IMG/VR virus record: IMGVR_UViG_3300020213_000065
Location: 1-37,084 of that record
Source of the DNA: a virus
Reading direction: 5' to 3' (one strand)
Length of the DNA: 37,084 bases
The stretch's first letter is position 1; each line of letters starts with the position of its first letter. The notes beneath the pieces are model-generated. The model worked only from the letters and a program-made list of their open reading frames with translations, was not told the origin of the DNA and ran no database searches. The position numbers were made by a program, and so were the translations under genes. This document shows, one piece after another, positions 1 through 37,084 of this stretch.

Positions 1-237
1 AAAACCGCTATATGGGGATATTATAATCTTCCTATTAAAACAGTTACAGACATAAATAGTATTCTTACACAACAACAGCAACAACTTCACAAGACTAACT
101 CTCAACCATTACCAAAGTTTGACTATATGAGAAGTAAGGACATACACCCAGAAGCACTTGGGAAATTCAATTTACAAGCAAGGAGAAGCATTACCCCACA
201 AGGTTTTGCACAAGCATTTTATAAAGCTAATACTTAA
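1..237 (+). CDS. C-terminal part of an unidentified protein (5' end outside window)
   Basis: The first frame is open from base 1 to a TAA at 235-237 and gives 78 residues. It has a glutamine run (five Q near residues 24-28) and a basic, polar tail ending FYKANT. I recognise no domain. It lies directly upstream of small early-type genes, and the window's other end begins a replication-initiator-like gene, so it may belong to a replication module, but that is inference from position only. The stop codon is part of a repeated initiation element shared with the junction at 755-774. Confidence 0.6.
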   Translation, partial: KTAIWGYYNLPIKTVTDINSILTQQQQQLHKTNSQPLPKFDYMRSKDIHPEALGKFNLQARRSITPQGFAQAFYKANT

Positions 238-253
238 ATAAACCTTTACTTAT
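234..253 (+). promoter_or_regulatory. Repeated translation-start element, copy 1
   Basis: The 20 bases before the ATG at 254 follow the pattern TTAAMTAAACCYTTACTTMT. They match the 20 bases before the ATG at 775 at all but three positions, and both copies continue into ATGAAAA. Each copy contains the stop codon of the gene upstream and lacks a Shine-Dalgarno match. It may be a start-site signal or a site acted on by a phage regulator; the function is unknown. Confidence 0.45.
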
Positions 254-595
254 ATGAAAAGAGAAATAATAATACCAATCCTAAACGATGAGTATAAAGT
301 GATTGTTTGCTGGGGTACTCCTGAGAAAATTAAAAAAGTAATGAAGTCATGGGGGCATCAACAACAAGATGTAGCAGGAGAGGTTGAGGATAGACGGGGT
401 GTGTGTTTCTATACTAAAGGCTGTCATCCGTTAATAGCTATGCCAAGAAAACCAAAAACACCTACTGAAATTGGAACTTTAGCTCACGAGTCTGTTCATG
501 CCATAGAGTATATATTTAATGCTATATCTGAGCCTACTAGAGGTGAGTTGTTTGCACATAGCGTAGGAGCTGTAGTAAGGGGGGCGTTAAAATAA
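254..595 (+). CDS. Small putative zinc metallopeptidase-like phage protein
   Basis: The 113-residue product contains an HExxH zinc-binding signature (AHESVHAIEY, near residues 78-87) followed about 18 residues later by an acidic ELFAHSVG segment that could supply the third ligand. This arrangement resembles a family of small phage proteins with HEAWH followed by E-x-x-AYHLG, which are seen in many tailed phages without a settled function. It could act as a peptidase or only as a metal-binding accessory protein. No signal peptide or membrane segment is visible. The gene starts right after the repeated initiation element and is followed one base later by the next small gene. Confidence 0.6.
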   Translation: MKREIIIPILNDEYKVIVCWGTPEKIKKVMKSWGHQQQDVAGEVEDRRGVCFYTKGCHPLIAMPRKPKTPTEIGTLAHESVHAIEYIFNAISEPTRGELFAHSVGAVVRGALK

Positions 596-596
596 T

Positions 597-758
597 ATGT
601 TTTATCCATATATAGAAAAACAAGGAATTAAACAATGGTTGCTAAATACATTCACACCTAGTATGTGGTTTAGACCTAAAGATTGTGAATGTAGCTGGCA
701 GATATTTCAAGGTAAACTAATGTGGATAATTCTAGGCTTCTGTCCTAGGCATGATTAA
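597..758 (+). CDS. Small hypothetical protein, 53 residues
   Basis: An ATG one base after the upstream stop opens a 53-codon frame ending at TAA 756-758. The product is rich in Trp and aromatic residues (about four Trp) and has a DCEC motif near residue 30 plus a Cys close to the C-terminus (GFCPRHD), which suggests a small metal-binding fold. The start lies in an AAAATAATATG context that recurs at 961 and 36781. No family is recognised. The tight spacing and the fact that its stop forms part of the next gene's initiation element support a real gene. Confidence 0.5.
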   Translation: MFYPYIEKQGIKQWLLNTFTPSMWFRPKDCECSWQIFQGKLMWIILGFCPRHD

Positions 759-774
759 CTAAACCCTTACTTCT
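755..774 (+). promoter_or_regulatory. Repeated translation-start element, copy 2
   Basis: Second copy of the pattern TTAAMTAAACCYTTACTTMT, directly before ATG 775. It differs from copy 1 (234-253) at three positions and again overlaps the upstream stop codon. No Shine-Dalgarno sequence is present in either copy. Confidence 0.45.
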
Positions 775-972
775 ATGAAAACAAACACAATTGGTAAGAC
801 TTGTTGGGAAGCGAGCAAAAAAGAGACAATTAATCCTCAGTTTGAAGATCTCAGGACTACTGTTGCTGAAGATGCTGATTTTATTGTTCTCCGTATATAT
901 AAAAAACATGCAGAGACAATAATAACCACTCCAAGCACCAAGATATCCATTGAGATCACTAAAATAATATGA
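775..972 (+). CDS. Small hypothetical protein, 65 residues
   Basis: A 65-residue soluble, polar protein with no recognised domain. It follows the second copy of the repeated initiation element, and its TGA overlaps the ATG of the small terminase gene (ATGA at 969-972), so the two are probably translationally coupled. Its position suggests an early or packaging-associated accessory protein, but nothing in the sequence defines a role. Confidence 0.5.
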   Translation: MKTNTIGKTCWEASKKETINPQFEDLRTTVAEDADFIVLRIYKKHAETIITTPSTKISIEITKII

Positions 973-1421
973 CAGCTAAACAAAACACAACCACACAGCA
1001 ACTTAAACAAAAGAAGATTAAATTCCTTAAATATTTTAGTGAAGTTCCAGTACAGAAGTTAGCAGCAGCACACATCGGAATGAACGAAGATTCCGTTAGT
1101 AGATGGAAAAAAGACGATAAGGAGTTTGCGGAGAAAGTCGAACGCACAAAAGCTGAGTGGGTATTAAAAAACGTGAGAGAGGTAAAAGACAAGCAGTGGT
1201 TACTAGAGAAACTAACAAGAGAACACTTCGGAAAGGAGGAGACACCAAGTAGTAATACATTTGAACAGAACAATTACTACAACTTAACAGATGAACAACT
1301 TAGACAAGTCATTGACGCCAAACTCAGAAAGCTTGGCCTTACTGGAAGCGATATCATTAATGGAGAACAGGATGGCACAGAACCCGCTGAAGTACTCGAA
1401 GGCACACAGCAAACAGACTGA
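969..1421 (+). CDS. terS: Terminase small subunit (putative)
   Basis: A 150-residue protein directly upstream of the large terminase. The N-terminal third (LAAAHIGMNEDSVSRWKKDD, residues about 30-50) is a helix-turn-helix of the kind small terminases use to bind the packaging site. It is followed by charged helices (residues 50-85) that would form the oligomerisation core, and a polar C-terminal tail. Length and gene order fit the TerS family, and the assignment rests on HTH plus context rather than a strict sequence signature. It starts in an ATGA overlap with the preceding gene and overlaps the start of the large subunit by about 50 bases. Confidence 0.75.
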   Translation: MTAKQNTTTQQLKQKKIKFLKYFSEVPVQKLAAAHIGMNEDSVSRWKKDDKEFAEKVERTKAEWVLKNVREVKDKQWLLEKLTREHFGKEETPSSNTFEQNNYYNLTDEQLRQVIDAKLRKLGLTGSDIINGEQDGTEPAEVLEGTQQTD

Positions 1422-3687
1422 GTTCTTTGCTTCAGACAAGCCCATTAGGGTGCTCTTTTGGGGCAACAGGGTGGGTAAATGTTTACCTCTAGATGCCCCT
1501 ATTTTTATGGCTGACGGTTCAAAAAAGCAACTTGGTGATATAAAAGAAAAAGATAAGGTGCTAGCGGTAGATCTAGTCACATTAAAAACGGTTGAATCCG
1601 AAGTGTTAGAGATTAGTAGAGCAGGAAAGAAAACTGTATATCGATTTATTTTTGAAGATGGCGGAGAAGTTATTGCCTCAGAAGAACATGAGTTTCCTGT
1701 TAGGTTCGGAAGCGGCAAGCCAATTATTAAGAGGCGTGTTAGAGCTTTTCGTGACAGGAAGGTAAGCGTATCAAAAAAAACAAGATTTATATCTCCTCTA
1801 GAAATTCGGACATACCCTCAAAGCGCGCCGTTTATTGACCCTTACTTGTTGGGATTTCTTCTCGGTGATGGTTGTATCTCAAAACAAAGCATTCGTTTTA
1901 CTTGCGCTCAGCCCGATATACTTGAAAGAGTAAGCACAATTTTACTAAAAAATAATTTTGGTATAACTAAAATAGGAAAGTTTGATTATCACATTACAGA
2001 TAAGTTGTGGAAACCTACAAAAAGTCATAGGCTTAAAATCTTATTGTCAACTTATAACTTAAATGTTGATAGTCACCACAAATTTATTCCTAAAGTTTGT
2101 TTTAGCTGGAATAGAAGTAATAGGCTTTTGTTACTGTCAGGTCTAATTGATACAGACGGGTCATTAAAAGAGTATGTTACTGTATCTGACCTATTGGCTG
2201 ATGACTTTCGCAGACTTGTATCTTCGGTTGGAGGTAGGTCAAACATTAAGCATTATCAAACGAAGAACCGTATTTATTGGAGATTAAACGAGTTGTTGCC
2301 ATTAAGTGCTGATTATAAACAAATGATAAGTAAAAGACAGCCACTTTATACAGATAGAATTGTTAGGTCTGTTGAGGTTGTTGGTGAGGTTGAGTGTGGG
2401 GATATTACTATTGCTCATAAGGATCATGTTTTTATATCTTATGACAGCGTTATTACTGGTAATACAGAAGGGTGTGCTCAAGAGGTAGTGCGCTATGCTT
2501 TAGCAGATAAACCCAATGTTCATGCACCTATTGAGATATGGTGTGCATGTCCATCATACGATGTGCAGAAGGAAACTACCCAAAAGAAATTAGAGAGATA
2601 TATCCCTAAAGATGCCATAGACGGAAATCCTGTCTACATCAAATCTGGTACATGGGGGGAGATAAAGCTTAAGAACGGCACAAGGATTAACTTTAAATCA
2701 TATGAACAAGGCAGAGAGAAGTTTCAGGGAGCAGGGAAGAGATTAATATGGTTTGATGAAGAACCACCTAAGGATATCTGGGAAGAGTGTGTAGTGAGAC
2801 AAGAAGCAGGACAGCCGCTAGATATCATCATGTCAATGACACCCATTAAGGGTATGACTTGGGTCTATGATGACTTATTTATGCAAACAGGCAGAGAAGA
2901 TCTATTTATCTCTGAGGCCTCTTGGGACGATAACCCGTGGCTCACTGACAGACAAAAGGAGCTGATGGCTGCTAACCTTTCAGATGAAGCAGTGGAGGTA
3001 AGGCGTTTTGGTAAGTTTGTTAAAAGGGTAGGGCTTGTTTGTAACTGGTGGGATAGAGAGAAAAACCTAATGGAGTATGACGTAACCCCACCATATGACT
3101 ACTATGAAGTATTAGACGGTGGGTTTTCTGATCCAGCAGCATGGTTACTTTTAGGTGTTGATAATGACGGAGATTTGCATGTTGTTGATGGATTTAGAGA
3201 GAAGGGGTTATCTGATGGGGAGATTGTTTCCAGACGGAATCAAAAGAGTACAGGTCTAAGAATCATCAAAGGATGGGTAGATTATCCAGATGAGAGATTA
3301 CAGGGCAATCTCCAGAAGCTGGGGATGAGTCTTGAGCGTGTAGAGAAGGTAGTTGGTGATACGCAGGGTTGGGATGAGCTTGTAGCTGAGAAGTTAGCAG
3401 AATATGGAAAGATGCAAAGAGGAACAGGCAAGCCAAGGTTGTTCATCAATAGAAAGCTTGACTGGTTAATCCAAGAGATAGAAAACCTTACCTGGTTAGA
3501 GATTAAGAGGCAGGGGGCGAGCGGGATAGAGATAGTCCCTAAGTGGGACGATCATAGAAGATTTGGACACCACTTCGATGGATTAAGAGCTCTTGGCTAT
3601 TTCGTAACCTCGTTTACTAAAAAGTCCGATGATACAAGCAAGGTAGCTACAACCAACAGGCAGATGCAGAGCAAGTGGAGTATTTAG
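1372..3687 (+). CDS. terL: Terminase large subunit, interrupted by an intein
   Basis: This is the ATPase/nuclease that packages DNA. The P-loop reads GNRVGK then, after a 328-residue intein, T-E-G, so the intein splits Walker A between Lys and Thr. Walker B is IWFDEEPP and the coupling motif lies in MSMTPIKG. The RNase H-like nuclease has acidic residues in LDGGFSDPA, VGDTQGWDE and HHFDGLRALGY. The precursor is 771 residues and the spliced protein would be about 443, a normal TerL size. I chose ATG 1372 because GGAG lies 6 bases upstream and because the in-frame ATG at 1291 would overlap terS by 131 bases; ATG 1360 is another option. The intein must be removed for activity, because the P-loop is otherwise broken. 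Confidence 0.92.
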   Translation: MAQNPLKYSKAHSKQTEFFASDKPIRVLFWGNRVGKCLPLDAPIFMADGSKKQLGDIKEKDKVLAVDLVTLKTVESEVLEISRAGKKTVYRFIFEDGGEVIASEEHEFPVRFGSGKPIIKRRVRAFRDRKVSVSKKTRFISPLEIRTYPQSAPFIDPYLLGFLLGDGCISKQSIRFTCAQPDILERVSTILLKNNFGITKIGKFDYHITDKLWKPTKSHRLKILLSTYNLNVDSHHKFIPKVCFSWNRSNRLLLLSGLIDTDGSLKEYVTVSDLLADDFRRLVSSVGGRSNIKHYQTKNRIYWRLNELLPLSADYKQMISKRQPLYTDRIVRSVEVVGEVECGDITIAHKDHVFISYDSVITGNTEGCAQEVVRYALADKPNVHAPIEIWCACPSYDVQKETTQKKLERYIPKDAIDGNPVYIKSGTWGEIKLKNGTRINFKSYEQGREKFQGAGKRLIWFDEEPPKDIWEECVVRQEAGQPLDIIMSMTPIKGMTWVYDDLFMQTGREDLFISEASWDDNPWLTDRQKELMAANLSDEAVEVRRFGKFVKRVGLVCNWWDREKNLMEYDVTPPYDYYEVLDGGFSDPAAWLLLGVDNDGDLHVVDGFREKGLSDGEIVSRRNQKSTGLRIIKGWVDYPDERLQGNLQKLGMSLERVEKVVGDTQGWDELVAEKLAEYGKMQRGTGKPRLFINRKLDWLIQEIENLTWLEIKRQGASGIEIVPKWDDHRRFGHHFDGLRALGYFVTSFTKKSDDTSKVATTNRQMQSKWSI
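1480..2463 (+). mobile_element. LAGLIDADG intein in the terminase P-loop
   Basis: This is a 328-residue in-frame insertion from Cys (TGT 1480) to Asn (AAT 2461-2463), with Thr as the first downstream extein residue. Block A is CLPLDAPIFMADGS, block B carries the conserved His in ASEEHEF, and the C-terminal blocks are ECGDITIAHKDHVFIS and SVITGN. Two LAGLIDADG helices are visible, LLGFLLGDG at intein residues about 123-131 and LLSGLIDTDGS at about 219-229, so a homing endonuclease domain is present. The penultimate residue is Gly instead of the usual His, and block B lacks the usual Thr; both are uncommon but known to be tolerated in some inteins. Boundaries are exact because removal restores GNRVGKT. 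Confidence 0.92.
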
Positions 3688-3734
3688 CTACTCACCTCCA
3701 CCATCATCATGGTCATCGTAAGTAGGCTGGATCA

Positions 3735-3761
3735 AATACTTAGCCCATTATGGGCTGTATT
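3735..3761 (+). terminator. Hairpin after the terminase gene, possible terminator
   Basis: AATAC, AGCCC, a 5-base loop, GGGCT and GTATT form a 10-pair stem with a two-base bulge on the 5' side. It lies between terL and the first leaderless promoter. There is no clear T run after it, so intrinsic termination is uncertain; it may instead stabilise the terL mRNA end. Confidence 0.4.
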
Positions 3762-3777
3762 ATACCAAAAACAGCTA

Positions 3778-3808
3778 TTGATAACCTCTTCTCCTACTAA
3801 ACTACACT
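3778..3808 (+). promoter_or_regulatory. Late phage promoter, copy 1 (leaderless)
   Basis: TTGATAACCTCT at 3778 is followed by TACACT at 3803-3808. The gap between TTGATA and the hexamer is 19 bases, and exactly 6 bases separate the hexamer from ATG 3815. The transcript should begin at or next to the start codon. Confidence 0.75.
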
Positions 3809-3814
3809 CTTTCT

Positions 3815-5080
3815 ATGGCCAATGTGTTCGGTTATAACATCAATAATCCAGTTACAGGTAGTTCTAATCCATTTGAGTTTGGTGTTTCAGAGGGTATTGC
3901 TGGTGCTATAGGTAGACCAACAAATGACCTTATCCCTAATAATGTCCAGAATACAATAGCTAGAGCTAATCCCGTAGCAGGAGCTGTGAACTTAGGCTCT
4001 AAAGGAGCACAAAGCTTCAAGTCAGCTCCTACCAGAACCTCAGGGGTATTAGGCACAGCAACTAGTAGTGGAGGGAGTGGTGCAACACCAGGATCAAATC
4101 CAGGGCCAAACCCTAATCAGGGGATGAGCTTTGATGATGTATATAAAAAGTATTATCAAGGATGGGACAGAGCCGCAGCAGAGCCAGATTTTAAGGCAAC
4201 AGGTGGACCAGCAGCAGCTCGCCAGTCAGGCCCTTCACAAGATGACATTATGCGAGAGATTGAGGGACTATATGGTGGGTCAAACGACTATCTAAACCAA
4301 GCAGAGGGTGCAATCAGAGCAGATTACCCAAACGCTATGGCTGAGGCAGAATCAATCTTTAATACCAACCTTTCCTCTCTGGGTAATTCAAAACAATCAG
4401 CCTTTGATTCACTAACCCAACAGTCCAACAAAGCAACCTCAGCCAAAGAAAACGCTCTAGCAGCGGGTAGAAGACTCTTCCAAGAGCAGCAGATGGGTGC
4501 AAACCAGAGATTTGGTGGTTCATCTTCAGCAGGTCAGGCTTTTTCAGAGATTCAAGCTAGAGAACAGGCCAGACAGTTTGGAGAAACAGGGAGACAGCAT
4601 GCAGATATAACTAATCAGATTGAGACTCAAAGAAATAATGTAGAACGAGAGTTCCAGACAGGCAAACTACAGCTTGAACAACAGAAACAGTCAGCCGTTA
4701 GTCAGGCTACCAGAGACTTTCAGAACAAACTACTCCAAATCTCCCAAAACAGGGCACAAATTGGTGAGGCTAAAGCACAAGCAAGACTAGGTGCACTACA
4801 AGAGCTAAGAAACCAGGTCTTTTCTATTGAGCAACAGAACACACAGTTTAATCAACAGTTGTCTATGATGAGAGAACAGGCTAACTTGCAGCTTCAAAAC
4901 TTTGGCCAGTCAGCTTCAGGAGCAACAAGCCAGGCTTCAAGCTTAGTAAGCGGATATAACCCACCGATTACATCTCAATATGGTGCAGGGGCAGGTTTAG
5001 GACAACAGCAACCACAACAACCCCAGATGATGGGTCAGATCTCAACCTCAAGAAGACCTGATGAGTATCAATTTGCTTAG
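3815..5080 (+). CDS. Internal virion / ejection protein, glutamine-rich coiled coil
   Basis: The 421-residue product has a Gly/Asn/Ser-rich N-terminal third and, from about residue 150 to 365, a long helical region very rich in Gln, Glu, Arg and Ala. That region is typical of coiled-coil proteins of the internal core or ejectosome of short-tailed phages. The C-terminus is Gly/Gln-rich and disordered. It is followed by a lytic transglycosylase and a very large protein, the usual company of ejection proteins, so a role in crossing the host envelope during DNA delivery is inferred. No enzymatic motif is visible. It starts leaderlessly from its own late promoter. Confidence 0.55.
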   Translation: MANVFGYNINNPVTGSSNPFEFGVSEGIAGAIGRPTNDLIPNNVQNTIARANPVAGAVNLGSKGAQSFKSAPTRTSGVLGTATSSGGSGATPGSNPGPNPNQGMSFDDVYKKYYQGWDRAAAEPDFKATGGPAAARQSGPSQDDIMREIEGLYGGSNDYLNQAEGAIRADYPNAMAEAESIFNTNLSSLGNSKQSAFDSLTQQSNKATSAKENALAAGRRLFQEQQMGANQRFGGSSSAGQAFSEIQAREQARQFGETGRQHADITNQIETQRNNVEREFQTGKLQLEQQKQSAVSQATRDFQNKLLQISQNRAQIGEAKAQARLGALQELRNQVFSIEQQNTQFNQQLSMMREQANLQLQNFGQSASGATSQASSLVSGYNPPITSQYGAGAGLGQQQPQQPQMMGQISTSRRPDEYQFA

Positions 5081-5083
5081 TCA

Positions 5084-5114
5084 TTGATAACCTCCTTCAT
5101 ATTTAGCATATCGT
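5084..5114 (+). promoter_or_regulatory. Late phage promoter, copy 2 (leaderless)
   Basis: TTGATAACCTCC at 5084 and TATCGT at 5109-5114 are separated by the same 19 bases, with 6 bases to ATG 5121. The motif begins 3 bases after the upstream stop codon. Confidence 0.75.
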
Positions 5115-5120
5115 CTAAGC

Positions 5121-5801
5121 ATGGACCCACGCTTATCGGAAAAGAGCTTAAGAACCGTAATTAGTGCAGCAGTTGAGAGATTTACCCCCAGACAAAACCC
5201 TGTTGAAGCTTTCAAAAACTATATGAATCCTCCAGCACCAGTACTAAAGCCAGGCGGACCATGGAGAGAAGTTAGCCCTACTCAGACACCACAGCCAACA
5301 GCCACACCACAAGCAGTTAGACCTGTATACAAGCCAGTAAAAGGCAAAGGCAGAAACCCGGACTTTCATAAAAAACCGATGACACCTCAAGTACAGCAGG
5401 CGATCCAGGCAGCAGCAGGCGAGTTTGGCGTACCAGATTCCCTTTTGTATGATATAGCCTATTCAGAATCAGGATTCAGGCCCGATGCTAAGAATGAAAC
5501 CCCTGAGGGTAAAGCAGTTGGTGTGCCTGTAGGACTATTCCAGTTTACACCAGGGACATGGAACAATGATTTATATAACTATGCTCAATCCTCAAAGACT
5601 ACAATAAAAGACCTTAACCCAAGAGTAACCCCCAGAGAGGACCCCGTAGCCAATGCCAGGGCAGCAGCTTATCTTATTAAACACGGACAGCTAGCTAAGT
5701 GGGATGCGTCAATTTCTAACTGGGGAAGATTCTATGAAGATGATGAGATAGCAGATTACTATTCACAGTCTCCAGGACACTCTAAAAGGAGAAAGCAATG
5801 A
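5121..5801 (+). CDS. Virion-associated lytic transglycosylase
   Basis: A 226-residue protein with a proline-rich, probably disordered first half (residues about 25-90) and an SLT-type lysozyme-fold domain after it. AYSESGF at residues 113-119 holds the catalytic Glu116, and GLFQFTPGTW at 138-147 is the second signature segment of the family. It would cleave the glycan chain of peptidoglycan between MurNAc and GlcNAc at the infection site. It has no signal peptide, fitting a particle-carried enzyme rather than the endolysin, which is a separate amidase at 32318. Its TGA overlaps the ATG of the giant downstream gene (ATGA, 5798-5801), so both are made from the same transcript. Confidence 0.8.
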   Translation: MDPRLSEKSLRTVISAAVERFTPRQNPVEAFKNYMNPPAPVLKPGGPWREVSPTQTPQPTATPQAVRPVYKPVKGKGRNPDFHKKPMTPQVQQAIQAAAGEFGVPDSLLYDIAYSESGFRPDAKNETPEGKAVGVPVGLFQFTPGTWNNDLYNYAQSSKTTIKDLNPRVTPREDPVANARAAAYLIKHGQLAKWDASISNWGRFYEDDEIADYYSQSPGHSKRRKQ

Positions 5802-8800
5802 ATCCCCTAAGAGATAGATACCTACAAGCAAAAGCTCAGGCAGCAGGACAGGCTATTAATAGTGTTGCGCAAAGAGTTGGTAGCCTACCCCAACAGTTCC
5901 AGGCATTAGGTCAGTTATTTAACCAGGGGTTTCAGGACAAGACACCTATTAAACAAAGAATTGCCAATAACAGGCCGTATATAGAACAACAGGTTGCAGC
6001 ACCAGCCACGAGAGCTGTAAATAACTTCATAGATAGAGTTCCTAACATTTTTTTAGGCCCTACAGCACCACTTGCTAGACCTGCTATGAAGTTTGTAGCA
6101 GAAAGTGGGATCGATCAGCTAACAGGTGCATCTGCTCTTAGAGGAATGGAAGCTTTAACTAGTAGAGACAGACAAAAGGAGCTATATAACCAAGGACCAT
6201 TAGGGGTTGCAGGTGGAGTCAGTGATGTAGCAGGGCTTATACCCTTTGTGCCAGCAAGGCTCAAGGTCACACCAGGCCTTACAAAAGGAGTAGCTAAGCT
6301 TACCAACGGAAAAGCAGCCAAATTAATATCTAAGATCCCAGAAAGGATTGATCCTCTACTAAAGGAGACAGTAGGGATTAAGTTAAAGAGAGAAGTTCCT
6401 CTAGCCAAACAATTAACAAAATCGATCCTTGAAACACCGCAGCAAGTCCAATTAGGATTGCAGCTATCCCAGCAAGGGCAACAATCAATTCGTAGTATGC
6501 CAGCAGGGGGTTCTTTTGGTTCATCTGAAAAGATTATATCGCAAGTGCCTAATCCAACAGATCCATACTTTAACGTTAACAAGCTGAAGATCGGTAAAAA
6601 AGGGAAGGCACAGGTAGCTAAGGTAGTTGAAGAGGTCAAACCACAGATAGAACAGCTTGTTGGAACAAAACTATCTAACAAAGAAGCGGTAAACCTTGCA
6701 AATAACTCAGCAAGCCTCTTACACAAGACTGTTACAAGGCAGGAAACCCTAGCTTGGGAAGCAAAGATGTTAAAAGCAAGGCAACTACTGGCAGATCAGG
6801 CACAAAATGGGGCCGTAACTCAAGAGTATATAGATAATTTACTAGCTATTAAGTCTCAGGGTACAGACATAGCCAGAAAACTACAATCTCTAGGGGTTGG
6901 GGCTGACCCACAAACTATAACAGCAAAGCAAGCGATCTTAGAATCGGTCCTTAAGCTTAATTTAAACACAGATGAGATCTTAAGAGCTGCAAAAGGCGTT
7001 GATTTTAACGACTTGAGGCAGGCAACAGAGTTTTATAGGAAGTTTATTGCTCCAACCAAGGAGGACTGGCTGGATTTAGTTAGATACAACTCAATGCTTT
7101 CATCTCCTAATACCCACATTATTAACACATCCTCTAATTTTCAGGGTACAGGGATAGTTGCACCGATAGAGAAGACATTGCTGGGTGGTGTGGATTTTCT
7201 TAAGTCTACTGTTACAGGTGCACCAAGGCAGTACAAGACAGGCGAAGGGCTAGCTTATGCTAAGGGATACTACTCAAACCTAAGAAACGCCTCTCATAGA
7301 TTCTCTGAGGTTATGACAGGCAAGAGAATGAATATGAATCCAGACCTTAGGAAGATTCCCTTAACTACAGGTGGTACGAAAAGACAGGTGGAAAACGTTC
7401 TATCCTTTCCCTTAAGGCTTCTGGAGGGTATGGATCAGTTCTTTACTACCCTTACAGAGGCTGGAGTCAACCGTTCTTTAGGGTACAGACAATCAAAAGG
7501 GATAAAGGTATTAACTCCAGGTATTAAAGCTCAACAAGAGGCTGCACAGAGGCTATTTAGGGGGGAACTCAGCCCTGAGGGGCAAGGCTATGTGTTGGGT
7601 GTTCTGGATGCAGGAGCTAATGTTATAATGGCTTTCAGGAATCACGACAACCCAGTTGTTAGGACAATAGCAAAGTACACTCTGCCGTTTGTTATGACTC
7701 CTACCAATATCGCCAAGCAGGCGGCGGAGTATACGCCCTTAGGTTTCTCAACAATGGTTGGGGCCTCAAATAAGGCTGAGCAGTTCACAAAAGCACTAAT
7801 GGGGACATCTATTGCATTGGGTGCTGCAACACTTCTTGCTAGTGACAGGTTAAGCTGGGCTGAGCCAACTGACGCAAAGAAGAGAAACGCCTATAGAGCA
7901 GCAGGACTACAACCATATTCTGTAAAGATCGGTAACAAGTGGGTATCATATTCAAAGCTTCACCCTGCAGTAGCTTTTAACTTAGCAATTGTAGCAGCGC
8001 TAAGGGATGCAAACGATAACCAAAGGCTTGGAGATGGGGAGGTAGAAACTGTCTTAACAGGACTTACTAAATTCGTAAACTTCTTTGCCGATCAATCATA
8101 TGTCAGAAACATAGGCGACTTTGTTGCTTCAACTAAGGGGGATGTCGAAGGGCCTACAAGATACCTCTCAAACTATGCTCAACAGAATATCCCCTTCAGA
8201 GCCTTGATGGGTTGGGTAGCAAGACTTACTGATCCTTATCAAAGACAGGTAGATCATGATGGAGCCATCCTGGAAAAACAGCTACAACAGCTAGCAACAC
8301 AGATTCCTCTACTATCTCAAACTGTACCAGCCAGAGCAGATGTGTTCGGCCAGCCTATTGAAAATCAGAACAGAGGATTAAACGCCTTTTCCCCTGCGAG
8401 GGTGACTACAGAAGAACCCAATAACAAGGCTATATATGATGGAATGGTAGAAAAGTCCAGAGAAACAAAGATGGTTAATGATGTTAAAAAGCAGTTAATG
8501 GGCGGGGCAGAGCTTGACTCTTCTGGTTTCCCCCAAGGGAGCATTGTTTCAGGAGATGGGTTAGCATCACCAGACGATCAACAGACACCACAAGGCAACA
8601 CAAGCTTCAATATAGGCGGGGTTGAGACCCCTGGTGTTGTTGTAGGCAAGAAGTTTGTATATATGGATGAGGAGTCAGGCGAGGTTAAATCCACAACTGT
8701 CTCAGCTCTCAAACAAAAAGAGCTTTCGTACGATAAAGAGCTCACAGATGCTCGATATGGACTGTTATCTGAACAGCTAAAAAGAGCCAACGATCCTAAA

Positions 8801-9115
8801 TCATGGGTTGAGACAACCGAGGGGTATATCTCCTACCTTGAGAAATACAAAGAAAAGATCACGGACGAGGCAGCGCAGATAAGGGTTCAAAACAAGATCG
8901 AGGATCTCAAGGTATCAGTAGGCAAGTATAAAGGGCAGGGTGGATTTAAGAAGGCAAAAAAGCCTAAGAAGCTAAAGATCACCAGAGGGAAAGTACCATC
9001 ATTTAAGATCAAGAGAGCCAAAGCTATAAAGGTTAAAAAGCTTAGATTAAAACAGATCAAACTAGATGAGCCAAAGGGCGCTGAGAACGCCAAGAAGATC
9101 ACGCTGAAGTTCTAA
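5798..9115 (+). CDS. Giant internal virion / DNA-ejection protein
   Basis: At 1105 residues this is the largest protein in the window. The central region (YNSMLSSPNTHIINTSSN, residue about 430) resembles a segment recurring in very large internal virion and polyvalent proteins of short-tailed phages. Hydrophobic stretches near residues 130-160 and 670-690 (GTSIALGAATLLAS) could insert in a membrane. The last 70 residues are extremely Lys-rich, with many K-x-K steps, suggesting nucleic-acid contact with packaged DNA. It is coupled by ATGA to the transglycosylase gene. The role in forming a conduit across the host envelope is inferred from size, neighbours and family resemblance, not from a catalytic motif. 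Confidence 0.6.
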   Translation: MNPLRDRYLQAKAQAAGQAINSVAQRVGSLPQQFQALGQLFNQGFQDKTPIKQRIANNRPYIEQQVAAPATRAVNNFIDRVPNIFLGPTAPLARPAMKFVAESGIDQLTGASALRGMEALTSRDRQKELYNQGPLGVAGGVSDVAGLIPFVPARLKVTPGLTKGVAKLTNGKAAKLISKIPERIDPLLKETVGIKLKREVPLAKQLTKSILETPQQVQLGLQLSQQGQQSIRSMPAGGSFGSSEKIISQVPNPTDPYFNVNKLKIGKKGKAQVAKVVEEVKPQIEQLVGTKLSNKEAVNLANNSASLLHKTVTRQETLAWEAKMLKARQLLADQAQNGAVTQEYIDNLLAIKSQGTDIARKLQSLGVGADPQTITAKQAILESVLKLNLNTDEILRAAKGVDFNDLRQATEFYRKFIAPTKEDWLDLVRYNSMLSSPNTHIINTSSNFQGTGIVAPIEKTLLGGVDFLKSTVTGAPRQYKTGEGLAYAKGYYSNLRNASHRFSEVMTGKRMNMNPDLRKIPLTTGGTKRQVENVLSFPLRLLEGMDQFFTTLTEAGVNRSLGYRQSKGIKVLTPGIKAQQEAAQRLFRGELSPEGQGYVLGVLDAGANVIMAFRNHDNPVVRTIAKYTLPFVMTPTNIAKQAAEYTPLGFSTMVGASNKAEQFTKALMGTSIALGAATLLASDRLSWAEPTDAKKRNAYRAAGLQPYSVKIGNKWVSYSKLHPAVAFNLAIVAALRDANDNQRLGDGEVETVLTGLTKFVNFFADQSYVRNIGDFVASTKGDVEGPTRYLSNYAQQNIPFRALMGWVARLTDPYQRQVDHDGAILEKQLQQLATQIPLLSQTVPARADVFGQPIENQNRGLNAFSPARVTTEEPNNKAIYDGMVEKSRETKMVNDVKKQLMGGAELDSSGFPQGSIVSGDGLASPDDQQTPQGNTSFNIGGVETPGVVVGKKFVYMDEESGEVKSTTVSALKQKELSYDKELTDARYGLLSEQLKRANDPKSWVETTEGYISYLEKYKEKITDEAAQIRVQNKIEDLKVSVGKYKGQGGFKKAKKPKKLKITRGKVPSFKIKRAKAIKVKKLRLKQIKLDEPKGAENAKKITLKF

Positions 9116-9130
9116 ACTAGCAATAGCGGT

Positions 9131-9154
9131 CTAAGTGTGGTATATAGCACTTAG
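9131..9154 (+). other. Inverted repeat ahead of a zinc-ribbon gene
   Basis: CTAAGTG and CACTTAG form a perfect 7-base inverted repeat around a 10-base AT-rich centre. The arms end 5 bases before ATG 9160. It could be an operator or an mRNA hairpin. The central GTGTGGTATAT also occurs at 13880-13890 inside another promoter. Confidence 0.4.
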
Positions 9155-9159
9155 CCATA

Positions 9160-9504
9160 ATGATTAAAGCTGCCATGGTAGATGATTCCTTCATAGAGAA
9201 GGTTATTATTGTAGGTAATGTTGAGAGGACTGTCACGACCGGGATGGGTAAGAAGATGTATTCCTGGTCTAAATATGGTGGTGCTAATTTCGGCCTTGTT
9301 CAAGAGAATAAAACAGAGGAGTGGTCATGTCAGGCGTGTGGTGAATCCCAGCTCTCAGAGCTTCCAGCATATATGTTTGAATTCTCCGAAAATGAGTTTA
9401 TGCGTATCTGCTCTATCTGCCAGGCTAAGAAGCTCATTAATCACATCAAAACGCTGGATGAATTATTGTCTCAAGTACGAAAGATAATGGATCCGTGGTA
9501 CTAA
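9160..9504 (+). CDS. Zinc-ribbon hypothetical protein
   Basis: A 114-residue protein with two Cys pairs, CQAC (residues about 57-60) and CSIC (about 85-88), separated by 24 residues. This is a compact zinc-ribbon or treble-clef arrangement. The C-terminal 25 residues form an amphipathic helix. It lies between the ejection proteins and the portal gene. No family is recognised; it may be a small assembly or regulatory factor. ATG 9160 is taken as start, but ATG 9175 is possible. A 7-base inverted repeat directly precedes it. Confidence 0.55.
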   Translation: MIKAAMVDDSFIEKVIIVGNVERTVTTGMGKKMYSWSKYGGANFGLVQENKTEEWSCQACGESQLSELPAYMFEFSENEFMRICSICQAKKLINHIKTLDELLSQVRKIMDPWY

Positions 9505-9507
9505 TCC

Positions 9508-9538
9508 TTGAATACCTCTACCCCTCTCATGTTCTACT
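9508..9538 (+). promoter_or_regulatory. Degenerate copy of the late phage promoter
   Basis: TTGAATACCTCT at 9508 matches the late motif except that TA is swapped to AT. At the expected distance lies TCTACT (9533-9538), a weaker hexamer, with 6 bases to ATG 9545. Spacing to the start is therefore conserved although both elements are imperfect. Confidence 0.5.
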
Positions 9539-9544
9539 AGCCTT

Positions 9545-11641
9545 ATGGCAGTTAGAAAAAGCAAGTTTAAACCCATTAAAGTACATAAAACTGAAGAAGA
9601 AACATTAAAAGAGGTTATCTCCCACTACAACACCTGGAGTGAGGATGGGGAGCACCGCCAAACCAGAAAGAACGGCTATGATGATGTTACCGATGCCTAC
9701 TATGGCAAACTCCCCGCAGACTGGCCTTACCTATCTAAAGTTGTAGACCCAGTGCTTCGAACCACGATTATTGAGAAAAACGCCAGATTAATGAACGCCA
9801 AGCTCAGAGGCAGGCTCGTACCCCGTGAGGGTAGTGATGTGCTCTCTGCGAGGCTAAATAACGCCCTTTTAGACTTCCAGTGGGATAACGCTAACTATGG
9901 CGGGTCGATGCTTGAGAAGTGGTCGATCGTAGAGCAGGACACAAGACTTTATGCTTCAAAGTTTGCAGAGGTTATCTGGAGATATGAGGTTGATGGTGAT
10001 GGCAACTGTATCTTTGAAGGCAATGAGTTTTTACCATTGGACATTAGAGATTGCGGGATGGACCCTAACGCCTCACAGATTAGAGATGCTAAGTGGTTTC
10101 AGCAAAGAGAGTGGTTAACCATTGATGACATGGATAAGGTTAGCCAGGCTGATTCAAGCCCTCTTTTCCCAGGACTGGGCGCGCTAAAGGCTAGGATGAA
10201 GGAAGGCCAATCGGATAGAAGAGATACCAAGTGGAGCAACAGGATCTTAAGCAACAAAGGATTAGAAGACCGTATGGGGGATGATAAAGCCTTCCCTGTA
10301 TTAGAGGTTGTGACCGAGAAAAGACCTGATAGATATATCACCTTCTCACCTGTCTACAAGACCATCCTAAGAGATATCCCTAACCCACATAAACACAGAA
10401 AGATCAATGTTATCCAGCTTAGATATTACGCTATTCAGGGTGATCCGCTAGGCGAATCAGATGCAGAATCAGTACTTCCTTTATGGAGAGCTATTCAGGC
10501 CTGTCTTAACGGCTATATGGACGGAATGAACAAGAGGCTTAGCCCTCCCAAGATCGTGCTGGACGGCAGGGCAAGGATTGAGACCATAATAGATGCGCCT
10601 GATGCGATGTGGATTGTTGACCAGACTGATGCGATCACCGAGTATCAGCAGGGAAGAGAATCAGATGCTACGTTCCAGCAGACGTTTGGAGCCTTAAAAG
10701 CAGCCTTTAATACAGCTATGGGTGATTTATCTCAGGGGGTTGGTGGTGTTGATCCGTTTAACCCTGATAAAACAGCAACCGAGATTAGACAATCAGCCAA
10801 ACAGCAAAACTCCAGAGACCAGAAGAACCAAACATCAATCTCTGCGGCGATCCAAGACATGATGAGTATGTGGCTATCTAACAACGAACAGTTTCTTTTT
10901 GCTGATCCTGATAAAAAGGAGTATATCCTTGAAATAGTAGGCACTGAGCTTTTTAACTACTTCCAAAGAGCAGGGCTTGATGGAATGGAGGTGACAGAGG
11001 ACTCAATGAACATGATAGGCGAGATAGTTCAAGCTGAAGGGGGCAATATGTCTGATGATGACATCATGTCCCTTTATGAGGCTGGAAAAGTGCCTAAATA
11101 CCCTGTATTTGATAACCCTGATGAGCAGGACCCAGAAAAGCTTACATACAGGCCTAAGATGAGGATGAATGATATGGGAGATGGAGCAAGCCTGTCTCTT
11201 ACACCAAGTGATCTTAATGGAACCTTTAACTACATCCCTGATGTTAAATCTATGGCCTCAGGTGCGGATATAGAGTTACAGAACGCCAGACAGCAAGCAT
11301 TAGATACTTTATTAACTAACCCGACAGTGCTACAATTGCTCCAACTTGAGGGGGTACAGCCTCAGATCAAAGAAATTTTAATCAGTGTCTTTGAAGATAC
11401 AGGATTAAAAGATGCAGAACGATTCTTCACACAGAACCAAGCTATCCCAGGCGCTCCAGCGGGAGGAGGACCTCAACAGGATCTTCAAACAGGTGGAATT
11501 CCAGCGGAGCTTGCAGCCACTCTTGGAGCTGGAGCAAACCCCACAGCCACTGGACCGAGCCAACTTCCCCAGCCTGGACAAGTTCCTGGAGGCGCAGGAC
11601 CAGCAGCTGGCCAAGTACAAGGTGTACCAGGCCTTGCTTAA
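9545..11641 (+). CDS. Portal protein (short-tailed-phage type)
   Basis: A 698-residue protein located after the ejection genes and before scaffold and capsid. Portals of P22-like phages are of this size. Residues about 30-100 include an early helix-rich segment (DWPYLSKVVDPVLRTTI) and a region with many Arg/Asn residues; the middle resembles the wing and stem of a portal, and the last 60 residues are Pro/Gly/Gln-rich and unstructured. It would form the dodecameric channel through which DNA is packaged and to which the adaptor binds. The call depends on size, gene order and overall character. The 3' end overlaps a second frame that also looks coding. Confidence 0.75.
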   Translation: MAVRKSKFKPIKVHKTEEETLKEVISHYNTWSEDGEHRQTRKNGYDDVTDAYYGKLPADWPYLSKVVDPVLRTTIIEKNARLMNAKLRGRLVPREGSDVLSARLNNALLDFQWDNANYGGSMLEKWSIVEQDTRLYASKFAEVIWRYEVDGDGNCIFEGNEFLPLDIRDCGMDPNASQIRDAKWFQQREWLTIDDMDKVSQADSSPLFPGLGALKARMKEGQSDRRDTKWSNRILSNKGLEDRMGDDKAFPVLEVVTEKRPDRYITFSPVYKTILRDIPNPHKHRKINVIQLRYYAIQGDPLGESDAESVLPLWRAIQACLNGYMDGMNKRLSPPKIVLDGRARIETIIDAPDAMWIVDQTDAITEYQQGRESDATFQQTFGALKAAFNTAMGDLSQGVGGVDPFNPDKTATEIRQSAKQQNSRDQKNQTSISAAIQDMMSMWLSNNEQFLFADPDKKEYILEIVGTELFNYFQRAGLDGMEVTEDSMNMIGEIVQAEGGNMSDDDIMSLYEAGKVPKYPVFDNPDEQDPEKLTYRPKMRMNDMGDGASLSLTPSDLNGTFNYIPDVKSMASGADIELQNARQQALDTLLTNPTVLQLLQLEGVQPQIKEILISVFEDTGLKDAERFFTQNQAIPGAPAGGGPQQDLQTGGIPAELAATLGAGANPTATGPSQLPQPGQVPGGAGPAAGQVQGVPGLA

Positions 11642-11726
11642 ACTCTTTACCGAATCCGAGAGCAGAGCTCAGGTACTCAGAAAACAGCTTGAGTCACCAG
11701 AGAAGGATTTTTCAGTAGGAAACTAG
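11412..11726 (+). CDS. Overlapping small helical protein after the portal gene
   Basis: A frame +1 relative to the portal gene runs from ATG 11412 to TAG 11724-11726. The last 28 residues lie beyond the portal stop and look coding (charged helix, LFTESESRAQVLRKQLESPE). The stretch before them, encoded inside the portal's low-complexity tail, is also helix-like (LDKFLEAQDQQLAKYK). The true start may be later, for example a GTG near 11619. It abuts the next gene, whose ATG follows its stop directly. Alternatives are a separate overlapping gene or an extended portal made by frameshifting. Confidence 0.45.
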   Translation: MQNDSSHRTKLSQALQREEDLNRIFKQVEFQRSLQPLLELEQTPQPLDRANFPSLDKFLEAQDQQLAKYKVYQALLKLFTESESRAQVLRKQLESPEKDFSVGN

Positions 11727-11942
11727 ATGGACAACAAACTACCCCCAATACCAGAGGACTCATACGATGGCGAGAAGTTTGAGGCCCCTATACCCAAAGT
11801 TGGCTCCCTCCCTATAGGATGCGATCATAGAAACAAAGTTACCATTGTAGGGACAGAAGTCAGGTGTCAGTGTGGCACAGGATGGCCTAGTTCTAACACC
11901 GCTGAAGCCCTAGATCTATATAACAAACTCACCTCCTCTTGA
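11727..11942 (+). CDS. Small zinc-binding hypothetical protein
   Basis: A 71-residue protein starting directly after the preceding stop codon. It has CDH near residue 32 and CQCGTGW near residue 47, a C-x-H plus C-x-C set consistent with a small zinc site. The N-terminal third is Pro- and acid-rich. No family is recognised. Its stop codon (TGA, 11940-11942) lies inside the TTGATA of the late promoter that drives the scaffold and capsid genes. Confidence 0.5.
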   Translation: MDNKLPPIPEDSYDGEKFEAPIPKVGSLPIGCDHRNKVTIVGTEVRCQCGTGWPSSNTAEALDLYNKLTSS

Positions 11943-11969
11943 TAACCTCCGTCCGATGTGCATTACCCT
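11939..11969 (+). promoter_or_regulatory. Late phage promoter for the scaffold/capsid transcript
   Basis: TTGATAACCTCC at 11939 and TACCCT at 11964-11969 keep the 19-base gap. Six bases further lies ATA, not ATG, and the next gene begins about 75-126 bases downstream. This copy therefore makes an mRNA with a real leader, unlike most other copies. Confidence 0.75.
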
Positions 11970-11980
11970 CTAGCTATACT

Positions 11981-12050
11981 GTTGAGGCGTTGTAGCCTCT
12001 TAACTTAACAGAAGGCAGTAAATAAACCACGAAAGGTGGTGCAATCTTAA
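11981..12050 (+). promoter_or_regulatory. Structured 5' leader of the scaffold gene
   Basis: Two hairpins are visible. The first pairs GAGGC (11984-11988) with GCCTC (11995-11999), extended by GTT and AAC across a bulge. The second pairs ACCAC (12026-12030) with GTGGT (12036-12040) around a 5-base loop, so that the Shine-Dalgarno sequence AAAGGTGGTG (12032-12041) lies in its loop and 3' arm. Translation of the scaffold could therefore depend on opening this hairpin. Confidence 0.5.
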
Positions 12051-12101
12051 ATAGATAATCAAACAAGGCAGGATAGTACCGAAGGGGAACCGGTCGTAGA
12101 A

Positions 12102-12806
12102 TTGCCAGCTACAGAACAACCAACAGAGCAGGTCGAGTCTCTTCCCGAGGGCGCGAAGGAAGAAACTAGGGAGCAGTTTGAAAAGTTGAAAGAACACAAC
12201 AAGCAACTCTCCGAGAAGCTCAAGAAATTTGAGCAACAACCACAGTTCAACTCTGTGTTAGATGAAATGCCAGTTCAGTCACAAACATTTAGTGATCTGA
12301 CAGCTTCGCAGGCTGAAGATCCGCTTAAAGGTTTAGTGGATGAAAATGGATATATCGACCAAGACCTTTTAGCCCGAACAGTCAAGGAGGCCAAAGAGGC
12401 AAAGGATAGAGCGATGTTAGCTGAACAGCGTATCGAGAAATTTGAGGAAACTCAGCTCGTGCGAGATGTTCATGCTAAACATCCAGCCCTAGATCCTTAT
12501 AACCCTAGCTTTAATCGTGAGTTTTACGACTCTGTTAAACAAGAAATTGGAACACAGCTTAAAAGAGGGTATCAGGATTTTGCAGCAGCAGCCGATAAGG
12601 TCAGAGCAGAGCTGGAAGCTAAATCCCAAGCCACTAATCCCCAAGAGGAAGAGGCAAAAAAGGTCATCTCCCAAAGAGAACAAGCCAGTACGTTAAGTAC
12701 TAGCAGGGGCCCCGTAAATTCAGGTGAGTATGAAGACCTGGACGAAGGAATCCGGAAAGGCGACAACCTTTCAATAGGCCAGAAGCTGCAAGCTTCAGGT
12801 TACTAA
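12102..12806 (+). CDS. Capsid scaffold protein
   Basis: A 234-residue protein (from TTG 12102), highly charged and rich in Glu, Gln and Lys, with a predicted coiled coil at residues about 20-45 and long helices through residue 190. It ends in a Ser/Gly-rich segment and a short helix (NLSIGQKLQASGY) like the capsid-binding tails of other scaffolds. It sits between portal and major capsid protein, the standard scaffold position. It would guide procapsid assembly and then leave. The frame is open further upstream to 12051; there, ATA lies 9 bases after a Shine-Dalgarno site and begins a compositionally similar stretch (DNQTRQDSTEGEP), so the real start may be this AUA codon. Confidence 0.7.
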   Translation: MPATEQPTEQVESLPEGAKEETREQFEKLKEHNKQLSEKLKKFEQQPQFNSVLDEMPVQSQTFSDLTASQAEDPLKGLVDENGYIDQDLLARTVKEAKEAKDRAMLAEQRIEKFEETQLVRDVHAKHPALDPYNPSFNREFYDSVKQEIGTQLKRGYQDFAAAADKVRAELEAKSQATNPQEEEAKKVISQREQASTLSTSRGPVNSGEYEDLDEGIRKGDNLSIGQKLQASGY

Positions 12807-12823
12807 TTTCTAAGCAGAAAGAA

Positions 12824-12856
12824 GAGGTGATTTAAACGTTATCCGAGAGGATAACG
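12824..12856 (+). promoter_or_regulatory. Shine-Dalgarno plus perfect hairpin before the capsid gene
   Basis: GAGGTGA (12824-12830) is a strong ribosome-binding site but lies 35 bases before ATG 12866. Between them CGTTATCC (12837-12844), a GAGA tetraloop and GGATAACG (12849-12856) form a perfect 8-pair hairpin. Folding shortens the effective distance to about 15 bases. Confidence 0.55.
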
Positions 12857-12865
12857 GTATATAAT

Positions 12866-13789
12866 ATGGCATTTGGTTCACAAACATACAACGCAACAGA
12901 TAGAAAAGAATCATTACTGAGCATTCTAAAGAATGTTTCTCCTAATGAAGATAACTATTTCGTTTCAAACTTAGGAAAAGCAGCAGCTGCATCTAACACA
13001 CTCCACGAGTGGGTTACTTACAACACTGCAAGACCTACTTCCGTTACAGCCGCTATTGAAGGCTTCCAAGCATCTTATGGTGATTTGGATACTCCTACAA
13101 GAACTCAAAACGCAACAGCAATTGTTGACGAAGAGGTCAGAGTTTCTGGAACTATGAAATCAGTTGCAACCGCAACAGGTGAAAACCCATACGCTTTTCA
13201 AAAAGGCGAAGCTCTCAAGAGATTGAAAGCTAAAATGGAGTTCGTTACTATAAACGGTGCATTTGCTTCAGGTTCATCTGGAGTTGGTAGAGGAATGTCT
13301 GGTATTGGTGCGATGATATCCACTAATGTAACAGCAAGATCTTCTGGTACTTCATTTACTGAAACTGAGTTAAACGACATAATGCAAGACGTCTGGACTT
13401 CAGTTGGTTCAGAATACATTGCAGACTTAATCGTTGCTCCTATGGTTATTAAACGAAGAATCTCAGGATTTACTTCCAACCTTACTCGAAATATCGACGC
13501 TAAGGAAAAGAGGTTAACTAACGAGGTTAGAGTTTATGACACACAGGTAGGTCAAACCGTAATGGTTTTGGCTCACAAAGACGTAAACGCAGCAGCAGGA
13601 ACATTAACTGTCTACGCTTTAAGAGAAGATACATGGAAACATTCCTTCTTAACAGGCAGAGAACCTCAATGGGAGGAGCTCGCTAAAGACGGAGATAGAG
13701 ATAATGGAATGTATGTAACAGAGTTCACAGTTGTTGGATACGCACAACGTGCATCCGCAAGAAGAACTGGTTACGGTACAGGTCTTTAA
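12866..13789 (+). CDS. Major capsid protein, SU10/DUF5309 type
   Basis: A 307-residue HK97-fold shell protein of the kind first noted in phage SU10. Family traits visible are the early HEWVTYNTARP segment (residues 47-57), the central VSGTMKSV with ENPYAFQKGEALKRLK, the Gly-rich loop near GVGRGMSGIG, KRRISGFTSN, and the C-terminal EELAKDGDRDNGMYVTEFT. It would build the icosahedral shell together with the scaffold encoded just upstream. Expression should be the strongest in the window: it lies on the late transcript, has its own consensus Shine-Dalgarno site with a stabilising hairpin, and is followed by an intrinsic terminator. Confidence 0.82.
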   Translation: MAFGSQTYNATDRKESLLSILKNVSPNEDNYFVSNLGKAAAASNTLHEWVTYNTARPTSVTAAIEGFQASYGDLDTPTRTQNATAIVDEEVRVSGTMKSVATATGENPYAFQKGEALKRLKAKMEFVTINGAFASGSSGVGRGMSGIGAMISTNVTARSSGTSFTETELNDIMQDVWTSVGSEYIADLIVAPMVIKRRISGFTSNLTRNIDAKEKRLTNEVRVYDTQVGQTVMVLAHKDVNAAAGTLTVYALREDTWKHSFLTGREPQWEELAKDGDRDNGMYVTEFTVVGYAQRASARRTGYGTGL

Positions 13790-13830
13790 GTTTCTTTACT
13801 TGCTCTAGTCATGCTCTAGGGCAGCCATCA

Positions 13831-13853
13831 GGCCTCCGCAAGGGGGCCTTTTT
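13831..13853 (+). terminator. Intrinsic terminator after the capsid gene
   Basis: GGCCTCC, a GCAA tetraloop and GGGGGCC form a 7-pair stem (one G-T pair), followed at once by five T. This is the clearest rho-independent terminator in the window. It is preceded by a direct repeat TGCTCTAG (13801-13808, 13812-13819) of unknown purpose. Confidence 0.85.
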
Positions 13854-13862
13854 GGTGGTCAT

Positions 13863-13893
13863 TTGATAACCTCCCCAAGGTGTGGTATATGCT
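13863..13893 (+). promoter_or_regulatory. Late phage promoter, copy ahead of the glycan cassette
   Basis: TTGATAACCTCC at 13863 and TATGCT at 13888-13893 keep the 19-base gap. The start codon ATG 13904 lies 10 bases after the hexamer, so the leader would be about 4 bases. It follows the terminator by 10 bases and should start an independent transcript of the sugar cassette. Confidence 0.7.
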
Positions 13894-13903
13894 CCGAGTC
13901 AGC

Positions 13904-14302
13904 ATGTATGATCCACTAGCCTTTTTTGAAGGCCCAAGCGAGGAAGAGCTTTTAACGATTGTTTTCTTAGACAAACTAGCTACCAGACTAGGCAACCCCC
14001 CCGACCTTACATCACAAGCAGGACTAAAACTTATGGATGGAGTTATAGGGGTCTGGATGAAACACTTTCCTCAGGAAGCCAAAGACTGGGCACATGATGT
14101 AAAGATAGATCTGGAAAACGAGAAGTCGCTAAGGGATCTTAATAAAGACTCATTGGGACTATTTAACCCAGCTTCTTATCCCCCAATGCTTTTCAAGCTC
14201 ATCAAAGCTATGTTCCCTGGTATGAAGGTTCAGCAAAAACAGGTCTACACCAAGCTAATCCAACTATACCCAGATTTATTTAAAACCAGTAACTACATAT
14301 GA
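13904..14302 (+). CDS. Hypothetical helical protein at the head of the glycan cassette
   Basis: A 132-residue, mostly alpha-helical soluble protein with no recognised domain. It resembles small head-completion or assembly factors in size, and it is the first gene of the transcript that carries the glycosyltransferases, with an ATGA overlap to the next gene. I prefer ATG 13904 over the in-frame GTG at 13880, because the GTG lies upstream of the predicted transcription start. A structural role and a regulatory role for the cassette are both possible. Confidence 0.5.
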   Translation: MYDPLAFFEGPSEEELLTIVFLDKLATRLGNPPDLTSQAGLKLMDGVIGVWMKHFPQEAKDWAHDVKIDLENEKSLRDLNKDSLGLFNPASYPPMLFKLIKAMFPGMKVQQKQVYTKLIQLYPDLFKTSNYI

Positions 14303-16083
14303 AGATTAATTGCTGCCTGATAGTTAAAGATGACACCGAGTACCCAAAGCTTGTTGATGCTGTTAGCTCTGTCCATCCCTTTGTAGAGGGCGTATATATC
14401 ACCACCACAGGTAAAGAAACCTCAAAGATCAAGACCATAGAGGGTGTTCACCATTCACATTTTGACTGGTGTGATGATTTTGCAGCGGCTCGTAACTTCA
14501 ACTTCTCCCAAGCTCCCAAAGATACAGAGTGTCTCTTCTGGATGGACGCAGATGACATCCTGGTAGGCGGTGAACAACTGCAAAAGTTGGCACAGCTTAG
14601 TAAGAAATATAGCAAGGATGTGGTTTTTCTCCCATATTGGTACGCCTGTACATTTGATGGAGAGCCGTCACTTAAAAACCTCATCGATATTGATGTTACC
14701 CAGATGAGAGAGAGGTTACTTAGGCCAGGGGTAACAACCTGGAAAGGGAGGCTCCACGAGACTCCTGTGCCTACAGAAGGAGTTAAAAACGTCTATACCT
14801 CTGTTAAATACACCGACAACCCTACTAAAGAAGGGGAATTTTCCATTGCCCTACTGCATACCGCCCAGGAGGTTGATCTACCAGAAAAGATGGAGAGAAA
14901 CAAAAGGATTTTAGAGCTTCAACTGGAAGAAGAAAGAGCCAAGGGCGAAGCAGACCCCAGAACGCTTATTTATCTTATAAAGATCTACGCAGAGTGCGGG
15001 ACCGAGGAGGAGTGGCAAAAGGTTTTGGTGATGGGGGAAGAGTATCTAACTAAATCAGGCTGGAATGAAGAGAGGGGATCAGCTTGGGAGAATATGGGGA
15101 TAGCCTATGGATCACTAGGAGATAGCAAAAAGGCAGCAGATTGCTTTATGAACGCTATCAGGGAATGGCCGCACCAGATTATCTATTATCTAAGACTTGC
15201 ATCAGCTTTCTACAACCTCAAGGACTATGAAGCAGTCAAACACTGGTTAGGGATCGCATCAGGTATGGATATAGATAAAAGGCTAACCTCTGGAACAACC
15301 AACTTTAAGGGTATCAAGGTGATGTTTGCCAAGCTACTACTTAATATGAACTATCACGCTGAGAAGGACACTAAAAAAGCCCTTGAAGCAGCACAATTAC
15401 TATATAAGGAAGATCCTTCTGAGGAGAACAAAGAACAGCTAATCTTTTTACAGGACATAAATGCTCTAAACGAAGCTTGTGCCAATGTTGACCACCTAAC
15501 CGAGTATCTTGATTCTATCGGAAAGGATGATGTAATTACCCAGATTCTTGACGTATTACCCGAGGCCATTACCTCCCAACCCTTCGCCCATCGCATCCGT
15601 CAGAAGGTGGCAAAACCCCGTTCGTGGGCATCGAACGAGATCTGCTACTTTGCTAACTTCGGTGGGAAGTTCTTTGAACCTTGGGCTGCGAATAGCCTGG
15701 AGACAGGCATTGGTGGCTCCGAGACTGCCGTAATAGAGCTGTCTAAGGAATGGGCAAAGATGGGATACAAGGTGACGGTTTACGGAGACCCTGGTGAAAG
15801 CTGTGGGGATCACGAGGGCGTCACCTATCTCCCCTGGTATGAATTTAACCCTAAGGACTTTTTTAACATCTTTATCCAGTGGAGGAGCTGGCATATGGCA
15901 GGAAAGATAAAAGCTAAAAAGTTTTTAGTAGACCTTCACGATATCTACTCAGTAGTTGATCTAAAACCAGAACAGCTAAGAGCAATAGACAAGATCATGG
16001 TAAAATCCAAATACCAGAGAAACCTTGCACCAACAATATCAGATGAGAAGTTTCAAGTAATTAGTAACGGGATACGAATATGA
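14299..16083 (+). CDS. Glycosyltransferase GT2 with TPR repeats and the first half of a GT-B domain
   Basis: The 594-residue protein has three parts. Residues 1-170 are a GT2 (GT-A fold) domain with INCCLIVKDD at the start and the metal-binding DADD at about residue 80. Residues about 190-400 are TPR-like helical repeats (AWENMGIAYGSLGDSKKAAD). Residues about 435-594 look like the N-terminal Rossmann half of a GT4-type GT-B enzyme, with GIGGSETAVIELSKEWAKMG and KIMVKSKYQRN, ending at VISNGIRI, where such a protein would normally run on into its second half. That second half is encoded by the next gene. It would transfer sugars to phage or host targets; the acceptor is unknown. Confidence 0.75.
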   Translation: MKINCCLIVKDDTEYPKLVDAVSSVHPFVEGVYITTTGKETSKIKTIEGVHHSHFDWCDDFAAARNFNFSQAPKDTECLFWMDADDILVGGEQLQKLAQLSKKYSKDVVFLPYWYACTFDGEPSLKNLIDIDVTQMRERLLRPGVTTWKGRLHETPVPTEGVKNVYTSVKYTDNPTKEGEFSIALLHTAQEVDLPEKMERNKRILELQLEEERAKGEADPRTLIYLIKIYAECGTEEEWQKVLVMGEEYLTKSGWNEERGSAWENMGIAYGSLGDSKKAADCFMNAIREWPHQIIYYLRLASAFYNLKDYEAVKHWLGIASGMDIDKRLTSGTTNFKGIKVMFAKLLLNMNYHAEKDTKKALEAAQLLYKEDPSEENKEQLIFLQDINALNEACANVDHLTEYLDSIGKDDVITQILDVLPEAITSQPFAHRIRQKVAKPRSWASNEICYFANFGGKFFEPWAANSLETGIGGSETAVIELSKEWAKMGYKVTVYGDPGESCGDHEGVTYLPWYEFNPKDFFNIFIQWRSWHMAGKIKAKKFLVDLHDIYSVVDLKPEQLRAIDKIMVKSKYQRNLAPTISDEKFQVISNGIRI

Positions 16084-17612
16084 GTATTACGCCTAAGAAT
16101 CACAAACTAGTATTCGCGAGTAGCCCAGATAGAGGCTTAGATGTACTGCTAGATATGTGGCCTGAGATAAAGGCTAAATTCCCTGATGCAACTTTAGATA
16201 TAGCCTATGGTTGGGTTCTTTTTGATATGGTTGCGAGTGGCAACCCTGAAAGAATGGCATGGAAAGAAAAGATTATGGAACAGATCAAACAACCAGGGAT
16301 TACAGATCATGGACGTATCGGGAAGAAAGAACTTAAGGCCTTAAGAGAATCTTGTGGGATATGGGCATATCCGACCTACTTTACCGAGATTAACTGTATC
16401 ACAGCCCTTGAGATGCAAAGAGAGGGAGTTGTACCTGTAACTATGGCTCTAGCCGCCTTAAAAGAGACTGTGGGAGCTGGAGTATTAGTTGAGGGGGATA
16501 TCTACGATAGGGAAACAAAAGAGAGCTACTTAAAGGAGCTGTTAGCCTTAATGGGTGATGAGGATAGGTGGAGTGAGGAGCAGGCTAAAGGAATAGAGTT
16601 TGCCAAAGTATATGACTGGTCAAAGATAGCCAAGGATTGGACCCAAGTTTTTGAACCTAACCCACAGGATATTAAAGTATCCATTGTTTCTCCTACAAAC
16701 AGGCGTGGGTTCTGGAACATCATGGCAAATAACATAGCCAATCAAACATATAAAAACATTGAGTGGGTGATAGTTGATGATTATAAGCAGAACAGGGAAG
16801 AGACTGCTAAAGAGTATGCTAAAAAGTATAAAATAGACATCAAGTACTACAGAGGAAAACCTAGGAAAGTAAAAAGAACCTACGGGCTTGTTAACGCCAA
16901 TAATACAGGGTTACTTCACTCACGAGGTCAACTGCTTGTCATACTTCAAGACTTCATTCTAATGCCTGAATCGGGCGTAGAACAGCTTGTATTACTGCAT
17001 AAGCTTAATCCCAACGCCTTAATTGCTCCATGTGATGAATACTACGCTCCAAAGATCAAACCTAACACTGAGTCTGAGGATTGGTTTGACGGAGAGCTTG
17101 ATGTACAAGGTGAGTTTATGAGAGGCAACATCAGGCTCAAAAACGAAGGGGTCAGGGAGTCAACTAACCCATATGAGTTTGAGCAGAACTATTGTGCAGT
17201 ACCCAAAGCTATTGCCCAAGATCTTGGGGGATGGATCGAAGCGTTTGATGAGGGGTTAGGTTTCGACAATACGGAATTTGCATATAGGGCTTTATTGCTG
17301 GGATACAAGTTGTTAGTTGATGACACAAATGTAGCGATGTGCATAGATCATTGGAATACGCTCGTGGGCACACCCGAACATGGATTAGGCAGGGAGCGAC
17401 GATTAAGCGACCCGAGGTTTTTATGGGTACAGCAAATGATTGAAGACGGGAAGCTCCCCCTGAAGATGACACAAGCACTTAACGACCAAATTGAGTTGAT
17501 ATATGAGATGCCTGAAGAGGTCCCTACGAAAGATGCAGTCAAGTGGATGAAGGCAAATATGGGGAATATAGCCTTGGGATGGATGGAGAAATACAACGAT
17601 GGATTTAAATAA
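16080..17612 (+). CDS. Second half of a GT-B glycosyltransferase fused to a GT2 domain
   Basis: A 510-residue protein starting in an ATGA overlap with the previous gene. Residues 1-200 look like the C-terminal Rossmann half of a GT4 enzyme: FASSPDRGLDVLLDMWPEI at the start, then HGRIGKKELKALRESCGIW and the ExxACG-like TEINCITALEMQREGVVPV. Residues about 205-480 are a GT2 domain (VSIVSPTNRRGFWNIM, VIVDDYKQN, and EAFDEGLGFDNTEFAYR). The start codon lies exactly where the GT-B linker would be, so active enzyme may need both proteins to associate or a fused product. Confidence 0.72.
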   Translation: MSITPKNHKLVFASSPDRGLDVLLDMWPEIKAKFPDATLDIAYGWVLFDMVASGNPERMAWKEKIMEQIKQPGITDHGRIGKKELKALRESCGIWAYPTYFTEINCITALEMQREGVVPVTMALAALKETVGAGVLVEGDIYDRETKESYLKELLALMGDEDRWSEEQAKGIEFAKVYDWSKIAKDWTQVFEPNPQDIKVSIVSPTNRRGFWNIMANNIANQTYKNIEWVIVDDYKQNREETAKEYAKKYKIDIKYYRGKPRKVKRTYGLVNANNTGLLHSRGQLLVILQDFILMPESGVEQLVLLHKLNPNALIAPCDEYYAPKIKPNTESEDWFDGELDVQGEFMRGNIRLKNEGVRESTNPYEFEQNYCAVPKAIAQDLGGWIEAFDEGLGFDNTEFAYRALLLGYKLLVDDTNVAMCIDHWNTLVGTPEHGLGRERRLSDPRFLWVQQMIEDGKLPLKMTQALNDQIELIYEMPEEVPTKDAVKWMKANMGNIALGWMEKYNDGFK

Positions 17613-17655
17613 GTTTTGCAAATGTGGTTGTGGGGGCTTGGCTACTAACATATGA
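17599..17655 (+). CDS. Possible 18-residue peptide with CKCGCGG motif
   Basis: ATG 17599 lies within the end of the previous gene and opens an 18-codon frame whose TGA overlaps ATG 17652 of the epimerase. The product has four closely spaced residues CKCGC followed by Gly, similar to the N-terminus of some phage HNH proteins. It may be a relic of a lost HNH gene, a coupling peptide for the epimerase, or chance. Confidence 0.25.
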   Translation: MDLNKFCKCGCGGLATNI

Positions 17656-18557
17656 GGATTCTAATTACAGGAGACAAGGGGCTTGTCGGAACAAACCTTG
17701 AAGAGAGGCTATCCGCTAAGGGTCATGTTGTTTACGGCAATCTAGTGGAGCTTAAAGAGCCTCATCTAGTCGAGGAGCTTTTTCAGGCTTTAAAGCCTGA
17801 GGTTGTATATCATCTGGCAGCTAATGCAGCAGAAGCAAGGGGTCAGATATCCCCTATTGATATGACTCAGAACAATATCGGGATCTTTGTAAACGTTTTA
17901 AGATCGGCTATCAACAACGGAGTCAAAAGGTTTATCTATACCTCGTCTGTTGCGGTATATGGTGAGGCTACAGTTCCCTACAAGGAAGATGGAGAAACCA
18001 TACCAAAGGATGTTTATGGAGTAAACAAGCTAGCTTGTGAGCAGATACTAAAGATCATGGCTAAGGTATATAACTTTGAGTATGTCATCTTTAGACCTCA
18101 TAACATCTATGGACCCCACCAGAACATGAATGATCCATATAGGAATGTTGTTGCCCTTTTTATGCGAAGGCTGATAGAGAAAAAGCCATATAAGCTGTTT
18201 GGCGAGGGGCAGATGAGGAGGGCTTTTTCCTATGTTGATGATGTAGTTGATGTTTTAGTCGGGGCCTTGGACGAGAAGTTTACCAACAAAACAATTAATG
18301 TAGGTTCGGATAATGACATAAGCATTAAGGAGTTATCGGATCTACTGCAAAAGATTACTGAAAAATCTGTTTTTATTGAGTATGAACCTGCAAGACCACA
18401 AGAGGTCTCAGTGTTTCTTGCCGACCATTCCCTGCAAAATAGTTTGATTACCTATAAAGAGACTCCTATTGAGGAGGGGCTTAAGAAAACATGGGAATGG
18501 GTTCAAAAGACTGAGCTAGGGGAGATTGAAACAAAGGAGAATGAAATAAATGTTTAG
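17652..18557 (+). CDS. NAD-dependent sugar epimerase/dehydratase (extended SDR)
   Basis: A 301-residue extended short-chain dehydrogenase. The dinucleotide-binding GDKGLVG is at residues 7-13, the catalytic Ser is in YTSSVAVYG (about 98-99) and the Tyr-Lys pair is in YGVNK (Tyr122, Lys126). HNIYGPHQN and the GEGQMRRAFSYVDDVVD segment are typical of UDP-glucose 4-epimerase-like enzymes that act on nucleotide sugars. Substrate cannot be told from sequence. With the downstream DegT enzyme and the glycosyltransferases it would supply an activated unusual sugar. Its 3' end overlaps the next gene by 8 bases. Confidence 0.85.
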   Translation: MRILITGDKGLVGTNLEERLSAKGHVVYGNLVELKEPHLVEELFQALKPEVVYHLAANAAEARGQISPIDMTQNNIGIFVNVLRSAINNGVKRFIYTSSVAVYGEATVPYKEDGETIPKDVYGVNKLACEQILKIMAKVYNFEYVIFRPHNIYGPHQNMNDPYRNVVALFMRRLIEKKPYKLFGEGQMRRAFSYVDDVVDVLVGALDEKFTNKTINVGSDNDISIKELSDLLQKITEKSVFIEYEPARPQEVSVFLADHSLQNSLITYKETPIEEGLKKTWEWVQKTELGEIETKENEINV

Positions 18558-20502
18558 ACCAGGAATAGATCGTATAGCCTATGGTGGTGCGATGATCGGG
18601 CTTAGAGAATACTTTGCTATTGCCAAGGTGATTTTCTCACAAGGCGGTAAAAGATGGACTGTTGGACCTGAATCAGTAGCTTTTGAAAAAGAGCTAGCGC
18701 AGGTTGCAGGGGTAAAACACGCAACAGTTGTTAACTCAGGCTCTTCAGCCTTACTTGTAGCCCTTGCAGCACTTAAGCTTCCAAAAGGCTCAAAGGTCAT
18801 TATCCCAGCTTGTAACTTCCCGACAGCCTTTAACGCCATCATCCAGAACAACCTGACCCCTGTTGTTGTTGATATAGACCTTAAAACCCTGCTTGTAGAC
18901 CTAAAACAGGTTGAGTATGCCGTTAAGTGTTATCCAGAGGTTAAGGCGGTCATAGCTGTAAATATTGCAGGAAACACAGTCGATCTTCCAGCCTTAAGAA
19001 AGATCATGGGTAAAAGAAAGATCGTTTTAGATAACTGTTTGGCAGAAGGGACTTTAATAAAAACAGACAACGGAGATGTTCCCATAGAGAAAATTGAAGT
19101 TGGAGATAGGGTTCTTACTAGAAAGGGCTATAAGAAAGTATTGAGAGTCATTCCAAGAGGACAAAAAGATGTTATTACAAGATTTGGAGTTACCGCTACA
19201 CCAGATCATCCATTTAGAACAACCAAAGGAAATAAGGTATTCTCAGAACTACAACCATCTGATATACTATACTTATGCAGGGAACAAGAATCATTTACAA
19301 CGGAAACAAATATTATAGATACCCAAAGTCAAAAAACAGGGACAAAAGGGCATATTGGCATTGTTCGAGTAAAAGGAATGGATATTTACACCGCCACTTG
19401 TGGGAAGATAGAAACGGATCAATACCTAAGGGATACTTTATTCACCACAGAGATGGAGATTCACTCAATAATAAAGTCGAAAACCTTGAAGCAATCACTC
19501 CAAAGCAGCATTCTCAGTTACATTTCAGAGAAGATGGGAGATTGGAAACAGCGAATACAAACCTTAATGCAGCTAGAATCGAAGCTGCAAAATGGCACAA
19601 GTCTGAAGTTGGAAGGGAATGGCACAGTAGACAAAGTTTGGCTGGATGGAAAACTCGTAAAAAACACGAAAAAGAATGTATTATCTGCCATAAAAAATAT
19701 CTCACATACTGGAAAACTAAATCAATCTATTGTTCAAGAAGGTGCAAAGCACAGGGTCAGAGTTTACGACTTAGAGGTTGAAGATGCACATGAGTTCTTC
19801 GCAAATGGATTGCTTGTGAAAAACTGTGATGGCTTTGGCACAACACTTAATGGTCAGTACGTTGAATCTTTGGCTGATGTAGCCTGCGTATCTTTCCATG
19901 CAGCTCATATTATCACTACAGGTGAGGGTGGAGCAGTACTTACAAATGATGAAGAGTTAGGACAAAGAGCCACCAAGCTTCGGGAATGGGGCAGGGCTTC
20001 AGGCACAGACAGGATATATAAATACCCTGGCTTTCCAGATGACTACAAGGAAAGATATGTGTATGAGGAAATAGGCTGGAATATGAAGCCTTTAGAGCTT
20101 CAGTGTGCTATGGGCAGAGTACAACTAAGAAGGATTGAAAGCTTTAAGGAGGCCAGAAGACAAAACTACTACAAGCTTTTTAACATCTTTCATGACTTAC
20201 TTAAATTTCAGACTATCACCAGAATTCCTCATTCTGAGATCTGTTGGTTTTCCTTTCCTCTTCTGGTAAAAGAGAACAGAGGTAAGGTAATGGCTGAGTT
20301 TGAGAGAAACAACATTGAGTGCAGAACAATATTCTCGGGCAATATCTTAAGACACCCTGCGTATAAGAATACCGAACATATCCGAGTAGGAAAGTTACCC
20401 AATTCAGATATTGTGATGCGTGATGGAATGTTTTTAAGCTGTCACCCATCCTTAACTGATGAGATGATTCAGTTTATAGGGAAGGTTGCAAAAGACATAT
20501 GA
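18550..20502 (+). CDS. DegT/DnrJ-family sugar enzyme with His at the PLP-lysine site, carrying an intein
   Basis: The precursor is 650 residues, and splicing would give 387. NSGSSALLVAL (residues 62-72) and the Asp-Asn-Cys-Asp joint (VLDN then CDGFG) are DegT/DnrJ/EryC1 landmarks. In the segment normally written S-F-x-x-x-K before T-x-G-E-G-G, this protein reads SFHAAHIITTGEGG, so the Schiff-base lysine is replaced by His (precursor residue 453, spliced about 190). That exchange is known in ColD and RfbH-type enzymes, which remove the 3-hydroxyl instead of transferring an amino group. The Cys cluster of the Fe-S type is not visible near REWGRASGTDR, which favours the ColD type. Most likely role: 3-deoxygenation of a keto-sugar nucleotide. 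Substrate is unknown. Confidence 0.78.
   Translation: MFRPGIDRIAYGGAMIGLREYFAIAKVIFSQGGKRWTVGPESVAFEKELAQVAGVKHATVVNSGSSALLVALAALKLPKGSKVIIPACNFPTAFNAIIQNNLTPVVVDIDLKTLLVDLKQVEYAVKCYPEVKAVIAVNIAGNTVDLPALRKIMGKRKIVLDNCLAEGTLIKTDNGDVPIEKIEVGDRVLTRKGYKKVLRVIPRGQKDVITRFGVTATPDHPFRTTKGNKVFSELQPSDILYLCREQESFTTETNIIDTQSQKTGTKGHIGIVRVKGMDIYTATCGKIETDQYLRDTLFTTEMEIHSIIKSKTLKQSLQSSILSYISEKMGDWKQRIQTLMQLESKLQNGTSLKLEGNGTVDKVWLDGKLVKNTKKNVLSAIKNISHTGKLNQSIVQEGAKHRVRVYDLEVEDAHEFFANGLLVKNCDGFGTTLNGQYVESLADVACVSFHAAHIITTGEGGAVLTNDEELGQRATKLREWGRASGTDRIYKYPGFPDDYKERYVYEEIGWNMKPLELQCAMGRVQLRRIESFKEARRQNYYKLFNIFHDLLKFQTITRIPHSEICWFSFPLLVKENRGKVMAEFERNNIECRTIFSGNILRHPAYKNTEHIRVGKLPNSDIVMRDGMFLSCHPSLTDEMIQFIGKVAKDI
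19036..19824 (+). mobile_element. Intein in the DegT-family gene
   Basis: This is a 263-residue in-frame insertion from Cys163 to Asn425 with Cys as the first downstream extein residue. The N-terminal splicing block is CLAEGTLIKTDNGDVPIEKI, block B is VTATPDHPF, and the C-terminal blocks are VRVYDLEVEDAHEFFANG and LLVKN. The penultimate residue is Lys rather than His. The middle (intein residues about 80-230) is low-quality protein sequence rich in Thr, Ser and Lys with no endonuclease motif in this frame. A different frame of the same DNA encodes an HNH endonuclease. Removing the intein restores LDNCDGFG, so the borders are exact. Confidence 0.9.
19275..19781 (+). CDS. HNH homing endonuclease nested out of frame inside the intein
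   Basis: The 168-residue frame (phase differs from the intein) has a full HNH architecture. YNGNKYYRYPKSKNRDKR is near the N-terminus, GYLHRHLWEDRNG follows, FIHHRDGDSLNNKVENLEAI is the HNH core with its His-His, Asn and the later His in KQHSQLH, and a C-terminal Cys4 element holds CIIC and YCSRRC. The gene has its own ATG, and TATACT (19263-19268) lies exactly 6 bases upstream of it, as in the leaderless promoters elsewhere, although no good -35 is seen. It probably cuts intein-less alleles so the intein spreads. The host intein frame stays open all through it. Confidence 0.8.
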   Translation: MQGTRIIYNGNKYYRYPKSKNRDKRAYWHCSSKRNGYLHRHLWEDRNGSIPKGYFIHHRDGDSLNNKVENLEAITPKQHSQLHFREDGRLETANTNLNAARIEAAKWHKSEVGREWHSRQSLAGWKTRKKHEKECIICHKKYLTYWKTKSIYCSRRCKAQGQSLRLRG

Positions 20503-21212
20503 TTGTCTATTATCGTCTTTGTTCAATAGCTTCAACTAACCCTTCGCCTATCTACCAAGAAGATAAATTCAGGTTAAACAAGCTATGTCTTAAATCCTTT
20601 GTGCAAGCTTTTAAGGATGTTGAGAATCTAGAGATTGTATTTCTTGCTGATTACTGTGGGGAAAGAGAGGAGGAAATGATAAAGGATCTATGTAATCCCT
20701 TTAATTTTTCCTTTCCTATCAAATACACCTATCTTCCCTTAAGCTTGGGGATTAATGAAACAGCCTTGAAGCAGTGGGAGTTAGCATCAAAGCAGGACGA
20801 TGAGATAATTCTTTTTCTGGAATGTGACTACCTCTGGAATCCTGATATTGACGTTAATACATATATAGAAGCAGTCAAGACATTAGGGCTTGTTTCACCA
20901 TACGATCACCCTAACTTTTACAGGCTAAGAGAGCTTCATAGCAAGGAGTGTGAAATAGAGCTTGTATCAGACTATCACTTCAGGTCTGTAGAACGAAATA
21001 CCCTCACTTTTGGGCTTAGGAAGGATGTATTGCTAGCTAATCTGGATATCTTTAACAAGTATGGATATTTAGATGGTGATACATGGTATGAGATCAAAGC
21101 CAGAGGCCAAAACCTTTACGTTCCTATCCCGAGCTTTGCTACCCATATGGTTGTAGACAACCTAGCCCCTGGTATTGACTGGGAAAAGATATGGACAACC
21201 CAAACCTCATAA
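20499..21212 (+). CDS. Glycosyltransferase-like protein (GT-A fold)
   Basis: A 237-residue protein starting in an ATGA overlap with the DegT-family gene. It has an alternating strand/helix N-terminal half, a FLECDYLWNPD segment near residues 106-116 that resembles the metal-binding site of GT-A enzymes, and YHFRSVERNTLTFGLRK later. The overall form fits a small nucleotide-sugar glycosyltransferase acting in the same cassette as the two larger ones. The acid cluster is Glu-Cys-Asp rather than Asp-x-Asp, so activity is not certain. Confidence 0.6.
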   Translation: MIVYYRLCSIASTNPSPIYQEDKFRLNKLCLKSFVQAFKDVENLEIVFLADYCGEREEEMIKDLCNPFNFSFPIKYTYLPLSLGINETALKQWELASKQDDEIILFLECDYLWNPDIDVNTYIEAVKTLGLVSPYDHPNFYRLRELHSKECEIELVSDYHFRSVERNTLTFGLRKDVLLANLDIFNKYGYLDGDTWYEIKARGQNLYVPIPSFATHMVVDNLAPGIDWEKIWTTQTS

Positions 21213-21898
21213 AACCTCAATACTCGGTCATTATGCTGATCTTCCACAGGACACCAAAGCTTATGGAGATGGCTTTTGATTGTGCAGCCTCAGTTAAAAA
21301 CCATTCCAAAGATTACGAGTTCATCATTGTAGATAACGGATCAACTGAAAGATATGTGTGGGAAAAAGAGTGCGACACCTACATTAGGTTTAATCAGAAT
21401 ATGGGGATATCGCATGGCTGGAATACAGGATTAAGGGTAGCTCGTGGCAAGTATAAGGTCGTTATTGGTGATGATGTTCTAGTTAGAGAAGGTTGGCTTG
21501 ATGCGATGGCAGAGGCGATGGAGATGCCAATGGCAGGGATGGTTAACCCACATGTGGAACACTTACCACCAGGGCAGGGGATCGTTGAGGATTATAAATG
21601 GCCATCTGGTGCATGTTTTATGCTAACTCAGAAAGTTATTGACAGGGTAGGATACTTTGACCAGGATACATACTTTCCCTGCAACTTTGAGGATCATGAC
21701 TACTGGACAAGGTTACTCAAAGCGGGCTTTAAGATATATAAGAACCACGCTATGACTGTCCGGCACAAGGAAGGGCAAACGCTCCACGCCCCTGATCTAT
21801 CCAAGCACTTTAACGAGATGAAAAGACGCTTTATGGCAAAACATGGCTTTGATAATCAGGATGTATTCTGTGGTGACAAACCCTTTCCCTTCACTTAG
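21191..21898 (+). CDS. GT2 family glycosyltransferase
   Basis: A 235-residue GT-A enzyme. Family marks are SVIMLIFHRTPKLMEMAFDC at the start, IIVDNGS at residues 45-51, NQNMGISHGWNTGLRVARG, the IGDDVLV metal site at about 92-98, and the late FEDHDYWTRLLKAG segment with Glu-Asp-His-Asp. It overlaps the previous gene by 22 bases and closes the glycan cassette, since a new late promoter begins one base after its stop. It would add a sugar in the same pathway; donor and acceptor cannot be read from the sequence. Confidence 0.8.
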   Translation: MDNPNLIKPQYSVIMLIFHRTPKLMEMAFDCAASVKNHSKDYEFIIVDNGSTERYVWEKECDTYIRFNQNMGISHGWNTGLRVARGKYKVVIGDDVLVREGWLDAMAEAMEMPMAGMVNPHVEHLPPGQGIVEDYKWPSGACFMLTQKVIDRVGYFDQDTYFPCNFEDHDYWTRLLKAGFKIYKNHAMTVRHKEGQTLHAPDLSKHFNEMKRRFMAKHGFDNQDVFCGDKPFPFT

Positions 21899-21929
21899 TT
21901 GATAACCTCCTTACTTTTACTGCTACCCT
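21899..21929 (+). promoter_or_regulatory. Late phage promoter after the glycan cassette (leaderless)
   Basis: TTGATAACCTCC at 21899 and TACCCT at 21924-21929 keep the 19-base gap, with 6 bases to ATG 21936. This decides the start: the upstream in-frame TTG at 21930 would lie at or before the transcription start. Confidence 0.75.
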
Positions 21930-21935
21930 TTGGCT

Positions 21936-22313
21936 ATGAACATGATTAGAGATGTATCCCAAGAAGGCGAGATAGCCCCTGAGGCAGAAGAAAAACCTAT
22001 CCAGTCAGAAAAAAGTATCTCTGCTCCTGTTTTTAATGAGCTTGCCGAAAGAGCGATCTTCGAATCCTTAGGTATTGAGGGAGAAACAGAGAAGCACAAA
22101 TACTACTCCAATATGCAAACTCTTTTTGATTATGCCAAGTCCCAAGGTGGAGAGATGACCCCTGAGGCTGTTAAATCCATCATTAGGGAGCTGGAGATTG
22201 AGATCGGCTCACCACCTATCTCTGAGAAACGTATCAGCTATTTAGCCAGATATGCCTATCTTCGCCTTGAGGAATCAAAGCTTAAACAGGAAAGAGAAAG
22301 GATGAAAGGATGA
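21936..22313 (+). CDS. Hypothetical helical protein
   Basis: A 125-residue, strongly helical and acidic protein (many Glu, few hydrophobic clusters) with a positively charged C-terminal helix (KLKQERERMKG). It lacks a recognised domain. It is first in a short transcript that includes the next small structural protein and may be a chaperone or minor head component. Its TGA overlaps the ATG at 22310, and the start at ATG 21936 is set by the leaderless promoter. Confidence 0.5.
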   Translation: MNMIRDVSQEGEIAPEAEEKPIQSEKSISAPVFNELAERAIFESLGIEGETEKHKYYSNMQTLFDYAKSQGGEMTPEAVKSIIRELEIEIGSPPISEKRISYLARYAYLRLEESKLKQERERMKG

Positions 22314-22639
22314 GCGTTCAGGACGGATGGAAAGAGGTTGGCTTAGGCAGGCCTGATGCAACAGATTGGGAAGAGCATAGCGCAGTTGGCGATGTTTCAA
22401 CAGGGAGACGATTCAAAGCAGTCCAGATTGTGCCTAATGTAACCATTATTGATGATGTAAATGGTAACCAATCGTTGATGTATTTTGGTTTCTCCAAGCC
22501 TGGAACAGCTACCTCCGCTGCCTTGTGGCGGATAATGAAGCTTAGTGTATCTGGTGGAGTCAGCACTTTTACCTACGCAGATGGAGATGACAGCTTCAAT
22601 AATGTCTGGAATGACAGGGTTTCGCTTGCTTACTCTTAA
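22310..22639 (+). CDS. Small phage structural-type protein
   Basis: A 109-residue beta-rich protein whose last third, LWRIMKLSVSGGVSTFTYAD followed by SFNNVWNDRVSLAY, resembles short proteins common in tailed-phage structural gene clusters, where W-R-I..., YADG and FDNIWDDR-like segments recur. The family has no established function that I can name. It begins in an ATGA overlap and ends 9 bases before the next late promoter. Confidence 0.5.
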   Translation: MSVQDGWKEVGLGRPDATDWEEHSAVGDVSTGRRFKAVQIVPNVTIIDDVNGNQSLMYFGFSKPGTATSAALWRIMKLSVSGGVSTFTYADGDDSFNNVWNDRVSLAYS

Positions 22640-22647
22640 CTAGGTCC

Positions 22648-22678
22648 TTGATAACCTCTACGAAGGTTGCTCTATCCT
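22648..22678 (+). promoter_or_regulatory. Late phage promoter now driving an HNH gene (leaderless)
   Basis: TTGATAACCTCT at 22648 and TATCCT at 22673-22678 keep the 19-base gap, with 6 bases to ATG 22685. The promoter presumably drove the structural gene that now begins at about 23155 before the HNH gene was inserted at its start codon. Confidence 0.75.
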
Positions 22679-22684
22679 ACAATC

Positions 22685-23158
22685 ATGGCAGCACCTAGAG
22701 GAAATAAAAATGCAATGGGTCATAAAATGACTATGGAAAATAGACAATTGATGAGAGAAGCTAACTTGGGACAAAAAAGACACACGACACCACATACAGA
22801 AGAAACTAAGAGGAAGATAAGTGAGAGCAGGAAGGGTAAAATGGTCGGAGAAAATAATCCAGCATGGAAAGGTGGCTTAAGAAGTCAAAATTACATTGAG
22901 AGGCGTAAGTTCCAAAGAGAATTGCAAAAAACGGTACTTGAGAGAGACGATTATACATGTCAAATGTGCGATCAACGTGGCGGTGATTTGCAGGTAGACC
23001 ATATTCAATCATGGGCTGACTACATTGAACTCAGATTCGACATAAATAACTGTAGAACATTATGCGTAAGATGTCATTATAAGATTACGTACGGCAAACC
23101 TATGCCTGCCGAAGTTAGAGCATGGGGACACAATTTTATGAGGAGGGTCATAACATAG
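22685..23158 (+). CDS. HNH homing endonuclease with NUMOD-type repeats
   Basis: A 157-residue protein. The first half has GNKNAMGHKMTMEN and the NUMOD3-like HTEETKRKISESRKGK, both DNA-contact modules of mobile endonucleases, then NPAWKGG. The second half is a classical HNH core: CQMC, LQVDHIQSWADY, INNCRTLCVRCHYKITYG, with two Cys pairs and His, Asn and His in order. The start is ATG 22685, fixed by the leaderless promoter; an in-frame TTG at 22667 lies before it. Its TAG overlaps the next coding frame as ATAG. It looks like a free-standing mobile gene inserted at the 5' end of a structural gene. Confidence 0.85.
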   Translation: MAAPRGNKNAMGHKMTMENRQLMREANLGQKRHTTPHTEETKRKISESRKGKMVGENNPAWKGGLRSQNYIERRKFQRELQKTVLERDDYTCQMCDQRGGDLQVDHIQSWADYIELRFDINNCRTLCVRCHYKITYGKPMPAEVRAWGHNFMRRVIT

Positions 23159-23706
23159 CAGCAACATTTGAATTCAATAGAGATACAGGTACCCAAACAG
23201 GTACCCCAACTAAGGGTACAACTAGGACTGCAGCAGTTACGGATGCGAACTGGAAAAACACTGATACTTACGGTACAGCATATTCAGCAGCCCCTATCAC
23301 TGCGGGTAACAACTCCTTTGAAATCTGGACCTGTGGTAAATTCTCAGGAACATTTAATCAGATCTCGGAAGGGTTATGGGCTCATACCGCTACAGCCTTT
23401 GGAACAGGTTTAACATTAAAATCTACCCCAGCTTGTACAGGAGACGGTGACAGACTCCTCTATACAACCCCATCGGCTACAGCTAACGCCAATTTAACGG
23501 TTGATGCTACCTCAGCGATTGCTATAGCATCGGGAGTAGCCGTTTTCTTTGGAGCTACAGGCCCAGAAGCCACTGGTAAAGCTGCTACTATGGCAACTAA
23601 TCCCTGCTATACTAATTTTTTGACAACCCAACTACAAACAACAGTCTCAGCAGCAGCTGGAGACACAGCAACAGTTACCCTAACACTTTCGTACAATGAA
23701 AATTGA
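23122..23706 (+). CDS. Minor virion protein, disrupted at its start by the HNH insertion
   Basis: A Thr/Ala/Gly-rich, beta-type protein of about 184-194 residues, typical of capsid decoration or tail proteins (TGTPTKGTTRTAAVTD, SVAVFFG-like sheets near the end). No enzyme motif is seen. The canonical start is ATG 23122, but the first 11 residues from it are merely another frame of the HNH gene. The better candidate is ATA 23155 after AGGAGG with an 8-base gap: from there the protein begins with the codons GCA-GCA-ACA-TTT, and the same ATGGCAGCA lies at the HNH start, as though the original ATG-GCA-GCA start had been copied by the insertion. Confidence 0.6.
   Translation: MGTQFYEEGHNIAATFEFNRDTGTQTGTPTKGTTRTAAVTDANWKNTDTYGTAYSAAPITAGNNSFEIWTCGKFSGTFNQISEGLWAHTATAFGTGLTLKSTPACTGDGDRLLYTTPSATANANLTVDATSAIAIASGVAVFFGATGPEATGKAATMATNPCYTNFLTTQLQTTVSAAAGDTATVTLTLSYNEN
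23141..23157 (+). promoter_or_regulatory. Shine-Dalgarno site facing an ATA codon
   Basis: AGGAGG (23141-23146) is followed after 8 bases by ATA 23155-23157, which overlaps the upstream TAG. No ATG, GTG or TTG lies at the expected distance in the open frame, so this strong site appears to serve an AUA start. Confidence 0.5.
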
Positions 23707-23727
23707 GCCTATAGTTTAATTAGCACA

Positions 23728-23762
23728 TTGACATTTATATTACAATAAAATATAAATGTCAA
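23728..23762 (+). promoter_or_regulatory. Palindromic sigma-70-type promoter
   Basis: A perfect 14-base inverted repeat (TTGACATTTATATT and its complement around 7 bases) contains TTGACA (23728-23733), a 17-base gap and TATAAA (23751-23756), a near-consensus host promoter. Because of the symmetry the same elements read on the minus strand. It may be a bidirectional promoter, or a promoter whose own palindrome is an operator or hairpin. On the + strand it faces the gene at 23788, with a leader of about 25 bases. Confidence 0.65.
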
Positions 23763-23787
23763 GAGTGATATAACGAAAACTAAAACT

Positions 23788-24042
23788 ATGAAAACTAAAA
23801 ACATATTTTGTGCAAATGAACAGGAAATTACTTCCCATAAAGTAACCGTTGATACCAATGGTGAATTACTTTTTACCTGTGAATGTGGCAGGTTCGTCAA
23901 GCTTCCAGGGGATACACAAAAAGCCGAGATTACTAAAGCCTTAGATAGACATGAAGAGGCTAATCAGGGCCAGGTTACACAGGCTGCAGTAGAGGAACAA
24001 AACCAGGCTAAGCTCACGAAACTCCTAGATTCGGAGAATTAA
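23788..24042 (+). CDS. Small zinc-binding hypothetical protein
   Basis: An 84-residue protein with FCANE near residue 8 and FTCECGRFVKLPG near residues 29-41. The Cys residues (C-x-C plus the earlier Cys) suggest a small zinc site. The C-terminal half is polar and rich in Gln and Glu, probably helical. It has no Shine-Dalgarno site and lies behind a consensus-like host promoter, so it may be expressed earlier than the flanking structural genes. Function unknown. Confidence 0.5.
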   Translation: MKTKNIFCANEQEITSHKVTVDTNGELLFTCECGRFVKLPGDTQKAEITKALDRHEEANQGQVTQAAVEEQNQAKLTKLLDSEN

Positions 24043-24045
24043 CAG

Positions 24046-24558
24046 ATGGCTCTATATACAATCTCCAATGGACCAATGCAAACAACGGCTGCTTTTGCGT
24101 CCGTTACTACGGGAACTGCAATCAAGACCATGTTGCAAATTAAACCTTCGGCTACAGTCGTAGCTAAGATTAAAGAATGGGGCATCTCCTTTGATGGTTT
24201 GGCTGCAGCCACACCAATTAAAGTTGAGCTTATTGAAACTGATGTTGCAGCAACTGTAACAGCTTCAGTGGCTAATGATATTTCAAAGACTGATGCAAAT
24301 GCCCTATCTGGCGGTGATCCAACTACTAACCTTATCGTAGTGGGTACAACTGCTACAGGGTATACCGCTTCTGCAGAAGGAACTATAACAGCCGTTAGGA
24401 ATTTAGATTCTCCAAAGTTTATTGCTCCAACAAATCAATATGAAAAACAATTTCCTTTAGGAAATGAGCCCATTATTCAAATTTCTAAATTCGCCAGGAT
24501 AAGAGTAACAGCGCCTGCAGCAGTTAACTGCTATTGCTATATTTTGGTGGAAATGTAG
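24046..24558 (+). CDS. Putative virion decoration or minor structural protein
   Basis: A 170-residue beta-rich protein (Thr, Ala, Ile and Val rich). The opening MALYTISNGPM and the following VTTGTAIKTMLQI and KIKEWGISFDG segments resemble a type of phage structural protein found next to capsid and tail genes. A second segment near residue 130 (PTNQYEKQFPLGNEP) and the C-terminal RIRVTAPAAVNCYCYILVEM complete a compact sandwich-like fold. Likely located on the particle surface, but the exact place is unknown. Confidence 0.55.
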   Translation: MALYTISNGPMQTTAAFASVTTGTAIKTMLQIKPSATVVAKIKEWGISFDGLAAATPIKVELIETDVAATVTASVANDISKTDANALSGGDPTTNLIVVGTTATGYTASAEGTITAVRNLDSPKFIAPTNQYEKQFPLGNEPIIQISKFARIRVTAPAAVNCYCYILVEM

Positions 24559-24611
24559 GCATATTGCTATTTCTTTGGCTCGAGATTTAATCCTGCAAAA
24601 GGACCAATACA

Positions 24612-25031
24612 ATGGGACTTAAATATCTTTTCACAGTTGAATATACCGACGGAACAACCAAGAAACAAACCCCTCAAGATAATTCCAAGCTAGAGCCAGA
24701 TACCAGGTCTGAATTTTATGATGTTCTCCATAGTGGAAAGAGTATCAAGACATTTACCCTAAGGGAACATACATTGTTTTTTCCAAAGTGGTTATCAGTT
24801 GATCTAACAACAGGCAAGCTTACCCATAACCTCAACAAGAAAGATATTTTCTTTGAAGGGGATATGAAAACTCCTCCTCCAAAAAAAAGAGAGCTCATTT
24901 TCTACCGCCAACACCAGCACGACTTTAATCAACAAACTCACCAGGAGATAGCACATAGAGTTACCTACTGTATAGGTTGGCAAGCTAATATAGACGGCAA
25001 AAACTACAAACAAATCTGGGGGGTTACTTAA
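24612..25031 (+). CDS. Hypothetical virion-associated protein
   Basis: A 139-residue protein opening with YLFTVEYTDGTTKKQTPQDN, followed by a middle part with FYDVLHSGKSIKTFTLREHT and a terminal part with LIFYRQHQHDF and YCIGWQANIDGKNYKQIW. Similar small proteins starting with a strand-rich Y-x-V-x-Y-x-D-G-T are frequent in phage tail regions, without assigned function. AAAAGGA lies 10 bases before ATG 24612 as a possible ribosome-binding site. The next gene follows directly after the stop. Confidence 0.5.
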   Translation: MGLKYLFTVEYTDGTTKKQTPQDNSKLEPDTRSEFYDVLHSGKSIKTFTLREHTLFFPKWLSVDLTTGKLTHNLNKKDIFFEGDMKTPPPKKRELIFYRQHQHDFNQQTHQEIAHRVTYCIGWQANIDGKNYKQIWGVT

Positions 25032-25736
25032 ATGGCAGTCGCATACGACTCACAGGCAGATAGATCAAGGAATGGTTCAAACTCATATACTGTAGCACTT
25101 TCAACGAGTGGAACAGATAGAGTTATTATTGCCGAAACACATACTTCAAATAATGAGGATTTAACGCCATCAGCTTCAGGCCTTACATTCGTTCAAATAG
25201 GTTCGGATTTATCTTTTGCAGGAAACGGTAGAATGAAGATATGGCGAGCTTTTGCCAGTTCGAAATTAACTGCTTTAACCGTTACGCTTACTAGTACTAA
25301 TTTTCCTCAAAGTCATGCTTGTATTACAACATGGTCAGGAGCTGATACAACAGGTACGAACGGTTCAGGGGCTATTGGTGCTACAAATACGGTGACGAGT
25401 GGGGGTGCTACAAGTTCTTCTGCGGCTATTACAACAACGATCGGTAATGCTCAGGTCATTGGACTGTTTGCGGAAACAGAAGCAAAATCAGTATCAGCAG
25501 GATCAAATCAAACGGTAAAATCATACTCAACGACTGAAGCGCTTTCGAGGGGTGTTATAATACAAAGAAACTCTTTAACTACAACTTCGGGGACTAGTGT
25601 CACTGGTAATGTTACATGGAGTGGTTCAGTTGCTTCTGGTGGGATGACTTTAGAGATAAAACCACCAGCAGTCACATCTATCCCACATAAGATTTATAAA
25701 TACATGCAAGCTGTAAACAGGGCAGCGAGGTACTAA
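25032..25736 (+). CDS. Beta-sandwich minor structural protein
   Basis: A 234-residue protein starting directly after the previous TAA. It is rich in Ser, Thr, Gly and Ala with alternating short strands (ALTVTLTSTNFPQ, VTSGGATSSSAAITTTIGN), typical of fibre or adhesin-like beta-sandwich domains. The last 20 residues (SIPHKIYKYMQAVNRAARY) are positively charged and resemble a tail that contacts other structural proteins. No catalytic motif is seen. A host-recognition or surface-decoration role is inferred only from composition and location. Confidence 0.5.
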   Translation: MAVAYDSQADRSRNGSNSYTVALSTSGTDRVIIAETHTSNNEDLTPSASGLTFVQIGSDLSFAGNGRMKIWRAFASSKLTALTVTLTSTNFPQSHACITTWSGADTTGTNGSGAIGATNTVTSGGATSSSAAITTTIGNAQVIGLFAETEAKSVSAGSNQTVKSYSTTEALSRGVIIQRNSLTTTSGTSVTGNVTWSGSVASGGMTLEIKPPAVTSIPHKIYKYMQAVNRAARY

Positions 25737-25737
25737 T

Positions 25738-26316
25738 ATGGCAAGGCTAGGGCTAGGACAACCATTTAAACCACTTATACGTCGTTTTCGCATTTTATTA
25801 ACGACAATAACGACAACCCAAACTATCACAGGATTAGCTAGAATCACAGCATCAACTCTTAAAACCCTAACAGGACTGTCAAGAATCACTGCTACAGCCT
25901 TACAAACAATCACTGGTAAAGCTCGCATTACAATTATTACTTCTCAAACGCTTGCTGGTTTGGCTCGCATAACAGGGATAACCACTAAAACATTATCAGG
26001 AGTTGCCCGCATCGCTGCGACTACAACCAAGACTATTACAGGGCTTGCTAGAGTTACAGTAACTACAACCAAAATTATCAATGGGCTAGCTAGAATAACC
26101 GTCCTAACACTTAGGACACTAACAGGACTAGCTCGGATTACAGCAACGACTACCAAAACCATAGCAGCTGTTGCAAATATTAGAGCTACAACAACACGAA
26201 CCGTCACTGGAAAAGCTCTGATTATGTCTACAGTAGTACCTACTCCTCCAAGAATTATTTTTGTTGATGGTATGCCCGCCTATAGGGTTAACGACCTCTA
26301 TTACATTCTAATCTAA
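25738..26316 (+). CDS. Tandem 14-residue-repeat protein
   Basis: The 192-residue product has a basic leader (residues 1-23, with five Arg), then ten head-to-tail 14-residue repeats (24-163) of the form x-T-T-x-x-T-h-T-G-h-A-R-I-T (h hydrophobic). A 29-residue C-terminal part (RIIFVDGMPAYRVNDLYYILI at its end) follows. The periodic Gly and alternating Thr/Ile suggest a beta-solenoid or fibrous stack. It has no Cys, no signal peptide and no enzymatic motif. It lies between surface-type proteins and the head-tail adaptor, so a fibre, whisker or adaptor-sleeve role is plausible. I recall similar repeats from metagenomic phages but cannot assign a function. Confidence 0.65.
   Translation: MARLGLGQPFKPLIRRFRILLTTITTTQTITGLARITASTLKTLTGLSRITATALQTITGKARITIITSQTLAGLARITGITTKTLSGVARIAATTTKTITGLARVTVTTTKIINGLARITVLTLRTLTGLARITATTTKTIAAVANIRATTTRTVTGKALIMSTVVPTPPRIIFVDGMPAYRVNDLYYILI
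25807..26226 (+). repeat. Ten 42-base tandem repeats
   Basis: Ten in-frame units of 42 bases each encode residues 24-163 of the protein above. Units are diverged in DNA but keep Gly at unit position 9 (nine of ten units), Ala-Arg-Ile near 11-13 and Thr at most of positions 3 and 6. This is an internal coding repeat, not a CRISPR array. Confidence 0.85.
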
Positions 26317-26318
26317 CC

Positions 26319-26349
26319 TTGATAACCTCTACTTACCTAGGAATACTAT
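26319..26349 (+). promoter_or_regulatory. Late phage promoter, leaderless (adaptor gene)
   Basis: TTGATAACCTCT at 26319 and TACTAT at 26344-26349 keep the 19-base gap, with 6 bases to ATG 26356. Confidence 0.75.
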
Positions 26350-26355
26350 CTATAT

Positions 26356-26994
26356 ATGGGTAGAACTTTACAGGACATTCTAATAGACGCAAATGCTTAC
26401 CTTGATCTTGAGGCCTCAGCTCCCACAGGTACAGAACTTGTCACCAGAGCAAATTATGCCAATCAAGCAGTGCTTGATGCTTCAGCTGTAGCTCAGTTTT
26501 CTGAGTTTTACCAGATCTATGAGGTTATGGTTTCTAATAACGCCTCGGTATCATTGCCTAACTTCAGAGAGTTTACGCTTGCGCCGAAGCAGTATGTGGG
26601 CGGTGGATGGGTAGATTTTCTTGAGATTAAGCCTCAGGAAAGGTTTAACAAGACAGCAGATGAAAAGTATTGCTATGTTGTGGGAAACCCTGCTACAGGC
26701 TATACAGCGGTCTTTAACGGCTTAACAGCCAACGCCACCCTGTCTATGGATTTTCAAAGATTCCCCTCTGGGCTTTTAACCCTAACAGATGTTTGTGAGC
26801 TGTCTGATCCGACCTATGTTACGGCTAGAGTTGAAGCTTATGTTCTGGAATCAAGAAACAATGATAGATTCCCGATTGTTAAAGCTGAGGCTAACGGAAA
26901 ACTTCAAAATATGGTCGGTAGGGAGATGAAAACCCCAGGTGGCGGAACAAATACCACCCCAAGACAGGGCACAACAGCATATAGCATCGGTTGA
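26356..26994 (+). CDS. Head-to-tail adaptor protein (putative)
   Basis: A 212-residue protein beginning with a helical segment (TLQDILIDANAYLDLEASAP) and containing FSEFYQIYEVMVSN and LPNFREFTLAPKQYVGG. It is located directly before the beta-propeller nozzle gene. This pairing, helical ring adaptor followed by large propeller, matches the tail of P22-like and T7-like phages (gp4/gp11-type then gp10/gp12-type). It would sit under the portal and join it to the nozzle. Assignment is based on gene order, size and fold character; the stop codon lies within the TTGATA of the next promoter. Confidence 0.6.
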   Translation: MGRTLQDILIDANAYLDLEASAPTGTELVTRANYANQAVLDASAVAQFSEFYQIYEVMVSNNASVSLPNFREFTLAPKQYVGGGWVDFLEIKPQERFNKTADEKYCYVVGNPATGYTAVFNGLTANATLSMDFQRFPSGLLTLTDVCELSDPTYVTARVEAYVLESRNNDRFPIVKAEANGKLQNMVGREMKTPGGGTNTTPRQGTTAYSIG

Positions 26995-27021
26995 TAACCT
27001 CCATATAGACTGCTCTAGCAT
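26991..27021 (+). promoter_or_regulatory. Late phage promoter, leaderless with GTG start
   Basis: TTGATAACCTCC at 26991 and TAGCAT at 27016-27021 keep the 19-base gap, with 6 bases to GTG 27028. The upstream gene's TGA (26992-26994) forms part of the motif. Confidence 0.75.
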
Positions 27022-27027
27022 AAGTGT

Positions 27028-28974
27028 GTGCCAATAATTGATACCAAAGTCCCCGCATATAAAAAGCAACGTGAACTCTCAGCTGAATGGGATACCTTTA
27101 GAAAGGGCTTAAACCTCCTTCTAAGGCCTACAGAGCTAGGGCGTGATGAATATGCTCAAGGTGATAACATCATGTTAATAGGCTCAGGTGTACCTACAGG
27201 CAGATGGGGAACAGCCACATACTTTACGGTTAACTCCACAGGCGCAATCCGAGGGTTTGCTTCTTACAATAATATAGCCTCACTAACTAATGAGATCCTC
27301 GCTTTATCAGATGAGGGGTTTATAGCCAAGAAAAACGGGTCAGGGAGTACTGTCGTTACAGGTCAGTCTTACCCATCAGGCTCAACTGTTAGATCAGAAC
27401 AGTTAGGAGGGTTTACTTACCTTGTATCAAAAGACAGACCCTTAACAAGGTATAACGGGACATCCTTAGATGTATTTGCCACAATCTCACCTCCAACAAT
27501 CGGCAGTGCTACTAATATCTCGGGAGCTTCAGGATCATATATCTGGAGCTGGGTTGTTACGGCCTTAGGGTCAAACGGGGGAGAAACAAACCCTTCTGCA
27601 CGAATTTTCCTACCTAACCTTCCGCAGGATTTAAGCAGGACTAGAGTTGATGTTTATTGGTCAGCACCCTCAGCAGCTTCACTTGCAGGCTTTCAGATTT
27701 ATAGGGGGCTCCCTGGAGACGAAACATTTCTAGCAGCGGTTGGGGCATCAACAACTATCTATGTCGATACAGGGCAGCCTGGATCAGAGATCATCTTGCC
27801 ACCTTTATCGAACACCACAGGTGGAGTAAAAAGTGAGTTTATTAACAAAGATCCAGTCGGGGACAGGTTGCTTATGGTTGATAAGGACGTTCCAACTAAG
27901 TTACTGATCGGGGGAAGGTTCCCTAATCATGCTAAATTTAACTGGGTAGATGGTGGGGGCTCTGTTTATGTGGGCCCTGATGACGGGTTCCCTATCACAG
28001 GCTATGAGGTGCAACCAGGCTCTAACAAGATTACTGTTTTTAAAGAGATAGGCTCCTACTCGGTAGAACTACAACAGATATCGATCGGGAGCTTCGTCAT
28101 TTTAGATCCTCAGGTAGCCCCAATCTCAACAGGGGTGGGGTGTACAAGCTTTGATACTATCCAGGTAGTTGAAAACGATATCTTCTACTTTGGCAGGCAA
28201 GGGCTTTATGTTGTGGGCTACGAGCCTAACTTTCTATCTATCATCCGTACTAACGAGATATCAGCCAAATTAAGGCCATATTTAGCTCTACTTAACGCTG
28301 AGGATTATGCAAACTGTTGTGCGATGTATGTAAACAACAAATATTTGCTCTCCTTCCCTAATAGAAAGGAGATAATTGTATATGATCGGGAGAGAGGTTG
28401 TTTTGCAGGTATATGGAAGTTGCCGTTTGGAGTAACCAAAATGACCAAGTATGTTGACGGGTCAGGGACGGAAAGGTGGGTTTTGGGCACCAATGAGGGC
28501 AATCAGACATATACTTTTGAGGCTTCAGTTAACTCAGATAACGGGACAACTATTACAAAAACGCTCAAGTCCAACAAGGAGGCTTTTAATTCATGGAGCC
28601 TTTTAAAAATTCTTAATCTCTTTTATGTCCTGCTAAGAAACATCACAGGTACAGTCACAGTCAACATTCTTTCGGAGAATAGGGCAGGGATAACCCAAAC
28701 CATAAAAACCTTTACCATAACAGGAAGCGCAATCTCAGGAAAAACAGGCTGGGGGTCTAATCTTTGGGGAGGGAATCTTTGGGGAGTTTCAAGAGGGACT
28801 TCAGTTACAGGATCAGATGAGTTTACCAGATGGGGACAGCTATATAAGGAGTCAAGGCTTGTTCAGATTGAGGTTTCCTGCACTGCTCCTGCTTCAAACT
28901 TTGAATTTTTAGGCTCAAGGATTACAGCTAACTCTCAAGGTGAAGGTTCACTCTCAAGCTCTCAGAGAGTCTAA
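27028..28974 (+). CDS. Tail nozzle/hub protein with beta-propeller fold
   Basis: A 648-residue protein. Residues 1-120 have WDTFRKGLNLLLRPTELGRD and GIR-type blades, followed by several repeating blade-like segments (LGGFTYLVSKDRPLTRYNG, FQIYRGLPGDETF, GITGYEV-like turns, DIFYFGRQGLYVVGYEP, LLSFPNRKEIIVYDRERGCF). This pattern is shared with the gp10/gp12-type nozzles of short-tailed phages. The protein would form the tapered tail tube at whose tip the fibres and adhesins attach. It starts with GTG leaderlessly. The C-terminal 150 residues (NLWGGNLWGVSRG) may form the tip domain. Confidence 0.65.
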   Translation: MPIIDTKVPAYKKQRELSAEWDTFRKGLNLLLRPTELGRDEYAQGDNIMLIGSGVPTGRWGTATYFTVNSTGAIRGFASYNNIASLTNEILALSDEGFIAKKNGSGSTVVTGQSYPSGSTVRSEQLGGFTYLVSKDRPLTRYNGTSLDVFATISPPTIGSATNISGASGSYIWSWVVTALGSNGGETNPSARIFLPNLPQDLSRTRVDVYWSAPSAASLAGFQIYRGLPGDETFLAAVGASTTIYVDTGQPGSEIILPPLSNTTGGVKSEFINKDPVGDRLLMVDKDVPTKLLIGGRFPNHAKFNWVDGGGSVYVGPDDGFPITGYEVQPGSNKITVFKEIGSYSVELQQISIGSFVILDPQVAPISTGVGCTSFDTIQVVENDIFYFGRQGLYVVGYEPNFLSIIRTNEISAKLRPYLALLNAEDYANCCAMYVNNKYLLSFPNRKEIIVYDRERGCFAGIWKLPFGVTKMTKYVDGSGTERWVLGTNEGNQTYTFEASVNSDNGTTITKTLKSNKEAFNSWSLLKILNLFYVLLRNITGTVTVNILSENRAGITQTIKTFTITGSAISGKTGWGSNLWGGNLWGVSRGTSVTGSDEFTRWGQLYKESRLVQIEVSCTAPASNFEFLGSRITANSQGEGSLSSSQRV

Positions 28975-28977
28975 TAC

Positions 28978-29008
28978 TTGATAACCTCCTTTGTTTCTGA
29001 ACTACTCT
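28978..29008 (+). promoter_or_regulatory. Late phage promoter, near-leaderless
   Basis: TTGATAACCTCC at 28978 and TACTCT at 29003-29008 keep the 19-base gap. ATG 29018 is 9 bases after the hexamer, 3 more than in most copies, giving a leader of about 3 bases. Confidence 0.7.
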
Positions 29009-29017
29009 TAGGATCAT

Positions 29018-29800
29018 ATGGGAGCACTACTTTCTCCAACATCAGATAACTTTGTACAAAAGACTCTGGGAGCTCAGCTTTTAGCAGGAGCCACCACAGT
29101 TACTTTAAACAACACCACGAACATCCCTAACCTTCCAGGGGCTTTTATTGTAGACAGGATTGATACAAATTCAGTTGAAACACCTAGCACACGAGAGGTC
29201 ATTACGTATACTGGAGTTTCTGGATCTACCCTAACAGGATTAGCTAGAAACGCTGATGGTTCAGGCTCAGATCAGGCTCACGCCATTAATGCCATTGTTG
29301 AATTTGGACCTGATGTATTGTGGGCACAATCAGTCTATGATGCGATCACAAAAGTTGTCGTAGCCTCAACAGGGCTTTTAGATACAACCAAAGTAGTTGA
29401 TCTAGCCACAGCTCAAACGCTGACGACTAAAACCTTAACTTCTCCTACAGTTAATACTCCAACTATAGGTACATCTATCATAGTTAATGATGTGTACAAC
29501 ATGGGGACAACTCTAACAGGAGCTACCACGATTGACCCTGTTAATGGTGACAGGCAAGGTGGCACTATGACAGGAAATATTTCAATTACCTTAACAGCGC
29601 CTGCAAGTAACAAGAAGAGAACCTTAACACTCTATTTACTTGAAGACGCCACAGGTGGGCGAACCATTACCTTCACCACAACAGTAACTTGGCAAGATGC
29701 CATCACTCCCATTTGGACTACCACCGCCAGTAAACTTAATGTTGCTGTCTTATATTACGACGGCGCATCTTGGTTTGGCATGGGCGCAAAGTTTGCTTAA
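29018..29800 (+). CDS. Tail fibre-like protein
   Basis: A 260-residue protein with a fibre-type opening (AGATTVTLNNTTNIPNLPG) and EVITYTGVSGSTLTGLARNA, the G-x-x-L-T-G-L-A-R pattern common at the start of phage fibre and baseplate-attached proteins. It then has a Thr-rich segment with repeated TLTTKTLTSPTVNTPT. The last 100 residues look like a beta-sandwich (TLTLYLLEDATGGRTITFTT). It would link the nozzle to the adhesin encoded next. No glycosidase motif is visible. Confidence 0.6.
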   Translation: MGALLSPTSDNFVQKTLGAQLLAGATTVTLNNTTNIPNLPGAFIVDRIDTNSVETPSTREVITYTGVSGSTLTGLARNADGSGSDQAHAINAIVEFGPDVLWAQSVYDAITKVVVASTGLLDTTKVVDLATAQTLTTKTLTSPTVNTPTIGTSIIVNDVYNMGTTLTGATTIDPVNGDRQGGTMTGNISITLTAPASNKKRTLTLYLLEDATGGRTITFTTTVTWQDAITPIWTTTASKLNVAVLYYDGASWFGMGAKFA

Positions 29801-29811
29801 TTTATATATAT

Positions 29812-31881
29812 ATGGCTCAACTATCAACAACAGGGCTTCTTGCTCATCCTAGCTTAAGGGCATATTGGAAGCTAGAGGACCTAACCGATTCTGCTAGCTC
29901 AAACACACTCACAAATAATAATTCTGTGACTTTTGCAGCAGCTAAATATTCTAATGGTGCAGATTTTGGATCCTCTAATACTAATAAATCTTTAACCATA
30001 GCTTCTGAACTTTCTACTCAGGGAAACTCAGATGTTTCTATCCATTGTTGGGTCCAGTTAAAGACAGAGATTGGTAGTGGAACCTACGTTTTTTTTGAGC
30101 ACTCCGCAACTACAGGTTCAGACAGATACTTAAATCTTAGCTATGAATACAATGCGGGAACTAGAAGACTTGTTCTAGATGCTGGGGCTACAAAGGTCAC
30201 AGTTAATACCACAATGGGGACTTCTAGTTGGTATCACCTCGCAGGAACTCGCAATAACTCAGGCAACGCAACAGCCTTTTATATAAATGGAATCTTAGTA
30301 GGTACTAGTACTGTTGGAGCAACAGGAAAAACACAACAAAAAGTAAGCGTAGGCGCAGACACAGCAGGGGCTAGCTTCTCTTCCGCAATCGTTGATGATG
30401 CAGCCCTGTACCAAACTATCTTATCGGCCTCAGAGATAGCAGAAATATACAACGAGGTAGCAGGGTCTTCCAATACTAATTCACTTCGGTATAATTCTGC
30501 ATCTTCTCAGAAGGTGACAGTTACGAATCCAACCGCCTTAAACTCGTTGGCAGCGATGACTGTTGAGTTCTGGTTAAGACCAACTACTATCTCGAATAGT
30601 CAAGGCTTTGTCTCTCGATCTAATGGTGGTGCAAGCCACAACTCCTGGACAATCAACACAGACGGCGGCGGTACAAGCGCTATTCAGATGTCTATCGAAT
30701 CTGCGTCAACAGCATTTTTTGGCCATTTTGCAACTGCCCCCAGTAGTACTTTAGTCGTTGGTCTCTGGCAACACTATGCTTGGGTGTTTGACGGTTCCCA
30801 GACTGGTAATGCTGCAAGGCTCGTTCTCTATGTTAATGGGGTGGCACAAACCTTGACCTTTTCAGGTACGATTCCTGCGGCACTCACTTCAGTTACTCAA
30901 GATCTCTCTTTAGGTTATCGTGGTGATTCTACTAACTATCTCAATGGGTACATGAACGAGGTCAGGGTTTGGAATACTGCCAGAACTCAGGCACTGATTA
31001 GAACTAATATGACGGCACAACTCATCGGCTCGGAAACAGGACTGATTGAATATTGGAGATGTAATCAGTCATCTGGTACAACACTCACCGCAACAACAGG
31101 GACGAGCGGAACACTCACAGGATGGACAGCAGGAAAAGAGGGCTGGACAGTAGACGTGCCTTACTCAGCTTCGGCTACAAAAAACAACTATGCAATGGCG
31201 CTGAGTAACTCTTCTTCCCAAGCCTTTACAATTATAGATGCCTCCTCACTTAAACCCACAGGAAGCTTTACGATTGAAGCTTGGATAAAAACTACTGATA
31301 CTAGTGATCAAGTAATTTTTCAGTCAAAATCAGAAAATACAGCTATAGCAGGGATCAATCTATATGTAGATGCCTCAGGAAAATTGGCTGGAAGATTGGG
31401 TAAAAATACAGGTACAACAGTAAATACGGACTGGAAGGTTATTGGAGGTACTTCAAGCTTAAGGGATGGGATTTGGCATCACGCAGCTTATACCTATGAC
31501 GGTACTACAATGAAGCTTTATGTGGATGGGGTGGAAGAAGGAACCGCAACGCCAGGATTTAATGCTGTTTACGCAGGAACCAATTATGTGAGAATTGGTG
31601 CATGGAATGATACAGGCGCTAATTTCAGTTTTTTTAGTGGGTATATTGACGAAGTCAGACTATGGAGCGTCGCTAGATCAGCATCTGAACTTCTTGGTAG
31701 CAAACAAATTGATGTTACAGGCACAGCAAATCTTGTCTCCGTCTGGAAAGCTGAGAACAATGGCGTTGATTTAGTTGGTTTTAACAATGCTACACCTGTA
31801 AATTCTCCAGTATTTTTATCCAGCACACCTTTTGCTTTATATCCTGGAGGGTCAAAACCTTTATTTTTTAACCAATTATAA
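29812..31881 (+). CDS. Three-domain LamG/concanavalin-like tail adhesin
   Basis: A 689-residue protein made of three concanavalin/LamG-type domains of about 200 residues. Domain starts are recognisable at LRAYWKLEDLTDSAS, at SLRYNSASSQKVTV and at NNYAMALSNSSSQAFTI. Each has a W-x-H-x-A-x-x-Y/R core (for example YHLAGTRNN, WQHYAWVFDG, WHHAAYTYDG), and domains 2 and 3 end with an E-V-R-x-W-x-x-A-R signature. Such domains bind host glycans. ATG 29812 is used; an upstream ATG at 29770 overlaps the previous gene and yields an unlike sequence. It is probably the receptor-binding part of the tail. Confidence 0.75.
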   Translation: MAQLSTTGLLAHPSLRAYWKLEDLTDSASSNTLTNNNSVTFAAAKYSNGADFGSSNTNKSLTIASELSTQGNSDVSIHCWVQLKTEIGSGTYVFFEHSATTGSDRYLNLSYEYNAGTRRLVLDAGATKVTVNTTMGTSSWYHLAGTRNNSGNATAFYINGILVGTSTVGATGKTQQKVSVGADTAGASFSSAIVDDAALYQTILSASEIAEIYNEVAGSSNTNSLRYNSASSQKVTVTNPTALNSLAAMTVEFWLRPTTISNSQGFVSRSNGGASHNSWTINTDGGGTSAIQMSIESASTAFFGHFATAPSSTLVVGLWQHYAWVFDGSQTGNAARLVLYVNGVAQTLTFSGTIPAALTSVTQDLSLGYRGDSTNYLNGYMNEVRVWNTARTQALIRTNMTAQLIGSETGLIEYWRCNQSSGTTLTATTGTSGTLTGWTAGKEGWTVDVPYSASATKNNYAMALSNSSSQAFTIIDASSLKPTGSFTIEAWIKTTDTSDQVIFQSKSENTAIAGINLYVDASGKLAGRLGKNTGTTVNTDWKVIGGTSSLRDGIWHHAAYTYDGTTMKLYVDGVEEGTATPGFNAVYAGTNYVRIGAWNDTGANFSFFSGYIDEVRLWSVARSASELLGSKQIDVTGTANLVSVWKAENNGVDLVGFNNATPVNSPVFLSSTPFALYPGGSKPLFFNQL

Positions 31882-32321
31882 TGACAGACCTAAGCTATTG
31901 GATGGGAATAATAAGTTTTGCGGGAGTGGCCTTCTTGGGAGTCTCCACTTTTCTCACTAACTGGCGTAGCGGTAAGGATAAGGTTGGTAATGAAGTATTG
32001 GTTTTATATAAGGAACAGGTTTCAGCCCTAGAGGCGGATGTTTTACGGGCCAGAGATAGAAGTAATGAACTTGGTAATCAGATGCAGACTCTATCTATAG
32101 AGCTGGGGAAACTTAAAGGGGAGATCGTAGCAAGAGATAAGCAACTATCCGAGTATAAGGAGATCTTTCAGAACAGAGATCCAGAACTCCAACAAGTACT
32201 AACCGAGATTCGGGATTTTATGGGCGACATACATAAACAGTTAATCACAAATGAGGTTCGTAACATTAAGATCGATAAAACAACCAGAGAGGAGACGGGA
32301 AAGGTGCTCAGAAACAAATGA
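31881..32321 (+). CDS. Membrane-anchored coiled-coil protein, possible spanin or lysis accessory
   Basis: A 146-residue protein with one N-terminal membrane segment (residues about 7-27, MGIISFAGVAFLGVSTFL) followed by a long coiled coil (40-110) of charged heptads. This layout resembles inner-membrane spanins (Rz) or lysis-associated scaffold proteins in phage lysis cassettes. It overlaps the previous stop codon (TAATG) and overlaps the amidase start by ATGA. There is no lipobox partner visible, so the spanin reading is only suggestive. Confidence 0.5.
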   Translation: MTDLSYWMGIISFAGVAFLGVSTFLTNWRSGKDKVGNEVLVLYKEQVSALEADVLRARDRSNELGNQMQTLSIELGKLKGEIVARDKQLSEYKEIFQNRDPELQQVLTEIRDFMGDIHKQLITNEVRNIKIDKTTREETGKVLRNK

Positions 32322-33028
32322 TAATTAATGATCGCATTGGCACATATCTAGCTACTGGGCGTTCTTGGAATACTCGCAACGTTAATACGATTAAAAAGTT
32401 TTCGATCCATCACGATGCAATTCCACAAGATAATAGAACTGCGGATCAGGTAATGTCATCAATCTTTCGGATTCATCACGAAAAAAATGGTTGGCCTGGA
32501 ATGTCTTACCATTACTATGTGCATAGTGACGGTACAGTTTATCAAGTCAACAAACACGAGTGGATTACCTGGATTGACGGTATTAATTTGGATGCTATAG
32601 GTATTGTTTTAAACGGTTACTTTCATAGCCCCCACAACAATTCCCCCACTCCTCCTCAGCTAAAGTCACTAAAAGAATTATTGGATAAGCTTTGTACTCA
32701 ACACCCTGAGTTCCCTGCCTCCCAAAAGGATGTTACGGCCCATCGAGAGAGGGGCCAAACTGCTTGCCCTGGCGATAAAGCTTATCCTTATATTAAAGAA
32801 TACAGAGATAAGCTAGGTGACGTTAACTGGGCATCCCCTCCTCAGCCTCAACCAGGAAATCAAGTTCCAGAATATCTAAAAACCATGCTCCAAGAGCAAC
32901 AATTGGATATTAACAACGAGTCCCAAATGAGGGCCTTTTTCCAAAAAGCTATTGATTTTGCAGATATTAAAAAAGATCGAGATAACCTTGCCACCAAAAA
33001 CGCCAATGCTTTAAGAGCCCTAAACTAA
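32318..33028 (+). CDS. Endolysin, N-acetylmuramoyl-L-alanine amidase
   Basis: A 236-residue Amidase_2-type zinc enzyme. The N-terminal His is in SIHHDA (His31/His32), and the second His and Cys are in AHRERGQTACPG (His142, Cys150); MSYHYYVHSDG and NLDAIGIVLNG are family segments. It cleaves the bond between the sugar chain and the peptide of peptidoglycan at the end of infection. Residues about 185-236 form a helical linker or coil (KKDRDNLATKNAN) that may anchor it. It starts in an ATGA overlap with the membrane/coiled-coil gene and ends in a TAATG overlap with a tiny membrane peptide gene. Confidence 0.9.
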   Translation: MIINDRIGTYLATGRSWNTRNVNTIKKFSIHHDAIPQDNRTADQVMSSIFRIHHEKNGWPGMSYHYYVHSDGTVYQVNKHEWITWIDGINLDAIGIVLNGYFHSPHNNSPTPPQLKSLKELLDKLCTQHPEFPASQKDVTAHRERGQTACPGDKAYPYIKEYRDKLGDVNWASPPQPQPGNQVPEYLKTMLQEQQLDINNESQMRAFFQKAIDFADIKKDRDNLATKNANALRALN

Positions 33029-33087
33029 TGCTTGTACTGATATTGCTAATAATTTTAATAGTTCTACTCCTCGGAAGAGGGCTTTAA
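33028..33087 (+). CDS. 19-residue hydrophobic peptide
   Basis: ATG 33028 overlaps the amidase stop codon (TAATG), and the frame ends at TAA 33085-33087. Sixteen residues are Leu, Ile, Val or Met, followed by GRGL: a single membrane segment and nothing else. Short hydrophobic peptides with a C-terminal GR motif occur near lysis genes. Coupled translation and position suggest a lysis or membrane accessory peptide, but no function is proven. Confidence 0.5.
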   Translation: MLVLILLIILIVLLLGRGL

Positions 33088-33100
33088 TAGTCGGGGGCGT

Positions 33101-33122
33101 GGGCTTGTTCAGGCACAAGCTC
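33101..33122 (+). terminator. Hairpin after the amidase block
   Basis: GGGCTTGT (33101-33108) pairs with ACAAGCTC (33115-33122) across 6 bases, one G-T pair included. It is followed by ACCTCCTT rather than a T run, so it may be a weak terminator or a processing site. A 12-base palindrome, GCCTAATTAGGC, lies at 33131-33142 and ends 7 bases before the next start codon. Confidence 0.45.
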
Positions 33123-33149
33123 ACCTCCTTGCCTAATTAGGCGAGATTA

Positions 33150-33317
33150 ATGAAAACTATTGATTTAGTGGTCAATGATGCCCGAAAATTCTTTTTTCAT
33201 ATACCAAGAAACAGGCTTGACAGGAGATACCAATTAACTGTTATAAAGATGTGGATTGCAGCGTTTGCAGGGTTGGGGATTGTGATGATCTTTGCAGTCT
33301 TTGGTAACCCTTTTTAA
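33150..33317 (+). CDS. Small single-span membrane protein (holin-like accessory)
   Basis: A 55-residue protein with a charged N-terminal helix (VNDARKFFFHIPRNRLDRRY) and one membrane segment (VIKMWIAAFAGLGIVMIFAVF). It lies between the amidase and the candidate holin. The distribution is like that of small antiholin or accessory membrane proteins. No family is recognised. It ends 1 base before the consensus Shine-Dalgarno site of the next gene. Confidence 0.5.
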   Translation: MKTIDLVVNDARKFFFHIPRNRLDRRYQLTVIKMWIAAFAGLGIVMIFAVFGNPF

Positions 33318-33331
33318 GGGAGGTGATATTT

Positions 33332-33577
33332 ATGGAAACATTGACTTTAGGAGCCGCTATTATTGCGGTGCTTGAGTGGATTAAGTCACTGGATACTAAA
33401 AACTTAATTAGTAATTATATAACATTACCTGTTGCTATTATTTTAGGAGCGGTAGCAGGATATGCCCACTTTCTAGGGACCCAAAGTATTGAACAAGGAG
33501 TAGTGGCAGGGTTTTTAGCCGTTGGGATTCATACAACAGCTCGTGCTGCTGGCAGAGCGCAAAGAGATAGTAGGTAA
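33332..33577 (+). CDS. Candidate holin, two membrane segments
   Basis: An 81-residue protein with an opening hydrophobic segment, two predicted membrane spans (YITLPVAIILGAVAGYAHFL and GVVAGFLAVGIHTTA) and a positively charged tail (RAAGRAQRDSR). Size and layout fit phage holins that permeabilise the membrane so the amidase can reach the wall. GGAGGTGA (33319-33326) is the best Shine-Dalgarno match in the lysis region and is placed for ATG 33332; a GTG at 33323 lies inside it and is therefore unlikely as start. Confidence 0.65.
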   Translation: METLTLGAAIIAVLEWIKSLDTKNLISNYITLPVAIILGAVAGYAHFLGTQSIEQGVVAGFLAVGIHTTARAAGRAQRDSR

Positions 33578-33582
33578 TTATA

Positions 33583-33614
33583 TTGGGGTTAGTTCGTAGA
33601 TGGCCTAGCCCCAA
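33583..33614 (+). other. Hairpin between holin and HNH genes
   Basis: TTGGGGTTAG (33583-33592) pairs with CTAGCCCCAA (33605-33614), 10 pairs including one G-T, around a 12-base loop. It is followed by CAAAAAGGG rather than T residues. It may separate the lysis transcript from the downstream genes. Confidence 0.45.
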
Positions 33615-33632
33615 CAAAAAGGGAAGGTTAAT

Positions 33633-34256
33633 ATGTCGCTAGAACTACGACACGATCAAGAACAACCAATGCACAACTACCAACTAGACAGGGTAGAAGT
33701 GCTCGAAAGAATGAGAAGAGCGGGGCTTTATACAGGCTCAGGGACAACACCCGACCAGCGGGGGTGGGTCAAAGAGCGTGATGATCACAGGTGTCAGTTT
33801 CATGAGTTTAAGAAGATTCCGCAGGGTTATGAGTGGCAACAGTGCCACAGGACAGAAAACCGTAACCTAGCGGGTCAGGAGTTAAGAAGAGCAAGAGGAA
33901 GACAAAGATGGCAACTAGAGGTCCATCACATCATTGCGCAATCAGAGATGAGGGCTAATCCCACAAGGCACGGAGGGGAGCAACCGAACAATTTAATTAC
34001 TCTATGTGCGGGGCTTGCAGGGGAAACAGGACATCATGACTTAATGTCCCCTGGAATGATAATGGCAAAAATGATGTATCCCACAGATCATACAAGTTAT
34101 GACAGGTGGCTTACCCACATAAGAGAAGCCGAAGGGAAGGGCTTAAAGATGCACAACACAGACTGGGACGGAATGCTCAAAATGGTAGCTCGTACCAGGA
34201 CAGTTGAATTTTTGCGAAGGGAAAACAAACAATTTCCTTACGCCAAAGAACGATGA
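33633..34256 (+). CDS. HNH-type nuclease
   Basis: A 207-residue protein with RDDHRCQFHEF (Cys and His), then LEVHHIIAQSEM, which is the first His pair of an HNH core. PNNLITLCAGLAGETGHHDL supplies Asn and the terminal His-His. The N-terminal Arg/Glu-rich part and the C-terminal helical part add DNA contacts. Free-standing HNH proteins of this size accompany many phage packaging or replication modules and may act as nicking or homing endonucleases. No NUMOD repeats are seen, so it may be a functional phage nuclease rather than a mobile parasite. Confidence 0.72.
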   Translation: MSLELRHDQEQPMHNYQLDRVEVLERMRRAGLYTGSGTTPDQRGWVKERDDHRCQFHEFKKIPQGYEWQQCHRTENRNLAGQELRRARGRQRWQLEVHHIIAQSEMRANPTRHGGEQPNNLITLCAGLAGETGHHDLMSPGMIMAKMMYPTDHTSYDRWLTHIREAEGKGLKMHNTDWDGMLKMVARTRTVEFLRRENKQFPYAKER

Positions 34257-34588
34257 AAGAATATGAAGCGGTTTATGTATCGGGACCGATTACAAACTCC
34301 GATCCGGAAATAATGCGGACTAACCTTTTACGAGGTTCTGAGGTTGGGGCAAGACTCTACGAACAAGGCAAGCTCCCTTTTATCCCCCATGCTAATTCTG
34401 AAAAATTGCGAGACTATACCCACATGGAGTGGCGTGACTATATGCGTATTGATATAGAGCTCCTAAAACGCTCTGATTCTATTTACATGATGAATGGATG
34501 GCAAAACTCAAGAGGGGCCAGAATAGAGCACTTTTTGGCCCTTAGGTGGGGCAAGAAACCATACTATGAGGAGGAGTCATATGGGTGA
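34253..34588 (+). CDS. Nucleoside 2-deoxyribosyltransferase-like protein (DUF4406 type)
   Basis: A 111-residue protein with VYVSGPITN at residues 7-15, ADSI-like IELLKRSDSIYMMNGWQNSRG, and ARIEHFLALRWGK, which hold the catalytic-type Glu and phosphate-contact residues of the deoxyribosyltransferase superfamily. Phages use such proteins in nucleotide salvage or in altering deoxynucleotide pools, for example hydrolysis of modified dNMPs. Substrate unknown. It overlaps the HNH gene by ATGA and the next gene by 8 bases. Confidence 0.72.
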   Translation: MKEYEAVYVSGPITNSDPEIMRTNLLRGSEVGARLYEQGKLPFIPHANSEKLRDYTHMEWRDYMRIDIELLKRSDSIYMMNGWQNSRGARIEHFLALRWGKKPYYEEESYG

Positions 34589-35006
34589 GATCCTTGAACC
34601 CACCCCAGAACAAATACTTCATCTCGACAGAAGGAGCTCTTTTGACGAGCGGCAAATCATGATAAAAAAGGTGATGGCTGAATCGGATGCCCGAACACAG
34701 AAGGTTCTGTACTATAACCCTGTGACTGAAGGACTCCTCCAGTTCAAGATTGGCTTCGCTCTCGCCAGAAGGTTAATGGATCATGTGACCAAAAAGTTTG
34801 ATATTGATGAGCATTATCTAGCTTTGGATGGCTTGTGGGAGAAGGGTTTTCAAAAATTCTTAACTGAAGAGAGGCCACCGGAGACACCCGCGGAACCAAA
34901 GTATAACGTCTGTGATAAGGGACACGAGACCTTTTTGGTGCGAATGCAGTATAGGATATGCAGAGCGTGTGACCCTCCTTACATAGAATGGGTTAACGAA
35001 CTATGA
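34581..35006 (+). CDS. Hypothetical protein with C-terminal Cys cluster
   Basis: A 141-residue protein starting at ATG 34581 after GGAGG (the in-frame ATG 34566 falls inside the preceding coding end). The first two thirds are helical and charged. The end carries VCDKGHE and MQYRICRACDP, a set of three Cys and a His that could bind zinc. No domain is recognised. It belongs to the small-gene transcript with the deoxyribosyltransferase-like gene. Confidence 0.5.
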   Translation: MGEILEPTPEQILHLDRRSSFDERQIMIKKVMAESDARTQKVLYYNPVTEGLLQFKIGFALARRLMDHVTKKFDIDEHYLALDGLWEKGFQKFLTEERPPETPAEPKYNVCDKGHETFLVRMQYRICRACDPPYIEWVNEL

Positions 35007-35138
35007 ACTAGTTCTCAGATAAAACATTATGATGTCCCTTCTGAACAGTAAATGGAGGGTTGATAATTACCGTTTCTACCAGTTAGCATTGCTGTCGTTC
35101 CCATAGCTCTAGCCTCAAGTTGACCTATTCTGACTCAG

Positions 35139-35167
35139 TTGACAAATTCTTTATAACAGACTATGAT
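35139..35167 (+). promoter_or_regulatory. Consensus-type sigma-70 promoter
   Basis: TTGACA (35139-35144), a 17-base gap and TATGAT (35162-35167) give a near-perfect host-type promoter. A perfect palindrome GAACTAGTTC lies at 35005-35014 and a TTGATA at 35053 upstream. The transcript would begin near 35174 and run about 115 bases before the next start codon, through two hairpins. Confidence 0.75.
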
Positions 35168-35188
35168 TACATCATATCGTTTAGTTGC

Positions 35189-35248
35189 TAAGGCAGAAAC
35201 GCCTTAACCGAATCTTCGTATGACACCCACGCAAGTCATTAGAAGATT
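35189..35248 (+). promoter_or_regulatory. Structured leader with two hairpins
   Basis: Hairpin 1 pairs TAAGGC (35189-35194) with GCCTTA (35201-35206). Hairpin 2 is nested: AATCTTC (35211-35217) pairs with GAAGATT (35242-35248), and inside it ATGAC (35220-35224) pairs with GTCAT (35235-35239), leaving a 10-base loop and a 2x2 internal loop. The region has no open reading frame of note. It may be a small RNA or a 5' leader that controls the genes at 35289 onward. Confidence 0.5.
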
Positions 35249-35288
35249 TAGATAAGACCTCTCTGGGCAACTATGACGTTATGCATAG

Positions 35289-35528
35289 ATGCCAGACGAA
35301 CTTATAACACAAACAGAATTACTTGTAAAGAGATTAGAACCTCATTTTAGGACTAATGTTAACCTCAGACAACACCTTAAGATAGCTCCTCAAAACCTAT
35401 ACTACAAAATTTCACAAAATGATCTTGCTAAAAAATATGACGTTTCAGTTACCCGTATCAATCAGATAGTTAAATTCTACAGAACTCGAATTGAACCTCT
35501 CGTAGCCAAGATGGAGGTTACCCAATGA
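35289..35528 (+). CDS. Small helix-turn-helix protein, sigma-region-4-like
   Basis: A 79-residue protein. Residues about 40-62 (SQNDLAKKYDVSVTRINQIV) fit a helix-turn-helix and closely recall the pattern of sigma-factor region 4 (x-x-x-x-A-x-x-x-x-V-S-x-x-R-x-x-Q-I). It has no core-binding region 2. It could be a small transcriptional regulator, an anti-terminator or a sigma-like activator for late promoters. It lies behind a consensus host promoter and thus should be expressed by host polymerase, and it overlaps the next gene by ATGA. Confidence 0.55.
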   Translation: MPDELITQTELLVKRLEPHFRTNVNLRQHLKIAPQNLYYKISQNDLAKKYDVSVTRINQIVKFYRTRIEPLVAKMEVTQ

Positions 35529-35752
35529 GCCAGAAGTTAATTTGTACTTGGTGTTTAAAAAAAGCTAAGGCATTGGTTCTTAATCCAATCTCTTGTGCTG
35601 CTAAAAACTCTATATACCAATTTCCCTCGGATTACTGCTGCCTTAAATGTGAGAAAGCAATTAACAAGTTACTAAAAAGACAATCACCTGAGCAGATCCT
35701 CTTAGACATTGCACAACCTGCTGGAGAAGAAGCACAAGGAGTCTACCAATGA
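35525..35752 (+). CDS. Small zinc-binding hypothetical protein
   Basis: A 75-residue protein with CTWC near residue 7 and CCLKC near residue 38, so two Cys pairs about 30 residues apart, plus one Cys in between. That is a small zinc ribbon or treble clef. The last 20 residues are acidic. It overlaps the neighbours on both sides by ATGA and so is coupled to the helix-turn-helix gene. Function unknown. Confidence 0.5.
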   Translation: MSQKLICTWCLKKAKALVLNPISCAAKNSIYQFPSDYCCLKCEKAINKLLKRQSPEQILLDIAQPAGEEAQGVYQ

Positions 35753-35817
35753 TTTTTGTTTACCTAACCATAGCTATCTTTGCTATTGCCTATGCTCTTG
35801 GAGGAGATGAATCATGA
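35749..35817 (+). CDS. 22-residue membrane peptide
   Basis: A 22-codon frame with ATGA overlaps at both ends. The product is one hydrophobic segment (FVYLTIAIFAIAYALGG) with an acidic tail, DES. The tight double coupling argues that it is real even though it is tiny. Its last codons also contain the GGAGG that serves the next gene, so it could alternatively be mainly a coupling leader. Confidence 0.45.
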   Translation: MIFVYLTIAIFAIAYALGGDES

Positions 35818-36152
35818 ATTTTGAACAAATCATAGCGGATTACAAGGAACATAAAGATGATCCTGACTGGATTAGTAATGCTTGCGTAGAGGTAGCTGCT
35901 TATCTTTTTACACACAACACTAATATGGCTAAGGCTGAACTCTTAGAAAAACAAAGCCTAGTCGCTCTTTTAACACAAACACCCGCAGAAGGCGAAAAGA
36001 AACTATCTGTAGCGGAGTCTGAAAACAGAGCGGTAGTTAACACACAAAACCACTATGGAATATTAAAAGCCCAGTCTGAGGCAGTAATTGAATTCATCAA
36101 TGCCCTTAAAACAAGATCAAGAGTTTTAGAGGGGGAAAGGAAACAAGCATGA
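35814..36152 (+). CDS. Phage helical accessory protein (recombination/replication neighbourhood)
   Basis: A 112-residue helical protein. KDDPDWISNACVEVAAYLF, then the VALLTQTPAEGEKKLSVAES middle, and the LKAQSEAVIEFINALKTRSRVLEGE end match a group of short phage proteins common beside single-strand annealing and replication genes. They have no established activity that I can name. GGAGG lies 9 bases upstream of ATG 35814. It overlaps the next gene by ATGA. Confidence 0.55.
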   Translation: MNFEQIIADYKEHKDDPDWISNACVEVAAYLFTHNTNMAKAELLEKQSLVALLTQTPAEGEKKLSVAESENRAVVNTQNHYGILKAQSEAVIEFINALKTRSRVLEGERKQA

Positions 36153-36502
36153 ATTGTCCGATTTGTAAAGGCGAGATGTGGGATAACAAAGCTAAAAAAG
36201 CTTCAGGGGCAATGAATCCTAAAGCACCTGACTTTAAATGTAAAAACCCTGAGTGTGATGGTGTTATCTGGCCTCCTAAAGGAACTACTCCTCAACCTGT
36301 ATCCGAGTATAAAGGTGAACCAACATGGAACTCAAACGTCAAGCTTCCTCCAGCAGGGGTTGATGACAGGGAAAGACGTATCCAAAGACAACACAGCCAG
36401 GAGATGGCACTCATAGATTTTGCAAACAAAGGGATTAGTAGCTACACCGATGAGCAGTTGGTGGGGCGAATTAATTTTTTTGTTCAGGATCTCGAAATTT
36501 AG
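36149..36502 (+). CDS. Zinc-ribbon phage protein
   Basis: A 117-residue protein starting with CPICKGEMWDN, followed by NPKAPDFKCKNPECDGVIWP: two Cys pairs about 28 residues apart, forming a classical zinc ribbon. Small proteins with this exact layout (C-P-x-C-x-x-x-M-W-D-N and D-F-K-C-K) are common beside phage annealing and single-strand-binding proteins. The C-terminal half is helical. A DNA-binding or recombination accessory role is inferred. It ends the coding run before a structured intergenic region. Confidence 0.6.
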   Translation: MNCPICKGEMWDNKAKKASGAMNPKAPDFKCKNPECDGVIWPPKGTTPQPVSEYKGEPTWNSNVKLPPAGVDDRERRIQRQHSQEMALIDFANKGISSYTDEQLVGRINFFVQDLEI

Positions 36503-36521
36503 TTTTGATGTACAGCAATTG

Positions 36522-36619
36522 CCTTAGCTGGTTGCAGACGGCCAGCTAAGGGTCAGATACTCCTAGCCGAGGGGGGCAGCTTCGGCTAGACATACCTGAC
36601 CAAGGCGTGAGTGATCACG
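36522..36619 (+). ncRNA. Structured intergenic region, possible noncoding RNA or origin
   Basis: Three stems follow each other. CCTTAGCTGG (36522-36531) pairs perfectly with CCAGCTAAGG (36542-36551). Then GGTCAG (36551-36556) pairs with CTGACC (36596-36601) and encloses a second stem, CTAGCCGA (36563-36570) with TCGGCTAG (36582-36589), with 6 unpaired bases on each side and an 11-base loop holding six G. Finally CGTGA (36606-36610) and TCACG (36615-36619) close a GTGA tetraloop. No tRNA, known riboswitch or ribozyme core was recognised. It lies between the recombination-type genes and the replication-initiator-like gene. Confidence 0.45.
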
Positions 36620-36681
36620 TTAAATATCTGCCTATATGAACCAAACTATTTCGAGATTACAACCAGATACAACTCAGATAA

Positions 36682-36792
36682 GGAGGTTTTTATGTTTATA
36701 AAAGCCGAGAGCATAGGTACTCAGTCAAGAAAAAAGACCTAATTGAGATATGCGCTTCATGCCATAGAAAGAGACATAAAAAAATAATATGA
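36682..36792 (+). pseudogene. Remnant of an HNH endonuclease
   Basis: In the frame from 36682 to TGA 36790-36792 the product ends DLIEICASCHRKRHKK, a typical C-terminus of HNH proteins with C-x-x-C-H and the final His. There is a stop just upstream and no start codon in this frame. A perfect AAGGAGG (36680-36686) is followed by ATG 36692 in another frame, which reaches A-AAA-AAG, a -1 slip sequence that would enter the HNH frame. Either it is a decayed fragment, or a short frameshifted product. TGA overlaps the next ATG. Confidence 0.45.
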
Positions 36793-37084
36793 ATAGTCAG
36801 CTACCAGATTTTCTAATAACTCCATCAATACTTCTAAAAGATCGTGATATTCACACACGAGATTACCAGGTTTATGGTTTAGTTTACTGGTTTGGAAAAC
36901 AGAAAATGGAAAAATGTATAATATCCAACTCTCAAATAGCTAATTTACTGGGGTCGTCTGCTAAATCAATATCGAACTCTTTATCACGACTGGATAAAAA
37001 AGGCTATGTTAAGGTAGTACTTGATGATCAATCTCACCGCCTTGAAATAATTCCTCTCATAAGCTTTACCCCTCCACTCACGAG
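36789..37084 (+). CDS. N-terminal part of a helix-turn-helix replication-initiator-like protein (truncated by window end)
   Basis: The open frame runs 98 codons to the end of the window. Residues about 20-75 (TRDYQVYGLVYWFGKQKMEK, then CIISNSQIANLLGSSAKSIS and LSRLDKKGYV) form a winged helix-turn-helix like that of phage replication initiators and replisome organisers: a target-recognition helix after the NSQIANLLG segment and a wing with KKGYVKVVLDD. Family membership is inferred from pattern. It begins in an AAAATAATATG context and overlaps the HNH remnant by ATGA. The 3' part lies outside. Confidence 0.6.
   Translation, partial: MNSQLPDFLITPSILLKDRDIHTRDYQVYGLVYWFGKQKMEKCIISNSQIANLLGSSAKSISNSLSRLDKKGYVKVVLDDQSHRLEIIPLISFTPPLT

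What the first reader, a model, noticed from the sequence alone, without database searches (positions are those of the whole stretch)
19036..19824. Complete HNH gene nested out of frame within an intein
The intein in the DegT-family gene has intact splicing blocks in one frame, but its middle contains no endonuclease in that frame. Another frame of the same DNA (19275-19781) encodes a full 168-residue HNH protein with its own ATG, HNH core and Cys4 tail. The intein frame has stayed open through more than 160 codons, which random drift would not maintain. This looks like a free-standing HNH gene that entered a mini-intein in a shifted frame, so host splicing and homing genes overlap. A leaderless-type hexamer TATACT sits exactly 6 bases upstream of its ATG.
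Basis: partly seen in the sequence, partly recalled or inferred. Interest (0 to 1): 0.82.

Follow-up and report, generated by a model that had tools for sequence, protein, structure and literature searches.

The report
Intein with out-of-frame homing-nuclease gene
A self-splicing protein insert (an intein) in a virus sugar-enzyme gene carries a complete DNA-cutting homing nuclease written in a different reading frame of the same DNA, and more than 130 divergent inteins share this layout, which standard annotation hides.

Summary
Confirmed, and larger than the finding suggests. At 19036-19824 a 263-residue intein interrupts a DegT-type aminotransferase at its conserved DN^CD motif; a 168-residue HNH_3 endonuclease ORF (19275-19781) lies wholly inside it in the +2 frame. 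The same composite was found in 165 loci (138 clusters at 95% nt): isolate phages, an archaeal plasmid, many metagenomic viruses. All 165 have the HNH in +2 and one unbroken intein ORF, mostly in terminase large subunits. Both products look functional: catalytic residues of both are near-invariant, substitutions in the overlap track the HNH frame, and AlphaFold gives an ordered Hint fold whose middle (the overlap) is disordered, against a fully ordered HNH. HNH starts carry a Shine-Dalgarno or a sigma70-like promoter ending 6 nt before ATG, more often than intein-synonymous recoding predicts. The HNH stop is mostly built from conserved intein block-F codons. A second TerL intein family carries a different HNH in +1, so the layout arose at least twice. 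Precedents: a one-line 2015 brucellaphage remark and the 2025 non-intein ShiLan element. Splicing, cleavage and homing are untested.

The parts
18550..19035 (+). N-extein of a DegT/RfbH-type PLP aminotransferase, ending ...IVLDN
   Evidence: Pfam DegT_DnrJ_EryC1 E 1.2e-33 on this piece alone; insertion at the conserved ED/DN^CD motif
19036..19824 (+). Intein, 263 aa, C1 ... TPDH ... K-N, then Cys+1
   Evidence: Hint_2 / Intein_splicing / intein_Cterm matches; model matches gp41-1 intein 6qaz, E 2.2e-6
19036..19275 (+). Intein N-terminal splicing blocks A and B (residues 1-80), ordered
   Evidence: pLDDT 96-98; C1 and TxxH conserved
19240..19245 (+). Putative -35 box TTCTCA (4 of 6)
   Evidence: 17 nt before the -10; weak on its own (window alone P 0.07)
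19260..19262 (+). TGA that closes the HNH frame just upstream of its ATG
   Evidence: the open HNH frame begins at 19263
19263..19268 (+). Putative -10 box TATACT, 6 nt before the HNH ATG
   Evidence: same position in L002, L028, L029, L058, L086, L136 and others
19275..19781 (+). HNH_3 homing endonuclease ORF, 168 aa, +2 frame relative to the intein
   Evidence: HNH_3 E 7.1e-16, phrog_15471 HNH E 6.5e-21, pLDDT 95.6, catalytic and Cys4 residues near-invariant
19291..19731 (+). Intein-frame reading of the overlap: poorly conserved linker, predicted mostly disordered
   Evidence: segments with pLDDT below 50 between residues 86 and 232, apart from one helix; in close pairs of relatives it diverges faster at aa level than the HNH frame
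19750..19824 (+). Intein C-terminal splicing blocks F and G (residues 239-263)
   Evidence: pLDDT 94-98; HMM score 55
19779..19781 (+). HNH stop TGA, built from the intein block-F codons Val(GTT)-Glu(GAA)
   Evidence: commonest stop placements in the family are V|E, Y|N and Y|D
19825..20502 (+). C-extein of the aminotransferase, starting CDGFGTT
   Evidence: Pfam DegT_DnrJ_EryC1 profile 147-355

Best explanation
This is a mobile intein whose homing endonuclease is not an in-frame domain but a separate, fully overlapping gene. Read in the host frame, the DNA gives DegT N-extein, Hint N-half, a largely disordered linker of about 150 residues, Hint C-half and C-extein; the Hint halves fold together and splice the aminotransferase. 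Read in the +2 frame from its own ATG, the same middle DNA gives a zinc-binding HNH homing endonuclease. In this window the start is most likely served by a sigma70-like promoter inside the intein's SDILY codons, giving a leaderless message; in other members it is a Shine-Dalgarno. The nuclease would cut intein-free copies of the target gene and drive homing. Shown here: the anatomy, its conservation, selection on both frames, initiation signals at family level. Inferred: splicing, leaderless expression, cleavage and homing.
For: 165 loci, 138 clusters at 95% nt, all with HNH in the +2 frame inside one unbroken intein ORF. A search with the intein N-block only, not using the HNH, gave 17 close relatives, all with the HNH in +2, one a decayed remnant. 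Catalytic residues: C1 85/85, [TS]xxH 84/85, final Asn 85/85, +1 Cys/Ser/Thr 85/85; HNH core and Cys4 in 53-56 of 56. In close relatives (86-92% nt) HNH aa difference is 0.05-0.10 against 0.14-0.30 in the intein frame of the same DNA, and changes concentrate at HNH codon position 3. Structures: Hint ordered, overlap mostly disordered, HNH pLDDT 95.6. Initiation: SD of 5 or more nt in 21 of 128 vs 11.3 expected (P 1e-4); sigma70-like score >=9 in 26 vs 8.3 and >=10 in 15 vs 2.0 (neither reached in 300,000 simulations); never both SD>=4 and sigma>=9. The HNH-frame stop lies a median 12 nt upstream of the start.
Against: No experiment. The window's own -35 is weak (TTCTCA) and its signal alone has P 0.07. 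The penultimate intein residue is Lys rather than His (Ser in 22 of 85 relatives). No intein-free allele of this DegT gene in a near relative was found, so recent homing of this copy is not shown. The HNH model's best PDB match, I-HmuI, is weak (E 0.16).
Confidence: 0.85

Rival explanations
1. The HNH is made by programmed frameshifting from the intein frame, as a fusion to the N-extein and Hint N-half, not from its own start.
For: Overlapping ORFs on one transcript can be joined by a shift; in a few loci (e.g. L017, L078) the HNH frame is open far upstream.
Against: The HNH-frame stop lies a median 12 nt upstream of the start (114 of 129 within 60 nt), leaving almost no room for a shift; 115 of 128 chosen starts are ATG; SD or promoter signals exceed recoding expectation.
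Confidence: 0.07
2. The insertion is not a working intein: as proposed for the ShiLan domain, the intein-frame product stays in the enzyme as a tolerated loop.
For: The ShiLan element is an out-of-frame HNH insertion without splicing motifs (PMC11855218). The penultimate residue here is Lys.
Against: All splicing blocks and the other catalytic residues are present and near-invariant across the family, and the ends model as a Hint fold. The insertion interrupts a conserved active-site motif.
Confidence: 0.05
3. Sequencing or assembly error: two indels displaced a normally in-frame HNH domain.
For: A single metagenomic record taken alone could not exclude this.
Against: Same frame offset in 165 loci including the complete isolate phages TJE1 and Highwayman; the HNH has its own start and stop.
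Confidence: 0.01
4. The HNH serves phage DNA packaging together with TerL rather than homing.
For: Most relatives sit in or beside terL, and HNH proteins near terminases act in packaging in some phages (Kala 2014, cited in PMC4422536).
Against: The window and three others sit in an aminotransferase gene, not TerL; a deletion derivative (L231) lost the HNH while keeping the intein.
Confidence: 0.05

Closest known systems
Canonical large inteins with an in-frame homing endonuclease domain (PI-SceI type; an HNH intein is cited as Dalgaard 1997 in PMC5050341)
   Same: Hint splicing fold, insertion in a conserved host motif, endonuclease placed in the middle of the intein
   Different: There the nuclease is a domain of the same polypeptide; here it is a separate overlapping gene in another frame with its own start and stop
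Out-of-frame HNH in the terminase of brucellaphages (PMC4422536, 2015)
   Different: The record is not in the collections here, so family, frame and splicing blocks could not be compared; no wider family, selection on both frames or expression signals were given
ShiLan domain and Pacc40 insertion (PMC11855218, 2025)
   Same: HNH ORF out of frame in an insertion that stays open in the host frame; how it is translated was left open
   Different: No splicing motifs there; here there is a full Hint intein, several host genes, and recoding-tested promoter or SD signals
Fractured genes / split inteins with an endonuclease gene between the halves (Dassa 2009, PMC2677866; not held, known from citation and own knowledge)
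   Same: A free-standing endonuclease gene sits between the two intein halves in relatives such as L066, L118, L119
   Different: In the window both halves are one continuous ORF read straight through the nuclease gene
I-HmuI (phage SPO1 intron HNH, PDB 1u3e)
   Same: Nearest solved fold, weakly (E 0.16)
   Different: Carried by a group I intron, so without coding constraint from a second frame

Membership tests
Intein (class 1) | Nucleophilic Cys/Ser at position 1 and Cys/Ser/Thr at +1 | tested here: met
   C1 and C+1 in the window; 85/85 relatives
Intein (class 1) | Block B TxxH and terminal Asn | tested here: met
   TPDH and final N; 84/85 and 85/85
Intein (class 1) | Penultimate His (common, not obligatory) | tested here: not met
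   Lys in the window; family H 54, S 22, K 4, others 5. Departures are known in other inteins (own knowledge)
Intein (class 1) | Hint fold | tested here: met
   AlphaFold, both ends pLDDT 94-98; Foldseek to gp41-1 intein E 2.2e-6
Intein (class 1) | Autocatalytic splicing | not testable with these tools
   needs expression
HNH homing endonuclease (HNH_3) | HNH_3 domain with catalytic His/Asn and zinc Cys4 | tested here: met
   Pfam E 7e-16; residues conserved in 53-56 of 56
HNH homing endonuclease (HNH_3) | Cuts the intein-free allele and drives homing | not testable with these tools
   only indirect: same composite at several sites and in unrelated hosts
Canonical intein with nuclease domain | Endonuclease domain in the intein's own frame | tested here: not met
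   HNH is in +2; intein frame has no nuclease match
Split intein / fractured gene | Intein halves on separate ORFs | tested here: not met
   one 650-aa ORF
ShiLan-type out-of-frame insertion | No intein or intron splicing element | tested here: not met
   complete intein blocks present

The most novel reading that the evidence does not exclude
Out-of-frame nesting is a third standing architecture of mobile inteins, beside in-frame nuclease domains and mini or split inteins. It has arisen at least twice (HNH_3 in +2; zinc-ribbon HNH in +1), separates nuclease expression from host-protein expression through signals hidden in intein codons, leaves the splicing domain with only a disordered loop, and may be a route by which split inteins arise.
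Probability: 0.55. Interest if true: 0.87.

Novelty: new variant of a known kind. Interest (0 to 1): 0.78.

Why it matters
Textbook inteins carry the homing nuclease as part of the same polypeptide. Here a large viral and proviral family keeps two unrelated, apparently working proteins in two frames of the same DNA over great divergence. It is a strongly replicated case of a conserved same-strand overlapping gene, and it gives a sequence-based answer to the question left open for hidden HNH genes (PMC11855218): how they are translated. It also means terminase annotations hide a nuclease: none of the three isolate phage records lists the HNH as a gene. The promoter or SD, the start codon and the splicing residues can be mutated largely independently, so the model is directly testable.

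Tried and rejected
A full-length search with the 650-aa protein found no viral relative; the HNH and the intein had to be searched apart. The idea that +2 is the only possible frame was dropped: random recoding leaves +2 open with P about 1e-3 and +1 with about 3e-11, which explains why +2 is easy, but a second intein family uses +1. A single origin of nesting could not be shown: the HNH tree needs 13 changes of the nested label, at least 8 forced by well-supported branches. The brucellaphage record could not be fetched (one search was a wrong accession of mine and returned an unrelated phage). The broad N-block alignment A9 was too diverse to scan, so a narrower one was used. HNH in frame with its intein: none found in this subfamily. 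L075 and L116 look like single-frame breaks in the N half, by decay or sequencing error, and were not counted as split.

Full report
OBSERVATION. The window is a whole 37,084-base IMG/VR virus record. ORF 18550-20502 encodes 650 residues in one frame; the ends match DegT_DnrJ_EryC1 (E 9e-76), and between them lies an intein at 19036-19824, recognised by Hint_2, Intein_splicing and the intein C-terminal model. The middle of the intein frame has no nuclease match. The ORF 19275-19781, offset +2, is an HNH_3 protein (E 7e-16; phrog_15471 E 6.5e-21) with a Cys4 tail. TATACT lies at 19263-19268, 6 nt before its ATG.

IT IS NOT UNIQUE. A protein search of isolate phages with the HNH hit inside annotated terL genes of Tetrasphaera phage TJE1, Acinetobacter phage Highwayman and Rhodobacteraceae phage LS06-2018-MD07. 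In each the HNH is in the +2 frame of an intein-containing TerL ORF, and none of these records lists it as a gene. A Halobacterium plasmid 'Hint domain-containing protein' has the same layout. Scans of viral and genome contigs with an HNH alignment, classified with HMMs for the HNH and the two intein ends, gave 86 continuous nested cases, all +2. A scan driven by the intein gave 79 of 79 in +2. Together: 165 loci, 138 clusters at 95% nt, all +2. A scan with only the N-terminal splicing block gave 17 close relatives, again all with the HNH in +2, one of them a 131-aa mini-intein with a decayed HNH remnant. Some loci come from contigs assigned to Archaea, Patescibacteria, Bacteroidota, Nitrospirota, Actinomycetota and Myxococcota.

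HOST GENES. Of 71 representative N-exteins, most match terminase large-subunit families (Pfam and PHROGs) and four match DegT: window, L028, L029, L058 by site and profile. In TerL the insertion falls within the DHxxDAxRY nuclease motif at several neighbouring positions; in DegT it falls at ED[NAC]^C or DN^C.

BOTH FRAMES ARE UNDER SELECTION. Intein: C1 85/85, TxxH or SxxH 84/85, final Asn 85/85, +1 Cys/Ser/Thr 85/85. HNH: catalytic His/Asn and four Cys in 53-56 of 56. In four close relatives (L038, L042, L043, L049; 86-92% nt) the HNH differs at 5-10% of residues while the intein reading of the same bases differs at 14-30%; changes concentrate at HNH codon position 3, which is intein position 2. 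So in the overlap the HNH is the constrained protein, and the intein frame needs mainly to stay open. Openness by chance after synonymous recoding is about 1e-3 per element in +2 and 3e-11 in +1. Most free-standing HNH relatives have stops in that frame.

STRUCTURE. With 51 aligned members, the window intein is modelled with residues 1-80 and 239-263 at pLDDT about 94-98 and most of 86-232 below 50, apart from one helix; best PDB match gp41-1 intein. The HNH is ordered throughout, pLDDT 95.6; best match I-HmuI, weak. The overlap is thus an ordered enzyme in one frame and a loop in the other.

EXPRESSION OF THE HNH. Of 128 representatives (below 90% nt), 115 start with ATG, and the HNH frame is closed a median 12 nt upstream, which leaves little room for a frameshift product. 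I recoded the intein codons upstream at random, keeping the intein protein and the host gene's codon usage. SD matches of 5 or more nt: 21 observed, 11.3 expected (P 1e-4). Sigma70-like boxes with 5-7 nt to the start, score 9 or more of 12: 26 observed, 8.3 expected; score 10 or more: 15 against 2.0; neither count was reached in 300,000 simulations. No locus has both SD>=4 and sigma>=9. Examples: L136/L219 TTGACA-17-TATACT-6-ATG, L002 TTGACA-17-TACACT-6-ATG. The window has TTCTCA-17-TATACT-6-ATG, not significant alone (P 0.07). The sigma70 test was devised after seeing L002 and the window, so a fresh set would be cleaner, and relatedness among loci makes these P values optimistic.

THE STOP. 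HNH stops cluster 15 or 19 codons before the intein end and are made mostly from conserved block-F codons: V|E or V|D (GTT GAA gives TGA), Y|N and Y|D (TAT AAT, TAT GAT give TAA, TGA).

ORIGIN AND FATE. In a 106-row HNH tree nested, free-standing and split forms are mixed; nested needs 13 changes, at least 8 forced by supported branches. Free-standing relatives often sit beside terL. Some relatives have the intein broken into two ORFs around the HNH (L066, L067, L115, L118, L119, L121, L125), like split inteins; trans-splicing is not shown. The direction of change is open.

A SECOND CASE. L233-L238 carry a TerL intein of 337 aa at a different site with a different nuclease (double zinc ribbon plus HNH, PF01844 E 1.4e-4 in L237) nested in +1; among its more divergent pairs the nuclease frame is again better conserved than the intein frame (aa difference 0.25-0.32 against 0.55-0.65). 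The layout therefore arose at least twice.

LITERATURE. PMC4422536 (2015) says in passing that a putative intein-encoded HNH lies out of frame within TerL of brucellaphages. PMC11855218 (2025) describes out-of-frame HNH insertions (ShiLan, Pacc40) without splicing elements and asks how they are translated. A survey of mycobacteriophage inteins (PMC5050341) shows no mention of it in the passages searched. Nothing found describes the widespread family. The library is open-access only, so prior description elsewhere cannot be excluded.

VERDICT. Real, conserved, and a new variant of mobile intein. The mechanism is well supported by sequence and untested at the bench.

Noticed in passing
L233-L238 (e.g. 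L237:3001-4014 intein, HNH 3050-3973): A second, unrelated TerL intein family with a zinc-ribbon HNH nested out of frame, here in +1.
   Followed up: partly
window 3780, 5086, 11941, 13865, 21901, 22650, 26321, 26993, 28980: The 9-mer GATAACCTC occurs nine times on the + strand, mostly about 35 nt before a start codon; likely a phage regulatory or RNA-processing signal.
   Followed up: no
window 1291-3687: The window's own TerL gene carries a separate intein with an in-frame LAGLIDADG domain, so one phage holds both intein architectures.
   Followed up: no
L231:3001-3393: 131-aa mini-intein with a remnant of the HNH start in the other frame, apparently a deletion derivative of the nested element.
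   Followed up: partly
L029:2686-5853: DegT gene with the nested-HNH intein plus a second long insertion in the C-terminal part (C fragment 599 aa), probably another intein.
   Followed up: no
L066, L067, L115, L118, L119, L121, L125: TerL inteins split into two ORFs with the HNH between them, possible natural split inteins.
   Followed up: partly
L032 and L053: Exteins differ at 45% of residues but the intein N-half at only 6%, a sign of horizontal movement of the intein.
   Followed up: no
window 14299-21898: The DegT gene sits in a block of epimerase and glycosyltransferase-like genes, suggesting a phage-encoded glycan-modification locus.
   Followed up: no
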